Assembly: GCA_027488815.1 (NCBI GenBank)
Contig: JAIYAX010000012.1
Location: 186,001 to 250,000, forward strand
DNA from: Cytophagaceae bacterium
Lineage (GTDB): Bacteria > Bacteroidota > Bacteroidia > Cytophagales > JAIYAX01
Reading direction: 5' to 3'
Length of the DNA: 64,000 bases
The notes under the pieces were generated by a model. It was not told the DNA's origin. It saw only the letters and a list, made by a program, of their open reading frames with translations, and made no database searches. Every line of letters starts with the position of its first letter. Position 1 is the first letter of the stretch. The position numbers were made by a program, and so were the translations under genes. Of the stretch, positions 1 through 64,000 are shown piece by piece.

Positions 1-499
1 CCTGATTTTTTAGTGAAAGCTCTTTTTCACGTTCTAAAAGTAGCAAGCGCCGACGCTCAAGCTCATTGCTCAGCTCGGTTTCTTTATCAAGACGTTCAGT
101 AAGTTCCCGCTGCTTCTCATATCGCTCGGTAATGTCAATACCATAAATCGTGGCCCCTACTACTTTACCGTCGATGAGCAGGGGTGAAAAGTGCTGCTCC
201 CGATAGAAAATCTTTCCATCCACTGGAGTATTAACTTCCAGCATGAATTTTTCACCGCCAAGCACCCTGGCATATAAGGATTTGTAATAAGTGGCGATTT
301 CATCCAGACCGATACTGCTGAAGGCTTCCGGCAGGCTCATGCCTTTCTTTACTTCAATACCCAGAATGGAATTTAGTTCTAGCTCCATCTGTTTATTCCA
401 AAACAGCACCCTCATCTCTGTATCAATGGCCCAAAACTCACCTAGCGCATTGCTCATCGCAAGGTTCAGCATTTCCATTTGATCAATAGGTGCCGGCAT
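1..499 (-). CDS. PAS-domain signalling protein, 3' end beyond window
   Basis: The frame is open from an ATG at 499 to the left edge, so the C-terminus is missing. Residues about 10-125 read as a PAS sensor domain: a buried start (LGEFWAID), a central FWNK segment, and the typical end GATIYGIDITERYEKQ. A charged, Leu/Glu/Arg-rich helix follows and continues off the edge. PAS plus coiled coil usually leads into a histidine kinase or cyclase, but that part cannot be seen. It lies 85 bp downstream of cheB on the same strand and probably belongs to the same signalling unit. No other in-frame ATG lies upstream. Confidence 0.75.
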   Translation of the reverse strand, partial: MPAPIDQMEMLNLAMSNALGEFWAIDTEMRVLFWNKQMELELNSILGIEVKKGMSLPEAFSSIGLDEIATYYKSLYARVLGGEKFMLEVNTPVDGKIFYREQHFSPLLIDGKVVGATIYGIDITERYEKQRELTERLDKETELSNELERRRLLLLEREKELSLKNQ

Positions 500-584
500 A
501 AGCAATTGCAGGAGTAGTTGGGTAAGCCATTGTAAACATATTGAAAAATTATTTACCTAATAATGTACAGGTGGAAGTGCCTGG

Positions 585-1199
585 CTATACAACATTGCCT
601 TTATTTATCTCGGCAATTCTCAACAAAAATCTGGTGATTTCATCTGAGCGCATGACATAATCTATACGGGTGATGGCCAAAGCTGCTTCTGGCATGGTGG
701 TGATGGTACATTCTTTAGGGTCTTGAACAATGGTAAGCCCGCCTTTATCAGCAATTTGCTTCATCCCCAATGCCCCGTCCTTATTGGCTCCACTGAGCAA
801 AATCCCAATCAACTTGTCTTTGTAATTGTATGCTGCCGTTGCCAGAGTTATGTCGATGGCGGGCCTGGAGTTGTTGATCATTTCTTCTGTCGAAAGTGCC
901 ACTGAGTTGCCGAGTTCAATGTGCATATGATAGTTAGCAGGTGCGATATACACTTTTGACTTTCGGAGGGTTTCTTTGTCATCTGGCTCTATAACAGGCA
1001 GTTTACTTTTGATTGAAAGGGCTTCCACAAAGCCGTTTCGTATATGTTTAAGCCGATGCATACAGGCGATGATGGGCAAGGGGTAGTCAGCCGGCAGTTG
1101 AGTGAGCATCTTGTTCATCACCTGAAAACTACCTGCAGAGCCACCGATTACAATGGCTTTGTAGGGTCGCAAAAGATCTTTTTCCTGAATGCTTGGCAC
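585..1199 (-). CDS. cheB: CheB-type protein-glutamate methylesterase, no receiver domain
   Basis: This is the catalytic domain of a CheB methylesterase, which removes methyl groups from (or deamidates) glutamate residues of chemoreceptor-type proteins. The nucleophile is the Ser in IGGSAGS, followed by the conserved His (ACMHR) and the Asp in LLSGANKDGALGM. The usual N-terminal response-regulator receiver is absent, so phosphorylation control must come from elsewhere or be missing. The frame is open to an ATG at 1274, but that would overlap cheR by 68 bp; a GTG at 1199, 8 bp after the cheR stop, is the better start. Partners are the upstream methyltransferase and the downstream PAS protein. 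The function of the family is certain; the physiological target is not. Confidence 0.85.
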   Translation of the reverse strand: MPSIQEKDLLRPYKAIVIGGSAGSFQVMNKMLTQLPADYPLPIIACMHRLKHIRNGFVEALSIKSKLPVIEPDDKETLRKSKVYIAPANYHMHIELGNSVALSTEEMINNSRPAIDITLATAAYNYKDKLIGILLSGANKDGALGMKQIADKGGLTIVQDPKECTITTMPEAALAITRIDYVMRSDEITRFLLRIAEINKGNVV

Positions 1200-1206
1200 T
1201 GCGGGA

Positions 1207-2049
1207 CTAGTCTTTAATCTTTTTATACACCTTTTCCTCGTTATTGACCACAAGGAATTTGTTGGCTGAGTCACACCAGATCATTGATTCCTTTGAGCCT
1301 ATGGCCAGGTAGCCAAATCGGTGTAGTGAGCTGTGAATTAAATTCAGTACCCTGTTTTGCAGGTTTTGGTTGAAATAAATCATCACATTGCGGCATAGCA
1401 CAAGGTCAAACTTGATCTCCTGTGGCATCTTTCCGTTTACCAGACTTTGCTCCCGGAAGGTGACTTTTTTCAGTAAATTTTTGTCCAATTCAGAGTGACC
1501 ATCTTTGTATTTGAAGTAGTTCTCCAGTTTCTGGCTGCCGGCAAAACGGATATAGTTTTTCTCGTTGACCTCCATATTTTTCAAAGGAATGCGGGCGGCA
1601 GTTGCTCTTTTAAGGATTTCAATGTCGATATCTGTGGCTATGATGTTGGCCTTTTCAAGCATGCCTAACTCGGAAAGTAAAATCACCATGCTGAAGACCT
1701 CTTCCCCTGAGCTACAGCCGGCATGCCAGATATTAATGGATTGCTGGTTAAGGAAAATATTAGGGAATACCTTATCCCTCAGCTCCCTCCAAAAAGAAGG
1801 GTCTCTGAACATTTCCGTCACATTTACGGTGATTTCAGAAAGCACATACTTAAAAAAAGCCTGATCGGTTTCTATCCTCTTGGTGAGAGTGGCCATGTTA
1901 CTCATCTTGTTCAGCTCAAGGATACGCAGCAGCCTTCTCTTGAAAGATGAAAGCGCATAATCACCGAAATCATACCCATAAAGGGTTTTTACTCTTTCAA
2001 TAAAGGTCCTGAGGTCGTTAATTTCAATGTCTTGAACCGGGGTTGACAT
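1207..2049 (-). CDS. cheR: CheR-type protein-glutamate O-methyltransferase
   Basis: A 280-residue S-adenosylmethionine-dependent methyltransferase that modifies glutamates on receptor-like proteins, opposing CheB. An all-helical CheR N-terminal domain (about 8-60) is followed by the catalytic domain. TEMFRD (about 77-82) matches the family TxFFRD segment, HAGCSSGEE (about 109-117) is the SAM-binding loop, and LCRNVMIYF (about 219-227) is the conserved C-terminal motif. It has no TPR extension. It is first in a minus-strand unit with cheB and the PAS protein. No chemoreceptor, CheA or CheW gene is in the window, so the pair may serve a non-flagellar signalling route, which fits a gliding Bacteroidota. 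Confidence 0.92.
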   Translation of the reverse strand: MSTPVQDIEINDLRTFIERVKTLYGYDFGDYALSSFKRRLLRILELNKMSNMATLTKRIETDQAFFKYVLSEITVNVTEMFRDPSFWRELRDKVFPNIFLNQQSINIWHAGCSSGEEVFSMVILLSELGMLEKANIIATDIDIEILKRATAARIPLKNMEVNEKNYIRFAGSQKLENYFKYKDGHSELDKNLLKKVTFREQSLVNGKMPQEIKFDLVLCRNVMIYFNQNLQNRVLNLIHSSLHRFGYLAIGSKESMIWCDSANKFLVVNNEEKVYKKIKD

Positions 2050-2143
2050 AGTGATTTGGGGTAGTTGCGCGCAGATGAGTAAAAATCTAATTAACTGTTA
2101 ATCAATTGGTTTAGTCGGCTGTCTGAAATACATTTCGAACATT

Positions 2144-2170
2144 CAAAACTATCTTTCCTTATCGGAACAA
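2144..2170 (-). promoter_or_regulatory. Putative promoter of cheR
   Basis: On the minus strand a TAGTTTTG element (2151-2144) matches the Bacteroidota -7 consensus TAnnTTTG, with TTG at 2170-2168. The spacing of 16 is shorter than the usual 19-21. The leader to the cheR ATG would be about 90 nt. Confidence 0.35.
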
Positions 2171-2230
2171 ATTGTTACAAACTGAGTGAATACTTACACC
2201 CCATAGATTATTACAGAATTGTTCGATTCA

Positions 2231-3109
2231 TCAGAAGTAGCGTTGAACGATCCGCAAAGCGGCTTCAAGATAAGGCTTGCCAAAGAGATTGTAATGAACC
2301 AGCAGAGGATACAACTGATAGAGCTGAATCCGCTTCTCAAAACCCGGGCTAAGTGGGTATATTTCAAAATAGGTCTGGTAGAAAACCTCATCAAAGCCCC
2401 CAAAAAGTTTCATAAATGCAAGCTCAGCTTCCCGGTGCCCATAGTGAATGGCAGGATCAATCAGGCATGGACCATACTCGTCGTTCAGCAGTACATTTCC
2501 AGACCATAAGTCACCATGCACCAGAGCAGAGGGCTCTGTTGGGAATAAATCCGGAAGCTTTGGATAAAGTTGATCAAAAGCCTTTTTTACGTCAAGATCA
2601 AGATGCCCTGTGTACATGGCCAAGCCTAGTTGCACTTCCAGCCGCTCCTGAATGTAAAAGTCAACCCAGTTTTCTTTTGGCTCATTGCGTTGAGGTAAAT
2701 TGCCTATATAGTTTTGGTACCCAAAGCCAAAAAAGCCTGAACTACAGCTATGTTGCCTGGCAAGACCTTCTGCAAGCTGCTTGCTTAGCTTTTTTGAGGA
2801 AGAACCTGACGGAACAAAATCAAGCAACATATAGGAAATTCCACCACTCTGCCCTTTACCCCAAACTCTGGGCACATATAGTGGACTTTTTTCAGTGAGG
2901 TATGCCAGCCCTGCAGCTTCGGCTTGAAAGATATCCGGCTCCAAATGCTCTGAAAACTTAAGAAAGAAAACCTTGTCTGCCAGATTAAGCTTTACGGTTT
3001 GGGCAAAACTGCTGCTTCCAAGAAACTGATACTCGGGATCATTGACTTCAAGACCCAGGCTTTGAAAAACAATGCTCGAAAACAAGTCTGAATAGTCGGT
3101 GAACATCAA
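2231..3109 (-). CDS. Fructosamine/ketosamine-3-kinase family protein
   Basis: A 292-residue protein kinase-like fold of the fructosamine-3-kinase family. These enzymes phosphorylate ketosamine (glycation) adducts on protein lysines; bacterial members prefer ribulosamines and erythrulosamines, and the product decomposes to restore free lysine. Visible are the N-terminal GSSSFAQTVKL nucleotide loop, the FFLKF lysine, LVHGDLWSGNVL (around residue 200, catalytic Asp and metal-binding Asn), LIDPAIHYGHREAELA, and the family end YQLYPLLVHYNLFG. The start overlaps the stop of the upstream phosphatase gene by 4 bp (ATGA), so the two are translationally coupled. The family assignment is firm; the exact substrate is inferred. 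Confidence 0.9.
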   Translation of the reverse strand: MMFTDYSDLFSSIVFQSLGLEVNDPEYQFLGSSSFAQTVKLNLADKVFFLKFSEHLEPDIFQAEAAGLAYLTEKSPLYVPRVWGKGQSGGISYMLLDFVPSGSSSKKLSKQLAEGLARQHSCSSGFFGFGYQNYIGNLPQRNEPKENWVDFYIQERLEVQLGLAMYTGHLDLDVKKAFDQLYPKLPDLFPTEPSALVHGDLWSGNVLLNDEYGPCLIDPAIHYGHREAELAFMKLFGGFDEVFYQTYFEIYPLSPGFEKRIQLYQLYPLLVHYNLFGKPYLEAALRIVQRYF

Positions 3110-3603
3110 TGAGCCTTCAGGTGAAAATGATTTAGCAGTCCTTCAGAACAACGAAATAGTTGATCAAAGACCTGTTCGAACTCTTTCTGACTTCCATAGT
3201 AAGGATCCGGAACTTCGCTATGTGGGTAAAGAGGGTCAAAATCACCCAACAGGAAGAGCTTGCTTTTTATTTCCTGTGGCCCCCAGCGCTCCAGTTCATT
3301 TAGGTTTTGTCGGTCCATGGCCAGGATCATATCTGATGAAAGAGCCATATCCAGATCAATCTGTTTTGCTGTATGCAGTAGCGGCACTCCTCTTGATTTG
3401 CAAACTTGTCTGGTGCGAGGGTCAGCTTCTTCTCCTATGTGGTAAGCACCGGTGCCGGCCGATGTTGTGAAAAAAGAAATCCCAGGGTTACCTTTTTGAA
3501 GCTGAACGTAATCAAATACTGCCTTGGCCATAGGAGACCTGCAAATATTGCCCAGGCAAACAAATAAAAGCGAATGACTTTCAATACCCTCTTTCGTACC
3601 CAT
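3106..3603 (-). CDS. Low-molecular-weight protein-tyrosine-phosphatase family protein
   Basis: The P-loop CLGNICRS (C16 to R22, the C-x5-R active site) stands at the N-terminus, and PDPYYG late in the protein carries the general-acid Asp, as in all LMW-PTPs. The 165-residue length with start at 3603 is normal; the frame opens 30 bp earlier at 3633, but that extension lies outside the domain. It is directly upstream of, and overlaps, the fructosamine kinase. LMW-PTP homologues are known to dephosphorylate ribulosamine-5-phosphate adducts on proteins, so here it may act in protein deglycation rather than on phosphotyrosine. That is inference from context. Confidence 0.9.
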   Translation of the reverse strand: MGTKEGIESHSLLFVCLGNICRSPMAKAVFDYVQLQKGNPGISFFTTSAGTGAYHIGEEADPRTRQVCKSRGVPLLHTAKQIDLDMALSSDMILAMDRQNLNELERWGPQEIKSKLFLLGDFDPLYPHSEVPDPYYGSQKEFEQVFDQLFRCSEGLLNHFHLKAH

Positions 3604-3659
3604 AAATTGTTTAATTTTGCAGGGTTTTTGCAATTGGCCTATTTCTAACCGACAACTTT

Positions 3660-3872
3660 TTGAAGTCTTTTAAAACCAATCTTAAGGAAATTCCCTTTGT
3701 TCTAAAGGTTCTGTCACTACTTTTTATACTGCTGGTAGGAAGTGTTTCAAGACAAAGTAAAGAGAATAAAGATACTGCTCTACAACAGAGTTCAAATAAA
3801 GCCCCTGTGGAGTTGGCTAAGTTTCGCAAGCAAACACTGAAGCCTTATTTTCAGGAATTGAAAAAAAATTAA
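3660..3872 (+). CDS. Small hypothetical protein with N-terminal membrane segment
   Basis: A 70-residue reading frame with a TTG start. Residues about 12-28 are strongly hydrophobic (a membrane anchor or signal peptide), followed by a Ser/Lys/Gln-rich tail. A TAATTTTG element (3612-3619) on the same strand could drive it, and a strong intrinsic terminator closes the unit at 3952-3980. I do not recognise the family. The lack of an ATG and the dyad-rich 3' region leave open that the transcript acts as RNA. Confidence 0.4.
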   Translation: MKSFKTNLKEIPFVLKVLSLLFILLVGSVSRQSKENKDTALQQSSNKAPVELAKFRKQTLKPYFQELKKN

Positions 3873-3875
3873 AAA

Positions 3876-3944
3876 AAACAGGTTACCTGTGTCAACATGA
3901 ACGTATAAACACGTTGAGATAACACAATATTCATACACCTGTTT
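3876..3944 (+). other. Nested inverted repeats, possible structured RNA
   Basis: AAACAGGT (3876-3883) pairs with ACCTGTTT (3937-3944). Inside it TGTGT (3888-3892) can pair with ACACA (3922-3926), and CAAC (3893-3896) with GTTG (3913-3916). This nested set sits directly after the stop of the small reading frame and just before an intrinsic terminator, as expected for the 3' end of a short structured transcript. No known RNA family is recognised. Confidence 0.3.
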
Positions 3945-3951
3945 AAAATTT

Positions 3952-3980
3952 AAAAAGTCCCGCCCTTACGGGACTTTTTT
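3952..3980 (+). terminator. Rho-independent terminator
   Basis: AAAAAGTCCCG, a 6-nt loop, and CGGGACTTTTTT: a GC-rich stem with flanking A and T tracts. It ends the small plus-strand transcript 10 bp before the yraN start. Confidence 0.85.
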
Positions 3981-3990
3981 ATTTAAAGCC

Positions 3991-4347
3991 ATGTCAACTC
4001 ACAGGAAGGCATCAACCAAAGAGGCCGGAAACAAGGCAGAGGAAAAAGCCAAGGAATGGTATCTTGCCAAAGGATACACTGTAATAAGGCAGAACTACCG
4101 TTTTGGCAGGAATGAAATTGATCTGATTTGCTCCAAAGACAATTTGCTTGTGTTTGTGGAGGTCAAGTACCGCACTAAAACCAGTTATGGCTTACCTGAG
4201 CAGCAGCTCTCTGAGGCTCAGAAATTAAGAATTATTGCGGCAGCCGAGCAATTCATTTTGGAGACAGACCATAAGTTTGATGTCAGGTTTGATGTGCTCT
4301 CCGTGAGCGACACTGAATGTATCCATTTTGAAGATGCCTTCCATTAA
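3991..4347 (+). CDS. yraN: YraN/UPF0102 family nuclease-like protein
   Basis: 118 residues with the UPF0102 hallmarks: an N-terminal GNKAEEKAKEWYLAKGY helix, RFGRNEIDLIC with the acidic metal ligands, and VFVEVKYR, which is the E-x-K core of a restriction-endonuclease-like fold. The biochemical role of the family is poorly defined; an association with DNA processing is suggested by the fold. It is convergent with the next gene, with 3 bp between the stops. Because the terminator lies only 10 bp upstream, its promoter must lie within or very near that hairpin, or it depends on readthrough. Confidence 0.9.
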   Translation: MSTHRKASTKEAGNKAEEKAKEWYLAKGYTVIRQNYRFGRNEIDLICSKDNLLVFVEVKYRTKTSYGLPEQQLSEAQKLRIIAAAEQFILETDHKFDVRFDVLSVSDTECIHFEDAFH

Positions 4348-4350
4348 GCA

Positions 4351-5331
4351 CTACCTGCGTTTAGGAGCCCCAAGTTTGGGCCTGCTGGCCTTATCCTTTT
4401 CTTTCAATTTATTCTCCTGGAGTATACCCCCTTTTTCATCCCATTCCTTGAGCACATAGGGCTCTTCCTTTTCGAAAGGTGTATCAGGGTATTTGATTTC
4501 CTTCTTTCTCTTGTTTCTTATATCGTAATATTCATACCAGCGACCAATCCGTGCGTCTTCGTCATAGCGACCGATTTCTGCAAGGTTTCCACTTTCAAAA
4601 AAACGAAAGTAATCGCCGGTCTTTTTACCGTAAACGATGGGGATCACTTCTTTTATACGGGTACGCTCTACATCCCAATAGCTGATTTCAGACTCCTGAA
4701 AGTGCCCTTTGTGGTAGTATACCTTGTCTTTAAGAATATCGTTGGCATCATGCGTGACCCAGCGCCCATGCTTGGTGCCTTTAAAATAGTAGCCTTCTTC
4801 AACCACCGTTTTTAATAGCCCTTTGCCGGCTTCTTTTTTGTAAAAACCATGCAGCAGCTTGGCGTCCTTGGTGTCTTTGATGTTGCGGGTATTGAAGATC
4901 TTTCGTTTGAGGAGGCTGTACCAGTAGATGTCTTTCACAAAAGGATCCGGCTCTTCCCATTTTTTCAGATAGGAGAATGTCTCGATGACCTGCTTTTTTC
5001 CTGTGCCGGCTTTGGTGAAGCCTCTTTTGGTTTTGTAGCCGAGGTAGACTCTCTTTTTCTTCTTTTTCTTTTTTCGCTTGAATTCCTCCGGTTTCTTTTT
5101 CTCCAGATCTAACGACGGTGGTTTTTTGCCTTTGTAATTTAGGCCTCCAACTTCTCCCAGATCATCTGGGTTGTCAGGATTGTACTTTTTAACCAGCCCT
5201 TGCTGTTCCTCCAAAAGCTCCTGCTCTGTAGGATCAACAGAACTGGTTTTGTTTTTTCTCTTCCAAAACTGAGCCTGAACCTCACCCAGCACCGAGCAAA
5301 TGATCAAAAATGCAAGAACCAGCCTTATCAT
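4351..5331 (-). CDS. Secreted YwqK/MORN-repeat-like protein with a poly-lysine tract
   Basis: A 326-residue protein starting with a cleavable signal peptide (about 1-20, cut near VQA-QF). A basic low-complexity linker (around residues 75-95) contains a run of lysines. From about residue 160 onward are repeated short beta-hairpin units of the type YYFKGTKHGRWV, VYGKKTGDYFRFFESGNLAEIGRYDE and ARIGRWYEYY, which match MORN-like repeats of YwqK-type proteins common in Bacteroidota. It is probably periplasmic or surface-associated. Function is unknown; the repeats usually act as structural or binding modules. It ends at AGAPKRR, so there is no obvious sorting domain. Confidence 0.65.
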   Translation of the reverse strand: MIRLVLAFLIICSVLGEVQAQFWKRKNKTSSVDPTEQELLEEQQGLVKKYNPDNPDDLGEVGGLNYKGKKPPSLDLEKKKPEEFKRKKKKKKKRVYLGYKTKRGFTKAGTGKKQVIETFSYLKKWEEPDPFVKDIYWYSLLKRKIFNTRNIKDTKDAKLLHGFYKKEAGKGLLKTVVEEGYYFKGTKHGRWVTHDANDILKDKVYYHKGHFQESEISYWDVERTRIKEVIPIVYGKKTGDYFRFFESGNLAEIGRYDEDARIGRWYEYYDIRNKRKKEIKYPDTPFEKEEPYVLKEWDEKGGILQENKLKEKDKASRPKLGAPKRR

Positions 5332-5418
5332 GTGGCTAATAAACGAAGAAGATAATTTAAAAGTGTAGGGTTGCTTTTAGTAGCTAGCCATTGATCTTCA
5401 GCTTTGCCGACATTGCAT

Positions 5419-7251
5419 TTACTCCGACTTGTTTTCGATGCCTACTAAAGAGATGCTTCTTTCAATAAAGCCTGTAAGAGCAGCACCTGTAAGCATGCCC
5501 TGCCCAAGGAGTGCCAAATCAAAGAGTTGCTGAATTTTTACGGCACTTTTTTCATCGGCCAATTGAGAAACCAGCTGCCTTATCAGGGGATGATGTGCAT
5601 TGACGATGAGTTGGTAAGTGTCCGGCATGGTGCCCATGAAGGCCATTCCGCCTCCTGCGGCCATTTCTTTCATACGGCGCATAAACTCAGGCATGACAAG
5701 GCTCATCGGCAATTCATCTTCAGGCATTGGCTCCACACTTACCTGATAGCTTTTCTGTTGGATGACCTCTTCCACACGTTTCTTAAGGGCCTCAGTTTCG
5801 GTTTGGCTTAACAGACTATGGGCTTCCTCCTGCTTGGGGATGAGCTTATGTACTGGGTCAGAATCTACACGCTTGAACTGTGTTTTTTCAAGTTTTCGCT
5901 CCAGCAGACCGACAAAGTGGCTATCAAGCACATCGTCCATGAGCAGTACATCGTATCCGTTGCGACGAGCCCCGGCTATAAAGGAGTCCTGCCGAGCAGG
6001 GTCATGAGCATACAGGTAAATCACCTGTGACTCCTTATCGGTCTGAAGGGGTTTAACATGGGTCTGATACTCCTCCAGGGTGAAATATTTTTGGTCGAGA
6101 TTTTTCAAAAGGATAAAATCCTTTGCACGATCATAAAATTTATCGTCGGTGAGCATTCCATATTTCACAAACAAACCGATGTCAGCAAACTTGGACTCGA
6201 AAGAAGCCCGGTCACTTTTAAATAGTTCCTGAAGCTTGTCGGCCACTTTTTTGGTGATATGGCTATTGATTTTTTTCACATTAGAATCAGCCTGTAGAAA
6301 ACTGCGGCTTACATTCAAAGGAATATCTGGCGAGTCAAGCACGCCATGAAGCAACATCAGATACTCTGGCACTACGTCCTTCACTTCATCGGTGATAAAC
6401 ACTTGCCTGCTGTAGAGTTGGATTTTGTTTCTGCCCGGTTCGATGTCTTTTTTGATCTTAGGGAAATAGAGTATACCGGTGAGGTTGAAGGGGTAATCCA
6501 CATTGAGATGGATCCAAAACAGAGGGTCTTCGGTAAAAGGGTAGAGCTCCTTGTAAAACCCGAGGTAGTCTTCATCTTTAAGCTCAGAAGGAGCTTTGGT
6601 CCATAGCGGCTGCGTATTGTTGATGACCGAGCCATCGAATACAATTTCAACCGGCAGGAATTTGCAATACTTATCCAGAATGCCTTTGATCCTGTTTTTG
6701 TCCAAAAACTCCAGAGAGTCTTCCGCCATGTGCAGGATGACCTCTGTGCCACGTTCTTTTTTAACCGTATTGGTTAAAACAAACTCAGTGCTGCCATCGC
6801 ATTCCCAGCGGATGGCTTCGGCCTCCTTCTGAAAGGAGCGGCTGATCAGCTCAACTTTTGAGGCGACCATAAAAGCAGAATAGAAGCCTAAGCCAAATTT
6901 GCCGATGATATCCTGAGTTTCTGCCTTGTCTTTGTATTTCTCGATAAACTCAGTTGCACCTGAAAAGGCGATTTGATTGATGTATTTCTTTACCTCATCG
7001 GCTGTCATGCCGATCCCTTTGTCGAGGATGCTAATGGTTTTGGTCTTTTCATTGAAGCTTACGACCACCTGTGTGTCGCCCACCTCTTCCGGGAACTCAC
7101 CCAAAGAGGCCAGCCTTTTCAGCTTTTGTGTAGCATCAACAGCGTTGGAAACCAGTTCCCTAAGAAAAATCTCATAGTCTGAGTACAGGAACTTCTTGAT
7201 GATGGGGAAAATGTTTTCGGTATGTATCGAAATCGAGCCTTTTTCTTCCAT
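5419..7251 (-). CDS. htpG: Molecular chaperone HtpG (Hsp90)
   Basis: A 610-residue cytoplasmic Hsp90. The N-terminal GHKL ATPase shows ELVSNAVDA, DKGIGM and GKFGLGFYSAFMV; the middle domain contains NLTGILYFPK, LYSRQVFI and LNVSRSFLQ with the catalytic-loop Arg; a C-terminal dimerisation domain follows. The frame is open to 7314, but the family start MEEKGSISIHTENI at 7251 is chosen because the 21 extra residues are unlike any HtpG. It is monocistronic, with no heat-shock operator visible upstream. Confidence 0.97.
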   Translation of the reverse strand: MEEKGSISIHTENIFPIIKKFLYSDYEIFLRELVSNAVDATQKLKRLASLGEFPEEVGDTQVVVSFNEKTKTISILDKGIGMTADEVKKYINQIAFSGATEFIEKYKDKAETQDIIGKFGLGFYSAFMVASKVELISRSFQKEAEAIRWECDGSTEFVLTNTVKKERGTEVILHMAEDSLEFLDKNRIKGILDKYCKFLPVEIVFDGSVINNTQPLWTKAPSELKDEDYLGFYKELYPFTEDPLFWIHLNVDYPFNLTGILYFPKIKKDIEPGRNKIQLYSRQVFITDEVKDVVPEYLMLLHGVLDSPDIPLNVSRSFLQADSNVKKINSHITKKVADKLQELFKSDRASFESKFADIGLFVKYGMLTDDKFYDRAKDFILLKNLDQKYFTLEEYQTHVKPLQTDKESQVIYLYAHDPARQDSFIAGARRNGYDVLLMDDVLDSHFVGLLERKLEKTQFKRVDSDPVHKLIPKQEEAHSLLSQTETEALKKRVEEVIQQKSYQVSVEPMPEDELPMSLVMPEFMRRMKEMAAGGGMAFMGTMPDTYQLIVNAHHPLIRQLVSQLADEKSAVKIQQLFDLALLGQGMLTGAALTGFIERSISLVGIENKSE

Positions 7252-7382
7252 GGTTTTTTTTATTTGCTGGGTACTTCTCTTCAACAACTGTTCCCGACAG
7301 ACAAGGATTGACAAAGTGTCAGTTGGAACTTATTGCAGCCGAACAAGTTCATTTCTCAAAGCCTTTCTTGCTGCTGTGAATC

Positions 7383-7420
7383 AAAAGCCCCCTTCAGATG
7401 AGCTTGAAGAGGGCTTTTTT
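7383..7420 (-). terminator. Rho-independent terminator (possibly bidirectional)
   Basis: AAAAGCCCcCTTC and GAAGaGGGCTTTTTT form a stem around a short loop. It lies 17 bp after the minus-strand beta-barrel stop and ahead of htpG. It has T tracts on both strands (six on plus, four on minus). Confidence 0.75.
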
Positions 7421-7436
7421 AGTTTAAACTAATCTG

Positions 7437-8066
7437 TTAAAATCTGGATGACAACCCGAATGTGAATAAAGGACCACCAATTCCTAAATCAGCGTGAAAA
7501 CCAAATGTTTCAGTAAAGAAATACCTTACTCCTAAACCGGTTCTGAAGGCAAAAACTGTGCTTCCTCTTTCCAAATCAAGAATAGGAATGCCTGTAAATT
7601 GACTAGAGTTTGAATTGCTCTGTACAGAATAATCTGAATTCCAAAGTGCAAATCCGGTGGCTAGAAACCAGTAAGCATCTAGGTTTCCTTTGCCGAAGTG
7701 TGCAGCTAACCTTGGGTAAATCCTGGTACGGTTTACGCTTAGTTTGTCTTTGAATACTTCCGTTGTTCCATTTGATGTTGTTGTCACTTCCCTTTCAAAG
7801 GCCGAAGTAGCATGGTGTACTTCCATGCCAAGAGATAGATTTTTAGATACCATATAATCAATTCTAGCCCCTATTGGTCCAAAGCCACGCACTTTGGTAC
7901 TCGAATTATAGCCCGAAGTATTAACATCAGCTGTTACAATTGAGGAGATCAGATTGGGCCCTCCATAGAACACGTCCACAATTATCTTTTTCGATGGCTC
8001 ATCTTGAGAAAAGGCTGGTAAAGCGGAAATGATTAACACGCTAACTAGCAAGAGTGATTTTTTCAT
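7437..8066 (-). CDS. Outer-membrane beta-barrel protein
   Basis: 209 residues: a signal peptide (about 1-20, cut at AFS-QD) followed by alternating amphipathic strands rich in aromatic and Gly residues, ending in FTFGLSSRF with the terminal Phe used for BAM recognition. The pattern fits an 8-stranded OmpW/OmpX-size barrel (porin family/OMP_b-brl). Substrate is unknown. It is monocistronic, with its own promoter and terminator. Confidence 0.8.
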   Translation of the reverse strand: MKKSLLLVSVLIISALPAFSQDEPSKKIIVDVFYGGPNLISSIVTADVNTSGYNSSTKVRGFGPIGARIDYMVSKNLSLGMEVHHATSAFEREVTTTSNGTTEVFKDKLSVNRTRIYPRLAAHFGKGNLDAYWFLATGFALWNSDYSVQSNSNSSQFTGIPILDLERGSTVFAFRTGLGVRYFFTETFGFHADLGIGGPLFTFGLSSRF

Positions 8067-8089
8067 GTATTTGAAGTTAAGTTTTGATT

Positions 8090-8119
8090 CAAAAGTAGCA
8101 TAGAATTGCTGTGGAGCAA
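8090..8119 (-). promoter_or_regulatory. Promoter of the beta-barrel gene
   Basis: Minus strand: TACTTTTG (8097-8090) fits TAnnTTTG, and TTG (8119-8117, inside a TTTTTTGC run) stands 19 bp before it. Both elements and the spacing fit the Bacteroidota sigma-ABfr consensus. The leader is about 17 nt. Confidence 0.65.
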
Positions 8120-8314
8120 AAAACCCAAGACTTTTTGGAAAAGTATTTTTCTCTCAACTTAGTTATCCTCCTTGGTGTTTATAACATTGGTATGCTTTTT
8201 AAAAAGACAATAAACCCTATATTAGTAGAGTATATATTATCTAAAATTCACCAAGTTTCTTTTTATTAAGACTGAATCATATTTAAAAATGGTCACAAAA
8301 GTTTTATTCCTCTG

Positions 8315-8345
8315 TTGTTTGTACCTCTATTCCTATTTAGATTTG
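8315..8345 (+). promoter_or_regulatory. Promoter of the DUF3332 gene
   Basis: TTG (8315-8317), a 20-bp spacer and TAGATTTG (8338-8345) precede the ATG at 8373 by about 27 bp. The placement supports the downstream ATG over the earlier in-frame start at 8289, which would lie upstream of the transcription start. Confidence 0.6.
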
Positions 8346-8372
8346 ACAAACTTAAACCTCTTTAAAACGATT

Positions 8373-8915
8373 ATGAAAGTATTTAGAAAGTACGCATTGC
8401 TTGCCCTCGTTGCATGGGCTGGTCTATTTCAAGCCGGTTGTTTCGGCAAGTTTGCCCTCACCAATAAGCTCTACTCTTGGAATGAGTCGGTTGGAAGCAA
8501 GTTTGTTCAATCTCTCGTCATGTGGGTTATGCTCATTATTCCTGTTTATGGAGTTGTTGGATTTATTGATATTGCCATCCTGAACCTGATTGAATTCTGG
8601 TCAGGCAGCAACCCTATCTCCATGAAAGCCGGTGAAATGGAGCGTCAGTTGGTGGTGAAAGATGGAGAGACTTTTGAAATTACAGCTACCCAAAACCGCT
8701 TCGATATTGTACAAATCAGTGGCGAAAAGGCCGGCCGTGCAGTTGCCCTTCGTTTTGACACCAAATCGTCTAACTGGATCTATGAAGGTGATGGTAAGTC
8801 ATTGAGCCTTTTTAACATGACTCAGGATGAAAATGGCCAATTGCTGGCTACCGCTCAACTGCCTGATGGCAGCACAAAAGTGCTTGGCAGCGAAATGTTG
8901 CTGGCAAGAAAGTAA
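8373..8915 (+). CDS. DUF3332 family lipoprotein
   Basis: With start at 8373 the product has 180 residues and opens with a lipoprotein signal (ALLALVAWAGLFQAGC, lipobox Cys about 22). FALTNKLYSWNESVGSKFVQS and a membrane segment (MWVMLIIPVYGVVGFIDIAILN) follow, which are the DUF3332 hallmarks, then a small beta-rich C-terminal region. Family function is unknown. The frame extends 84 bp upstream to 8289, but the predicted promoter lies within that extension. It ends 23 bp before a terminator shared with the convergent gene. Confidence 0.85.
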   Translation: MKVFRKYALLALVAWAGLFQAGCFGKFALTNKLYSWNESVGSKFVQSLVMWVMLIIPVYGVVGFIDIAILNLIEFWSGSNPISMKAGEMERQLVVKDGETFEITATQNRFDIVQISGEKAGRAVALRFDTKSSNWIYEGDGKSLSLFNMTQDENGQLLATAQLPDGSTKVLGSEMLLARK

Positions 8916-8937
8916 TACCTTAATTTCATTTTGATTG

Positions 8938-8965
8938 AAAGGCCTCTCCATTTGGAGGGGCCTTA
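8938..8965. terminator. Terminator between convergent genes
   Basis: AAAGGCCTCTCC, loop ATTT, GGAGGGGCCTT, followed by ATTTATT. The strong GC stem lies between two converging genes and may stop transcription from both sides. Confidence 0.7.
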
Positions 8966-8966
8966 T

Positions 8967-9671
8967 TTATTCTACTTTCGTGAGTTTCTCACGGATGAGG
9001 TCTCTTGCTCTTCTCATCTTTTCTACTTCCTGATTGGCAACTATCTGATCTTTGCCATTCTGATCGAGGTCCTTGCGTAGTTGATCCCGTTGGGTCAAAT
9101 TCTCCATGGTTTTTTGTACCAATGTGATGGAGTCAGCCAGATTTCTGCTCAATTGCTTTTCCAGACCCTGCCCCTCTGATATCTTTTTTTCATAAGCCTT
9201 CACGGTTGTCATCAGGGCTTTTTCTGCTTGTTCTATGTCTTTGTTAATGTCTTCGATATAGCATTTGCGTGCAAAATCAGCCAGCAGCTTTTCTGCCTCC
9301 TTGTAGTCTGCAGATTTGGAAGGACTGAGGGCTTCTCCGTCTTTTATAATGCTCCACCACACTTCCACTCCCTGATTAGCTGATTTGCCAGAAGAAGCAT
9401 ACAGCTTAACCGGGGCCGATGAAACCTGAGGTATCAGTGCTTGCTCAATCACAGCATAACCTTTTTTTGCGCTTAACTTTCCGTATTCTCTCAAACTGCG
9501 ATTCCATATTTTCTCCACAAACTCCTGGTCTAGCAGGATAACGGTCGCCATCCCTACCCTGAATTCCCCGTCTACATTTTTCTTTGTTTCATAAACGCTA
9601 ACTTTTTGAGCAGCTATGGGTTTTACATACATGATCGAAAGCGCAATCAAGAGGAGTATCAGCTTGTACAT
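8967..9671 (-). CDS. Secreted hypothetical protein with C-terminal coiled coil
   Basis: 234 residues with a signal peptide (about 1-21, ending PIAAQ). The N-terminal half is a mixed alpha/beta region without a motif I recognise. Residues about 140-230 form a long charged helix with heptad-like spacing (for example IEQAEKALMTTVKAYEKKI and MRRARDLIREKL). Probably periplasmic. A TATTTTTG element 16 bp upstream on the minus strand (9695-9688) may be its -7 box. No function can be assigned. Confidence 0.6.
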   Translation of the reverse strand: MYKLILLLIALSIMYVKPIAAQKVSVYETKKNVDGEFRVGMATVILLDQEFVEKIWNRSLREYGKLSAKKGYAVIEQALIPQVSSAPVKLYASSGKSANQGVEVWWSIIKDGEALSPSKSADYKEAEKLLADFARKCYIEDINKDIEQAEKALMTTVKAYEKKISEGQGLEKQLSRNLADSITLVQKTMENLTQRDQLRKDLDQNGKDQIVANQEVEKMRRARDLIREKLTKVE

Positions 9672-9730
9672 GGTGTTGAATTTTCATCAAAAATAACCAC
9701 ATATTTCCCAATAACTAAGCTAAGCACAAG

Positions 9731-10633
9731 ATGAAAGTACTCATTGCCGGAGGCACAGGTCTGGTAGGAAAAGCCTTGAACAGGGGTCTTTACCAAGAGG
9801 GGCATGAAGTAAAACTATTGAGCAGAAAACCAGGAAATGGGGCTTTTTTGTGGGATCCGGAAAAAGATCAGATCGATTCAAGGGCTATTGACTGGGCTGA
9901 TGCAGTGATCAACCTCGCCGGGGCAGGTATTGCAGATGAGCGCTGGTCAGAAGACAGGAAGTCGCTGATCCGCTCAAGCAGGGTAAAGGCTACCCAATTG
10001 TTGGTTTCAGAACTTAACAAAAGACAAGAGCATAAAGTCCTTATCAATGCCTCAGCAATCGGTATTTATGGAGATCAGTTGTTTGATAAAGTGCTCGATG
10101 AAGAGGCTGCCCTGGGGAATGATTTTTTAGCCTCCGTTTGCAAAGACTGGGAAGTAGAGGCTCAGAAGGTTAGCGCAACCCATCGACTGGTGATTGTACG
10201 AATTGGAATAGTGTTAAGCACTCAGGGAGGTGCTTTGCCCAAGCTGCTTCCTTTGGCACAATGGGGTATAGCCTCGGCTGTAGGAAGCGGTCTGCAAGGC
10301 ATTAGCTGGATTCATATTCAGGATTTGTGCGAGGCTTTCAGGTTTTGTCTGGAAAAAGCAGAGATCAGCGGTGTGGTGAACGGCACTTCCCCAAGGGCAG
10401 TCAATAACCAGGAAATGATGAGGTTGCTTGCTCATTCAGTCAAAAGGCCTTTTTGGATGCCGGCAGTTCCTTCATTTGTACTCAAAACATTCCTGGGTGA
10501 AATGGCCGCTGTAGTCCTTAGCGGTCAGCAAGTGAAACCGGCCAAGCTTGAGCGATTGGGTTTTCAATTCCAATATCCTGACTTTACCCTTGCTCTGACG
10601 GACTTGCTGAGCAGCAAAGGTAGCAGCAGTTGA
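9731..10633 (+). CDS. TIGR01777-family NAD(P)-dependent epimerase (YfcH-like)
   Basis: A 300-residue extended short-chain dehydrogenase. The Rossmann motif is IAGGTGLVGKAL (about 4-15); DAVINLAGAGIADERW and INASAIGIYGD follow, the last holding the SDR Tyr; the C-terminal DUF1731 region ends near GFQFQYPDFTLAL. Members are annotated as epimerases or SulA homologues, and the substrate is unknown. It is first in a plus-strand run with the LOG protein (21 bp gap to its ATG) and the transglycosylase. Confidence 0.88.
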   Translation: MKVLIAGGTGLVGKALNRGLYQEGHEVKLLSRKPGNGAFLWDPEKDQIDSRAIDWADAVINLAGAGIADERWSEDRKSLIRSSRVKATQLLVSELNKRQEHKVLINASAIGIYGDQLFDKVLDEEAALGNDFLASVCKDWEVEAQKVSATHRLVIVRIGIVLSTQGGALPKLLPLAQWGIASAVGSGLQGISWIHIQDLCEAFRFCLEKAEISGVVNGTSPRAVNNQEMMRLLAHSVKRPFWMPAVPSFVLKTFLGEMAAVVLSGQQVKPAKLERLGFQFQYPDFTLALTDLLSSKGSSS

Positions 10634-10654
10634 AATTTATCTAATTTGCATCCG

Positions 10655-11389
10655 ATGTATACCGACGGCTCATTGGATCCGAAAGAAGAAGAAGATCGGA
10701 TTCGCAAAGCATTTAAAACCCGCAACTGGAATGAAATCAAAAGTGCGGACTCCTGGGTCATTTTCAAAGTCATGGCTGAGTTTGTCTCCGCCTTTGAAAA
10801 GCTCTCTGAAATAGGTCCCTGTGTTTCCATATTTGGCTCTGCACGTACCAAGCCTGACAATCCCTATTATACCATGGCTGAGGAAATTGCCGCCAAGCTG
10901 GTGAGGCATGGCTATGGTGTCATTACAGGCGGTGGTCCGGGTATCATGGAGGCAGGAAACAAAGGGGCACATAGTGAAAGCGGAAAAAGCGTAGGTCTTA
11001 ACATACGGCTTCCTTTTGAGCAGTTCAACAACATTTACATTGATCCAGATAAGCTCATTTCTTTCGATTACTTTTTTGTTCGTAAGGTAATGTTTGTCAA
11101 GTATGCCCAAGGCTTTGTGGTGATGCCGGGTGGTTTTGGCACTCTTGACGAATTGTTTGAAGCATTGACCCTTATTCAAACCAAGAAGATTGCCCGATTC
11201 CCTCTTGTACTGGTTGGCAAGGCCTATTGGGGTGGCTTGTTCGATTGGATTCGCTATGCCATGCTCGATCTTGAAAAGAACATTAGCCCGGAAGACCTTG
11301 AACTGGTCAATATTGTAGATACCCCCACTGAGGCGGTACAGGTAATTGATGAGTTTTACTCCAGATACTTGCTCACTCCAAATTTCTAG
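10655..11389 (+). CDS. LOG-family (TIGR00730) nucleotide phosphoribohydrolase
   Basis: A lysine-decarboxylase-like fold of the LOG family, which cleaves N-glycosidic bonds of nucleoside monophosphates. Motifs: SIFGSART (nucleotide end), GGGPGIMEAGNKGA, and MPGGFGTLDELFEALTLIQTKK, the PGGxGTxxE active site with catalytic Glu. A TTG 9 bp upstream is in frame, but ATG 10655 is the more natural start. The stop is 2 bp before the next gene, so they are cotranscribed. Old annotations as lysine decarboxylase are not supported for this family. Confidence 0.9.
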   Translation: MYTDGSLDPKEEEDRIRKAFKTRNWNEIKSADSWVIFKVMAEFVSAFEKLSEIGPCVSIFGSARTKPDNPYYTMAEEIAAKLVRHGYGVITGGGPGIMEAGNKGAHSESGKSVGLNIRLPFEQFNNIYIDPDKLISFDYFFVRKVMFVKYAQGFVVMPGGFGTLDELFEALTLIQTKKIARFPLVLVGKAYWGGLFDWIRYAMLDLEKNISPEDLELVNIVDTPTEAVQVIDEFYSRYLLTPNF

Positions 11390-11391
11390 CG

Positions 11392-12360
11392 GTGAAACGC
11401 TTCAAGCGCTATGTTGTGCTTATTACCCTGCTGGTAGCACTTCTGGCAGGCTTGATTTTTTACCTGTTTTATGATCAGCCCAGCTTCGATTTTGACCGAC
11501 ATGATCAGTATCAGGTCAACACCATCGACAGTTTGGGTCAGTTGGAGTTTGGAGGAGAAAAGATACCTGTCTGGAACAGTAGGCTTAAAGCTCGCTACCA
11601 AAGAGAAATCAGAGAAGTAAAAAAGAAATCAAGAGAAAAAGCCTTGCTCCTCAAACGGGCAAATACTTTTTTCCCAACTATTGAAAGGATACTCGCCAAT
11701 GAAGGAGTACCGGTTGATTTAAAGTATGTGGCATTGGTAGAAAGCAGATTATTGCCACGGTTCTCAAGAAAAGGTGCGGCAGGATATTGGCAAATCATGC
11801 CTGCTTCAGCCCGGCATTTGCGACTGGAGTTGAATAGGGAAGTGGATGAGCGGTTTCATTTGGAGAAATCCACTCGTGCAATGGCAAGACTTTTCAGAGA
11901 ATACAAGCAACGTTTTGGCTCATGGTCAAATGCTGCCGCTGCTTACAACATGGGTCCTGAGAAGCTCGAGAAATTACTTGAAAGGCAGCAAGACAGCATG
12001 TTTTACAACCTTAGAGTAAATGCTGAAACCTCCAGATTTTTATTTAGGATACTGGCCTACAAAGCCTTGTTCGAGCAGCCTGGCCGACTGGGTTTTCGAA
12101 GGATCAGTGCTTATGGCCGGTATATCATTCGCTATACCCAACATACACAGCGAAGCCCTTTGCCTTCTCTTGAGGTTTTTGCCAAAGAGAAAAAATTAAG
12201 CCTCAGTCAACTAAAGGCAGCAAACCCATGGCTTAGGAGCAACAGTTTGAGCTTGACCAGCGATAGTTTGCCTCGTGTTATCCTGCTTCCTGTCCTCTCC
12301 GATACTTCAGCGCTAATGGCACTGGTCAAGCCACCCAGCTTTGAACCCGAGCAAGAGTAG
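11392..12360 (+). CDS. Membrane-anchored lytic murein transglycosylase (SLT, MltD-like)
   Basis: A 322-residue peptidoglycan-cleaving enzyme with an N-terminal membrane anchor (about 5-24, YVVLITLLVALLAGLIFYLF). The SLT domain (about 90-215) shows VALVESRLLP (catalytic Glu), GAAGYWQIMPASA and NAAAAYNMGP. The C-terminal part (about 255-300, LEVFAKEKKLSLSQLKAANPWL) looks like a degenerate LysM. Start is GTG, 2 bp after the LOG stop. It probably acts in the periplasm on the murein sacculus. Confidence 0.88.
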   Translation: MKRFKRYVVLITLLVALLAGLIFYLFYDQPSFDFDRHDQYQVNTIDSLGQLEFGGEKIPVWNSRLKARYQREIREVKKKSREKALLLKRANTFFPTIERILANEGVPVDLKYVALVESRLLPRFSRKGAAGYWQIMPASARHLRLELNREVDERFHLEKSTRAMARLFREYKQRFGSWSNAAAAYNMGPEKLEKLLERQQDSMFYNLRVNAETSRFLFRILAYKALFEQPGRLGFRRISAYGRYIIRYTQHTQRSPLPSLEVFAKEKKLSLSQLKAANPWLRSNSLSLTSDSLPRVILLPVLSDTSALMALVKPPSFEPEQE

Positions 12361-12415
12361 CGGTGTTTTTTGAAATAGGATTGCCCTTGCAGGCATAATT
12401 AAAGAATTTTGCAAC

Positions 12416-15256
12416 ATGTCAACAGCCCCAGGCGAAACCCCAATGGAATCTGAAGTAATCGAAGTGTTGGGTGCCAGAGAACACAATCTGAAGAATATTG
12501 ATCTTAAGATACCTAGAGAGAAATTGATCGTCATAACCGGCATCAGTGGATCGGGCAAGTCCTCGCTGGCATTTGATACCATTTACGCAGAAGGTCAGAG
12601 GCGTTACATGGAAAGTTTCTCTGCCTATGCCCGCAATTTTATGGGCGATATGGAGCGACCTGATGTTGATAAGATCAACGGCCTCAGCCCGGTCATTTCC
12701 ATTGAGCAAAAAACCACCTCCAAGAATCCCAGATCAACTGTCGGCACTGTAACGGAGCTGTATGATTTTCTCAGATTACTTTATGCCCGGTCAGCGGAAG
12801 CGTTCTCCTACATAAGCGGAAAGAAGATGGAGAAGCTGTCAGAGGATCAAATCATTGAGATTATCCTTCAGCGCTTTGCCGGACAAAAAATCATGGTGCT
12901 GGCACCTGTTGTTAAAGGCAGGAAAGGGCATTACCGGGAGCTGTTTCAACAAATACGAAAATCAGGGTACACCAAAGCCAGAGTAAACGGTGAGGTCATC
13001 ACCATTGAACCTAAGACCCAGCTTGACCGGTACAAAACGCATGACATAGAGATCGTAATTGATCGGATCATCCCGGAGAGTCAGGACCGGCACCGGGTGG
13101 CGCAGGCGGTGGCGATCGCCATGAAGCAAGGTAAAGGATTGCTCCTTTTACTGGATGAGAACAACAAAGTCTATCCTTTCAGCCGCTTTTTAATTGATCC
13201 AGAGTCGGGCATTTCCTATGCTGAACCTGCCCCCAACACCTTCTCTTTCAACAGCCCTTATGGTTATTGCCCTGAATGCAAGGGATTAGGTGTGATCGAG
13301 GAGATTAAAGTCGAAAACATCATCCCTGACCCTGAGCTGAGCATTTCACGAGGAGGTCTTGCTCCCTTGGGTGAATACCGTGATATCTGGATTTTCAAAA
13401 AGATGGAAGGACTTTTGGCTAATTACCAGTTAAGTCTCTCCACACCTCTTAAAGACGTCCCGGAAGAACTCATTCAACTATTACTATACGGGAGCAAATC
13501 CACTTCTCAGATACCTTCTCAGAAGTATCCGGGCACACAATACCAATATAAGTTTGAAGGGATAATCCATTTTCTCGAAGAACAGCAAAAGTATGGAACG
13601 GAAAAGATGCAGGATTGGGTATCTGACTTTACCACCACTACTTTATGCCCTACTTGCAAAGGTGCCCGACTTAAGATAGAAGCCCTTTGGTTTAAGATTG
13701 ACCAGAAGAATATCTCCGAGCTGGCCTTTATGGACTTGAAGCAATTTGGTCAATGGCTCGAAGGCCTTGAGGACAGGCTAAGTGAACGGCAACGAGCCAT
13801 TGGAGGAGAAGTGCTCAAAGAAATCAGAAAACGACTGGGTTTCCTGCTCGATATTGGCCTGGGCTACCTTACGATGGACAGACCTATACGAACCCTCAGT
13901 GGGGGTGAGGCTCAGAGGATCAGACTAGCTACTCAGATTGGTACCCAATTGGTGGGGGTTCTTTACATTCTGGATGAGCCAAGCATAGGCTTACACCAAA
14001 GGGATAACGTAAGGCTTATACAGTCCCTGAAGGACCTTCGTGATCTTGGCAATACCGTTATTGTCGTGGAGCATGACAAAGACATGATGATGGCCTCTGA
14101 CTACATTGTGGACATTGGCCCAGGTGCTGGCCGACATGGAGGCAGGGTGGTAGCTGAAGGCACTCCTTCCGAATTTTTGAAATCAGGCAGCACAACCGCC
14201 GAGTATTTAAACGGTGAAAAGAGCATCCCTATGCCTGAAAATCGAAGAAAAGGATCAGGGAAAAAACTCATTTTAGATGGAGCCAATGGGCATAATCTGA
14301 AGAGCGTAACCCTCAGTCTACCTTTGGGTACTTTGACTTGCATCACAGGGGTGAGTGGTTCAGGCAAGTCCACTCTGATTCATGAAACCTTGTTCCCATT
14401 GCTAAACAAGCACTTTTTTAATTCCAGAAAGGAGCCACTCAACTACCGATCCATTGCCGGCCTGGAATACATTGACAAAGTAATTGAAGTAGATCAGAGC
14501 CCAATCGGCCGTACGCCCCGTTCCAACCCGGCTACTTACACCAATGCATTTTCTGACATTCGCAGCCTGTTTACCCAATTGCCTGAAGCTAAGATCAGGG
14601 GGTATAAGCCGGGACGTTTTTCATTCAATGTAAAGGGGGGCCGTTGTGAGGAGTGCGAAGGAGCCGGCATTCGTCAGATCGAAATGGATTTTTTGCCTGA
14701 CGTACATGTGATTTGTGAGACCTGTAAGGGGAAACGATACAACAGGGAAACTCTTGAGGTGAGGTTCAAAGGAAAGTCTATCGCCGATGTACTGGATATG
14801 ACGGTTGAACAAGCAGTAAGTTTTTTTGAAAGTCAGCCTTCCATCGTAAGGAGAATCCGCACCCTTCAGGATGTTGGACTGGGCTATGTCACTCTGGGTC
14901 AGCATGCAACCACTTTATCAGGCGGAGAGGCCCAGCGGGTAAAACTGGCTACCGAGCTTTCAAAAAAAGATACCGGCAAGACGCTCTACATTTTAGATGA
15001 GCCTACCACAGGTTTGCACTTTCAGGACATTCATCTTCTCCTGATTGTTCTTCAGAAGTTAGTGGACAAAGGCAACACCGTTTTGATCATTGAGCATAAT
15101 CTGGATGTCATCAAAGTGGCCGACCATATCATTGACTTAGGGCCTGAGGGAGGAAACGGGGGTGGAGTAATCATTGCTGAGGGAAGCCCTGAGCAGGTTG
15201 CCCTTGTGGAAGGCAGCCATACGGCAAGTTTTTTAAAGCAAGAGCTTTATGCCTGA
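12416..15256 (+). CDS. uvrA: Excinuclease ABC subunit A
   Basis: 946 residues, normal for UvrA, the damage-recognition ATPase of nucleotide excision repair. Both ABC halves are complete: Walker A GISGSGKSSLAFDT and GVSGSGKSTLIHET, signatures LSGGEAQRIRLA and LSGGEAQRVKLA, and Walker B LYILDEPSIGLH and LYILDEPTTGLH. Zinc-binding CPEC-KGLG, CPTC-KGAR and the CEEC/CETC pair are present. No LexA box is evident in the 55 bp upstream. The 3' end overlaps the next gene by 8 bp. Confidence 0.98.
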   Translation: MSTAPGETPMESEVIEVLGAREHNLKNIDLKIPREKLIVITGISGSGKSSLAFDTIYAEGQRRYMESFSAYARNFMGDMERPDVDKINGLSPVISIEQKTTSKNPRSTVGTVTELYDFLRLLYARSAEAFSYISGKKMEKLSEDQIIEIILQRFAGQKIMVLAPVVKGRKGHYRELFQQIRKSGYTKARVNGEVITIEPKTQLDRYKTHDIEIVIDRIIPESQDRHRVAQAVAIAMKQGKGLLLLLDENNKVYPFSRFLIDPESGISYAEPAPNTFSFNSPYGYCPECKGLGVIEEIKVENIIPDPELSISRGGLAPLGEYRDIWIFKKMEGLLANYQLSLSTPLKDVPEELIQLLLYGSKSTSQIPSQKYPGTQYQYKFEGIIHFLEEQQKYGTEKMQDWVSDFTTTTLCPTCKGARLKIEALWFKIDQKNISELAFMDLKQFGQWLEGLEDRLSERQRAIGGEVLKEIRKRLGFLLDIGLGYLTMDRPIRTLSGGEAQRIRLATQIGTQLVGVLYILDEPSIGLHQRDNVRLIQSLKDLRDLGNTVIVVEHDKDMMMASDYIVDIGPGAGRHGGRVVAEGTPSEFLKSGSTTAEYLNGEKSIPMPENRRKGSGKKLILDGANGHNLKSVTLSLPLGTLTCITGVSGSGKSTLIHETLFPLLNKHFFNSRKEPLNYRSIAGLEYIDKVIEVDQSPIGRTPRSNPATYTNAFSDIRSLFTQLPEAKIRGYKPGRFSFNVKGGRCEECEGAGIRQIEMDFLPDVHVICETCKGKRYNRETLEVRFKGKSIADVLDMTVEQAVSFFESQPSIVRRIRTLQDVGLGYVTLGQHATTLSGGEAQRVKLATELSKKDTGKTLYILDEPTTGLHFQDIHLLLIVLQKLVDKGNTVLIIEHNLDVIKVADHIIDLGPEGGNGGGVIIAEGSPEQVALVEGSHTASFLKQELYA

Positions 15257-15944
15257 AACCAAGCCGACATTCAGCCGTTCGAGACTGTTCAAATGGGTGA
15301 CTGAAGGGGAGGGTCAACGGCTGGAGTTTAAGTTAAAAGCCAATCATCCCGACAAGATCACCAAAGGCATTGCCGCTTTTGCGAATACACAAGGTGGCTT
15401 TCTGCTACTGGGGGTTGATGATCACAGGCAATTAAAAGGCTGTAAGAACGCCGATGAGGAGGAGTTTGTGATGTTGAAGGCTATTCATGATTTTTTACAG
15501 CCTGCACCTACCGTACACATCCACCGGGTGACCGTAGCTGAGGAGCGGGAGGTAATTGCCTTTGAGGTGCTTGAGCATACAGATAAGCCCGTTTATTGGA
15601 AAGATCCACTTGACAAAACAGGTTCGGAAGCAAAAGGAAGGGTGTATGTACGGGTGGCTGATCAAAGCCTGCAAGCAAGTGCGGAGATGAGGCAAATTCT
15701 TAAAATGCGGTCAAAACCCAATGCCAGAAGGCTCTACTATGGGGAAAAAGAAAAAATCCTGATGACCTATCTGGATAAAAACCCACATATCACCCTCAAT
15801 GAGTTTATGACCCTGGCAGGATTAAGTAAAAAAGTTGCCTCTGATACCCTCGTATTTCTGTGTGTGTTGCATGTGCTCGACATCTTGCCAGGTGAGCAGG
15901 AAGATCGGTTTTACAGGGTTGCTGAAGAGAGCGACTGGCAATAA
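15249..15944 (+). CDS. AlbA_2/Schlafen-like putative DNA-binding protein
   Basis: 231 residues. Residues about 20-140 fit the AlbA_2 (divergent AAA-4/Schlafen-like) domain: RLEFKLKANHPDKITKGIAAFANTQGG, LLLGVDDHRQLKG, and a C-terminal RVYVRVADQS strand. The remainder (about 165-225) looks like a winged helix (ITLNEFMTLAGLSKKVASDTLVFLC). It overlaps the uvrA 3' end by 8 bp and is probably cotranslated, so a link to DNA damage is possible but unproven. Its 3' end overlaps the convergent hydrolase by 34 bp. Confidence 0.75.
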   Translation: MPETKPTFSRSRLFKWVTEGEGQRLEFKLKANHPDKITKGIAAFANTQGGFLLLGVDDHRQLKGCKNADEEEFVMLKAIHDFLQPAPTVHIHRVTVAEEREVIAFEVLEHTDKPVYWKDPLDKTGSEAKGRVYVRVADQSLQASAEMRQILKMRSKPNARRLYYGEKEKILMTYLDKNPHITLNEFMTLAGLSKKVASDTLVFLCVLHVLDILPGEQEDRFYRVAEESDWQ

Positions 15945-16681
15945 TGAGCAAAGGAACTGATGGCGGCGGCAGTACGTACAGGCTGCTCTAACATACCCAT
16001 ATGTCCGCAGTCATCCAGCAAGGACAGATGCGAATCGGCAGGGAGGCTTGCCTGCTCCAGCAGACTTTGCCATGGTATAAGCGCATCTTGCTTGCCTCCT
16101 ATCCAACTGATTGGGCATTGAGCAGATTTTAACAATTCCGTTCTGTCCGGACGATCCCGCATGATGGCCGTCATGCCGGTGAGAGAAAGCACAGGCGTTT
16201 GGCTGCATAGCTCCAGGGTAGCACTTAAAAACTCCGGCTTTTTTTGATGGAACAGGTTAGGAACAAAATTTTCCAGAAAGGCTTCTTTTCCTTGATTTTC
16301 AATAAACTGGATGGTTTTGCTTCGGGCAAGCTTACGTTCTTCGGAATCAGCCAAAGCCGTGGAGTGAAGTAGCTGAAGACCTAAAAAGGCTGAAGGTTTT
16401 TGTGCCATCATGGCCAAACCAAGGTATCCTCCCATGCTATGTCCGCAGAAGGTAAGTGGAGTAAAATTTTGAAGGCTTTCCAGCAGTCTGCTTGCCAGGC
16501 GATCCATGCTATCGTCTGCCCGTAATGCCTCGCTACTTCCAAAACCGGGAACATCAACGGTTACTACAGTGAATTTTTTACTTAAGGCGGGTACGATGGG
16601 ATCCCATACCGGGATACTTTCACAAAACCCATGCACCAGAACCAGCAGGGGTCCTGAGCCATTCATCCTGATATTGATCAT
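15911..16681 (-). CDS. Alpha/beta hydrolase
   Basis: 256 residues of the alpha/beta-hydrolase fold. VLVHGFCES carries the oxyanion region, FCGHSMGGYLGLA is the nucleophile elbow with Ser about 89, and the late Asp (WIGGKQDALIPW) and His (DDCGHMGMLEQP) complete the triad. Size and lid region resemble small-molecule esterases such as BioH or MhpC; the substrate is unknown. It follows dxs by 12 bp on the same strand, suggesting cotranscription. The tail is antiparallel to the end of the AlbA_2 gene. Confidence 0.88.
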   Translation of the reverse strand: MINIRMNGSGPLLVLVHGFCESIPVWDPIVPALSKKFTVVTVDVPGFGSSEALRADDSMDRLASRLLESLQNFTPLTFCGHSMGGYLGLAMMAQKPSAFLGLQLLHSTALADSEERKLARSKTIQFIENQGKEAFLENFVPNLFHQKKPEFLSATLELCSQTPVLSLTGMTAIMRDRPDRTELLKSAQCPISWIGGKQDALIPWQSLLEQASLPADSHLSLLDDCGHMGMLEQPVRTAAAISSFAHYCQSLSSATL

Positions 16682-16693
16682 CTCGAAAATCGG

Positions 16694-18607
16694 TCAGACG
16701 GCTACCGGACGGGCCACCAGAGTACGAACAGCTTCTGCTATTCCTTTGGGCCCAAAGCCACATTCATCATGCAGCTCGATTTGCTCTCCGTGTTCGATGA
16801 CAGCATCGGGAATACCTAAACGGATGACTTTGGCACTGTAGCCATGGTCAGCCATAAATTCCAGTACAGCTGAGCCGAAGCCCCCCATCACGCATCCATC
16901 CTCTACGGTTACAATTTTAGTGTACCTGCTGAATACTTCATGAAGGAGTTCCTTATCCAGCGGTTTTACAAAGCGAAGGTCATAGTGAGCCGGTGAAAGG
17001 TCCTCAGCGGCAAGCATTTTGCGGCTTTCGGTCACATAGTTGCCGATATGACCAATGGTGAGTATTGCTACTTCTTCACCGTCACATATTTTTCTGCCTT
17101 TCCCGATCTCGATTTCCTCGAACGGTGTTTTCCAGTCGGGCATCATGCCATTGCCTCTGGGGTAGCGTATGCTGAAAGGGCCATGGTTATGCAACTGAGC
17201 GGTGTACATCAGGTTTCGAAGCTCCTGCTCATTCATGGGTGCCGATACGATCATGTTCGGGAGGCATCTCATGTAGGCAATGTCATAGGCTCCATGATGT
17301 GTGGGGCCGTCAGCACCGGCAAAACCTGCCCTGTCCATACAAAAGATCACAGGAAGCTCCTGAAGACATACATCATGGATCACCTGATCATATGCCCTTT
17401 GCATGAAGGTGGAATAAATATTGCAAAATGGAATGATGCCCTGAGTGGCCATCCCAGCGGAGAAGGTAACGGCATGCTGCTCAGCTATACCCACATCAAA
17501 GGCACGCTCAGGCATTTCTTTCATCATGATGTTCATGCTGCAGCCTGATGGCATAGCAGGTGTCACCCCGATGATTTTCTCGTTTTGTTTGGCAAGCTCC
17601 ACCAGGGTATGGCCAAACACATCCTGGTATTTGGGAGGTTGAGGGCTATCGTAGGTTTTTTTGTAAATCTCTCCGGTGATCTTATCAAATAGTCCGGGGG
17701 CATGCCATTTGGTTTGGTCTTTCTCTGCCAGAGCATATCCTTTGCCCTTTACTGTTACACAATGCAGAATTTTAGGTCCGGGAATGCTTTTCAGATCTTC
17801 AAGTACCGATACCAGATGGTTGATGTCGTGACCATCAATTGGCCCAAAATACCTCAACTTCAGAGATTCGAAAAGGTTGCTTTGCCTCAATAGGGTTGAT
17901 TTCAAACCGTTTTCGATTTTGGATGCAATCTCCTGAGCGTTTGGCCCAAACTTGCTGATTTTACCAAGCAGTTTCCATACCTCATCACGCATTTTGTTGT
18001 AGGTATGTGATGTGGTGATGTCTGTAAGGTAATCTTTTAGCGCACCGACGTTAGGGTCGATGGACATGCAATTATCGTTCAGGATGATTAGCAGGTTACT
18101 GTTGGTGAAGCCGGCATGGTTCATTCCTTCAAAAGCGATACCTCCCGTCATGGCACCATCACCGATCACGGCAATGTGCTGCAGGTCTTTATGTTGATAT
18201 TGATTGGCCACAGCCATGCCCAACGCAGCGGAAATGGAAGTAGAAGAGTGCCCTACGCCAAAAGTGTCATAGTTACTCTCCTTGCGTTTAGGGAACCCTG
18301 ATATGCCTTTGTAGAAGCGGTTGGTATGAAATTTCTCTCTTCGGCCTGTTAAAATCTTGTGCCCGTAAGCCTGATGCCCCACATCCCAAACCAGCTGATC
18401 TTCTGGTGTATTGAACACATAATGCAGGGCAACGGTAAGTTCTACCACTCCCAAACTGGCACCGAAATGACCACCATACACCGAGACATTGTCAATGATA
18501 AACTGACGAAGCTCTTCGCAGACTTGGTAAAGTTCAGACCTGTCCTTACGACGAAGGTCTGCCGGCTCTTGAATACTGCCGAGTAGTTTACCTGGCTTGA
18601 TGATCAT
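16694..18607 (-). CDS. dxs: 1-deoxy-D-xylulose-5-phosphate synthase
   Basis: 637 residues. It condenses pyruvate and glyceraldehyde 3-phosphate in the first step of the non-mevalonate isoprenoid pathway, using thiamine diphosphate. GDGAMTGGIAFEGMNHAG is the ThDP/Mg motif, DVGHQAYGHKILTGR and FDVGIAEQHAVTF are family segments, and DRAGFAGADGPTHHGAYD precedes the transketolase C-terminal domain. A TAACTTTG element (18685-18678, minus) is a possible -7 box about 70 bp upstream. Confidence 0.97.
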   Translation of the reverse strand: MIIKPGKLLGSIQEPADLRRKDRSELYQVCEELRQFIIDNVSVYGGHFGASLGVVELTVALHYVFNTPEDQLVWDVGHQAYGHKILTGRREKFHTNRFYKGISGFPKRKESNYDTFGVGHSSTSISAALGMAVANQYQHKDLQHIAVIGDGAMTGGIAFEGMNHAGFTNSNLLIILNDNCMSIDPNVGALKDYLTDITTSHTYNKMRDEVWKLLGKISKFGPNAQEIASKIENGLKSTLLRQSNLFESLKLRYFGPIDGHDINHLVSVLEDLKSIPGPKILHCVTVKGKGYALAEKDQTKWHAPGLFDKITGEIYKKTYDSPQPPKYQDVFGHTLVELAKQNEKIIGVTPAMPSGCSMNIMMKEMPERAFDVGIAEQHAVTFSAGMATQGIIPFCNIYSTFMQRAYDQVIHDVCLQELPVIFCMDRAGFAGADGPTHHGAYDIAYMRCLPNMIVSAPMNEQELRNLMYTAQLHNHGPFSIRYPRGNGMMPDWKTPFEEIEIGKGRKICDGEEVAILTIGHIGNYVTESRKMLAAEDLSPAHYDLRFVKPLDKELLHEVFSRYTKIVTVEDGCVMGGFGSAVLEFMADHGYSAKVIRLGIPDAVIEHGEQIELHDECGFGPKGIAEAVRTLVARPVAV

Positions 18608-18727
18608 GGTTCCAATTGGATTAAAAGATAGTTAACAAACAACGTGAAACTTAAATTGTTTGTCTAAAGGCCAAAGACAAAGTTACAATTTTTTGATACC
18701 TGAGCAGAGCAGCCCCTTTATTTGGCC

Positions 18728-18735
18728 TATATTTG
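18728..18735 (+). promoter_or_regulatory. Putative -7 element of the scpA promoter
   Basis: TATATTTG fits TAnnTTTG and lies 29 bp before the GTG start of scpA. No convincing TTG lies 19-21 bp upstream. Confidence 0.4.
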
Positions 18736-18764
18736 AACAGTAGATCATTGTCCTATTAGTTTCT

Positions 18765-19514
18765 GTGAGTTTCGAAATCAAGCTACCGCTCTTCCAGGGC
18801 CCATTTGATTTACTGCTTTTCTTCATTGAAAGGGATGAGTTAGACATCTACGATATCCCGATTGCAAAGATTACAGACGATTTCCTGGACTATCTTCACC
18901 ATCTGGAGAAGTTCAACCTCGAAGTAGCCAGCGATTTTATCCTGATGGCGGCTACCCTCATGCGGATCAAAGTGCGGATGCTGCTGCCCCGCAAAGAACT
19001 GGATGAGCAAGGTCAGGAGATTGACCCCAGAGAAGAGCTCATCCGGCACCTGCTGGAATACAAGAAGTTTAAGTCCGTTACCGATGTGCTCTCTCAGATG
19101 GAAGATGAGCGACTTAGCAAAGAGAAACGAGGAAATATCGAGCGTGAACTGCAATTGATCGCTCAGGCATGGCAGGGAGAGGAGCCTTTGGAAAAAGTAG
19201 ACCTCTACAAGTTGTTAAAAACATTCCAGCGAATTACGGAGCGGTATGAGATACGGCTGAAGAAACCTAGCCACACCATAGTACAGTACCCCTACACCAT
19301 TGAAGACAAGAAGCAGTTTATCCTGGATCAGGTGGCCGATGGCAAGAGGCTTTCTTTTGAAGACTTGCTAAGGCATGAGCTTAGCCGGGTAGCTGCCATA
19401 TTCAATTTTCTCGCTATCCTGGAGCTGGTGCAACTGGAGCAAATCAAGCTGGAGATAGGAGAAGGGTATAATCACTTTTGGATTTCAAAACAGGAGGCAG
19501 TAACTGTAAGCTAA
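18765..19514 (+). CDS. scpA: Segregation and condensation protein A
   Basis: 249-residue kleisin that bridges SMC heads and binds ScpB in chromosome condensation. N-terminal LPLFQGPFDLLLFFIERDELDIYDIPIAKITDDFL is the ScpA signature; ASDFILMAATLMRIKVRMLLP follows; the C-terminal winged helix includes FLAILELVQLEQIKLE. GTG start; earlier in-frame starts do not give the conserved beginning. No scpB or smc lies nearby. The gap to the next gene is 5 bp. Confidence 0.95.
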   Translation: MSFEIKLPLFQGPFDLLLFFIERDELDIYDIPIAKITDDFLDYLHHLEKFNLEVASDFILMAATLMRIKVRMLLPRKELDEQGQEIDPREELIRHLLEYKKFKSVTDVLSQMEDERLSKEKRGNIERELQLIAQAWQGEEPLEKVDLYKLLKTFQRITERYEIRLKKPSHTIVQYPYTIEDKKQFILDQVADGKRLSFEDLLRHELSRVAAIFNFLAILELVQLEQIKLEIGEGYNHFWISKQEAVTVS

Positions 19515-19519
19515 AGTAA

Positions 19520-20593
19520 ATGGATCAGCAAACCAAAGACATACTTCGTACGCTCAACCCCTGGAAAATCCTGCTGCCCATTGGCCTGGGCCTTACGGTG
19601 ACCGCTTACCTCATGTACAGCAATTACAACCTTGAGGATTTCTCCAGATTTCTGAGCGGAAACCTGTTGTGGATTTTTGCTGCTGTGGTGGTGTTGTTTA
19701 TTCGGGATGCAGGCTATGTGTACCGGATAAGGCATATCACCGAGAAAGAGTTGAGCCTGAAAAGCAGCATTTATGTCATTTTGCTTTGGGAGTTTGCCTC
19801 TGCCGTAACCCCTTCAGCAGTAGGCGGTACTGCCATTGCCATGTTTATTCTGCAGAAGGAGGGTATAAATATGGGTCGGGCCTTGGCGCTGGTAATGTTT
19901 ACTGCCGTGCTCGATAACCTGTTTTTTATAGTATTTGCCCCGCTAGTAATTTTCTTGACCAACGGGAAGGTGTTCCCTGACATAAGTGCCATGCAGGTTC
20001 AATTTCCTAAAGGCCTGGAGTATACATTCATACTGAGTTATGCGCTTATAGCTGTGTACACATTTTTGATGACTTTCGGTCTGTTTTTCAGACCCCGGGC
20101 ATTTAAGTGGTTGCTCATTAAGTCAACCGCTCTGCCATTTTTGAGAAGATGGCGCAAAGCCGCTGTTGAAAACGGCAATGAAGTGATTGTGGCCTCTAAT
20201 GAGCTACGGCATAAATCCTTAGGTTTCTGGTTGCCTGCCGTAGGCGTTACCATTTTAGTTTGGTGTGCCCGGTATGCGCTGGTTAACTGTCTGATGATGG
20301 CTTATGTTGACCTTAGCTGGCAGCAGAACATGCTGGCCTTTAGCAGGCAGATCATCATGTGGATCATCATGCTTATCTCACCCACACCTGGTGGCAGTGG
20401 CATTGCCGAGGGTGTGTTTCCCTTGTTTTTTGGAGATATTATCGGAAAACTGAGCGCCTTGATCAGTTTGTTTTGGCGTCTATTCACGTACTACCCGTAT
20501 TTGATTTTGGGGGCTATCGTATTACCACGTTGGCTGAGAAGGGTGTTTTTCCAGAAGAGCCTGAAGGAGTTAAGGGAAACACAAGAGGGTTAG
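19520..20593 (+). CDS. Lysylphosphatidylglycerol synthase-like (UPF0104) membrane protein
   Basis: 357 residues with about 8 membrane helices and the family marks GNLLWIFAAVVVLFIRDAGYVYRI, SAVTPSAVGGTA and LISPTPGGSGIAEG. This is the flippase-like membrane domain of MprF/AglD proteins without the C-terminal aminoacyl-transferase domain, so it more likely moves or senses lipids than modifies them. It is cotranscribed with scpA (5 bp gap). The 75 bp after it, up to the convergent gene, hold no clear hairpin. Confidence 0.85.
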   Translation: MDQQTKDILRTLNPWKILLPIGLGLTVTAYLMYSNYNLEDFSRFLSGNLLWIFAAVVVLFIRDAGYVYRIRHITEKELSLKSSIYVILLWEFASAVTPSAVGGTAIAMFILQKEGINMGRALALVMFTAVLDNLFFIVFAPLVIFLTNGKVFPDISAMQVQFPKGLEYTFILSYALIAVYTFLMTFGLFFRPRAFKWLLIKSTALPFLRRWRKAAVENGNEVIVASNELRHKSLGFWLPAVGVTILVWCARYALVNCLMMAYVDLSWQQNMLAFSRQIIMWIIMLISPTPGGSGIAEGVFPLFFGDIIGKLSALISLFWRLFTYYPYLILGAIVLPRWLRRVFFQKSLKELRETQEG

Positions 20594-20668
20594 GCCTTTT
20601 CAAACTATTCACAAGCTCCTTTTTTATCCGGCCGATTTGTGTGGCTTATAAATTGAAACATCTCAAGG

Positions 20669-22099
20669 TTATTTGGTGGGATGTGCTATATGGTTGATCA
20701 TACCTTTGAAGATGTAGCCATGAAAGGGCAATACAGCATACCAATACAGCCTGCCCATCAATCCCAGAGGCCTGAAGGTGGCTGTTTGTGTCAAGACATT
20801 TTGGGCATCAATTCTAAATTCCAGCCATGCCTCGCCGGGCAGCTTCATCTCAGCATAGAGCAGCAGCCTTCTTTCTTGCTTATTGGCCAACAGCACACGC
20901 CAGAAGTCCAGCGCATCTCCGGCATAGATCTCCGTGTCACTTTTTCTTCCCCTGCGCATCCCAACACCACCCATCAACTGGTCCAAAAAGCCTCTCAGCT
21001 CCCACAACCAATTGCCGCAGTACCAGCCTGTTTTACCACCTATGGCCCATATCTTTTTCATGGAGGTTTCAGCATCCTTCAGCTCACGACTGCGGATGTC
21101 TTTAAAACAGCCATTGCTAGGCACCTCGATAAATTTGGAAAAACCTTCCTTGAACAAGGTGCTGGTCTGGGCATCTTTCCAACTGGAGAGCACCTGATTT
21201 TGCTCAATTTTATCAAATGCCATTCTGATAGATGTATCGTAATCAATAGGCTCAATACCCAATAAACTACCCAGGTTATTGGGCTTGCAGATGACATCCA
21301 CCTTCATGCTGTTCACCAGATTTTTGGCAAGGGGATAGGAAGTAGCCGTTACAAAGTACAGCCAATAGCTAGAAATCTTTGGTGTCATCACCGGCACAAT
21401 GACAATGCGCCTTTTTAAGCCCCTGATTTTGGCAAATCGAAGGAGCATCTCTTTGTAGGTGAGTACTTCAGGCCCACCGATATCAAAGGTTTGGTTGTAG
21501 GTTTCTTCTCTGCTTATGACACCGATCAGATACTGCACCACATTTCGAATGGCGATGGGCTGGCATTTGGTTTTGAGCCAGCGGGGCGTGATCATAAAGG
21601 GCAGCTTTTCCACCAAGTCTCGGATGATCTCGAAGGACGCACTGCCTGAACCCACGATAATGCCTGCTCTCAAAGTGGTAAGTGCAAATCGGGAACCTGC
21701 CAGGATAGATTCTACATTTTTACGGGACTCCAGGTGTTTGGATAGCTCTTCTGTATTGGTGATGCCACTGAGGTAAATCACTTGACGAGCCTGCGTTTGA
21801 TCCAGTCTATGCTTAAAATTGGTGGCACAGATCTCCTCCATGTCTCCGAAATCGCCACTGCGGGTAGACATGGAGTGGATAAGGTAATAGGCCACATCGA
21901 TGTCATCCGGAATTTGTTGCAGCGTCTCCTTTTTAAGAAAGTCCACTTTGATCAAGCTGAGTAGGGGGGATTGGTACTTGGCACTGTTGAACCTGCCCCT
22001 GTCTCGTACACAGCAAACCACCTCATGGCCCTGCTCCAACAGTACAGGTAGTAACCGCTGGGCGATGTATCCGGTAACTCCGGTAAGTAAGACTTTCAT
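20669..22099 (-). CDS. SDR-type epimerase with C-terminal DUF2867 domain
   Basis: 476 residues. The N-terminal Rossmann domain (about 1-300) opens with LLTGVTGYIAQRLLPVL and contains DVAYYLIHSMS and LRAGIIVGSGSASFE. The C-terminal 150 residues form a DUF2867 (START-like) module: WAIGGKTGWYCGNWLWELRGFLDQLMGGVGMRRGR and PGEAWLEFRI. This architecture is widespread and has no established substrate; NAD(P) binding is predicted. The catalytic YxxxK is not obvious, as in other atypical SDRs. Confidence 0.85.
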   Translation of the reverse strand: MKVLLTGVTGYIAQRLLPVLLEQGHEVVCCVRDRGRFNSAKYQSPLLSLIKVDFLKKETLQQIPDDIDVAYYLIHSMSTRSGDFGDMEEICATNFKHRLDQTQARQVIYLSGITNTEELSKHLESRKNVESILAGSRFALTTLRAGIIVGSGSASFEIIRDLVEKLPFMITPRWLKTKCQPIAIRNVVQYLIGVISREETYNQTFDIGGPEVLTYKEMLLRFAKIRGLKRRIVIVPVMTPKISSYWLYFVTATSYPLAKNLVNSMKVDVICKPNNLGSLLGIEPIDYDTSIRMAFDKIEQNQVLSSWKDAQTSTLFKEGFSKFIEVPSNGCFKDIRSRELKDAETSMKKIWAIGGKTGWYCGNWLWELRGFLDQLMGGVGMRRGRKSDTEIYAGDALDFWRVLLANKQERRLLLYAEMKLPGEAWLEFRIDAQNVLTQTATFRPLGLMGRLYWYAVLPFHGYIFKGMINHIAHPTK

Positions 22100-22381
22100 G
22101 GGCGAGGGTATATACCTGTAATATCGCTATTCGGTACAAAGTTCCAATGGATCTTTCAAAGGCGAGGTCTTAAGGCTGTTTTTTCAAGGCAGGAAATGTT
22201 CTGTCTGCTGCAAACCATATTGAGGAAATTGAAAAGGTTTGTTTGAAGCAGACCAAGATTGGAGAGGAAGTGTCAGATGAAGGCGCCTGCCACTGAGGAG
22301 GATACAGCTTCAGATACTCCAATACCCCCGACTGTTCCTAGTTTCTCACTGAAACCAGTATTGCGATCGGATCGATTCATC
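22100..22381. other. Non-coding stretch with repeat fragments
   Basis: No gene is seen. CTGCCACTGAGGAGGA near 22278 resembles CTGCCACTGCGGAAAA near 22755, and GCTGTTTT ... GGAAATGTTC near 22175 resembles GCTGTTTT ... GGTAAATGTTC near 22770. The area probably holds decayed pieces of the same repeat family as the copies described below. Confidence 0.35.
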
Positions 22382-22739
22382 CCTCACCCAATCCTTACAC
22401 CAATGATACAGACATCGTCCAGCTGACGATGGTCGCCTTTCCGGGTGTTAAACAGCCTATCCACTTTGCCGGCCTAAGTTAAGGTTTTAATTGAGCATGG
22501 TTCTTCTTGAGCCGGATCTCGGATCATTAGACTAGAACACAAAGGCAATGGGTAAAGAACAACTAGTTGAACGGATCTACAGCTGCTCCTCATTTGTACT
22601 ATCGAACAGGCTATCGTAGGATTTGCAATCCGCACGATTAAACGAGACCATTAGCCTTTGCATACAGTTTGCCTGAACAGTTCCCAAAGTTTTAGCCTTT
22701 TGCCAGTATGACTTGTCGGATTGTAAATCCCGAAGAGCG
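22382..22739. repeat. Long direct repeat, copy A
   Basis: About 358 bp that reappear in the same orientation at 23802-24187, with roughly nine in ten bases alike by eye. It begins at CCTCACCCAATCC and ends at CCCGAAGAGCG. Inside are the 3' end of a SpoIIE-like phosphatase frame (22384-22473, minus) and two REP-like GGATT-type palindromes (about 22616-22632 and 22717-22732). Relative to copy B it lacks about 28 bp between two GGATTG motifs, which looks like a deletion between short repeats. Confidence 0.85.
22384..22473 (-). pseudogene. Remnant of SpoIIE/PP2C-type phosphatase C-terminus (copy A)
   Basis: An open stretch of 29 codons and a stop, bounded upstream by an in-frame stop. The product contains KGDHRQLDDVCIIGVRI, which resembles the terminal strands of Bacteroidota SpoIIE-family serine phosphatases, where an Asp-Asp (DDV) metal-site segment is followed by a final strand and a short tail. 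Nothing upstream extends it, so it is a gene fragment, not a gene. Confidence 0.45.
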
Positions 22740-22821
22740 ATCAGGTGAAGACATCTGCCACTGCGGAAAAAAGCTGTTTTCGATAGTGGTAAATGTTCGG
22801 TATTTCCTAGGCTGTCTTTTA

Positions 22822-23700
22822 TTATTCTTCGTAGTAATAGGAATAGTCAATGCCTTTCATAAACATTTCTCGGTCATTGATTTTAATAGTTAGTGCGGTT
22901 TCTAACAGTTGTTTTAAAACACTACTATCCACTGTACTAATAATCATAGCGTTCATATAATTCTCTTTCTTTATCTTACTCCAATCCACACATTTTTTCA
23001 AATATTTTTTAAGCATTATATCCAGCCATACTCTTGTGCTTCTGCCATTGCCTTCCTTGAAGGGGTGCGCCTTGTTCATTTCGGCATACTTCAAGATGAT
23101 TTCTTCAAGTGTGGTTTGTGGCATAGCATCTATTTGTTGCAAGGTGCTTTTCAAGTGCTGTGCATAAACAAACCTGTAGCCACCTTTTGAAATGTTTATA
23201 TCCCTGATTTGCCCCGCAAAATCATATAAGCCGCCAAACAGATAAGCGTGTATTTGTAGCAAACCTTTGGTGGTGCCCACTTCAAATTCATTTATTAAGT
23301 TACTTTCAAATAAGGTGTAGGCTTTCTTCTTGCTTTGCCCGTCAATGCTGGTATCGCTGTATAGAAACCAATCTAAGAATTTGGTTGCCTTGTTGTTGGG
23401 GAAATTTTTGGATAATTCAATAATTCCCTCACTGTCCAGCATATCGGTTTTGTACTTTTTGCCGTCTGCCGCAGTTAACTTCAGTTGGGTAGTGTCACTA
23501 ACCAACTGACTGTTTTTTTTCTTCAGCTTGGCTTTCAGGTATTTCCAATAGTTCCGGGTTTTAGTGTAGTCGGGTTCTTCGTTCAACACACCGACAATAT
23601 CCAACACACTAAACCACCATTTGGAATGGTTATCGTCCCAAACGGCTCGTACTTCACGGTCATCAAAAAAGCGAATGGATATTTTTTGTTGTTCTTTCAT
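22822..23700 (-). CDS. Fic-family AMPylase-like protein with N-terminal Bro-N-type domain
   Basis: 292 residues. Residues about 1-110 resemble the phage antirepressor/Bro-N DNA-binding domain (WWFSVLDIVGVLNEEPDYTKTRNYWKYLKAKL, then MLDSEGIIELSKNFPNNKATKFLDWF). Residues about 125-285 are a Fic domain with HPFKEGNGRSTR, the full HxFx(D/E)GNGRxxR active site that transfers nucleotide phosphates to protein hydroxyls. No S/TxxxE(G/N) inhibitory motif is obvious, so control may be in trans or through the N-terminal domain. The frame opens upstream to 23811; ATG 23700 fits the domain start. It sits alone between two long direct repeats, suggesting it arrived as a cassette. Confidence 0.85.
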   Translation of the reverse strand: MKEQQKISIRFFDDREVRAVWDDNHSKWWFSVLDIVGVLNEEPDYTKTRNYWKYLKAKLKKKNSQLVSDTTQLKLTAADGKKYKTDMLDSEGIIELSKNFPNNKATKFLDWFLYSDTSIDGQSKKKAYTLFESNLINEFEVGTTKGLLQIHAYLFGGLYDFAGQIRDINISKGGYRFVYAQHLKSTLQQIDAMPQTTLEEIILKYAEMNKAHPFKEGNGRSTRVWLDIMLKKYLKKCVDWSKIKKENYMNAMIISTVDSSVLKQLLETALTIKINDREMFMKGIDYSYYYEE

Positions 23701-23803
23701 TCTTTGTTTTCTCTTTGCTTTATTGACCCGTAGCAGCAAGTCAATACCACCGAAGCAGGAGTAGACACCTGCAAGTGAGGAATTTGTTCTGAACCCCGCT
23801 ACC

Positions 23804-23893
23804 TCACTCAATCCTTACACCAATGATACAGACATCGTCCAGCTGACGATGGTCGCTTTTCCGGGTGTTAAACAGCCTATCCACTTTGCCGGC
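23804..23893 (-). pseudogene. Remnant of SpoIIE/PP2C-type phosphatase C-terminus (copy B)
   Basis: Same 29-codon fragment as in copy A (ends LDDVCIIGVRIE then stop), with changes such as KGDH to KSDH. Two diverged copies of a gene 3' end plus its downstream spacer point to duplication of a segment that originally lay beside an intact phosphatase gene elsewhere. Confidence 0.45.
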
Positions 23894-24031
23894 CTAAGAT
23901 AAGGTTTTATTTGAGCAGGGTTCTTCTTGAGCCGGATCTCGGATCATTAGACTAGAGCACAAAGGCGATAGATCAGGAACAACTAGTTGAACGGCTCTAC
24001 AACTGCTCGTCATTTGTACTATCGAACAGGC

Positions 24032-24158
24032 TATCGTAGGATTTGCAATCCGACACGATTAAACTTGACCATTAGCCTTTGCATACAGTTTGCCTGAACA
24101 GTTCCCAAGGTTTTAGCCTTTTGCCGGCATGACTTATCGGATTGCAAATCCTACGATA
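24032..24158. repeat. REPIN-like inverted repeat pair
   Basis: Two perfect 22-bp arms in opposite orientation (24032-24053 and 24137-24158), each centred on a palindromic GGATTTGCAATCC / GGATTGCAAATCC core and separated by 83 bp. This is the layout of REP doublets mobilised by RAYT (IS200-like) transposases. No RAYT gene is in the window. Confidence 0.65.
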
Positions 24159-24202
24159 CGACTTCGGGATTGTAAATCCCGAAGAGCTAGTTTTCTAAGG
24201 GC

Positions 24203-24239
24203 CAAAAAGAAGCCGGACCCTATGCGATAGAGCCCGGCT
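24203..24239 (-). terminator. Rho-independent terminator of katG
   Basis: On the minus strand AGCCGGgctCTAT and ATAGggtCCGGCT pair around a short loop and are followed by TTCTTTTT. It begins 22 bp past the katG stop. Confidence 0.8.
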
Positions 24240-24261
24240 GAGGTTTAAAAGCGGAGTTTGA

Positions 24262-26904
<2,643 letters not shown>

Positions 26905-27948
26905 TCAATCGTGAAACTCATAGCTTTTGAGGACACGCAAGCCAAAAAGCCCATCTGAAAAGGTGTAGGTGATTTTTTTGTAATGAAATATATTTTCAAA
27001 TGGGAAGAACACTCTCAACCAAATATATTCATCATACTTTTGATCTGGAAGAGTGATTTTTGAAATATATACAAATCTATAAGTTCGCTTAACACTATAA
27101 CGATAATGGTCATGATAAATCACTTTATCGAATTTAATTTCATATGTTTCAATTTCTTTTTCGTTAGAAAAAACAAAGTTGGTTAAAAAGAACGAATTTA
27201 AAACGGTAAAAGCAATTAGTGGCCAGGAAATTAATGTCATCCTTTTATTTTTACCGTATTTAAAATGTAAATATATGGATATAGATGTGCCAAGAATAAA
27301 TATTAATAATATAGTATTTAATGTTAATTGAGTATTGATAGTAACATTCATAATAATGATTATATTCAATGATAATACCAATAATGATATAAATTTATGT
27401 GATTTAATAATCACGAAAAGACCTTGAATAAACAAACTCAGACTAACTTTTACTTTAAATTTAAAAATGCCTGACCATATATGAGTAGTAATGAATGTAA
27501 TGATAAAACCTACGACTAAGCCAGTAACTGATTTGAATATAAAACCTATTAATGGGGCAGATAACAACAGTACAGACACAATCAAATACATGTATGTAAA
27601 TACTGCATATGCTGCATCGGTTTCCTTATATTGTTTCGTTTGTTTGTATTGCTTGTACTTCATCCGGGCATATTTCTCTGCCCTTCTTCGTGCTTTTTCC
27701 TCTTCGTATCTTTGCCTTTGTTCCTCAGTGACTTCAGCATACTCAACAACTTTTTTTCCTGATTTCTGCTTGATTAGATAATCAAACGCTTCGCTTAGTT
27801 GAATAAACTTTTCGTGAGCATTTGCCTCTTTATTGAGATCAGGATGCGTTTTTTTTACCTTAGCACGAAAGGCCTTTTTGATCTCTGCAATGGAAGCCCC
27901 TTCTGGTACTCCCAACATCGCATAGGCTTTTTGTTCTCGATCTGTCAT
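26905..27948 (-). CDS. Membrane-bound J-domain protein
   Basis: 347 residues. J-domain at about 3-62 with the invariant HPD (35-37), the element that stimulates Hsp70 ATPase. A Lys/Arg/Glu-rich helix (about 75-110) links it to about five membrane helices (about 113-260). The C-terminal ~85 residues are hydrophilic and beta-rich ([21 protein letters not shown]). No Gly/Phe or zinc-finger region, so it is not DnaJ itself. The DNA is much more AT-rich than its neighbours. The frame is open to 28095, but the ATG at 27948 avoids overlap and starts the J-domain. It follows the sigma factor gene by 10 bp. Confidence 0.8.
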
Positions 27949-27958
27949 CTCGTTATTG

Positions 27959-28801
27959 TCAGGAATTGGAATGTTGGCCCATAGCTCTGCTGTTGCATGC
28001 AAGAAGAGCTTCCTGGAGTACATGACCAGTTGATTGAAGTGGGTCGATACTGCTGACCAATAGCGCCCGCATCTCATAAAGTTGCTCTCTGTCATATTTG
28101 GTGGAGCCTTTTACCAGGTCTACTTTCATCAATGCTTCTTGCTGGTTTTGTCTTGGGTTGAACCAACCGTTCAGTTCAGAGCATTGATGACAAACCCCTT
28201 GTTTGCTTACTAGCGCACATCGTTCTTCAAATACATCGGTCATCACCTTGCGCCCGTCCTGCAGTAAATATTTTGCCACCCCTGAAGTTTTATCGAGTAT
28301 CTGTGCTATTTCATCCACGGCAAATCCATAGACATCTTTAAGTAACACAGCCACTTGATTTTCAATAGGCAGATTTTTGGCGACACAGGTGAAGCAGGTG
28401 TCTACATGTTCCCGTATGTCATAAGCTCCACTTGGAGAGCCGCTGTTAATCTCAGAGAGCATACTTTGTAATTCCTCACTCTCTAAGACAAGCTTTTTGG
28501 CTTTTTCACTTACATCAGGTGTCCAGCGTTTCCGCTTTCGTAGCTCATTGTAGGCCAGATTCGTGGCAATCTGAAAAACCCATGTTTTGAGTGTAGCCTC
28601 AGCCTTAAAAGTGCTTAGTTTATCAAATGCCTTTATGAAAGTGTCGTGTGTTAGGTCTTCTGCATCGTTTCGGTTAGCCGTAAGCCTATACAAATACGAC
28701 TTCAATTGACTTTGAAATCCTTTGAACAAATCCTGAAAAGCATTGATATCGCCTTCCAGAGCTTTTCTCATGGTTCCGTTATGCTCCATCATGCTATTCA
28801 T
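27959..28801 (-). CDS. ECF-type sigma-70 factor with Cys-containing C-terminal extension
   Basis: 280 residues. Region 2 (about 20-92) includes [17 protein letters not shown] and [24 protein letters not shown]; region 4 (about 150-205) includes [30 protein letters not shown] (between the two) and [20 protein letters not shown] after region 4 add cysteines that could bind metal or sense redox state. The frame opens at 28849; the ATG at 28801 overlaps the upstream stop by 8 bp, typical of coupling, and is preferred. No anti-sigma gene with a ZAS or membrane domain adjoins it. It is flanked by the STAS-like and J-domain genes. Confidence 0.85.
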
Positions 28802-29189
28802 TAAGCCAGATAATTGATTGTCTCTCCTCAATGAAGTGCCGGGTTTCAAAACTGCCTAATTTTGCAGGGATATCATTCATCATATGAAAATACTCTGGCA
28901 TGATCATGTAAGCAAACTTAGTCACACCAAGTGCTTGGTAACGTGGGTTGAGCTCTTTTTCTCGCCATTCCTGAAACTCTTCAGGTAAAATGAAGCTAAA
29001 GTTTGTAGTGTCAACCAAAAGATGCTTTACCTGATGCTGCCATGCAAACCCAGCAAAATTATGGCAAAATGCCTGAAAATCACGATAGTTAAGCTGACTA
29101 AGGTCTTCAGACCATTCGAACTTTAGTATAGGTCGGGGGTCTTCAATTAAATGAAAGGTATACAATGGGTGACTATGAAGAATTTTCAT
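28794..29189 (-). CDS. Conserved hypothetical protein, STAS/SpoIIAA-like fold possible
   Basis: 131 residues without signal peptide or membrane segment. Alternating pattern LKFEWSEDLSQLNYRDFQAFCHNFAGFAWQHQVKHLLVDTTNFSFILPEEFQEW suggests an alpha/beta fold of SpoIIAA/STAS type, with a central strand ending in LLVDT. I do not recognise a named family with certainty. Its stop overlaps the sigma factor start by 8 bp, so the two are made together and it may regulate the sigma factor, as anti-anti-sigma proteins do; that is inference. Confidence 0.55.
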   Translation of the reverse strand: MKILHSHPLYTFHLIEDPRPILKFEWSEDLSQLNYRDFQAFCHNFAGFAWQHQVKHLLVDTTNFSFILPEEFQEWREKELNPRYQALGVTKFAYMIMPEYFHMMNDIPAKLGSFETRHFIEERQSIIWLNE

Positions 29190-29212
29190 GTTCTTTCTTG
29201 GATTTTAAAATG

Positions 29213-29251
29213 AACCACAGCCTCTTGTAACATGATTCAGAGACTGTGGTT
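29213..29251 (-). terminator. Hairpin terminator
   Basis: AACCACAGCCTCT (29213-29225) pairs with AGAGACTGTGGTT (29239-29251) with one mismatch. On the minus strand it is followed by CATTTT. It lies 10 bp beyond the stop of the next gene and separates it from the STAS/sigma operon. Confidence 0.6.
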
Positions 29252-29260
29252 TGTTGATGA

Positions 29261-29947
29261 TTATTGCTTGATGACGGCAGGAGTAAGTTTTTTAGGCCTT
29301 TTGTTAGGACTGCACATATTGTTGTCTGCCGGGCGCTCCCCAAAATAAAGCTTACCGTTTTTGTCTAAAGAGAGCAGGTCATAGTCTCCTGGACATTCTT
29401 TCACAGACAACCATGCAGCGCAACCATTTGCCGAAATGTCGCTTTCTTGATCGGTCTTAAGCCCACAAGAGGCAAAGCCAAAGGCATTGATCAAATTTTC
29501 ATCACTTGTTTTAAGTGTCACATACTTTTTATCCTCATAAAAGACAGCTTCATAGGTATCACTTATACTTTTTGAAGGCTGCTGAAGCTTGTAGGTGCCA
29601 TAAGTTCGAAACTGAAATACCTGCATACGCAACTCAGGGTCGAGGCCAAGGGTGAAGTTGAGTGTCCACCGGCCTTTGTCAAAGGTAAAAACCCGCTTGC
29701 CCCAGGCTTTGCCATAAGGGTAGGGTGCCGGGTCAGCATAAGTGCCACTCAGGTTTTCCAGCTTGTGTTTAAGATCAGCAGGAGCAGGGTAAAATGCTGC
29801 CAGGCATAGCATTAGGCACGCTATCGAACCCAGGATGAAAAGCCTTTTCATAGAGAAAAAAGATGTTGGGTTAAAAGAACCATTTACCGAAAGAGATTTA
29901 CCCGCTGCAACTTTGTGCAGGAGTTCAGTTGGAGTTTGATTGTTCAT
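29261..29947 (-). CDS. Secreted hypothetical protein, APCDD1-like beta domain possible
   Basis: 228 residues if started at 29947. A second ATG at 29851 begins a better signal peptide (MKRLFILGSIACLMLCLAAFYPA), giving 196 residues; both starts are plausible. The secreted part has LSGTYADPAPYPYGKAWGKRVFTFDKGRWTLNFTLGLDPELRM and FRTYGTYKLQ, resembling the beta-barrel half of APCDD1-type domains, though I am not sure. Cysteines at GFASCGL, ANGCAAW, KECPG and NMCSP suggest disulfides outside the cytoplasm. No function can be assigned. Confidence 0.6.
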   Translation of the reverse strand: MNNQTPTELLHKVAAGKSLSVNGSFNPTSFFSMKRLFILGSIACLMLCLAAFYPAPADLKHKLENLSGTYADPAPYPYGKAWGKRVFTFDKGRWTLNFTLGLDPELRMQVFQFRTYGTYKLQQPSKSISDTYEAVFYEDKKYVTLKTSDENLINAFGFASCGLKTDQESDISANGCAAWLSVKECPGDYDLLSLDKNGKLYFGERPADNNMCSPNKRPKKLTPAVIKQ

Positions 29948-30177
29948 TGCTGTGTGTTTAAATGTTTTATATACTTATGACACTCTGCTCTCTGAAAACG
30001 GATGAAAATGGATCAGATAAATTTCCAGAATAAGTTCAATAGGAGTTTACCCATTGATCAACAAGTAATTATGATCAAGCTGGACATCTACCATGACAAT
30101 ACTTCTTCCTAATCGATATCCTTTGGCATATCAATTGAAACGATGTGTGTTCTTAACACTTAAGATTCTATGCTAAA

Positions 30178-30798
30178 ATGATTAGAATACTTCTACCGCT
30201 AGCCGTTTTTATTTTTCTAACTGTAAATCTTTCTATAACAAAAACGTACGGTCAGTCGGAAGCCCTTACCTTATTGAAGAATGGAAAGCCCATGGATTTG
30301 AAAAAAGTGGGGTTTTTCCTCACTCCAATGCTGGGGATTAGCAGTATGGATGGAAGCATTGCCCTCCTCAATCATATTCGAGGAGGCGTGTCTATAGTGA
30401 GCAAGTTTGCCTTTGGAGCTTATGTAAGTCATTCGCTCAATCAGATCAAGCCACAAAGTGAAACTCTACCCAACATTTATATGGATTATTGGTCAGTGGG
30501 AGGCTTTGCAGAAATCACGTTATTTTCTGACCGTATTGTTCATTTGGCCTTACCGATTTATTTAGGCACAGGTGAGGTACAAATGGACAACGAAGAAGGA
30601 AAACTAAACCTGGGAGAAGCCAGATTTACCCAGTTTGAGCCGTCTCTTCTGCTTGAAGTGAACTTACACAAATACTTAAGGGTAAACCTTGGCACAGGTT
30701 ACCGTCTAATAAGTGACATGCGCTACCGTAATTTTAATCAGAACCATATCTCTGGATTTACAGGGTATATGGGGTTAAAAGTAGGTCTTTTCAGGTGA
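30178..30798 (+). CDS. Outer-membrane beta-barrel-like secreted protein
   Basis: 206 residues with a signal peptide (about 1-25, ending TYGQ). Repeated amphipathic strands (VGFFLTPMLGISSMDGSIALL, GGVSIVSKFAFGAYVSHSL, RVNLGTGYRLISDMRYRNF) end in MGLKVGLFR. It fits the small porin-like barrels of Bacteroidota. No clear promoter elements lie within 100 bp upstream. The 129 bp after the stop hold nothing recognisable. Confidence 0.7.
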   Translation: MIRILLPLAVFIFLTVNLSITKTYGQSEALTLLKNGKPMDLKKVGFFLTPMLGISSMDGSIALLNHIRGGVSIVSKFAFGAYVSHSLNQIKPQSETLPNIYMDYWSVGGFAEITLFSDRIVHLALPIYLGTGEVQMDNEEGKLNLGEARFTQFEPSLLLEVNLHKYLRVNLGTGYRLISDMRYRNFNQNHISGFTGYMGLKVGLFR

Positions 30799-30927
30799 TT
30801 GGTTTTGTTTTCATAATCAGGTCTTTAAATAAAAAACTAACTAAGATTACCGTAGAAGATCACCTTGGGATGAAGCATGCCAAAGTACGCTAAAGCAAAT
30901 TCTGAAAACTTACAGGTACAGAAGACG

Positions 30928-33102
30928 TTACTTCACAATCTGTATCCATCCCTTGTACTCTTCCTGCCGACTTTCAGCTCCGGATTTCAATAGGCTCAGC
31001 TGATAGAAATAGGTTCCTCCTTCTTCATTCATAGGCTTCCAGGCTTCCTGAGCATTGCTGCTTTTGAAAACGGGCCTCCCCCAGCGATTAAACACAGTCA
31101 AGCTATAGTTCTGCAAAGGGCAATCCTGCACAATTTGCCAGATATCGTTTAGTCCGTCTCCATTGGGGGTAACGACATTGGGGAAGCTTAACTCACAGTC
31201 ATTCCGACAATTGATCACTTCAATGAGCCTATTGACCCTACCTTGACCGCAGGAAGCTACATAGCGTACCTCTACATTGTAAAGTCCGGTTTCGCCATAA
31301 ACAAATGTAGGGCTTAGCTGCTGTACAGGCCCTGTACCTGACTGGTCACCAAAAAACCAGTTTGCTGAGCGCAACGTGTCTACACCTATAAGTTTGAAGT
31401 TTGTTGGTTTATCAAAACAAGTGTCATTTACCAGGATCTGAGGCCTACAGCATAGACCTATGCGCACCAATCGGCAGGTGGTTTGCGCAGGCTGCCCCGG
31501 TTCCTGAAAGGTAAGGCATACATTGTAAACACCTGGTCCTGAAAACACATGATTTGCCGGTGGGAATGGAGCCACACCTGAAAACAACACCAGGTTTGAA
31601 GCACCACTCGCAGGGTCTCCGAAGTTCCACGAGAAAAAACTTGAGCCAGTACTGCCATTTACACTCCAGATGAAGTTTGTAGTTACCTCGCAAGTGTCGC
31701 CACTAAACAAAAGGCCAGTGAATGCCGGAGGGGTGACCTGGCAGTTGATTACATTTATAGTGGTTTTGATCGTGTCAGAAAAGCAACCTTTTCCTAACAC
31801 CACAGTAACTAAAAAAGATCCTGCCTGAGTAAACTGGTGGGAAGGCTGCACCTGATTAGAAGTATTTTGACTACCACTTGCAGGGTCACCAAAATTCCAT
31901 GAGTAGCTGATAACCCCGGTAGTATCAGCCAGTGCAAAATTAATCACAGACTGCAGACAGCTGTCGTTGAAACTGATGGCGTTTGGCGAGCTTTGTCCAA
32001 GGAGATAAATTTTTTGTGGCAAACCATAATTTGGGGTTCCTTGTAGAGGTACAACATTGGTTTGAAATCCACATGCAAAACCCGGACTGTTGGGGTTGTT
32101 GATTACATCCAAACCACTGGATGCAGCATAAATCTTATCATTTGGCCCAAGTTGCAAGGATGCCGGAGTGTAAAACGAGGTACCAAAAGAGACCTCATAA
32201 GCTGAATTTTGAATTTGAGTTGCTGTAGGCAAAGAGATGTTGTATTGAACTATGCGAGAAAGGTTAGACACATACAATAAGTTGCCATTTGGGGAAAATT
32301 CAATGCCATAAAGTAAACTATTGGGGAAGGTGAAATTCCAGGTCACCAGATTTGAAACCACCCCGGTGGTGTTGTTAAAATCATAAAGTTCTATGGTGCC
32401 TGCCTGAAAACTGCCTAATGCCAGCTTGTTAAATTGCGGACTCACTTTCATATGCCCAGCCCCGTTGCCCTGCGTTGACCCAATGGTAGTCAATACCGGG
32501 GGCAGCTGTACTCCAGCCTGAGTTACCTTAAAGCAGGTGAATGTATTGCCAACCGTTTGATGTGTGATCACCCAATAGCCACAGCCGTCGGAGCTAGGTA
32601 CAGCATGAATTTTTTCTGAAGTGGTGGCAAGAAGTGGAATATTTTTCTGCCCTATTACTACATCACCTAAGCCATTGTTTAAAGACATGTCTACAAGCGA
32701 ATAGCGGAATCCATTGTTTGAAAACTGCTCGTCAATGGTGAAAACATGATATTGGTTTGGAGTAAATGGCCGAGGCACGATCACAGCAGCAGTAGTAGAG
32801 GACAACTGAGAAACACCTCCCAAAAGGCCGGTTCCGTTGGGCATAGGCTGGTTTAGTGCATTCCAAATGGTGACCCCATCGGTATAAAACATCAACGCTC
32901 CTGTTACAGGGTTGGCTATGGAGGCACTTCCCTCGCCGGTAGCTATTGCTGTTGGAGCTGTTGAAACAGGTCCACTTGGTAAAAACTCTACTCCTGCGGC
33001 AAATCCAAATCTCCATTGGTTGTTTTGGTTCTGAGCAATTGCTTCTCCTGAAATGTTTTGCAGGAGTAGAAGTAGAAATGATAAAATTCTGATCTGTTTC
33101 AT
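30928..33102 (-). CDS. PKD-domain surface protein with CHU_C/gliding-type C-terminal domain
   Basis: 724 residues. Signal peptide (about 1-23), then a beta-propeller-like region to about 380 (WRFGFAAGVEFLPSGPVST, ALGSFQAGTIELYDF, EFSPNGNLLYVSNLSRIVQYN). Two PKD-type domains follow (YSWNFGDPASGSQNTSNQ and FSWNFGDPASGASN) and a third diverged repeat. The end has ELSFPNVVTPNGDGLNDIW and YSLTVFNRWGRPVF, the gliding-motility-associated (TIGR04131/CHU_C) domain that sends proteins through the type IX secretion system. It is probably cell-surface or secreted, with the ligand unknown. Confidence 0.9.
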   Translation of the reverse strand: MKQIRILSFLLLLLQNISGEAIAQNQNNQWRFGFAAGVEFLPSGPVSTAPTAIATGEGSASIANPVTGALMFYTDGVTIWNALNQPMPNGTGLLGGVSQLSSTTAAVIVPRPFTPNQYHVFTIDEQFSNNGFRYSLVDMSLNNGLGDVVIGQKNIPLLATTSEKIHAVPSSDGCGYWVITHQTVGNTFTCFKVTQAGVQLPPVLTTIGSTQGNGAGHMKVSPQFNKLALGSFQAGTIELYDFNNTTGVVSNLVTWNFTFPNSLLYGIEFSPNGNLLYVSNLSRIVQYNISLPTATQIQNSAYEVSFGTSFYTPASLQLGPNDKIYAASSGLDVINNPNSPGFACGFQTNVVPLQGTPNYGLPQKIYLLGQSSPNAISFNDSCLQSVINFALADTTGVISYSWNFGDPASGSQNTSNQVQPSHQFTQAGSFLVTVVLGKGCFSDTIKTTINVINCQVTPPAFTGLLFSGDTCEVTTNFIWSVNGSTGSSFFSWNFGDPASGASNLVLFSGVAPFPPANHVFSGPGVYNVCLTFQEPGQPAQTTCRLVRIGLCCRPQILVNDTCFDKPTNFKLIGVDTLRSANWFFGDQSGTGPVQQLSPTFVYGETGLYNVEVRYVASCGQGRVNRLIEVINCRNDCELSFPNVVTPNGDGLNDIWQIVQDCPLQNYSLTVFNRWGRPVFKSSNAQEAWKPMNEEGGTYFYQLSLLKSGAESRQEEYKGWIQIVK

Positions 33103-33123
33103 TTGGAAAAAAGTGTGCTTAAG

Positions 33124-33155
33124 TGACTATTGACGTACGTATAACTGAATAGTCA
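33124..33155. promoter_or_regulatory. Inverted repeat upstream of the PKD gene
   Basis: TGACTATT (33124-33131) and AATAGTCA (33148-33155) are perfect inverted 8-mers separated by 16 bp, starting 22 bp before the PKD gene ATG on the minus strand. This may be an operator or a stem-loop in the leader. Confidence 0.3.
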
Positions 33156-33219
33156 TAAACATGGTTGAAAAAGTTGCTTTGCATGCTTAATAAAATCATA
33201 CTGTGCCTTCAAATACCCA

Positions 33220-33567
33220 CTACGCCTGCTTACCAAGCAAAAGTTGAGCTGCATTTCCTTTAGATTTTCTCCATAAGAAAACCAGATATGGAGCAAAAAA
33301 AAGGATGCCCAATATCATGGCCGATGCCGCAGCCAGGTAAGCTGAGGGGCTAAATTTTTCTCTCCACAGGATCCACATACTTGAAAGCAAGAGATAAGCA
33401 CTAAAGTCTAAAGTGAACTGTCCGTTCCAGTTTACTGAAGATAAGTTTTTTAGGGCTACTAAAAGAAAATTTGACCCTTCCTGCTGAATCACGAGAGAGG
33501 TGTAGGCTAGCGTGATCAGGGTGATTACTAAAAGTAAGATGGGGAATAATCCGAAGTTGCGATTCAT
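33220..33567 (-). CDS. Small membrane protein, three to four helices
   Basis: 115 residues with hydrophobic segments at about 6-26, 55-70 and 75-100 (for example ILLLVITLITLAYTSLVI and SAMILGILFFAPYLVFLW). The family is not recognised. It is 79 bp downstream of the TetR-type regulator gene on the same strand, so it may be cotranscribed with or controlled by that regulator. Confidence 0.65.
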   Translation of the reverse strand: MNRNFGLFPILLLVITLITLAYTSLVIQQEGSNFLLVALKNLSSVNWNGQFTLDFSAYLLLSSMWILWREKFSPSAYLAAASAMILGILFFAPYLVFLWRKSKGNAAQLLLGKQA

Positions 33568-33646
33568 TATTTTATGCTTTGAGGTACATTTTCCCGCAAT
33601 TGTAAAACAAAACCACTGTATAGATTAGACGGTGGCGTACATCAGC

Positions 33647-34189
33647 CTAATGGAATAAAGACAGTACATCTCGCAATTGAGAAAAATAGCAACGAAGCCA
33701 GTCGTCGTTGAGGTTGTTTGCATTTATCTGAAGGAAAAAATTCTCTAAAGCAAGGCCAAAAAAGCCTTCTAGTTGGTCTTCTGAAAGCTTTGGATTGAGT
33801 TCTTTTACCAATAGGTGTACAAATGAACTAGAAATAGCTCCATCTGCTCGCTTTAGAAGCACATCAAATTGGTCCCTTTGTCGATGAAATCGTAGCTGTC
33901 GGTTAAACAACAAGTCAGTTTTGTGTGCAACAAGTACTTGAATGAGATCAGGATCAATACAAGTAGCAGATTGTTCTTTTTCTCCAATCAAGCAAGCCTG
34001 AATGTAATGTTGCTCAAGAAGCTTCTCAAGAAATACTTCAAGGTCAGCAAAATGATGGTAAAACGAAGACTTGCTTATTCTGATGAAACGTGCCATTTTT
34101 TCTATTTGCACAGCCTGCGGGCCTTCAAGTGCAAATAGCTTGTAGCCTATCTCCAGCCATGCATCAACTGTGGGGTGAAGATTACTCAT
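33647..34189 (-). CDS. TetR/AcrR-family transcriptional regulator
   Basis: 180 residues. The N-terminal helix-turn-helix is clear: LEIGYKLFALEGPQAVQIEKMARFIRISKSSFYHHFADLEVFLEKLLE, with the FYHHF segment in place of the family FYYHF. The C-terminal ligand domain (about 60-180) is helical and not diagnostic. A perfect 17-bp dyad lies 37 bp upstream of the start and is the likely autoregulatory operator. Confidence 0.88.
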   Translation of the reverse strand: MSNLHPTVDAWLEIGYKLFALEGPQAVQIEKMARFIRISKSSFYHHFADLEVFLEKLLEQHYIQACLIGEKEQSATCIDPDLIQVLVAHKTDLLFNRQLRFHRQRDQFDVLLKRADGAISSSFVHLLVKELNPKLSEDQLEGFFGLALENFFLQINANNLNDDWLRCYFSQLRDVLSLFH

Positions 34190-34225
34190 GCAAAGTCATA
34201 TTTGATTGCAAGAATATATCTAACA

Positions 34226-34242
34226 ATGTTGACTCTCAACAT
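34226..34242. promoter_or_regulatory. Likely TetR operator
   Basis: ATGTTGACTCTCAACAT: perfect 7-bp arms with a 3-bp centre, 37-53 bp upstream of the tetR ATG and 171 bp from the divergent beta-barrel gene at 34413. Size and position fit TetR-family operators. Confidence 0.6.
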
Positions 34243-34412
34243 CAAATTACAGGAGAGGTAAATAAAACTAAAGAACAGGCATTATGAGGTAAAGGAAGTG
34301 GCCGGACTTAAAATCAAGGCTTAACCAATTCTCCAGAAACTTGGCACGACTATTGGCTAAGGCAAGAGGTCTGCCAGTTTTCACCTAAATCATTATTTAA
34401 AATCTTTAAAGC

Positions 34413-35042
34413 ATGAAAAAGATTATAGTAGCTATATCTTTAGCAATAATCCCAATAATGTCTTTTGCACAGACAAAAGAAAAGGTAAAGGAACTGAGCC
34501 TCAACTCCAGAAGCTTTAGTGCCTATGGATTTTCCTATAGGGTGGGCAGTTCCAAAGGGCTATGGAGGTTGAATAGCTTTACCTCTGGTTTATCTAGCCG
34601 ACGTAACAAATCCGAGAGATCGGAAGGTTTTAACAGGAGCTATTGGGTTGGTTTCGGATTGGGCAGAGAGTTTAGGAAGCCTATAAATGATAAGTTTGAG
34701 TTCAGATACGGGGCAGACCTTACTTTTCAATACAGCCAAGTTTATTCAGAGAATAAATGGCTGGGGCCTACCCCTAACTTTTCTGAGAATAGACAATATG
34801 TCATTAGTCCCGGAATTAGCCTTGTTCTTGGCTTTAATTACCTTCTTACGGAGCAATGGATCGTTGGAGTAGAATGGAATCCTAGTGTTTATTATGATAT
34901 CTCAAGAATGCAGTTTGAAAATATTGCATTTGATGGTGTCACAACGAAAGAAACCACAAATGCAAAGGGGCTTAACTATCAACTCTCCAACAACAACCTT
35001 TTGATCAGTTTGGCTTATCGATTTAAGAAGGTAAAGGAATAG
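34413..35042 (+). CDS. Outer-membrane beta-barrel protein
   Basis: 209 residues with a signal peptide (about 1-20, ending SFAQ). Strands such as FSAYGFSYRVG, FEFRYGADLTFQYSQVY and VISPGISLVLGFNYLL end in NLLISLAYRFKKVKE. The terminal aromatic is displaced by a short charged tail. Probably a porin-like barrel; it could be a target of the divergently placed TetR regulator. Confidence 0.7.
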   Translation: MKKIIVAISLAIIPIMSFAQTKEKVKELSLNSRSFSAYGFSYRVGSSKGLWRLNSFTSGLSSRRNKSERSEGFNRSYWVGFGLGREFRKPINDKFEFRYGADLTFQYSQVYSENKWLGPTPNFSENRQYVISPGISLVLGFNYLLTEQWIVGVEWNPSVYYDISRMQFENIAFDGVTTKETTNAKGLNYQLSNNNLLISLAYRFKKVKE

Positions 35043-35414
35043 GAAGGTAACTATTGGGCTCGCTGCGAGTAGTGATCCTGTCCATTATCTCTGTAAGCAT
35101 TGGCGATTAGTTTTTGCTAATAAACCCTCAGAAGCCTGGCCTGCAAATACGCATGAGAATGCCTCATGACCCCGTCCGGGTCAAATAAGGCTAGTTTACC
35201 CGTTTCACTCCTAATAACAGTCCTGAAAGGGTCGGATATTTTGAGCAAGATTTTGGTTGGATGATAAATGCCCGTTATATGCGATTTTCTCGGAGAACTA
35301 CAGTGTAAACGAAGGCAATGGGAGATTACACCCCACCTTACCACCATGTTCAACTGATGGTGTAGGCCTTAGAAAGTCACACTTTTTGACGGCATTTTTA
35401 ACTAACTTTGAACA
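35043..35414 (+). other. Non-coding gap with the fic promoter
   Basis: No gene is seen; a 78-codon frame on the minus strand (35117-35353) has no recognisable content. TAACTTTG (35403-35410) fits the -7 consensus and ends 4 bp before the fic ATG, so the fic transcript would be nearly leaderless. TTTG (35385-35388) is only 14 bp further upstream. Confidence 0.4.
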
Positions 35415-36197
35415 ATGGGTATGCAGCTAACACTGTTAAGGCAGGACTTATTTGATGAGTATAAGAAGCAACTGAATATCAATATAGATAGTGAATTTGC
35501 TGCCATGATTAGGAAATCGAAAACCGCAGAAGATTTCAAATTTTATCTTGCAAATTCAGCGGTTCATTCATCCAACATAGAGGGTAACACAGTAAGTTTT
35601 GATACCTATTTAAAAGCCAGTGAGTTCAATTTGCATCTAAAGACAAAGGAGATAAAAGAAATAGAGGACCTCATTGCTGCATACCAATACGCAAGAGAGA
35701 ATGAATTGACACTTGATCATATTTTAAAAGCACATGAAATTTTGACGACATCCATCCTTGTAAAGAAAGAACGAGGAAAAATAAGGAAAGTACAAGTTGG
35801 TGTAAGAAGTGATGGACGCTTGGTTTACTTAGCTGTTGAACCTGAGTATGTAAAACAAGAATTAGTAAAGTTGTTTGCTGATATTTCAATGTTACTCAAA
35901 ACCAAATTGACAACAGCTGAAGTATTTTATTATGCAGCACTCATTCATCTTGTATTCGTAAATATTCATCCATTTGTTGACGGAAATGGCAGAGCGACCC
36001 GACTAATTGAGAAATGGTTTTTAGCAATAAAACTGGGCGAGGCGTCTTGGTTCATAACATCAGAAAAAAATTATTGGGACAACAGACCCAAATACTACAA
36101 GAACTTGCAACTTGGAGCAAACTATTATGAAATAAAATATGAGTTGAGCCTTCCATTTTTATTAATGCTGCCAAATTCATTGGTGGCAAAGGTATGA
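35415..36197 (+). CDS. Fic-family protein, class II (N-terminal inhibitory motif)
   Basis: 260 residues. The active-site loop HPFVDGNGRATR (around residue 178) is the complete Fic motif for nucleotide transfer to target proteins. SSNIEGN near residue 55 is the S-x-x-x-E-G autoinhibitory motif on an N-terminal helix, so activity is probably self-limited. The DNA is AT-rich compared with the surrounding core genes. The stop overlaps the start of a 45-codon frame by 4 bp (ATGA). It lies at the head of a group of toxin-type genes, several of which are broken. Confidence 0.88.
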   Translation: MGMQLTLLRQDLFDEYKKQLNINIDSEFAAMIRKSKTAEDFKFYLANSAVHSSNIEGNTVSFDTYLKASEFNLHLKTKEIKEIEDLIAAYQYARENELTLDHILKAHEILTTSILVKKERGKIRKVQVGVRSDGRLVYLAVEPEYVKQELVKLFADISMLLKTKLTTAEVFYYAALIHLVFVNIHPFVDGNGRATRLIEKWFLAIKLGEASWFITSEKNYWDNRPKYYKNLQLGANYYEIKYELSLPFLLMLPNSLVAKV

Positions 36198-36331
36198 GAC
36201 AGCTTAACTCACTGATAGCAATAATTGATAAATTGAACTATGGGGCAGATGTAAGCACAGAATCGCTTCACGCATTTTTCTCATTTGCCCTAACTCCAAA
36301 CGAGGTTGATTGGATGAACTTAGCTCACTGA
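36194..36331 (+). CDS. Small hypothetical protein coupled to fic
   Basis: 45 codons starting inside the fic stop (ATGA). Sequence features: an N-terminal amphipathic helix (LNSLIAIIDKLN) and TPNEVDWMNLAH at the end; no known family. A 15-bp segment near its start (36203-36217) recurs with one change across its stop (36319-36333). Read in the shifted frame, that second copy continues LSSLIRTI, so the present end may result from a one-base loss. Confidence 0.4.
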   Translation: MRQLNSLIAIIDKLNYGADVSTESLHAFFSFALTPNEVDWMNLAH

Positions 36332-36411
36332 TAAGAACAATCTGAGGAAATTGATGAATTTGTGATATGACTCATTAGAATGATGTAATTGAGCGAATTA
36401 AGCAAATCGTC

Positions 36412-36684
36412 TTGGATAGAGACCCATCTGCAAAAGTGTACTTGTATGGTTCAAGAGCTCGTGGGACTATGAATTTTGACTCAGATTGGGACTTACTTAT
36501 TCTATTAAATAGCAAGACAATTACGGCTGATGTTGAGAAAGACGTAACATGCCCACTCTATGACTTAGAATTTGAGATTGGAGAAGTTATTAGTCCAATT
36601 GTGTACTCTGAGGTTGAATGGCATACCAAATTCCGTGTGACACCTTTTTATTCAAATGTGATGAAAGAAGGCAGACTGCTATGA
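36412..36684 (+). CDS. MNT-type nucleotidyltransferase (antitoxin), 5' end damaged
   Basis: 90 residues from a TTG. YLYGSRARGTMNFDSDWDLLIL carries the GS-x10-DxD core of minimal nucleotidyltransferases, which pair with HEPN toxins and silence them by AMPylation. Homology-like sequence (VIERIKQIV) continues upstream of the TTG to about 36385 without a start codon; an ATG at 36380 is one base out of frame, so a single-base deletion just after the original ATG would explain it. The stop overlaps the HEPN start by 4 bp. Confidence 0.65.
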   Translation: MDRDPSAKVYLYGSRARGTMNFDSDWDLLILLNSKTITADVEKDVTCPLYDLEFEIGEVISPIVYSEVEWHTKFRVTPFYSNVMKEGRLL

Positions 36685-37070
36685 GGGACTTCGAACCAGA
36701 TGACTACATAAAATATAGAATACAGCGAGCTAACGATACTATTTCCGAGACCAGATTTTGATTGATAACAAGCTCTGGAACACTGCAATAAATAGGTTGT
36801 ACTACGCTTGCTTTTATGCAGTTGGAGCTTTGTTAGTGAAGCATGGAGTTGAGACATCAAGCCATTCGGGTAGTCGGCAAAAATTTGGGCAGCTTTTATA
36901 CCTACTGGTCTGATAAGTAAAGAGCTGGGTAAGCATTATTCTGAACTATTTGAGAAAAGGCAGAAAGGCGATTCAATGACTTCTTTGACTTTGATGAAGA
37001 AACAGTTGTAAGACTTTATCAGCCATATTTGGAATTTATTAAAGAGATTGAAGGAATGCTAGATAAGTAA
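36681..37070 (+). pseudogene. Broken HEPN-domain (UPF0332) toxin gene
   Basis: Reading in three successive frames gives a complete UPF0332-type HEPN protein: MRDFEPDDYIKYRIQRANDTI, then LIDNKLWNTAINRLYYACFY and AVGALLVKHGVETSSHSG, then IPTGLISKELGKHYSELFEK, then NDFFDFDEETVVRLYQPYLE and a stop. Breaks fall near 36750, 36893 and 36972. Each is a one-base loss, and the last restores the first frame. As written the first frame stops after 26 codons. It partners the MNT gene upstream. Confidence 0.8.
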
Positions 37071-37197
37071 GCCAAGTTGCACTGCTAACTGTTTGGGCAA
37101 AGATGGGTTGATGATTTAATCTTCCAATTAAAAACCCGTGAGATCAAATTTGCTTCTTATCTAAGGTTATACAACATTTGCAAGCAATAAATACCTA

Positions 37198-37643
37198 GTG
37201 ATTTCTGCAATTCTCATAGCAGCTTCCTCAGTCATCGGACTATATTTTAGCCTGAGAAAGACTGGATTTTTTCAGAAATTTATTTCCGTGGGATTGGCCG
37301 TTTCCGTTTTCATTACTTGGATGGGTAATAAAGATAGTTTGTTAGTGAGTTTGCTTTTACAAGTAGGACTTGCTTTTATTTCAGTAATTTATGCTTTCAG
37401 TGTAAAAGGACTAAAAGTTGTGGACCGTTTTTCAATTGCAGCTATAGGGTTGGTCTTAACACCTTGACCATTATTCTACATTACCCAGGACAGATGGAAT
37501 TAAGGCTTGCTTTGGCAATTCCTCTTGCTTTGTTCCTTTCGTCAACAATTCAGTATGGACGACAGCAACCAAAAGAATTCGGGTTTATGATCATTTGGTC
37601 GACACAAGCTGCCGTACAGTTGACTAATTATTTGATTCATTAG
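37198..37643 (+). pseudogene. Broken small membrane-protein gene
   Basis: A GTG-started frame of 89 codons with three hydrophobic segments (ILIAASSVIGLYFSL, FISVGLAVSVFITWMG, LLLQVGLAFISVIYAFSV) stops at 37467. A one-base shift near 37455 continues into LTIILHYPGQMELRLALAIP, more membrane sequence, and a natural stop at 37643. The repaired protein would have about 147 residues and four to five helices. I do not recognise the family. Confidence 0.6.
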
Positions 37644-37978
37644 AATGAATTTGTTGCTTTGCCCGATTTATTGGTTTGAGCTGCTATAGACCCAATAAAA
37701 GTTAAAGGCTAAACTTTTAACTTTAACCAGATTTGAAAATTCTTTTTAGGTCATAATGTGGCCTTTCTAAAGAAATGTTCAAAGAGGCGCTTTTACTGAA
37801 TAACTCAGTTGCTTGAGAGACTCATCCTAAAAAAAGTTTACCGTTAGAGCTATCAATCCTGCCATTGCTTGATAACTTATACACATTCCTGATCATTAAT
37901 CTCAATAGTTACGTTTTTAATGGAATAGCATTTCCATAACCCAGTCACCCAATTTGCAACGATGACGATTTGAGGGTT
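37644..37978. other. Non-coding gap
   Basis: No gene is seen. AAAGTTAAA (37698-37706) and TTTAACTTT (37716-37724) form an AT-rich hairpin with a 9-nt loop; on its own this is weak evidence for a terminator. Confidence 0.35.
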
Positions 37979-38125
37979 TTATTTTAACTCCGACGCTTTC
38001 TTCTTGAAGTATTCAATTTCTTCTTTTGGAGTCATTTTTTCAATGTCTTTTGAAATTTGTTCTCTCCTGAGTCTCATAAATTCAACGGCATCAAACTTCT
38101 TTTTCACTTTGGTTTCTGTTTTCAT
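37979..38125 (-). CDS. Small putative antitoxin of the PIN toxin
   Basis: 48 residues, highly charged: MKTETKVKKKFDAVEFMRLR, then REQISKDIEKMTPKEEIEYF and a short Lys-rich tail. The pattern FDAVEFMRxxR ... KMTPKEEIEYF matches small proteins seen beside PIN-domain toxins in Bacteroidota and cyanobacteria. The ATG overlaps the toxin stop by 4 bp (ATGA), so the order is toxin first, antitoxin second, the reverse of most vapBC pairs. Confidence 0.7.
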   Translation of the reverse strand: MKTETKVKKKFDAVEFMRLRREQISKDIEKMTPKEEIEYFKKKASELK

Positions 38126-38577
38126 CATTCTAAGATTTCACGTGGTGTTCTTATTTCCAGCATCCTGTGTCCGTTTTTTATGTTCACAGAGTTGTAACCT
38201 CTGATTCTTGTAAGATTCACAATATGTTTAAAATTCCAACTTACCAGTAGATCGGCGTTAACTAAAGTTGCCAAAGCAATGTGTCGACAGTCGGCTCGGC
38301 TGCTCTTTCCAACTACACCTTCTTTCAAATATTGCTCACCTAGGCGAATAGAGTCCTCAGTTTGGGCAACATATTCAATTTGATTTTTTGGAATTGACTT
38401 GTAAAATGTAACTACTTTATCAGGAGCACCTTGGAGCTCCGTCGTTAGCAGGTCAGAAATGATGATCTTGAATTCACCCTTTGCCACACTTTTAAAAAAA
38501 AGTTTGGTGTAAAGTTCAAATTCCTCATCAAAATAGCCTCCAATAACAGACGTGTCGATATACACTCTCTGAATCAT
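38125..38577 (-). CDS. PIN-domain ribonuclease toxin (VapC-like)
   Basis: 150 residues. YIDTSVIGGYFDEE holds the first catalytic Asp; ELQGAP supplies the central acidic residue; SSRADCRHIALATLVNADLLVSWNFKHIVN carries the later Asp and the conserved W-N-x-K-H motif of this PIN subgroup. These enzymes cut structured RNAs such as tRNA. It is intact and coupled to the downstream 48-residue gene. Its ATG in turn overlaps the stop of an upstream open stretch, so it may once have been the middle gene of a three-gene set. Confidence 0.88.
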   Translation of the reverse strand: MIQRVYIDTSVIGGYFDEEFELYTKLFFKSVAKGEFKIIISDLLTTELQGAPDKVVTFYKSIPKNQIEYVAQTEDSIRLGEQYLKEGVVGKSSRADCRHIALATLVNADLLVSWNFKHIVNLTRIRGYNSVNIKNGHRMLEIRTPREILE

Positions 38578-38672
38578 GTCTCAATATAGTCGTTTATAGC
38601 CAATTCTGATTTGACTTTCTCAAGGCATTTGTTCCAAAGGCCTAATCTTTCATTTTGTTTTTCTATGCTTCA
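38574..38672 (-). pseudogene. Start-less open stretch upstream of the PIN gene
   Basis: 32 codons (SIEKQNERLGLWNKCLEKVK, then SELAINDYIET) between an in-frame stop and a TGA that overlaps the PIN ATG (ATGA). The composition is protein-like, but no start codon exists. In the same frame, beyond the stop, ATG ATC ACC GAA TGG (about 38743) begins another 23 codons. It may be a decayed small gene, possibly an older antitoxin. Confidence 0.3.
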
Positions 38673-38760
38673 AATTATTAAATTCATGACATTTATATTA
38701 AATACCATCTTATAATCCTTTGCTAACCATTCGGTGATCATAAAGAAAAAGCTAATCCCC

Positions 38761-41706
38761 CTACCCCAACAACTGCTCTATGTCCTCAACCGTCAGGGCT
38801 TTTACAAAGCTGTCCTCAGTAGTGATGAGGTCACGGGCCAGGCGCAATTTGCTTTGCTGTAGGTTCAGTATCTTCTCTTCTATAGTCCCCTTGCTGATCA
38901 TTTTATAGCTCATCACGGTCTTGTCCTGCCCGATGCGGTGCGCCCGGTCAATGGCTTGGGTCTCGGTGGCAGGGTTCCACCAGGGATCCATGATAAACAC
39001 ATACTCCGCTGCTGTGAGGTTGAGGCCCACGCCCCCGGCCTTGAGCGACATGAGGAACACACAGGCCCCTTTGCGCTTCTGGAAATCCTGCACCAACTCC
39101 ATCCGGTCACGGGTCTGCCCATCGAGGTAGAGGTAAGGGATTTCTTTTTGATCAAGTTGGTTTCTAATCAACCGCAAATGCTTCACATACTGACTGAACA
39201 CCAGTATTTTATGATCATTCTGGATGATGCTCTCGATCTTATACAAGGTGTCTTCCATTTTGCCGGAGGCTCCTGTATAGTCCTGATCAACCATGGCAGG
39301 GTGGTTGGCCATTTGACGCAGCACGGAGAGCCCTTGCAAAAGAAAAATCTGGCTGTTCTTCAAACCACGTGTAGCAATGCGGTCCATAATCTGGTTGCGG
39401 TAATAAGCTTTCGATTTCTCATAAGCTTCTTCCTGCTCTGCCGTCATGGTGCAGTAGGTGATGTTTTCAATCTTCTCCGGCAGCTCGGAGGCCACTTGTG
39501 ACTTATGCCGGCGCAGGATAAAGGGTTTGATCAGTTGCTGCAGGCGGCCCAGAGTTTCGGTATCGTTACGCTTCTCGATGGGCTGCTGAAAGTGTTTTTT
39601 GAAAAAGCTGTTACCCCCAAGCAGACCCGGGTTGATGAAGTTCATTTGTGACCATACATCCAGCACGGAGTTCTCCAGCGGGGTGCCAGTGAGGATGAGC
39701 CTATGGTCAGCATGGAGGTGACGCACCGCCTGAGCGATGCCTGAGCCCGGGTTTTTGATAGCCTGAGACTCATCCAGGATCACATAGTGAAAGGCATAGC
39801 TCTTGAGCAAATCAATGTCCATCCGCAAGATACCATAGGAAGTGATCACCAGATCATAATGGTCAAACGCCTTGGTGCTCTTGTTACGTCCGGCACCTGT
39901 GTAGACCATCACCTTGAGGCTGGGCGTAAAGCGGGCAGCCTCAGACTCCCAGTTGTACACTAGTGAGGTAGGCATCACCAGCAGGGAGGCTTTGCCTTTT
40001 TGCTCATCGGCAACGTCGGCCAGCAGGGCCAGCGTTTGTATTGTTTTGCCAAGGCCCATATCATCGGCCAGGCAGCCGCCCAGCTTGTACTCACGGAGGA
40101 ACTGCATCCAGTTGTAGCCTGCTTTTTGGTAAGGCCTGAGCTCTCCTTTGAACCGGGGACTTAGCGGCTGATCATGAATTTGGGTGAAATCACGAAGGGC
40201 TTCCAGTCTACGCTGCATCACCACCCTGGCCAGCTCACCTTCCTCCAGGGAGCGTACCACCCCGAAGTGATGTTTGTGCAGCACCATTTGGCCATCCTGT
40301 AGCTGGCTAAAGGAGAGCAGCTCGAGGTAGCGGGTAAACCATGCCTCTGGAATAAGAGCGATGCTGCCGTCGGGTAGCACATATTCACGCTTGCCCTGTA
40401 GGATATGCTCACGGAGTTTCAGGAAAGGCACTTGAAAGGCACCAAAGCTGACCTGCACCTGAAGGTCAAACCAGTCCCTGTTTTCCATGATGTTCACCTG
40501 AAGGCTGCGCTCGCCCAGATAATACCGTCGCTGGTCTTTGGGGTTTTGTTGCAAACTGAAGCCCTGGCTGAGCAGCTGCTCCTGATGCTGATCCATCCAA
40601 CCCATGCCTTCATAGAGGGGAAACATCGCCTTGCCGTTGCGGATGATCAGGCCAAGGCTACGGAGCAGTTCAAGCTGCTTTTTTTCCCAGTCGGTGTCCC
40701 TTTTGATTTTGATAAAGGTGTACTCCTCCTCCTCATGGATCATTTTGACATAGCTGGGAGTGAGTGTATTGGACGAAAACATAAAGGCCCCGTAGCCAAA
40801 CTGAAGTTCAAAAACAACCCCGCCCTCTTCCTCAGTCTGCACCGGCTCCTGGGCAGGTTCGTTGCCCACTGTGGCAAAAAGCTTTTTTTGCACTCCCAGA
40901 GCTGAGGTATAAGTACTAAAACTGAGGATAGCCCTGGGTTGGTGTTGCTCCGAACGAATAGTAAAACCCTTGGCATGCACGTCAAATCCTGCGATGATCT
41001 GGGCAACAAATTTCCGGTAGTAGTCTTCCTCCATTTTGCGGGGTACCTCCACAAACCGCTTTTTGAGAAAGGGTTTCAGTTTTTGGCCATCTACCTCATT
41101 ATCAAAAAAGTATAAATGCCCATCGCAGAGTAGCCATGCCGGGTGATTGCAAATGACTGCTGCCCCTCTCGCCGCAAACTCTACTTTATGTCCATCGTAC
41201 TTGATGGTGGGGAAATAATGCGTGTTGGTTTCATTTCGCATGAAATGGAACAAAATGGAAGCCGGATTGCCCGCCATGGTGAGCCGGCGATAGGTAGGTT
41301 CGCCATCAGTACCGGTTTCGAACACCTGTTTACCCTTAAGCTTCTCCAACACTTTGGATTTCAAGCCTTCGATATAGTTTTCAATGGCCTGCTGCAGGAG
41401 TTTGTCGCCTTTGAGGGAGTCGTAAGCTTTCAGAAAGAAGTCCTGAACCTTGCCATTTTTACCACTGAATTTTCGTGCGATGGCATCTTGTTGCATCTGA
41501 TCCATAAGCCGGATCAACTCAAAATCAGTTTCATCGAGGCCGGAAGAGAATTCGGATGCATTTTTTGAACTGATGTTCTGATGCTGCAGGGTCAGTTTCC
41601 CTACTGTATTCATTTGCACCACATAACTTTCAAAAAGGTAGCCCAAATACTCGTGGAAGTAGATGGAATAGATGATTTGAAAAGGATCTTGTGGTGAAAC
41701 TTTCAT
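38761..41706 (-). CDS. SNF2-family DEAD/DEAH-box helicase/translocase
   Basis: 981 residues. The N-terminal ~500 residues are family-specific. The SNF2 motor follows: LADDMGLGKTIQTLALL (motif I), LVMPTSLVYNWESE (Ia), VILDESQAIKNP (II, DESQ), LTGTPLENSVLDVWS (III), FVLRRHKSQ-type segment, VFSQYVKHL (IV), MSLKAGGVGLNLTAAEYVFIMDPWWNPATETQAIDRAHRIGQ (V-VI). Such bacterial proteins remodel DNA-protein or RNA-polymerase complexes, with the exact role unknown. It is separated from the permease gene upstream by 80 bp. Confidence 0.93.
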   Translation of the reverse strand: MKVSPQDPFQIIYSIYFHEYLGYLFESYVVQMNTVGKLTLQHQNISSKNASEFSSGLDETDFELIRLMDQMQQDAIARKFSGKNGKVQDFFLKAYDSLKGDKLLQQAIENYIEGLKSKVLEKLKGKQVFETGTDGEPTYRRLTMAGNPASILFHFMRNETNTHYFPTIKYDGHKVEFAARGAAVICNHPAWLLCDGHLYFFDNEVDGQKLKPFLKKRFVEVPRKMEEDYYRKFVAQIIAGFDVHAKGFTIRSEQHQPRAILSFSTYTSALGVQKKLFATVGNEPAQEPVQTEEEGGVVFELQFGYGAFMFSSNTLTPSYVKMIHEEEEYTFIKIKRDTDWEKKQLELLRSLGLIIRNGKAMFPLYEGMGWMDQHQEQLLSQGFSLQQNPKDQRRYYLGERSLQVNIMENRDWFDLQVQVSFGAFQVPFLKLREHILQGKREYVLPDGSIALIPEAWFTRYLELLSFSQLQDGQMVLHKHHFGVVRSLEEGELARVVMQRRLEALRDFTQIHDQPLSPRFKGELRPYQKAGYNWMQFLREYKLGGCLADDMGLGKTIQTLALLADVADEQKGKASLLVMPTSLVYNWESEAARFTPSLKVMVYTGAGRNKSTKAFDHYDLVITSYGILRMDIDLLKSYAFHYVILDESQAIKNPGSGIAQAVRHLHADHRLILTGTPLENSVLDVWSQMNFINPGLLGGNSFFKKHFQQPIEKRNDTETLGRLQQLIKPFILRRHKSQVASELPEKIENITYCTMTAEQEEAYEKSKAYYRNQIMDRIATRGLKNSQIFLLQGLSVLRQMANHPAMVDQDYTGASGKMEDTLYKIESIIQNDHKILVFSQYVKHLRLIRNQLDQKEIPYLYLDGQTRDRMELVQDFQKRKGACVFLMSLKAGGVGLNLTAAEYVFIMDPWWNPATETQAIDRAHRIGQDKTVMSYKMISKGTIEEKILNLQQSKLRLARDLITTEDSFVKALTVEDIEQLLG

Positions 41707-41786
41707 TCTCAGAGATGAAAAGGGCTACAAGATAAGTCCTCCCCCAAGATTATGTATGACTGGAATGTTATTGAAATGTAAAATTT

Positions 41787-43013
41787 CTAGCGTAAAAAAT
41801 CTTTAACCTTCGTGGCGGCTGCCTTTCGGGCAGGAATCCAACTGGCTGTCACGGTGATGAGCAAGATGGCCAGAGCAGAGAATAAAAAATCCTTGAGACG
41901 CATCTCTACCGGGTAGGCATCGACTAGCGATGAAGACATGCCCATCGAAACAAAACCAAAACTCTGCTGTGTGGCGCATAGTCCATAGCCGAGCAACATA
42001 CCCAGCAGGGCACCTCCTAAGCCGATCAACAAGCCTTCGACCAAGAAGATGGAGCGCACCAATCCATCTCCTGCACCCATGGCTTTGAGTGCTGCCATAT
42101 CAGGTTGTTTCTCCAGAATGAGCATGTACAAGCTAAAGATGATGTTGATCGAAGAGATGGCGAGTACAAAACTGAACGTGAGGAAGACAAAGAACTTTTC
42201 AATTCGAATGGCTTTTATCAGGCTGGCATGCAGTTCATCGGCGTTAAGGACCTTGAACTTTTCACCCATTTTTTCTTTGATTTTTTGCTGTACCTCAGGG
42301 ATGATGGAAGCCTTGGAGCAGCGTACCTCCAGCGCACTTACTTTTCCTTCCCAGCCAAACAGGTTACGTGCAAAATCGATGGGAACGTAGATGTAGTGAT
42401 CATCAATAGCCTTTTCGATAGCAAACACACCACCTATGGGGATAGGCTGTATGTTGAAGGCATTGGCCGGATTCAGGCTCACCTGCTTCCGGTGACGAGG
42501 GTACCAGCATTGCAAGGCATAAACATCTTCCGTTCCCGACGCAGACAATTGATACTGCACTCCCCGCCCGATGATGGCTTTTGAAGAACCGGGGCGGTCG
42601 AGCTCATAGTCCCCCATCACCAGGGTCTCTTTAAAGTTGTTTTGCTTGTGGTAGTTTTCAGATACCCCTTTGATCCGCACGTAGGCCTGTGCATCCCGGT
42701 ATTTGATAAGGGCCTGATCTTCTGCTACTTCAGAGACAATAGCCACTCCGGATAAAGCCCTTAGATCTGCCAAAAGGCTGCTGTCTGCCTGAAAACGTTT
42801 GCCTCTGCGTGCTTCAATTCTGATCTCTGGGTCATAGGTGCCAAACATTTCCCTGATGACTCCTTCCAGCCCATTAAACACGGAAAGCACCACCACGAGA
42901 GCCATAGTGCCAACTCCAACCCCGGCCATGGAAAGCAGAGAAAGGATATTGATAAAGCGGGTTTTTTTGGCCGAGAAAAAGTAGCGTCGGGCAATGAATA
43001 TAGCTACTTTCAC
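41787..43013 (-). CDS. FtsX-like ABC transporter permease (LolC/E or MacB type)
   Basis: 408 residues. An N-terminal helix after the short cytoplasmic start IARRYFFSAKKTRFINILSLLSMAGVGVGTMALVVVLSVFNGLE, a large periplasmic domain (about 45-255), then three helices with the FtsX signature (FVFLTFSFVLAISSINIIFSLYMLILEKQPDMAALKAMGAGDGLV). This layout matches lipoprotein-releasing LolC/E subunits. No ATPase gene adjoins it. It is 8 bp downstream of the methyltransferase, in a unit with rbfA. Confidence 0.88.
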   Translation of the reverse strand: MKVAIFIARRYFFSAKKTRFINILSLLSMAGVGVGTMALVVVLSVFNGLEGVIREMFGTYDPEIRIEARRGKRFQADSSLLADLRALSGVAIVSEVAEDQALIKYRDAQAYVRIKGVSENYHKQNNFKETLVMGDYELDRPGSSKAIIGRGVQYQLSASGTEDVYALQCWYPRHRKQVSLNPANAFNIQPIPIGGVFAIEKAIDDHYIYVPIDFARNLFGWEGKVSALEVRCSKASIIPEVQQKIKEKMGEKFKVLNADELHASLIKAIRIEKFFVFLTFSFVLAISSINIIFSLYMLILEKQPDMAALKAMGAGDGLVRSIFLVEGLLIGLGGALLGMLLGYGLCATQQSFGFVSMGMSSSLVDAYPVEMRLKDFLFSALAILLITVTASWIPARKAAATKVKDFLR

Positions 43014-43021
43014 GAACCTAC

Positions 43022-43852
43022 TTATTTGTATGCCCTCAAAATTGCGTAGGAACCATTCGGATCTGTCCGACGGTAGTCAGCCAGGTTAAGCAACAAACAG
43101 AAGGGAAGCACAATGAAGTAATACAAAGGCAACAGGAATGAAAACAACTTATATTTACTCAACAGATGGGTAGGTATGGTGGCAGACAGTTTCTTGCTCC
43201 AGGAGCCGTATTGACCAAAAACCTGTTGGCTATGGATTTTGCTGAACCCATGTTGGCTAAGCTTTTTCTGTAAGCGCTCCACATTGTAGCCATTACGAAC
43301 CCGATGGGGTTGATCCAGGCTGTCGCATCCGGGTATTTTCTTTGATTTGTTACAAACGGGCACCCATACCAGCAGCTCTCCTCCGGGCTTAAGTGCTTTG
43401 TGAAAGTTGTCCAGCACCAGGTCGTCCTCTTCAATATAGGTGAGCGTCTCCACCGACAGGATTAAGTCAAAACTGTCTTCTTGCTTTAGCTGGGTGAGGT
43501 CTCTATGCCTGAAAGACACATTTTGTCGCCCTTCATGCTGAAAGAAATGATTACATCCACTCACCTGACTGCTTTTCAGATCCATGCCCATGATGGTCCA
43601 GCGGGGGCAAATGCTGGAGAGGATAAATGAGTTTTGACCATATCCTGATCCGGCGTCCAGAATATGCATGGGCTGTTCTTCTTTGCCTTTGGCCCAGCGG
43701 TTAAGCTCCCTGCGTATGTACCAGGTGCGAAGCATAAATACCTTCAGGATAAAAAAGAAGACTTTGCGGGAAAAATCGGAGCGATCGACCAGATGCTCCA
43801 GATTGAGTTTGAGAGGTTCGGTATCTACGACTTCCTCAATGGTTGTGTTCAT
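43022..43852 (-). CDS. Class I SAM-dependent methyltransferase
   Basis: 276 residues. SAM-binding motif I is ILDAGSGYGQNSFILSS (about 61-77), motif II MDLKSSQVS, and DLILSVETLTYIEEDDLVLDNFHKALKPGGELLVWVP is the motif IV-VI region of Methyltransf_11/25 proteins. The C-terminus (about 225-260) has a hydrophobic segment (FSFLLPLYYFIVLPFCLLL), so it may be membrane-associated. The substrate is unknown. The start overlaps the rbfA stop by 4 bp. Confidence 0.82.
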   Translation of the reverse strand: MNTTIEEVVDTEPLKLNLEHLVDRSDFSRKVFFFILKVFMLRTWYIRRELNRWAKGKEEQPMHILDAGSGYGQNSFILSSICPRWTIMGMDLKSSQVSGCNHFFQHEGRQNVSFRHRDLTQLKQEDSFDLILSVETLTYIEEDDLVLDNFHKALKPGGELLVWVPVCNKSKKIPGCDSLDQPHRVRNGYNVERLQKKLSQHGFSKIHSQQVFGQYGSWSKKLSATIPTHLLSKYKLFSFLLPLYYFIVLPFCLLLNLADYRRTDPNGSYAILRAYK

Positions 43853-44223
43853 GATGGTTTCTCTCCCTGTTCGGGTGGTATATTCAGTTTTGACAAGACC
43901 TGATCGATATGCATGGCATAGTCGAGGGTATCGTCGTAATAAAATTGAAGTTCTGGTATTACTCTGGCTTGCTTACCAATGCGATGGCCTAACTCACCTC
44001 TTAAGTACCTTGATTGAGCTCTGACCATCTCAAGACCTGCGGCTACGCTGGGTACTTTCAAAAAAGTAAGGTAAACCCTCGCTAGCCCAAGGTCGGGGGT
44101 AATTTTTACATCGGCCACGGTGATAAATGCGTTGTCGAACCTGTTGAGCGCCTCCTGTTGAAAAATACTTCCTAGTTCTTTCTGGATGAGGCGTGAAAAC
44201 TTTTTCTGCCTGCTACTGTCCAT
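43849..44223 (-). CDS. rbfA: Ribosome-binding factor A
   Basis: About 124 residues from ATG 44223. KH-type fold that matures the 16S rRNA 5' end and acts in cold adaptation. MDSSRQKKFSRLIQKELGSIFQQE, the central ITPDLGLARVYLTFL and RVIPELQFYYDDTLDYAMHIDQVL are RbfA hallmarks. The frame extends to 44289, but the extra 22 residues precede the conserved start. First in the unit with the methyltransferase and permease. Confidence 0.92.
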   Translation of the reverse strand: MDSSRQKKFSRLIQKELGSIFQQEALNRFDNAFITVADVKITPDLGLARVYLTFLKVPSVAAGLEMVRAQSRYLRGELGHRIGKQARVIPELQFYYDDTLDYAMHIDQVLSKLNIPPEQGEKPS

Positions 44224-44299
44224 CGGTGCTACAAAGATTGCACTTTTTTTACTGATAGTCCTCTCAAGGGATTGTAGATTTGTCCGCATAATCTTTTAG

Positions 44300-45670
44300 G
44301 TGGTACACTTTTTTCATCTCAATGATCCCTTAAGGGCACTTATCGCCTTATTGCTATACGTATTATCGATGGCGGCGTTTTACTTTTTTGATATCCCCAT
44401 GCCTTACACTGTGCTCCAAAAATACCTGGTAGGAGAGCGACTGGCGCAAGGAGCTATGCTGTTTCAGGATGTGTTTTTCCATTTGGCTCCATTCTCCAGC
44501 TGGCTTTATGAATTGCTCTACATGATTACCCGTGGTCATACCATAGCCCTGGTTTGGGTCTCACTTTTGGTGTCTATTCCGGCAAGTTTGATTTTTAATG
44601 AGCTACTCAATCGTGCAGATGCCATGAAAGAGCGTGGCTACCTGCCTTTGTTTCTGTTTTTTGCCTTTTTACTTCTCTCGACTGATTTTCAGTGGCTTCA
44701 AGCTTCCTATTTGATTCTGATCCTGATGCTGCTCAGCCTCTCATTATTTGTCAACCCGGGAAAGAAACCGGATCAGAACATGATCGCCGTCAATTCAGGC
44801 TTAGCGCTTGGGGTAGCTTTCTTACTGGATTTTTCAGCTTTGGGTTTTATTCTGTTCACCCTTACAGCACTTCTATTTCACATCGGTTTGAGTTTTAGGG
44901 CACTTTTGCTGCATTTGTTTTGCATCATGCTTCCTTCACTGCTGGTTTCGGTGGTGCTTAGATTTTGGACAGGAGGCTTTTTGCTGCCGGAGCAATGGGG
45001 CTTGGCCTGGTCAGAGATCACCTTGTCCAGAGGGCTGCCTTCGTTTTCGTTTAATTGGTTTTGGGTGTTTGTTTTGGTCTTTTTAGCCTCAGTCATTCGT
45101 ACCCTTTTTGTAATCAGACTACTTCATGCGCAAGGCCGGGTAAACTGGCTTTTTATTTACTGGATGTTGGGCTGCACCGGGGTGCTTGTGTTGTCACCCG
45201 ATTTTAACCCTGCACGTTGGATTTATTTCATACCGGCTTTCACCTATTTTGTCTCCTTCGATATCATCGAGACCAAAAGAGCCTGGCTAAAGGAACTAAG
45301 GTTATTGCTTTGGCTAGGCTTGGTTTTTTTGTGTCGTTTTCAACCGGATGAGAACAAGACCCTGGCGGCCTATTTATCTCCGGAGCGACCGACCATGCTT
45401 TACTTGGGTAAGGGTCAGGAAGTGAACTGGGCGGGATATAAGTTGGGTGGATCCTATTTGAGCGAGGCCTACGCTCGTCATGCATTTGAAGGGATTGATG
45501 ATCCTGAGAAGGCCATACAGGTGTATGAGCACCTTAAAGCGGACTTACCGGATCAGGTGCAGGACAGAGACAGCCTTTTTGCCAGGGCTATGATGGTATT
45601 CCCTGATATTCAGCGAAAATATAAACCTATGGGAAAAGGGATATATCAATTAGAAAAGACCGTACACTAA
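44300..45670 (+). CDS. Polytopic membrane protein of unknown function
   Basis: 456 residues from a GTG, with about ten hydrophobic helices through residue 350 and a hydrophilic C-terminal domain of about 100 residues (SPERPTMLYLGKGQEVNWAG and KAIQVYEHLKADLPDQVQD). YLVGERLAQGAMLFQDVFFHLAPFSSWLYELLY, a loop after the second helix, is reminiscent of GT-C-type membrane glycosyltransferases, but no catalytic motif is certain. TAGATTTG (44275-44282) is a possible -7 box. The 3' end overlaps rpiB by 4 bp, tail to tail. Confidence 0.7.
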   Translation: MVHFFHLNDPLRALIALLLYVLSMAAFYFFDIPMPYTVLQKYLVGERLAQGAMLFQDVFFHLAPFSSWLYELLYMITRGHTIALVWVSLLVSIPASLIFNELLNRADAMKERGYLPLFLFFAFLLLSTDFQWLQASYLILILMLLSLSLFVNPGKKPDQNMIAVNSGLALGVAFLLDFSALGFILFTLTALLFHIGLSFRALLLHLFCIMLPSLLVSVVLRFWTGGFLLPEQWGLAWSEITLSRGLPSFSFNWFWVFVLVFLASVIRTLFVIRLLHAQGRVNWLFIYWMLGCTGVLVLSPDFNPARWIYFIPAFTYFVSFDIIETKRAWLKELRLLLWLGLVFLCRFQPDENKTLAAYLSPERPTMLYLGKGQEVNWAGYKLGGSYLSEAYARHAFEGIDDPEKAIQVYEHLKADLPDQVQDRDSLFARAMMVFPDIQRKYKPMGKGIYQLEKTVH

Positions 45671-46110
45671 CCCCGGTTAATTTTCTCAATGCGGCGCTGA
45701 TGGCGTCCTCCCTCAAAAAAGGTGTCAAAAAACCGGAAGGTGATTTCCAACGCCAGCTCGGCTGAAACAAATCTGGCTGGTAGGCAAAGGATATTGGCAT
45801 TGTTGTGTTGCCTTGCTAATGCCGCTAATTCTCCCGTCCAGCAAAGTGCCGCCCGGATGTCTTTGTGTTTGTTTGCAGCGATGGCAACCCCGTTTCCTGA
45901 ACCACAAATGAGAATGCCAAAATCAAACAAACCTGACTCAACAGCATCTGCAACCGGGTGAGCAAAATCAGGGTAGTCCACCGACTGCTCATCGTAAGTG
46001 CCGAAATCCTTGTATGCAAAGCCCTGCTGATCAATAAATTCAAGTACTTGTTTCTTTAGCTCAAAGCCGGCATGATCGGCACCGATGGCAATTTTGATGG
46101 AGTTACTCAT
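45667..46110 (-). CDS. rpiB: Ribose 5-phosphate isomerase B
   Basis: 147 residues. Interconverts ribose 5-phosphate and ribulose 5-phosphate. GADHAGFELKK at the N-terminus (catalytic His region), YPDFAHPVADAV, and LICGSGNGVAIAANKHKDIRAALCW (active-site Cys and anion hole) identify RpiB, with RFFDTFFEGGRHQRRIEKI at the end. It overlaps tatC by 8 bp and is third in the glyA-tatC-rpiB unit. Confidence 0.95.
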   Translation of the reverse strand: MSNSIKIAIGADHAGFELKKQVLEFIDQQGFAYKDFGTYDEQSVDYPDFAHPVADAVESGLFDFGILICGSGNGVAIAANKHKDIRAALCWTGELAALARQHNNANILCLPARFVSAELALEITFRFFDTFFEGGRHQRRIEKINRG

Positions 46111-46909
46111 TGGATAGGGTTCGTTTTTTTTCGATGTAAGCGGAGATAAAGATGCTCATTTCATACAGAAATAACAATGGTAAGGAAATCAATACCTGAC
46201 TAAATACGTCCGGAGGAGTAAGCACAGCAGCTACAATCAGTATCACAATGATGGCATGTCGACGGTAGTTGCGCATCAGCCTTGGAGTGACGATCCCAGC
46301 CTTGGAGAGGAAAAATACCACAATCGGAAGCTGAAACATAAGTCCGCTGCTCAGCACAATCATGCTCAGGGTGCCAATATAGGAGGTGATATCGAACTGA
46401 TTTTGGATACTGGGATCAAGCTTGTAGTCAGCCAGAAAATTGATGGAAAGAGGAGCAGCGATGTAATAACCAAACAGGATGCCCGCCAGGAATAAAAGGC
46501 TCACATAAAACGTAATGCCTCTGACCAGCCTTCGCTCTTTAGGATACAAGCCTGGACTGATAAACCGCCATATTTCCCAAAAAGCATAGGGAAAGGCACA
46601 AATGAGGCCGATCAGAATGGATGAACTGATGTGCATGGTAAACTGGCCGCTCATTTGCCTGCTTTGAAGGCTAAAGTCCAATGAGTTGATGCATAGGGCA
46701 TCAGAGCCTATATATTCGCCTAATTCACAAAGTTTCCTGAACGTCCAGAAGTCTACTCTTGATGGGCCCAGAATGACTTCGTGAAACACAAAGTCTTTGG
46801 CAAAGAAGGCAACTATGGCAAAAACGACAACTGCTGCTGAAGACCTCAAGAGATGCCAACGAAGCGCCTCGAGATGGTCCAGAAACGACATCTCTTCTCC
46901 TTGACTCAC
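46103..46909 (-). CDS. tatC: Sec-independent translocase subunit TatC
   Basis: 268 residues with six membrane helices. MSFLDHLEALRWHLLRS is the signature N-terminus. The periplasmic loop between helices 1 and 2 is long. AFPYAFWEIWRFISPGLYPKERR carries the conserved P-x-E-W-R-F region and ends in the ER-R pair of the second cytoplasmic loop. It accepts twin-arginine signal peptides; no tatA is in the window. It lies 6 bp after glyA. Confidence 0.95.
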   Translation of the reverse strand: MSQGEEMSFLDHLEALRWHLLRSSAAVVVFAIVAFFAKDFVFHEVILGPSRVDFWTFRKLCELGEYIGSDALCINSLDFSLQSRQMSGQFTMHISSSILIGLICAFPYAFWEIWRFISPGLYPKERRLVRGITFYVSLLFLAGILFGYYIAAPLSINFLADYKLDPSIQNQFDITSYIGTLSMIVLSSGLMFQLPIVVFFLSKAGIVTPRLMRNYRRHAIIVILIVAAVLTPPDVFSQVLISLPLLFLYEMSIFISAYIEKKRTLSNE

Positions 46910-46915
46910 CCTCTA

Positions 46916-48211
46916 TCAGCTTTTTTGCAAGGGAAACTGTCTCATCCAGTGGTTGATTTCTTTTTTGAGTGCAGTTAATTTATCTTCCTGATCGTGGCTC
47001 ATCAGTGCTGTGTCAATGTATTCCACGATTCGAAGCATGTCCTCCTCTACCAATCCACGGCTGGTCACAGCCGCAGTACCCAGCCGCATGCCACTGGTGA
47101 TAAATGGAGACTTGTCATCAAATGGCACCATGTTTTTGTTAATGGTGATATCGGCTTTGATCAAGGAATTTTCGGCCAGCTTACCTGTGAGCCCTTTGCT
47201 TCTTAAATCAATGAGCATAAGGTGGTTGTCAGTCCCGCCGGAAATGACTTTATAGCCTTTTTTTACAAACGCCTCTGCCATCACCTTGGCGTTTTTCTGT
47301 ACCTGGATGACATAGTCAAGGTATTGGTCGGAGAGGGCTTCAAAGAAAGCGACCGCTTTGGCAGCAATGATATGCTCAAGAGGGCCACCCTGAGTTCCAG
47401 GGAATACGGCCATGTCAAGCAGGTTGGACATCATCCTTATCTCGCCTTTCGGAGTTTTAAATCCGTAAGGGTTTTCAAAATCTTCACCCATTAAAATCAT
47501 TCCTCCACGGGGCCCTCTCAGCGTTTTGTGGGTGGTGGTGGTTACGATATGGCAATATTCTACCGGGTCTTTCAGTAAGCCTCTTGCGATTAGTCCTGCA
47601 GGATGTGAAATGTCTGCCAGCAGCAATGCATTTACCGAGTCGGCGATTGCCCTCAGGCGCTCATAGTCCCAGTCACGGGAGTAGGCTGAGGCTCCGCAGA
47701 TCATCAGCTTGGGCTTAACTTCTCTGGCGGTAGCTTCTACTTTGTCATAGTTGATCAGGCCGGTTTCTTCTTCCACGCCATAAAAAGAAGCCTGATAAAG
47801 CTTGCCCGAAAAATTAACCGGTGAGCCATGGGTAAGATGCCCTCCATGGGCTAGGTCAAAACCAAGGATACGGTCACCTGGATTAAGAAGAGCCAGCATC
47901 ACAGCTGCGTTCGCCTGGGCCCCTGAGTGTGGCTGCACATTTGCCCAAACGGCTCCAAACAGCTCACAGGCACGCTCAATGGCCAGAGTTTCACTCTCAT
48001 CAACCACCTCACAGCCACCATAGTAGCGCTTGCCGGGTAGTCCCTCTGCATACTTGTTGGTCAGCACACTGCCTGCTACAGCCATCACCTGATCAGAGGT
48101 GTAGTTTTCACTTGCAATGAGCTCAATACCACGTACCTGACGGTCTTTTTCCTGGTTGATGAGTTCAAATATGGCAGCGTCATGCAATCGGGTGTGGGCT
48201 GGGTTAATCAT
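46916..48211 (-). CDS. glyA: Serine hydroxymethyltransferase
   Basis: 431 residues. PLP enzyme that converts serine and tetrahydrofolate to glycine and methylene-THF. [54 protein letters not shown] and [18 protein letters not shown] (PLP-binding Lys) are diagnostic. It leads the minus-strand unit with tatC and rpiB. Confidence 0.98.
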
Positions 48212-48233
48212 AGAGGAGTGGGGATATATGGCT

Positions 48234-48265
48234 CAAAATTAACCCGATTGCCCATTGATTCCCAA
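48234..48265 (-). promoter_or_regulatory. Promoter of glyA
   Basis: Minus strand: TAATTTTG (48241-48234) with TTG (48265-48263, within CTTTGG) 21 bp before it. Both boxes fit the consensus. The leader is about 16 nt. Confidence 0.6.
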
Positions 48266-48303
48266 AGCACTTTTTGGAGAAGTGGATTTTTAAGTTCAAC
48301 TCC

Positions 48304-48311
48304 TATATTTG
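48304..48311 (+). promoter_or_regulatory. Putative -7 element of the FKBP gene
   Basis: TATATTTG ends 4 bp before the ATG at 48316, implying a near-leaderless mRNA. The upstream TTG lies too far away for a standard spacer. Confidence 0.4.
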
Positions 48312-48315
48312 AAGC

Positions 48316-48825
48316 ATGACAATCGATCAAAATAAAGTCGTATCCATCGATTATGAACTATGGGTAGACAACGGGGATGGTGAACGAACCTTTCAGGAAA
48401 AAACCGGCCCCGGTCAGCCCCTGGTGTTTTTATTTGGGGTAGGCCAGCTACTACCGCTGTTTGAGGATCAGCTGAAAGGCAAGCAATCTGGAGAACCCTT
48501 CGAATTCAGTATCGATTTTGAGAATGGTTACGGGGACTATGATGAAAACCTGGTAAAGGCTATCCCCAGAAGTGTTTTCACCTCTGACCCAAAGAACAGG
48601 ATTGTTCCGGTAGTGGGAAAGGTCATTCCAATGAAAGATCAGGATGGAAATCCGTTAAGAGGAGAAGTGGTAAAGGTTGAGCAGGACTTGGTTTACATGG
48701 ACTTTAACCACCCTATGGCTGGTTTTGACTTGTATTTCACAGGCAAAGTGCTTGAGGTAAGAGAAGCCAGCCCTGAAGAGATCGCACACGGCCATGTTCA
48801 TGGACCGGGTGGCCATCACCATTGA
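48316..48825 (+). CDS. SlyD-like FKBP-type peptidyl-prolyl isomerase
   Basis: 169 residues. VSIDYELWVDNGDGERTFQEKTGPGQPLVFLFGVGQLLPLFEDQLKG is the FKBP start with the insert-in-flap (IF) chaperone domain in the middle (SIDFENGYGDYDENLVKAIPRSVF). The MDFNHPMAGFDLYFTGKVLEVREA segment ends the fold. The C-terminus HGHVHGPGGHHH is His-rich and probably binds nickel or other metals, as in SlyD. It likely folds proteins in the cytoplasm. Confidence 0.9.
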   Translation: MTIDQNKVVSIDYELWVDNGDGERTFQEKTGPGQPLVFLFGVGQLLPLFEDQLKGKQSGEPFEFSIDFENGYGDYDENLVKAIPRSVFTSDPKNRIVPVVGKVIPMKDQDGNPLRGEVVKVEQDLVYMDFNHPMAGFDLYFTGKVLEVREASPEEIAHGHVHGPGGHHH

Positions 48826-48826
48826 T

Positions 48827-49726
48827 TTAGTTTAATTCAGGCATCGGAGGCATCTGCCAACGGTTTTTTCTGATTTTCCTGAGTGCTCTTCTCCAACCCG
48901 GAAGTGCTTCATAAGCCCTTTTTGGCTTTTCAAGTTCGGGGAGGTTTAACTTTTGCCAATGTTGCTGCTGTTCAGCAAGGCGAGGGCATTTCAGGCAAAA
49001 CTTAGACAGCAAATCCCGGAACTCTTTGAAATTCCAATAGTGGTGGATATATGGCTCCGCAGCATGTAGAGCTCCGGAATGTTGTAAGACGTAGCTAAAG
49101 GCAAATTGCTCCACCACATGTTTGGGGTACAGCTCATGCAGCTGGTCAGTAAGCTCAAGGACTTTTTGCAGCAGGGGCTGATCTGTTTTCGGGTCAAGGC
49201 CAAGCACGCCGGCATTCCACATGAAGACGGGTTGCTCAAAGTATTGGGGCATGAGGGATTTACAAACGGAATTCTGCCGGAGAAACCGATCCAGTTTTTT
49301 CAGTACCGGATTGCCTCTCTTTTGAATTTGCCCTTCACAAAGATGCATGATCCGTTCTCCACGGTTTAGCATTTCCATCAACTCTTCAGGAGAACGGGTA
49401 AAGAAAGTGTCAGTATCCAGATAAATCAAAGGGCGATCCGTTTTATTGAACAAATCAAGAAGCAGCTCGATTTTTACCCGATGAACAAAATCTATTTTAC
49501 CTCGCCATTTAGTAAGAGTCGGGCTGTCCAGCAGGAGAGTTTGGATCTCGAGTAATCCAAAACTGCGAAAATCATCAAAAGCACCGGGGCGGTCGGTGTA
49601 AATCCAGACCTTATACTGTTGGTGCTGACGGTCTGCCCAATGTTGTAAGGAAAGCAAAGCATAGCGGCATTCATCAAAAATGGCCTGAGTACCATAGACC
49701 TGAAAGACGAAATCGGCTGAATTCAT
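48827..49726 (-). CDS. Putative nucleotide-sugar glycosyltransferase (GT-A type)
   Basis: 299 residues. The fold resembles GT8-like transferases: YKVWIYTDRPGAF, KIDFVHRVKIELLLDLF, and LIYLDTDTFF, which contains a DxD metal/sugar-nucleotide motif (about residue 100), then FMWNAGVLGL. The C-terminal region is basic (WRRALRKIRKNRW). Acceptor is unknown, and no other glycan genes are nearby. Two base pairs separate it from ileS. Confidence 0.7.
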   Translation of the reverse strand: MNSADFVFQVYGTQAIFDECRYALLSLQHWADRQHQQYKVWIYTDRPGAFDDFRSFGLLEIQTLLLDSPTLTKWRGKIDFVHRVKIELLLDLFNKTDRPLIYLDTDTFFTRSPEELMEMLNRGERIMHLCEGQIQKRGNPVLKKLDRFLRQNSVCKSLMPQYFEQPVFMWNAGVLGLDPKTDQPLLQKVLELTDQLHELYPKHVVEQFAFSYVLQHSGALHAAEPYIHHYWNFKEFRDLLSKFCLKCPRLAEQQQHWQKLNLPELEKPKRAYEALPGWRRALRKIRKNRWQMPPMPELN

Positions 49727-49728
49727 GC

Positions 49729-52700
49729 TTAGGCCACCCTCAGGTCGACTTTTAGGCTAAAGTCGTCCATCTCCAGATCCAAAGGATTTTTGAGCTGATC
49801 GCTAAGCCTGAGCTCAACAGCCTGTGTTTCTGCACTGATGTAAGCCTTATATTCCTCTATGGCCTCATTCACTTGCTGGTCATAGGGTTGGATCAACAAC
49901 CTGATTTTATCTGTAACCTCCAGGTTTTGTTGTTTACGCAAATTTTGAATTCGGTTTACCAATTCCCTTGCGATACCTTCCTTAACCAGTTCAGGAGTCA
50001 AATGAAGGTCAAGGGCTACAGTGAGGCTGTCAAGAGTGGCAACTGCCCAACCAGCAACATCATTAAATGCGATTTCAACATCTTCTAAACTCAGGCTGAA
50101 GCCTCCTGCTTCGATCTGACCTTGTTTTTCAAGAAGCACAATTTCACTTTGGCTGAACGATTGAATCAACTTGGCCACCTCTTGAAGCCGGGGGCCATAC
50201 TGCTTTCCAAGTTTCTTAAAATTGGGCTTTATTTTTCTGGAAAGTCGTTCATCTTCTGAGGTCAGGATTTCAATTTCCTTGACATTGACTTCAGATTTAA
50301 TGAGGTCTTCAACCATTCTTAAGGCCAGAATGCTGCTTTCTGAACTCATGGGCACCAATATCTTTTGGAGCGGCTGCCTCACCTTGAGGGAATTTCCTTT
50401 TCGCAAGGCATGAGCCAATGAGCAGATCTCTTGCGCCATGTGCATTGCTTTTTCAGAATCCTCATTGATCAGCTGAATTTGTTTATCAGGCCACAGGGTA
50501 AGGTGCACGGAGTCTTTCAGCAAATAACCCGGCATGGAAGTGCCCACTGCCCGGGCCGGTCCGGTGAGTTGAAGGTACAGCCAATCTGCATAGAATGGAG
50601 CAATTGGCGCCATGAACTGAGCAACACTAAGGAGGCATTCAAATAAGGTGTCATAGGCAGCCTGCTTGTCCTGATCAATTCCTGTGCTTGAGCCCGGTTT
50701 CCAAAATCTCTTCCGGTTGAGTCGTACATACCAATTGCTCAGGTCATCCACCACAAAGGTCTGGATGGCCCTGGCTGCAAGTGTGGGCTCGTATTGGCTG
50801 AAGGCTCTGCTGACCTCATCGTTCAGACTTTGCAACCTGGAAATGATCCATCGGTCAATCTCAGTTCTTTTTTCCGGAGCGATCGTCGGCTGCTGCATAA
50901 AGGCATAGGCATCCAGATTTGCATAGAGCGCAAAAAAGGAATAGGTGTTGGAAAGCGTTCCAAAAAACTTGCGCTGTGTCTCCAATACCCCCTCCAGATT
51001 GAATTTCAGGTTATCCCAGGGCGGCGCATTTTCGATCATGTACCAGCGGGTAGGGTCCGGACCGTAGGTAGCAATGGTGTCAAAAGGGTTCACAACGTTA
51101 CCCTTGCTCTTTGACATCTTATTGCCGTTTTTGTCCAGCACAAGTCCGTTTGCAATCACATTTTTATAGGCTACACTGTCAAATAGCAAAACCGACAATG
51201 CATGTAAAGTAAAAAACCATCCCCTGGTCTGGTCTACTCCCTCAGCGATAAAATCAGCAGGGAAGTTTTCACGAAAGGCTTTTTCATTTTCAAAAGGATA
51301 ATGCCATTGAGCATAGGGCATTGCTCCTGAGTCAAACCAAACGTCTACCAGATCCGTCTCCCGATACATGGCTTTGCCGGTGGGGCTGCATAGGATGATT
51401 TCGTCTACAAATGGCCGGTGTAGGTCAACCTGACCAGGCAGCTCCTCTGACATAAAGCCTGCTTTGATGCTATCCCTTACCGCAAGTCTTAACTCTTCAA
51501 CAGAGCCTATGCAGAGCATTTCTTTGCGGTCTTCGGTTACCCAGATCGGCAAAGGAGTGCCCCAGTACCTTGAGCGGGAGAGATTCCAGTCCACCAGGTT
51601 CTCCAGCCAGTTTCCAAACCGGCCGGTTCCTGTGGACTCAGGCATCCAGTTAATGGTTTTGTTCAGTTCGACCATCCGGTATTTGTAGGCGGTGGTACGA
51701 ATGAACCAGCTATCAAGTGGGTAATACAAAACAGGCTTGTCGGTTCGCCAGCAATGAGGGTAGCTGTGTTCGTATTTTTCGACTTTGAAAGCCTTGTTTT
51801 CCTCTTTGAGCAGAATGCTGATCAGTACGTCAGTGCTTTTGTAGTTGGGATCACTTTCGTCAGCATTGTTGTAATTTTTCACATACATCCCTGCAAATTC
51901 ACCTACCTGTTTCACAAACCGACCCTGACGGTCAACGATCGGGACCTGCTGACCTTCTTCATCGAGGACTAAAATGGCAGGTACTCCAGCTGCCTTAGCC
52001 ACACGGTAGTCATCTGCCCCGAAAGTAGGAGAAATATGCACGATACCTGTACCATCTTCTGTGCTTACAAAATCACCTTCTATGACCTGAAAGGCCTTAT
52101 CCGCATGTTCCAATGGCTGCACATAAGGCAGTAATTGTTCATAGCGAAGCCCGATGAGCGATTTGCCTTTAACAGTGGTTCTTAGCAGAAAAGGAACTCT
52201 TTTATCACCCTTCTGAAATGGGGGCAGTGCCTGGTCTGGCTCTCCCTGGAAGTATTTCCCTAGAAGATCTTTTGCGAGAATGACCGTAATCGGCAAAAAA
52301 GTGTAGGTATTGTATGTTTCAACTATGGCATAATCGATACCGGCACCAACAGCAAGTGCACTGTTTGCAGGTAAGGTCCATGGAGTAGTGGTCCAGGCCA
52401 GAAAATACAAGTCACCATGCATTGGGGCTACCGTAGACCATGTAGGATGATCCTGAGGGAAAACCTTAAACTGGGCCACCACTGAGGTGTCTTTCACATC
52501 CCGATAAGTGCCGGGTTGGTTGAGCTCATGTGAGCTGAGGCCAGTACCAGCCGCCGGTGAATAGGGTTGTATGGTGTAGCCTTTGTAGAGTAAATCTTTG
52601 TCATACAATTGCTTGAGTAGATGCCAGACACTTTCGATATAACTCGCATCAAAGGTGACATAGGGATTTTCCAGATCCACCCAAAATCCCATCACCTCTG

Positions 52701-53103
52701 TAAGCTCATCCCACTGCTGTTTGTACTTCATTACCGCTTCACGGCAGCGGTCATTGTATTCTTTAATGGATATCTTTTTTCCAATATCTTCTTTGGTGAT
52801 GCCCAGTTCTTTTTCTACCTGAAGTTCTACCGGAAGACCATGGGTATCCCAGCCCCCTTTGCGTTTTACCTGGAAGTTCTTCATGGTTTGGAAGCGGCAA
52901 AAGATATCTTTCACCGTTCGGGCCATCACATGATGGATACCGGGGGTGCCATTGGCAGAAGGTGGTCCCTCATAAAAAGTAAAGGAGGGGCGTCCTTCAC
53001 GCTCTAGTATCGATTTATTGAATATATCGTTTTTCTCCCAGTGGTTCAGCATCTCTATGCCAATCTGGGCATAGTCCGGAGATTTATGTTCTTTATACTT
53101 CAC
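49729..53103 (-). CDS. ileS: Isoleucyl-tRNA synthetase
   Basis: 1124 residues, the long type seen in Bacteroidota and eukaryote-like IleRS. GPPSANGTPGIHHVMARTVKDIFCRF contains the HIGH-type motif (GIHH). GNKMSKSKGNVVNPFDTI is the KMSKS loop. The CP1 editing domain is present (TTTPWTLPANSALAVG). It charges isoleucine onto its tRNA. No T-box is evident upstream. It sits between the RND transporter and the glycosyltransferase in a close-packed unit. Confidence 0.98.
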   Translation of the reverse strand: MKYKEHKSPDYAQIGIEMLNHWEKNDIFNKSILEREGRPSFTFYEGPPSANGTPGIHHVMARTVKDIFCRFQTMKNFQVKRKGGWDTHGLPVELQVEKELGITKEDIGKKISIKEYNDRCREAVMKYKQQWDELTEVMGFWVDLENPYVTFDASYIESVWHLLKQLYDKDLLYKGYTIQPYSPAAGTGLSSHELNQPGTYRDVKDTSVVAQFKVFPQDHPTWSTVAPMHGDLYFLAWTTTPWTLPANSALAVGAGIDYAIVETYNTYTFLPITVILAKDLLGKYFQGEPDQALPPFQKGDKRVPFLLRTTVKGKSLIGLRYEQLLPYVQPLEHADKAFQVIEGDFVSTEDGTGIVHISPTFGADDYRVAKAAGVPAILVLDEEGQQVPIVDRQGRFVKQVGEFAGMYVKNYNNADESDPNYKSTDVLISILLKEENKAFKVEKYEHSYPHCWRTDKPVLYYPLDSWFIRTTAYKYRMVELNKTINWMPESTGTGRFGNWLENLVDWNLSRSRYWGTPLPIWVTEDRKEMLCIGSVEELRLAVRDSIKAGFMSEELPGQVDLHRPFVDEIILCSPTGKAMYRETDLVDVWFDSGAMPYAQWHYPFENEKAFRENFPADFIAEGVDQTRGWFFTLHALSVLLFDSVAYKNVIANGLVLDKNGNKMSKSKGNVVNPFDTIATYGPDPTRWYMIENAPPWDNLKFNLEGVLETQRKFFGTLSNTYSFFALYANLDAYAFMQQPTIAPEKRTEIDRWIISRLQSLNDEVSRAFSQYEPTLAARAIQTFVVDDLSNWYVRLNRKRFWKPGSSTGIDQDKQAAYDTLFECLLSVAQFMAPIAPFYADWLYLQLTGPARAVGTSMPGYLLKDSVHLTLWPDKQIQLINEDSEKAMHMAQEICSLAHALRKGNSLKVRQPLQKILVPMSSESSILALRMVEDLIKSEVNVKEIEILTSEDERLSRKIKPNFKKLGKQYGPRLQEVAKLIQSFSQSEIVLLEKQGQIEAGGFSLSLEDVEIAFNDVAGWAVATLDSLTVALDLHLTPELVKEGIARELVNRIQNLRKQQNLEVTDKIRLLIQPYDQQVNEAIEEYKAYISAETQAVELRLSDQLKNPLDLEMDDFSLKVDLRVA

Positions 53104-53116
53104 GGTTGGTAATGGT

Positions 53117-55537
53117 CTACTCGTCTTCGCTCCTTTGGTCTGAAATTCTGATGAGGTTCAGGTCAATTTCTTCGTCTTCATCTTCATGGTAAAACTCCTG
53201 ATAGTGCTCAATCAGTGGTTCAAACGTGATTTTCCGGTTTTTGCGGGGGTTATCAAACAGCAACAAAAGGGCTGGCAGCAGGATCAGATTGGTCACCATG
53301 GCGCAGATGAGGGTGATCGAGGTGAGCAAGCCCAGCGCAACAGTCCCTCCAAAATCTGAAAACACAAATATGACAAAGCCGCAAAACAGGATGATAGAAG
53401 TGTACATCATCGCAGTGCCTGTTTCCTGTATGCTCACAGAAATGGCTTTGGCTTTGTAAAACTTATGGTTAAAAAGCTCCTGCCTGTATTTTGCCAAAAA
53501 ATGGATGGCATCGTCAACTGCAATTCCAAAGGCAATGGAAAACACCAACGCTGTGCTTGGCTTTAAAGGAATACCAAAGTATCCCATGATACCGGCCGTG
53601 ATGGCCAGTGGGATGAGATTGGGAATGACGGAGATGAGCACCATTCTGAAAGACCCGAACAGGAGGGCCATGATGACAGCAATGAGCACTATGGCAAGCA
53701 ACAGGCTGCTTTGTAGGTTTTGAACCAGAAATTTATTGCCCTTGATGAAGATGAAAGTAGTACCAGTCACTTGTGCTGACATATCGGCCTCTTCGAGAAT
53801 TTCTTTAGTGGCAGGGATAATTCTGTGATTGATCAAACTATCCATGCGAATAGAACCAATATCGGCCATCTTTAACGAGATGCGAAGGAACTGACCCGTA
53901 CTGTCGACAAATGAACGTATCAGCCCTGAATTTTCTTTTTGACCACTGAGGTATGCAAAGATGAAGTTGCGCTCCTGATTGGTTGGCAGGCGATAATTCC
54001 CTTCCGTTTCATTGAAATAAGAGAAAGTGGCTGCCTTTGCAAATCCAACCAATGAAACTGGTGCTGATAGCTCCGGCTGTTCCCTGAGCCATGTTTCCAA
54101 TTCATCCACTTTACGAAGGTTGGATACTTTGGTCACTGCATTTTTCTTACCCAGATCGACCACAATTTCCAAAGGCATTACCCCGCCAAAGTTTCGTTCA
54201 AAAAAGGCCAGATCTTTTCGTATTCCGCTTTCTTCGGGCAAATCATCCACCATAAAGGCTACTGCTTTGATTTGGGTAATTCCGACAAGGGACACCAACA
54301 GAAGCCCGGCTGAAATCATTAGAATGGCTCTTGGGTAGCGGTGCACAGCCAGATCAATCAGGTGCAGTATTCTCGTAACAATCTTGAAGTCAAGATGCCT
54401 GAGCTGCTTGGCACTGGGGGCAGGCAGGTAGGCAAAGAAGGCAGGTATTAACAGTAAACTGACAATAAATGTAGCGATGATGTTGATCGCTGCCACAATG
54501 CCAAACTCCTTTAGCACCCGGATATCGGTGTAAATCAACACAATGAAACCTATTGCTGTCGTAAGGTTGGTAATCAGTGTCACCAGACCTACCCTTTCGA
54601 TTATTCTTACCAGCGCCCTGATTTTATTTTGGTGCTTACGGTATTCGATATGGTATTTGCTGAGCAGGTAAATACAGTTGGGTATACCAATCACCACGAT
54701 GATAGGAGGAATAAGCCCTGTGAGCAAGGTGATTTTGTAGCCCAGCAACACAATGGTACCCATGCACCACACGATGATGACACCTATGATTAAGGTTGGG
54801 AATATCACCGCTTTCCATGACCTGAAAAACAAAAACAGGATGATGGCTGTGACACCCAGGGAGAGGTAAATAAACAACTGAAATTCCTGCCTCACCTTTG
54901 AAGCCATTGTGGCCCTTACGTAAGGCAGACCCGCATAATGAAGCTCTATACCTGTCTTTTCACTGAAAGCTTCACAAAGGCCAATCATGTCCTCCACGAG
55001 TTGAATTCTCTTTTCGGAGTTGAGCACATCCTTACGGATCGAAACCAATATTAAGGTGGCACGTGAGTCCGGATTGTATACCTGCCCCTGATAAAGCTCA
55101 TTTTTTAGCCCTATAGTGAGCAGACTGTCAAGCCCTTGCTGCTCGGTTGGAAAGTCCTGAAAAACAGCCCTGGTAACAAACTTCCGCATCGCCGTATCCT
55201 TGCTCAATCGCTGCAAACGAGGTAAGGACAGCACATTGTTTACACCCTCCAGTCCGGCCAAAGCATCACTCAAATACTTGAGTCTGCTAAAGTTTTCTAG
55301 TTGAAAAACCGCAGAGTCCTTAAGCCCAATGGCAAAGATGTTTCCGTCTTCTCCAAAGGTGGACTTGAACTGCTTGTAGTAAACCAATTCCTCATCCTCA
55401 TCGGGTACGGCCTGGGAAAAGTCGTACGTCATCTCGATCTGTCGGCCATAGTAAGCCATCACCGCAGTAATTCCTGCAATGAAAATGAGAATGAACAATC
55501 GATTAAGGATGACGAAACGAGCAATTTTTGCCCACAT
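53117..55537 (-). CDS. RND-superfamily (MMPL/HpnN-like) transporter
   Basis: 806 residues with 12 predicted helices: one at the N-terminus, a periplasmic loop (about 35-210), a five-helix SSD-like block (YLSLGVTAIILFLFFRSWKAVIFPTLIIGVIIVW), and a second copy after residue 415. GIAVDDAIHFLAKYRQE and the acidic-residue helix GYKITLLTGLIPPIIVVIGIPNCIYLLSKYH are typical of the patched-like, lipid-exporting family. The C-terminal tail is Glu/Asp-rich. It probably exports lipids or hydrophobic compounds. It is 13 bp upstream of ileS. Confidence 0.85.
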   Translation of the reverse strand: MWAKIARFVILNRLFILIFIAGITAVMAYYGRQIEMTYDFSQAVPDEDEELVYYKQFKSTFGEDGNIFAIGLKDSAVFQLENFSRLKYLSDALAGLEGVNNVLSLPRLQRLSKDTAMRKFVTRAVFQDFPTEQQGLDSLLTIGLKNELYQGQVYNPDSRATLILVSIRKDVLNSEKRIQLVEDMIGLCEAFSEKTGIELHYAGLPYVRATMASKVRQEFQLFIYLSLGVTAIILFLFFRSWKAVIFPTLIIGVIIVWCMGTIVLLGYKITLLTGLIPPIIVVIGIPNCIYLLSKYHIEYRKHQNKIRALVRIIERVGLVTLITNLTTAIGFIVLIYTDIRVLKEFGIVAAINIIATFIVSLLLIPAFFAYLPAPSAKQLRHLDFKIVTRILHLIDLAVHRYPRAILMISAGLLLVSLVGITQIKAVAFMVDDLPEESGIRKDLAFFERNFGGVMPLEIVVDLGKKNAVTKVSNLRKVDELETWLREQPELSAPVSLVGFAKAATFSYFNETEGNYRLPTNQERNFIFAYLSGQKENSGLIRSFVDSTGQFLRISLKMADIGSIRMDSLINHRIIPATKEILEEADMSAQVTGTTFIFIKGNKFLVQNLQSSLLLAIVLIAVIMALLFGSFRMVLISVIPNLIPLAITAGIMGYFGIPLKPSTALVFSIAFGIAVDDAIHFLAKYRQELFNHKFYKAKAISVSIQETGTAMMYTSIILFCGFVIFVFSDFGGTVALGLLTSITLICAMVTNLILLPALLLLFDNPRKNRKITFEPLIEHYQEFYHEDEDEEIDLNLIRISDQRSEDE

Positions 55538-55648
55538 GGATTCAGCTTTTTAGAAAAATAAAGGCCAAAAATACAGAAATGAAGGATAAGATAGCAGCCT
55601 GTCTCCGGAGGCACTGAGGCTTAAACCCAACATTAAAAACAGCTTTAC

Positions 55649-55660
55649 TGATAAATATCA
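55649..55660 (+). promoter_or_regulatory. FNR/CRP-family box upstream of the cbb3 operon
   Basis: TGATAAATATCA: TGAT-N4-ATCA, the core of the FNR half-sites TTGAT-N4-ATCAA, with outer bases C and T instead of T and A. Its centre (55654.5) is about 42 bp before the start predicted from the -7 box, the class II activator position. The missing -33 element fits activation. Confidence 0.5.
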
Positions 55661-55683
55661 TAGTTTCCACATAGGGCTGCATC

Positions 55684-55691
55684 TAGTTTTG
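55684..55691 (+). promoter_or_regulatory. -7 element of the cbb3 operon promoter
   Basis: TAGTTTTG fits TAnnTTTG and ends 7 bp before the ccoI ATG, so the transcript would be leaderless or nearly so. No TTG stands 19-21 bp upstream. Confidence 0.5.
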
Positions 55692-55698
55692 CTCCACA

Positions 55699-58098
55699 AT
55701 GTACAGCCCCACACATACCGTTGATACACTAACTTGCTTTCATTGCGGGACAAGTTGCGGTAAAGACCATCTCCATTTTGAGGAAAAGGATTTTTGCTGT
55801 GTAGGCTGTAAGTCCGTTTATCAGTTTCTGAAAGCGGAAAATATGGAGGCTTATTATAACCTGAGTGAACATCCGGGCATAAGCCCGCTCACGGATACAA
55901 CAGGTAGGTACGACTATCTGTCAGAAGCAAGTGTGGCCGATAGTCTCCTTGATTTTAAAGGAAAGCAGTTTGCAAATGTGACCTTTTATATCCCACAGAT
56001 GCATTGCATTTCATGCATCTGGCTTTTAGAGAAGCTCTACGCCTTGCACAAAGGAGTGCGCCATAGCCAGGTTAACTTCAATCGTAAGCAAATCAAAGTC
56101 ACTTTTGATCATCAGTTGCTAAGTCTTAAAGAGCTGGCTCAACTATTAGCTGTTTTGGGCTATGAGCCAGAGATCAATCTCGCCGGAAAAAAAGACCAGT
56201 ATGTCAGCAGCCGCTCCAGCAAGCGTCTATACTATCAGATAGGTGTGGCAGGCTTTTGTTTTGGCAATGTAATGCTGATCAGCCTTCCGGAGTATTTTGA
56301 TTGGGATGGAGTAATGGGTGAGCATTTCAAATCCCTGTTTGGCTTTCTCAATCTGGGCCTGGCGCTGCCTGTTCTTTTTTATGCTGCTCTTGATTATTAC
56401 AAATCAGCTTGGGCTGCATTACGTCAGCGTACTCTCAATCTAGATGTGCCCTTAGTGGCGGGTATGCTTGCTTTGTTTCTCACCTCTGCCTGGCAAATTT
56501 TATCGGGTACGGGTCCGGGATACATGGATTCATTTACCGGATTGCTTTTTTTCCTGCTTACCGGGAAAGCCTTTCAACAGAAAACCTATCAGCACATTTC
56601 CTTCGAAAGAGATTACAAAAGCTATCTCCCGCTTTCAGCCAGGGTATTGATTGATGGGCAGCAGAGTTCAAGGGCATTAGACAAACTAAAAGTGGGAGAT
56701 CGCTTACTGGTGAAAAACAATGAAATCATCCCTGCTGACAGCATTTTGCTTAAAGGCAAAGCCTGGATCGATTACTCTTTTGTTAGTGGGGAGGCTGAAC
56801 CGGTTGAAAAAACCCTTGGCGAGTTGATCCATGCCGGTGGTAAACACAAAGGCAGCACAATAGAGTTGGAGGTTGTCAAAGAAGTCTCTGGCAGCTACTT
56901 CACACAGCTTTGGAACTATGATATTTTTGCCAAGAAAGAAGAGTTTTTAGAGACCATTGCCAATCGTGCAGGAAGGCGCTTCAGCTATTTGCTTTTCGTC
57001 ATTTCTTGTATCTCCTTTATCTACTGGCTGCCGGACTTGGATCAGGCGGTTATGGTGTTTGCCTCTATACTTATCGTGGCCTGCCCTTGTGCATTGGCCC
57101 TTTCTTCACCTTATACATTTGGTAATGCGATCAGGATTTTGGGCAGAAACCGTTTTTATCTGAAGAACGCAGCAGTTGTAGAGAAACTGGCATCCGTTGA
57201 CACTCTTGTCTTTGATAAGACGGGTACTCTTACTTGTTCTGATCAATTTGAAATCAGCTATCAGGGGAGAGAGCTTAGCCCTGTGGAGCGAAACATGCTG
57301 AGCAGTCTTTTTGCTCAATCCGTTCATCCCTTAAGTGTTTCGTTACACAAGTTTCTCGGCACGGCCTCCCAGCCTGTAGAGCAGTTTGAAGAGCATATTG
57401 GTCAGGGCTTGAGCGCCAGGCTGTTGGGATCAAGTCTACGGGCAGGTTCCATGAAGTTCATCCTTAGCAGCGGAGAGGAAAAGCATCTGCTGCAAACCCG
57501 TGTGTATGTTGAAATAGACCATGAAGTGTTGGGGTATTTTGAGTTACAAAGCAGGTTCAGACCGGGGCTTGAGCAATTCAAAGAGGATCTGAAGGAGTAC
57601 CGCTTTGCCATTTGCAGCGGAGATACCCCGAAAGACAGAGTCAGACTTGAAGAAATTCTTCCAGAAGATACTAACTATCGATTCTCCCAAAGCCCTGAAG
57701 AGAAATGGGAGTTTATCAAACAACAACAGCAGCAAAAGCACCATATCGCCATGATTGGTGATGGACTTAATGATGCAGGAGCATTGAAGTCAAGTGATGT
57801 AGGCATTGCCATATCTGAACAATCAGGTCATTTTTCACCTGCATGTGACAGTATATTGGAGGCGGGACAGTTTCATCGCTTACCCGACTTTTTGACGTTT
57901 AGCAAGTGGAGTGTAAGGGTGGTTTACGCCAGCTTTTTTATTTCAGCGACTTACAATGTAGTGGGGCTCAGTTTTGCAGTTCAAGGGCATCTATCTCCCG
58001 TGATTGCTGCAGTGCTTATGCCCTTAAGCTCAATTACCATCGTGTTGTTTACCACCCTCAGCACCAATATGCTGGCCAAAAAACTCAAACTCGCATAA
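55699..58098 (+). CDS. ccoI: Copper-translocating P1B-type ATPase for cbb3 oxidase (CcoI/FixI)
   Basis: 799 residues. N-terminal cysteine cluster CFHCGTSC ... FCCVGCKSVYQFL, then a heavy-metal-associated domain with MHCISCIW (about residue 96). About eight helices; SFVSGEAEP (A-domain), IVACPCALALSSPYTF (CPC metal site), FDKTGTLTC (phosphorylated Asp) and MIGDGLNDAGALKSSDVGIA. It exports copper toward the periplasm for the CuB site. First in the operon, immediately followed by ccoS. Confidence 0.93.
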   Translation: MYSPTHTVDTLTCFHCGTSCGKDHLHFEEKDFCCVGCKSVYQFLKAENMEAYYNLSEHPGISPLTDTTGRYDYLSEASVADSLLDFKGKQFANVTFYIPQMHCISCIWLLEKLYALHKGVRHSQVNFNRKQIKVTFDHQLLSLKELAQLLAVLGYEPEINLAGKKDQYVSSRSSKRLYYQIGVAGFCFGNVMLISLPEYFDWDGVMGEHFKSLFGFLNLGLALPVLFYAALDYYKSAWAALRQRTLNLDVPLVAGMLALFLTSAWQILSGTGPGYMDSFTGLLFFLLTGKAFQQKTYQHISFERDYKSYLPLSARVLIDGQQSSRALDKLKVGDRLLVKNNEIIPADSILLKGKAWIDYSFVSGEAEPVEKTLGELIHAGGKHKGSTIELEVVKEVSGSYFTQLWNYDIFAKKEEFLETIANRAGRRFSYLLFVISCISFIYWLPDLDQAVMVFASILIVACPCALALSSPYTFGNAIRILGRNRFYLKNAAVVEKLASVDTLVFDKTGTLTCSDQFEISYQGRELSPVERNMLSSLFAQSVHPLSVSLHKFLGTASQPVEQFEEHIGQGLSARLLGSSLRAGSMKFILSSGEEKHLLQTRVYVEIDHEVLGYFELQSRFRPGLEQFKEDLKEYRFAICSGDTPKDRVRLEEILPEDTNYRFSQSPEEKWEFIKQQQQQKHHIAMIGDGLNDAGALKSSDVGIAISEQSGHFSPACDSILEAGQFHRLPDFLTFSKWSVRVVYASFFISATYNVVGLSFAVQGHLSPVIAAVLMPLSSITIVLFTTLSTNMLAKKLKLA

Positions 58099-58101
58099 GA
58101 C

Positions 58102-58284
58102 ATGGAAATCATCTTTTTACTGATCGGAATTAGTCTGGTGCTTGCCATTTTCTTTTTGGTGGCATTTATCCGTGCCGTGAGGTCTGGTCAATACGAAGAT
58201 GACTACACCCCATCGATCCGAATACTTTTGGAAGATACCCCAACTCAAGATAAAAACCTTAATGACAACCCAACTAAACTCTGA
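58102..58284 (+). CDS. ccoS: cbb3 oxidase assembly protein CcoS
   Basis: 60 residues: one membrane helix (about 2-24, IIFLLIGISLVLAIFFLVAF), then IRAVRSGQYEDDYTPSIRIL, in which the short basic and acidic stretch after the helix matches CcoS. It is required for cofactor insertion in the oxidase. It lies 3 bp after ccoI and 4 bp before ccoNO. Confidence 0.9.
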   Translation: MEIIFLLIGISLVLAIFFLVAFIRAVRSGQYEDDYTPSIRILLEDTPTQDKNLNDNPTKL

Positions 58285-58288
58285 TAAT

Positions 58289-60415
58289 ATGAATGTAGAG
58301 CGCTTTCAGTACGACAACAAGATTGTCAAGTACTTCATGATCGCCAGCGTTGTATTTGGCGTGGTGGGCATGATGGTAGGCCTTATTGTGGCTACCCAAT
58401 TGTTCATCCCTGAATTTAATCCGCTGGGTCAGTACACAGGCTATGGCAGGATACGCCCCCTGCATACCAATGCGATTATTTTTGCTTTTGTGGGTAACGC
58501 CATTTTCTGTGGTATTTACTACTCATTACAGCGTCTGCTGAAAGCCAGAATGTTCAGCGACGTTCTTTCCTGGATCCATTTCTGGGGCTGGCAACTCATC
58601 ATTGTTTTGGCAGCAGTCACTTTGCCTATGGGTTATACTACATCAAAGGAGTATGCAGAGCTGGAGTGGCCTATTGATATCCTCATCACTCTGGTATGGG
58701 TAGTATTCGGCATCAACATGATCGGTACAATGATCAAACGCCGTGAGAGACACTTATACGTAGCTGTATGGTTCTATATCGCTACCTGGGTGACTGTTGC
58801 CGTATTGCATATTTTCAACTCATTTGAGCTCCCCATTTCTATCTTGAAGAGCTACTCTGTTTATGCAGGGGTTCAGGATGCACTTGTGCAATGGTGGTAT
58901 GGCCACAATGCAGTTGCCTTCTTCCTTACAACGCCTTACCTCGGACTGATGTATTACTTCCTGCCCAAGGCCGCTAATCGTCCGGTATATTCCTATCGTC
59001 TTTCAATCGTACACTTTTGGGCACTGATTTTTATTTACATCTGGGCTGGCCCTCACCATTTGTTGTATTCTGCCCTGCCTGACTGGGCGCAAGCACTGGG
59101 TGTGGTGTTCTCTGTGATGCTTATCGCACCATCATGGGGTGGTATGGTGAACGGCTTGCTAACTCTTCGTGGTTCCTGGGATCAGGTGAGAGAAAACCCT
59201 GTGCTCAAGTTTATGGTGGTGGCACTTACCTGTTATGGTATGGCAACTTTTGAAGGCCCCATGCTTTCATTGAAAAACGTTAACGCCATCGCTCACTTCA
59301 CCGACTGGATTGTAGGTCATGTGCACATCGGTGGCCTGGGATGGAACGGCTTTATGACATTCGGTATCCTGTATTGGCTGGTTCCAAGAATGTGGAAGAC
59401 CGAGCTGTATTCTGTTCGCTTAGCAAACATCCACTTCTGGCTGGGCACTTTGGGTATCATCTTCTATGCACTTCCACTTTATTTCTCAGGCTTTGCTCAA
59501 GGCTTGATGTGGAAAGAGTTTACAGAAGATGGTTTCCTGCGTTATCCTAACTTTTTGGAAACCGTAACCTCCATTATCCCCATGTACATCACCCGTGCCT
59601 TCGGTGGGTTGCTCTATCTGACCGGTACCCTGGTAATGATTTATAACCTGGTTAAAACGGCTCAAAAAGGCTCATTTGTAGCTAACGAAGAGGCCGAGGC
59701 AGTATCGATGACACCAATGGGGCATGGAGACAACTTCTGGCACAGAGCATTGGAGCGCAAGCCTATACTTTTGACCACCCTTTCATTGGTTGTTATCCTG
59801 ATCGGTGGAGCCATAGAAATTATCCCAACTCTGCTCGTTAAATCCAATATCCCGACCATAGCCACCGTGAAGCCTTATACTCCACTCGAGCTTCATGGCA
59901 GAGACTTGTACATCCGTGAGGGCTGCGTGGGCTGCCACTCCCAGTTGGTAAGGCCTTTCCGTCATGAGACTGAGCGCTATGGAGAGTACTCCAAAGCAGG
60001 TGAGTACGTTTATGACCACCCATTCCTTTGGGGAAGCAAGCGTACCGGACCTGATTTGCATCGGTTAGGTGGCAAGTATCCTGATAGCTGGCACTATCAG
60101 CATATGCTTGAGCCCACACTGATCTCTCCTGGCTCCATTATGCCCGCTTACGGTTGGCTGTTTGATCAAAATGTTGACACCAAAGATCTGAAGGCTAAAA
60201 TCGCAGCCATGCGAACCCTGGGCGTTCCCTATGCGGAAGGCTATGAGGAGATTGCCGAGCAAGACTTCTGGGCACAGGCTGACAAGATCGTTGCAAATCT
60301 GAAAAAGGATGGCATCGAAGCTAACAAAGAGCAAGAGATAGTAGCTCTGATCGCCTACATGCAAAGACTAGGCACTGACATCAAGTTGAAAGAACAAACC
60401 GCTGTAGTTCAGTAA
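58289..60415 (+). CDS. ccoNO: cbb3-type cytochrome c oxidase, fused subunits I and II (CcoN-CcoO)
   Basis: 708 residues. Residues about 1-465 are CcoN, the haem-copper subunit: RIRPLHTNAIIFAF, WYGHNAVAFFLTTPYLGLMYYFLP, WAGPHHLLYSALPDW and HFTDWIVGHVHIGGLGWNGF contain the haem b and CuB histidines. After a linker, a helix (LTTLSLVVILIGGAIEIIPTLLV) starts CcoO, with haem c motif GCVGCHSQLV, GPDLHRLGGKYPDSWHYQHM and the axial Met in SPGSIMPAYGWL. In Proteobacteria these are two proteins; the fusion is known in Bacteroidota. Alternative start at 58262 would overlap ccoS by 23 bp. It reduces oxygen at low tension. Confidence 0.95.
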   Translation: MNVERFQYDNKIVKYFMIASVVFGVVGMMVGLIVATQLFIPEFNPLGQYTGYGRIRPLHTNAIIFAFVGNAIFCGIYYSLQRLLKARMFSDVLSWIHFWGWQLIIVLAAVTLPMGYTTSKEYAELEWPIDILITLVWVVFGINMIGTMIKRRERHLYVAVWFYIATWVTVAVLHIFNSFELPISILKSYSVYAGVQDALVQWWYGHNAVAFFLTTPYLGLMYYFLPKAANRPVYSYRLSIVHFWALIFIYIWAGPHHLLYSALPDWAQALGVVFSVMLIAPSWGGMVNGLLTLRGSWDQVRENPVLKFMVVALTCYGMATFEGPMLSLKNVNAIAHFTDWIVGHVHIGGLGWNGFMTFGILYWLVPRMWKTELYSVRLANIHFWLGTLGIIFYALPLYFSGFAQGLMWKEFTEDGFLRYPNFLETVTSIIPMYITRAFGGLLYLTGTLVMIYNLVKTAQKGSFVANEEAEAVSMTPMGHGDNFWHRALERKPILLTTLSLVVILIGGAIEIIPTLLVKSNIPTIATVKPYTPLELHGRDLYIREGCVGCHSQLVRPFRHETERYGEYSKAGEYVYDHPFLWGSKRTGPDLHRLGGKYPDSWHYQHMLEPTLISPGSIMPAYGWLFDQNVDTKDLKAKIAAMRTLGVPYAEGYEEIAEQDFWAQADKIVANLKKDGIEANKEQEIVALIAYMQRLGTDIKLKEQTAVVQ

Positions 60416-60419
60416 GGCC

Positions 60420-60620
60420 ATGTTTAGAAACGTGCTACCCGGAATTGAGAATGTCGACTGGTACGGCATTCTCTCCCTGCTGATCTTTTTCACCTTCTTC
60501 ACTTTCATGAGTATATATGTTTGGCGAATGAAACGTGCAGATATTCAAGTACTTGAAAACCTTCCACTGGAAGAGGAAAACCAACTAAACAATACAAAAA
60601 ATGAGAACATTGGTAAATAA
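60420..60620 (+). CDS. ccoQ: CcoQ-like small oxidase subunit
   Basis: 66 residues with one helix (about 16-35, GILSLLIFFTFFTFMSIYVW) and a hydrophilic C-terminus (MKRADIQVLENLPLEEENQ). Position between ccoNO and ccoP supports CcoQ, which stabilises the complex; sequence alone is weakly diagnostic. It overlaps ccoP by 20 bp. Confidence 0.75.
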   Translation: MFRNVLPGIENVDWYGILSLLIFFTFFTFMSIYVWRMKRADIQVLENLPLEEENQLNNTKNENIGK

Positions 60621-61569
60621 TTTTTTCAAGGGAGCCTTCGCCCTTACCCTATGGTTGGCAAGCGTTTTCCCTGTGATGGCGCAAGAGGTCGCTGCTGAAA
60701 CCGAGACAAAAGCAGAACCTACCGGCTTAGCAGCCTTTTTGAATGATATCGCTTCGGTGGATATGCGCATCTTGATTTTACTTGGAATCGTGCTGGTGCT
60801 CGTACTTGTTATCCTCGTGATGATGGGCTACCTTGTTTACATGCTCAACTACATAGTGAATGCCGATGTAGCCAAGGGAGACAAGGCAGCCGGTATTGAG
60901 GTTGAGGCCAAACCTGGTTTCTTCGCCAGTCTTTATGAGAAAATGGTGACCGGTAAGCTTCATCACCCCGAATACGAAAAGCGTGAAATGTTGCTTGACC
61001 ACAACTATGATGGTATACAAGAAATGAACTATGGCATGCCTCCCTGGTTGACCACTTTCTTTTTGGTAACCATGGGTTTTGGTGTAATATATCTTATCAA
61101 TATGTACGGAATAGGATTCGTGCAGCATCAAGATGATGAGTATCAGCAAGAGATTGCTATTGCCGCTGTGCAAGCCGAAAAGAGAAACAAGAAAATGGCA
61201 AACTCAGTAGATGAGAATTCTGTAAAATTTACCTCTAATGCCTCAGTTTTAAAAGAAGGAGAGGAAATCTACATTGCCAACTGCAGAGCTTGTCATGGTG
61301 GAACCGGTGGTGGCGGGGTAGGACCCAACCTTACCGATAAATACTGGCTGCATGGCGGAAGCATCAACGACGTATTCAAAGTAGTGAAGTATGGTGTACC
61401 GGATAAGGGAATGATTTCCTGGCAAACCAAACTGAACCCCGCCAAGATCAGTGCAGTTTCCAGCTTTATCATGACCATGCAGGGAACGACACCTGAGAAT
61501 CCCAAAGAGCCTCAAGGAGTGGAGTACGTTGCTGCCAGTGCAGAAAAAACGGAAACTGCTTCAAACTAG
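60601..61569 (+). CDS. ccoP: cbb3 oxidase c-type cytochrome subunit CcoP, monohaem
   Basis: 322 residues. Signal-like first helix ending VMAQE, a second helix (about 57-83), the CcoP_N region HPEYEKREMLLDHNYDGIQEMNYGMPPWLTTFF with a third helix, then one cytochrome c domain with CRACHGG. Only a single CxxCH exists, whereas proteobacterial CcoP has two. The axial Met is probably in GVPDKGMISW. It transfers electrons from periplasmic cytochrome to CcoO. Confidence 0.92.
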   Translation: MRTLVNNFFKGAFALTLWLASVFPVMAQEVAAETETKAEPTGLAAFLNDIASVDMRILILLGIVLVLVLVILVMMGYLVYMLNYIVNADVAKGDKAAGIEVEAKPGFFASLYEKMVTGKLHHPEYEKREMLLDHNYDGIQEMNYGMPPWLTTFFLVTMGFGVIYLINMYGIGFVQHQDDEYQQEIAIAAVQAEKRNKKMANSVDENSVKFTSNASVLKEGEEIYIANCRACHGGTGGGGVGPNLTDKYWLHGGSINDVFKVVKYGVPDKGMISWQTKLNPAKISAVSSFIMTMQGTTPENPKEPQGVEYVAASAEKTETASN

Positions 61570-61583
61570 TCTCTTGATAAGCA

Positions 61584-62990
61584 ATGGACTTCGTTTATCC
61601 TGAGGAAACTTTTAGGGACAAACCATCAAACATCGATGGTGAAAACAAAAGAGCCTGGCTTTTCCCCAAGAAGCCGGCCGGTAAGTGGACTAACTACCGA
61701 AGGGTAGTGGCTTATACCCTGCTGAGCTTGTTTTTGGTCATCCCGTTCATCAAGATAGGCGGAAATCCTTTGTTTATGTTCAATCTGATCGACCGGCAGT
61801 TTTTCATCTTCGGTCAGATTTTTTGGCCGCAGGACTTCCCGATCTTCCTGCTGTTTGCACTGATCTTTTTTGTGTTCGTTATCTTGTTTACTTCCATCTT
61901 CGGCAGGGTATGGTGCGGCTGGACTTGCCCTCAAACCATCCTGATGGAAATGGTCTTCCGGCCAATAGAATACTTCATTGAAGGAGACTATAAACAGCAA
62001 AGAAGATTGGCAGAAAGCGAATGGAATGCAGAGAAGATAAGGAAGCGAAGTCTTAAACAATTGGTTTTTATACTGATTTCCCTTGTGATGGGTCATACCA
62101 GCATGGCCTATCTGGTAGGGATTGACAGGGTAAAAGAGTTGGTTTCAACCTCTCCACTGGAAAACATGACAGGATTTTTAGGTTTACTACTCTTTACCCT
62201 TCTTTTCTATCTGGTCTTCACCAGAGTTAGGGAAATTGCCTGCACAATTATTTGCCCTTACGGCAGATTGCAGTCGGTATTGCTTACCAAAAACTCAGCT
62301 GTTGTCGCCTACGATTATGTGAGGGGAGAGCCGAGGGGAAAGATCAACAAACAAGCCGGGGAGATGCCCAAAGGTGATTGCATTGACTGTAAACTGTGCG
62401 TTCATGTTTGCCCAACTGGAATAGATATCCGCAATGGCACTCAGATGGAATGTGTCAACTGCACGGCCTGCATTGATGCCTGCAACGAAGTGATGGACAA
62501 AGTTGGAAAGCCAAGAGGCCTCATCCGCATCGATTCACTTTTCGGCATTGAAAACAAAATTCCTTTCAGATTTACAGCTAGGGTAGCCATGTACAGCTTG
62601 CTGCTGGTTGGCTTGCTGGGCGTTTTCGGTTTCCTGTTGGTACGTCGTACCATGATTGAAGCTAAACTGATGCGTGTTCCCGGCACCTTGTTCCAAAGAA
62701 CAGAGGTTGGAATCATAGGCAACATGTACAACATTCAGGCAATCAATAAAACCAACCTACTTCAGGATATTGAAGTCATGGTAGATCACCCGGATGCCAA
62801 AATCAGGTTTGTGGCCGAAGAGCTCAGTCTCAAACCACAGGCTTCAAGCAGCACGGTTTTCTTTGTTGAAATACCGGAAAACAAATTGGAAGGAATGAAA
62901 ACAGATCTGGAGTTTACCATTTTGGTCGGGGGAAAAGAAATACAGAGTATAAAAACCAAGTTTGTCGGGCCCTCTAAAGGAACAAAATGA
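61584..62990 (+). CDS. ccoG: cbb3 oxidase accessory ferredoxin-like protein CcoG
   Basis: 468 residues with about five membrane helices. RVWCGWTCPQTILMEMVFRPIEYFIEGD is the family signature. Two 4Fe-4S clusters are bound by CIDCKLCVHVCPTGID and CVNCTACIDACNEVM, and IICPYGRLQS is also conserved. The C-terminal ~110 residues form a periplasmic beta domain. CcoG reduces copper(II) for delivery to the oxidase. It is 14 bp after ccoP and overlaps ccoH by 4 bp. Confidence 0.95.
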   Translation: MDFVYPEETFRDKPSNIDGENKRAWLFPKKPAGKWTNYRRVVAYTLLSLFLVIPFIKIGGNPLFMFNLIDRQFFIFGQIFWPQDFPIFLLFALIFFVFVILFTSIFGRVWCGWTCPQTILMEMVFRPIEYFIEGDYKQQRRLAESEWNAEKIRKRSLKQLVFILISLVMGHTSMAYLVGIDRVKELVSTSPLENMTGFLGLLLFTLLFYLVFTRVREIACTIICPYGRLQSVLLTKNSAVVAYDYVRGEPRGKINKQAGEMPKGDCIDCKLCVHVCPTGIDIRNGTQMECVNCTACIDACNEVMDKVGKPRGLIRIDSLFGIENKIPFRFTARVAMYSLLLVGLLGVFGFLLVRRTMIEAKLMRVPGTLFQRTEVGIIGNMYNIQAINKTNLLQDIEVMVDHPDAKIRFVAEELSLKPQASSSTVFFVEIPENKLEGMKTDLEFTILVGGKEIQSIKTKFVGPSKGTK

Positions 62991-63421
62991 ATTGGGGAAA
63001 ATGGATTACTGTCGTCCTGATAGTTTTTATGCTACTGATTATAAGCTTTGTATACAGGGCTTTTCAATCAGAAGTAAACCTCGTATCTGCGGATTATTAC
63101 AAGCAAGAGCTAGCCTACGATGAACAGTATGAGAAACAAATGAACACACAACAGATGAAAGGGAAAGTTGGAATTGAGTTTAATGAAGAGGAGCATAAGA
63201 TCGAATTTGAATTCCCTACCTCTGTTGAAAAGGGGGTCATACATTTTTATAGACCCTCTGATGATCGAATTGATGTGAAAGTTCCACTAGGGTCATTCTC
63301 TACAGGTCGCAAACAAGTTGATATTTCTGAGCTGAAGCGGGGAATTTGGAAAGTGAAAATAGAGTGGCTGGACTCAGCCAAGACACCCTATTTTTACGAA
63401 CATCACCTTTACATTCAGTAG
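62987..63421 (+). CDS. ccoH: FixH/CcoH oxidase assembly protein
   Basis: 144 residues: an N-terminal helix (about 6-24, ITVVLIVFMLLIISFVY), then LVSADYYKQELAYDEQYEKQMN, the FixH segment, and a periplasmic beta domain ending in KVKIEWLDSAKTPYFYEHHLY. Needed for maturation of the oxidase. It is translationally coupled to ccoG. Confidence 0.9.
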   Translation: MNWGKWITVVLIVFMLLIISFVYRAFQSEVNLVSADYYKQELAYDEQYEKQMNTQQMKGKVGIEFNEEEHKIEFEFPTSVEKGVIHFYRPSDDRIDVKVPLGSFSTGRKQVDISELKRGIWKVKIEWLDSAKTPYFYEHHLYIQ

Positions 63422-63427
63422 GTTGCA

Positions 63428-64000
63428 ATGGAGCTAATGGCTTGGGCTGCTTTTGGGCTAGGTTTAGGTTCAGGCCTTCACTGCACCCTGATGTGCTCAC
63501 CACTAATGCTGAGTTTTTCCGGCCATTCTCTTTATGCTCAGATCCTTTATCAATCCGGCCGAATCACTTCTTACGCTTTGTTGGGCTTACTGATGGCCTT
63601 AGTGGGCAAAGCATTTTGGTTTATAGGTATTCAAAATCACCTCAGTCTTTTAGCAGGTATTCTTATCGTGGCCATCGTACTACTGCCTGAGAGGTGGTTT
63701 ATAGCCGGGGTGGTTTCTACTTTTTGGCTTCGACTCAAAACAAAAGTCTTAACAGGTTTAAAAGCTTCCGGTCTGCTTAATCGATTTTTTCTGGGCATGC
63801 TTAATGGTTTTTTACCCTGCCCTATAGTGTATATCGCTCTGGCCGGCTCTCTTGCAGCAGAAACCTGGCAGCAAGCTGCTGTATGGATGATCCTTTTCGG
63901 ATTAGGTACTCTTCCTTTGATTTGGATCTTTATTTTTGGGCTTGGTAAGCTGTCTTCTTTTAAAAAGTTCAGCCCAGCAATGAGAAAGTTGTCTCCAGCC
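63428..64000 (+). CDS. Sulfite exporter TauE/SafE family protein, runs off window
   Basis: 191 codons are visible; the 3' end is beyond the edge. GLGLGSGLHCTLMCSPLMLSFSGHS near the start and NGFLPCPIVYIALAGSLAA around residue 125 are the paired half-motifs of the cbb3-associated SafE/DsbD-like group, with HC, MC and PC residues that could handle copper or thiols. At least five membrane helices. It follows ccoH by 6 bp, so it is part of the oxidase operon and likely helps copper supply. Confidence 0.85.
   Translation, partial: MELMAWAAFGLGLGSGLHCTLMCSPLMLSFSGHSLYAQILYQSGRITSYALLGLLMALVGKAFWFIGIQNHLSLLAGILIVAIVLLPERWFIAGVVSTFWLRLKTKVLTGLKASGLLNRFFLGMLNGFLPCPIVYIALAGSLAAETWQQAAVWMILFGLGTLPLIWIFIFGLGKLSSFKKFSPAMRKLSPA

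Follow-up and report, generated by a model that had tools for sequence, protein, structure and literature searches.

A mainly Bacteroidota family of ECF sigma factors with an invariant cysteine/histidine signature and an inferred promoter of its own

Results

The window analysed here, a stretch of 64,000 nt, comes from a Cytophagaceae bacterium whose genome comprises 3.37 Mb in 30 contigs. On its minus strand a predicted promoter is followed, in order of transcription, by genes for SEC200, a STAS-like protein, an ECF sigma factor and a DnaJ-domain protein (Table 1). Homologue matches to the sigma factor were nearly all from Bacteroidota. A profile scan of the neighbourhood found an anti-sigma family match in none of seven proteins, in agreement with the first-pass annotation, which had seen no ordinary anti-sigma gene adjacent.

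Table 1. Features of the operon in the window, in order of transcription.
Feature	Position	Strand	Basis
Predicted ECF-type promoter of the operon, TCATCCGTTT-N13-TGTC	29979..30005	-	Exact match to the motif common to homologous operons
SEC200, secreted-type, about 196 aa, first operon gene	29261..29851	-	Homologues upstream in 18/90 loci
STAS/SpoIIAA-like protein, 131 aa	28794..29189	-	Predicted model, STAS fold matches, alignment
ECF sigma factor	27959..28801	-	PF04542 and PF08281 above cut-off; alignment of starts
Motif H128-x3-C132-x2-C135, start of sigma-4	28385..28408	-	Invariant in 90/90
Motif C191-x8-C200-x2-C203, directly behind sigma-4	28181..28219	-	Invariant in 90/90
C-terminal helical pair, residues 234-276	27962..28090	-	Predicted model, block pLDDT 62-91
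DnaJ-domain membrane-type protein	26905..27948	-	PF00226; starts 10 bp past the sigma gene

The sigma gene likely begins at ATG 28789, which gives a protein of 276 residues and from which residues are numbered here, rather than at the alternative ATG 28801. ATG 28789 aligns with the starts of the homologues L009 and L011 and leaves a 4-bp gap to the STAS-like gene; the 8-bp overlap of the two genes described earlier exists if translation begins at ATG 28801, and is lost with the start that the homologues fit better.

SEC200 matched nothing in Pfam or NCBIfam. Its homologues start at a signal-peptide-like stretch, and the longer ORF that reaches up to 29947 is probably a leader. About 127 bases (29852-29978, minus strand) separate the predicted promoter from the likely SEC200 start; read from ATG 29947 they contain no in-frame stop and would give a short leader peptide, MNNQTPTELLHKVAAGKS... 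The promoter-to-start distance is shorter in many homologous operons. The promoter-proximal place is occupied by an MDR gene in L009, L021, L024 and L025, a gene absent from the window.

At the other end of the operon, the DnaJ-domain protein has several hydrophobic, membrane-like stretches. The neighbourhood table shows no repeated occurrence of its gene next to sigma in other loci, so it may be a local addition, possibly an operon member in the window's genome only. A catalase-peroxidase gene of the KatG type, with two peroxidase stretches, lies on the same strand 363 bp beyond it (24262-26541). Two Fic/DOC-like genes were recognized by eye, at 22822-23811 on the minus strand and 35415-36197 on the plus strand, from the strings HPFKEGNGR and HPFVDGNGR, which we take to be the Fic/DOC motif; the N-terminal part of the former resembles, again by eye, phage antirepressor-type domains.

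The window sigma factor matched sigma-70 regions 2 and 4 above the Pfam cut-offs (58.7 and 27.2 bits) and TIGR02937 above its cut-off. Homologues were collected in a 90-row alignment that includes the window (pairwise identity 37-100%, median 58%) and excludes L036 and L078, whose frames are broken; PF04542 and PF08281 both matched every member (E ≤0.1). Five cysteines and one histidine are invariant in 90/90 rows; just 24 of the 276 columns show no variation, these six included. Free variation of the cysteines among homologues, a point on which the first-pass annotation had hung its proposal of a metal- or redox-sensing factor, was thus not borne out. The first motif reads HVDTCFTC in the window. 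The TCFTC string is thus present as had been described, but it is not a free linker between regions 2 and 4: it lies at the start of the first sigma-4 helix (model helix 125-137). The cysteine-bearing extension past region 4 was confirmed, its C191-x8-C200-x2-C203 following sigma-4 directly. Further along, D249 and P250 of the helical pair are near-invariant and C265 is kept in 82/90.

These counts depend on how the rows were chosen. Seventy-eight were retrieved with the C-terminal motifs as search patterns and were taken from the best 80 of 295 relatives; the sample therefore leans to window-like members, and for these rows only the invariance of H-x3-C-x2-C is unselected. The remaining 12 rows, chosen without a motif, are the window and 11 members found in whole genomes and plasmids by simple sequence similarity, and all 12 keep all six residues. 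None of 20 generic ECF controls aligned with the family carries the set. A profile search of 395 Bacteroidota genomes returned nine members at 354 bits or more and generic ECFs at 92 bits or less, with a gap between. The family is discrete and mainly found in Bacteroidota, its loci including some from Chitinophaga and Algoriphagus strains.

Among 301 genomes of the Chloroflexota, three had a match: G464, an Ardenticatenaceae genome that carries L041 and is counted in the 301; L215, with all six residues; and the distant, short L216. By eye, L216 keeps the five cysteines, has Val at the position of His128 and is without the long helical tail, so that neither the histidine nor the tail is essential to every relative. 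The five cysteines thus look like the core, to which the main family would have added the histidine and the tail. A plasmid search yielded one close member, from Haliscomenobacter, and two distant generic ones, and a phage search a single partial match. The close member, L011 on plasmid pHALHY03 of Haliscomenobacter hydrossis, is 68% identical, stands behind an MDR gene and has the promoter motif described below; its place on a plasmid close to an IS630 transposase gene indicates that the unit can move.

The invariance of the six residues supports a metal- or thiol-based function, but it would suit a structural site equally well as a sensor. In the structural case the residues would serve purely as a zinc site for sigma-4 and the tail, with activity set through a small ligand, through the tail or by transcription alone. 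C-x2-C with C-x8-C-x2-C forms a ligand set like that of zinc knuckles, and the free histidines vary (H201 is found in 68/90). We nevertheless consider a purely structural site rather unlikely: the sigma gene's neighbours are redox enzymes, and a Cys cluster behind sigma-4 is a sensor in CorE and OrbS according to excerpts of the reports on them (PMC3107203, PMC9023288).

A model of the sigma factor was built from 57 of the 90 rows (mean pLDDT 83.8, pTM 0.84). It places H128, C132 and C135 on the first helix of sigma-4, whose last helix is closed by C191. The stretch 192-228 is mostly below pLDDT 50, after which the helical pair is predicted at 78-91 by block and 62 at its end. Because the C191-C203 loop is of low confidence (pLDDT <50), a single site common to both motifs is only putative. 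The predicted shape was compared with solved sigma factors. It is most like closed or sequestered ones and superposes on SigW bound by RsiW (Z 17.6, 1.8-1.9 Å over 150-151 residues), on free SigG1, which carries a fused domain of its own (Z 17.8, rmsd 3.2 over 173 residues), and on CnrH bound to CnrY (Z 15.8), whereas SigH chains in RNA polymerase superpose badly over both domains (5zx3_F, 26.8 Å over 143 residues; 6kop_F, 27.7 Å over 151). The model fits a self-closed sigma factor held by its own extension, with the caveat that AlphaFold may favour compact forms.

The STAS-like identity of the upstream protein holds by fold and is weak by sequence for the window copy. Its model (pLDDT 95.7) had STAS/SpoIIAA proteins as top Foldseek and VIA matches; the nearest solved folds are led by 4xs5, 2q3l and 1h4y, with Z 10.3 for 2q3l (rmsd 3.6 over 115 residues) and 9.6 for RsbS. 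Sequence identity to 4xs5, 2q3l and RsbS is about 10-14%. PF11964 reached E 0.033 in the window copy, with 15.3 of the 25 bits required by the gathering cut-off, and matched 12 of the 15 sigma-linked STAS sequences at E ≤0.1 (best 3.2e-07). Searched against the sequences of solved structures, the STAS alignment hit only MINI SPINDLES TOG3, at chance level (E 0.17), and it found nothing in two Chloroflexota genomes (2/2). Of 59 related genomes, 20 have members of the wider STAS-like family, and one holds as many as 36; most of these copies score far lower than those linked to sigma. This short STAS/SpoIIAA-like family is strongly expanded in G046, G013, G030 and others, sometimes as adjoining copies.

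The first-pass annotation had proposed control of the sigma factor by a small soluble partner, the product of this gene. The distribution of the gene was examined across the 90 sigma loci, with genes called as longest ORFs by a simple script, so that gene gaps are approximate. The STAS-like gene stands beside the sigma gene in 15 loci, together with MDR and SEC200 in four, with SEC200 in six and alone in five, and the sigma tree places all 15 in a single branch of 41 rows. The other branches mostly have SDR or DoxX in the upstream slot, and neighbour labels change 26 times on the tree against 53.7 in shuffles (bootstrap not fully settled). Where STAS is lacking, the upstream genes are mostly SDR or quinone-oxidoreductase-like MDR genes, otherwise DoxX or SnoaL genes, and the sigma cysteines are unchanged; an oxidoreductase gene is the usual companion in these operons. 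Conservation beside the sigma factor is therefore confined to 15 loci of one branch and fails in 75/90 loci, and since the sigma anatomy is the same there, a small soluble partner is not the design of the family.

Neighbour labels were assigned from representatives. 'SnoaL' and 'DoxX' each go back to one representative, with just E 0.22 for the DoxX match; among NCBIfam models the MDR representative came closest to the PIG3 quinone oxidoreductase family, with a score below cut-off, and the SDR neighbour matched PF13561. The SEC200 count in Table 1 leaves out SnoaL-type proteins linked through a long ORF in L025. In that locus the gene at -3 joins SEC200-type and SnoaL-like stretches in a single frame of 459 aa, which may reflect a fusion or the loss of a stop. 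L016, L019 and L215, among the main-family members that are most distant, have by eye an SRPBCC-like gene after the sigma gene, and a conserved 137-aa protein follows it in L015, L016 and L019. With such genes after sigma and no oxidoreductase before it, the distant members suggest a second operon type.

Within its branch the STAS-like protein could still be a dedicated regulator of the sigma factor, as anti-sigma or anti-anti-sigma. Its gene adjoins the sigma gene in 14 of the 15 loci (gap ≤69 bp or a short overlap), the sigma-linked copies score 180-198 bits against ≤75 for paralogues and so form their own subfamily, and STAS and sigma distances correlate at 0.727, a value as high as which was found in 0 of 2000 permutations. 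All 15 sequences have Cys42, two Trp and several Phe in common. The alignment of these 15 has no invariant Ser or Thr, whereas classical partner switching by anti-anti-sigma factors depends on a conserved phosphorylated Ser/Thr; a classical phosphorylation switch is thus unlikely. Moreover, the 75 loci without STAS have the same sigma motifs, and most of them the promoter too. In the 10 loci with all three genes SEC200 tracks sigma equally (0.883 against 0.897), so that co-inheritance is enough to account for the correlation. As a general regulator of the family, the STAS-like protein is ruled out by the neighbourhoods, the sigma tree and the distance correlation, and as a dedicated one we judge it unlikely. 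Since STAS and sigma travel together inside the branch, there is room for an accessory role, and the likeliest place of the protein is as cargo or accessory of the operon, not as a universal regulator.

Upstream regions of the loci share a two-box motif. Gapped-word counts in 85 of the 90 upstream regions found CGTTT-type/GTC pairs in up to 27/85, against at most 11 in shuffles. CCGTTT-N13-YGTC has 57 sites in 52/90 loci when the 5 kb upstream are read on the sigma strand (149.7 per Mb), against three sites in 1.26 Mb of other sequence or strand, three times as much (2.4 per Mb); the 38/90 loci lacking an exact site include some that hold near-matches and others that are truncated. When trained on SDR/DoxX loci, a matrix found sites of at least 12 bits in 34/55 other loci and in 0/55 on the opposite strand, and the reverse training found sites in 30/33 SDR/DoxX loci and in 2/33 on the other strand (88 of the 90 loci in all, two having too little upstream sequence). 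The form differs by sigma branch, with CGACCGTTTT/CGTC in SDR/DoxX loci and CATCCGTTTT/TGTC in the rest. Written at greater length, the two branch forms are CCGACCGTTTTG...GGCT...TCGTC and TTTCATCCGTTTT...GCTCG...TTGTCA; the promoter sequence in the window is TCATCCGTTTTCAGAGAGCAGAGTGTC.

Genomes hold few such sites. The window's genome has a single exact one, 31 bp before the first ORF of the operon, and zero one-mismatch sites; with up to three mismatches there were 356 matches, against 424 for a reversed control pattern. By coordinates, ten genomes of the same broad branch have eight exact sites, six at their own operon and two elsewhere, and in ten SDR-type genomes all seven exact sites (7/7) are at the own operon. 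A few one-mismatch sites in the SDR-type genomes may be further targets. The family appears to control little beyond its own operon.

From its position and its link to the sigma branches we infer that CCGTTT-N13-YGTC is the promoter read by the sigma factor of the same operon. It might instead be an operator, or serve another sigma factor as its promoter: its -35 box is not of the AAC type usual in ECF promoters, as described in an excerpt of PMC3426412, and the window's genome has further ECF-like matches, 14 in all. Yet the two-box layout, the YGTC at -10 and a location mostly 20-60 bp ahead of start codons are those of a promoter, and each genome has roughly one site, which is linked to this sigma gene and shifts in form with its branch; this makes either alternative very improbable.

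Discussion

ECF sigma factors that have no anti-sigma partner still pose a question, and studies of members with a Cys-based C-terminal extension are few. Taken together, our data make it reasonably probable that the operon is a self-contained autoregulatory circuit run by a metal- or thiol-gated ECF sigma factor with a built-in Cys/His module. The module would combine the H-x3-C-x2-C that lies on sigma-4's first helix with the C-x8-C-x2-C and the helical pair behind sigma-4. Most likely its residues are ligands of zinc or a different metal, or else a thiol switch, and the bound metal or thiols would hold sigma-2 and sigma-4 in a closed form incompetent for RNA polymerase. The sigma factor might then open when the thiolates are lost, oxidized or alkylated, or when the metal is exchanged, and would transcribe from its own CCGTTT-N13-YGTC promoter. 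The output would be an oxidoreductase and/or a secreted protein, the STAS-like protein in the window's branch, and more sigma factor. We infer the metal or thiol chemistry of these residues and the closed-to-open switch from residue conservation and the predicted shape; the co-operonic enzymes (MDR, SDR) suggest a carbonyl, quinone or oxidant signal, and the signal is accordingly presumed to be an electrophile, a quinone or an oxidant.

Across the Bacteroidota the family combines a constant set of six residues with a defined promoter and, as a rule, a single predicted target, so that the proposed switch is testable with one reporter and a few point mutants. Should the gating by thiols or metal prove real, it would be a compact and portable sigma switch, and a clue to how ECF sigma factors evolve from partner-controlled to self-controlled.

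The string H-x3-C-x2-C is presumably the signature of the ZAS proteins, zinc anti-sigma factors of the RsrA/RsiW type. In the window the same string (HVDTCFTC) lies inside the sigma factor itself, the predicted closed shape of which is close to that of SigW bound by RsiW. Homology to ZAS proteins was rejected, as neither zf-HC2 nor another ZAS profile matched the window sigma factor (E ≤0.1) and the short string alone is insufficient. A more specific version of the proposed circuit, which we put forward only tentatively and think rather unlikely, would make the protein a single-chain counterpart of a sigma/zinc-anti-sigma pair: the H-x3-C-x2-C within sigma-4 would close the protein by a zinc-thiolate staple to the C-terminal Cys cluster, to be opened by reactive electrophiles or oxidants, one own promoter would drive quinone or carbonyl reductases, and in the window's branch the STAS-like protein, with its invariant cysteine, would provide a second input.

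A word search of titles and abstracts in a limited literature collection returned no description of the family, which may already bear a group number in the 2021 ECF classification. Among known systems, CorE and OrbS carry a Cys cluster behind sigma-4 that binds metal and sets activity, according to excerpts of PMC3107203, PMC8999054 and PMC9023288. CorE and CorE2 of Myxococcus xanthus (formerly ECF44, now ECF238) have CXC with C-x4-C-x2-C-x-C or CC-x3-C-x2-C-x-C in the sections available of PMC8999054 and PMC9023288, unlike the H-x3-C-x2-C, C-x8-C-x2-C and extra helical tail of the window's family, whose neighbours are not copper genes. Membership of ECF44/ECF238 is ruled out by motif spacing, there being no C-x2-C-x-C core of the kind given in that part of PMC9023288. 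OrbS of Burkholderia cenocepacia (ECF243), in which the cluster is an on-board Fe(II) sensor, also differs, with C-x2-C-x3-C-x5-C spacing and iron-uptake targets; the same excerpt of PMC9023288 mentions no motif like H-x3-C-x2-C for it.

ECF41 proteins (Ecf41Bli, Ecf41Rsp, SigJ) are likened to the family by their circuit. As described in an excerpt of PMC3426412, they have no adjacent anti-sigma gene, the sigma gene often stands behind an oxidoreductase-type gene, and the one conserved promoter before their own operon, TGTCACA-n16-CGTC, is the sole detectable target. The likeness to the window's family thus extends, as far as that excerpt goes, to the absent anti-sigma gene, the oxidoreductase-type neighbour, a regulatory C-terminal extension and the CGTC at -10. 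The extension of ECF41 is SnoaL-like and its -35 box TGTCACA, whereas the window's family has Cys/His residues with two helices and a CCGTTT box. A profile scan of the window sigma protein gave no SnoaL match such as the SnoaL-fused groups ECF41 and ECF56 would show, there was none among the matches listed for the 90 members (25 of 47 families), and SnoaL occurs as a separate gene in a few sigma loci. On this comparison the family is neither ECF41 nor CorE, and would join a circuit like that of ECF41 to a putative sensor of the CorE kind.
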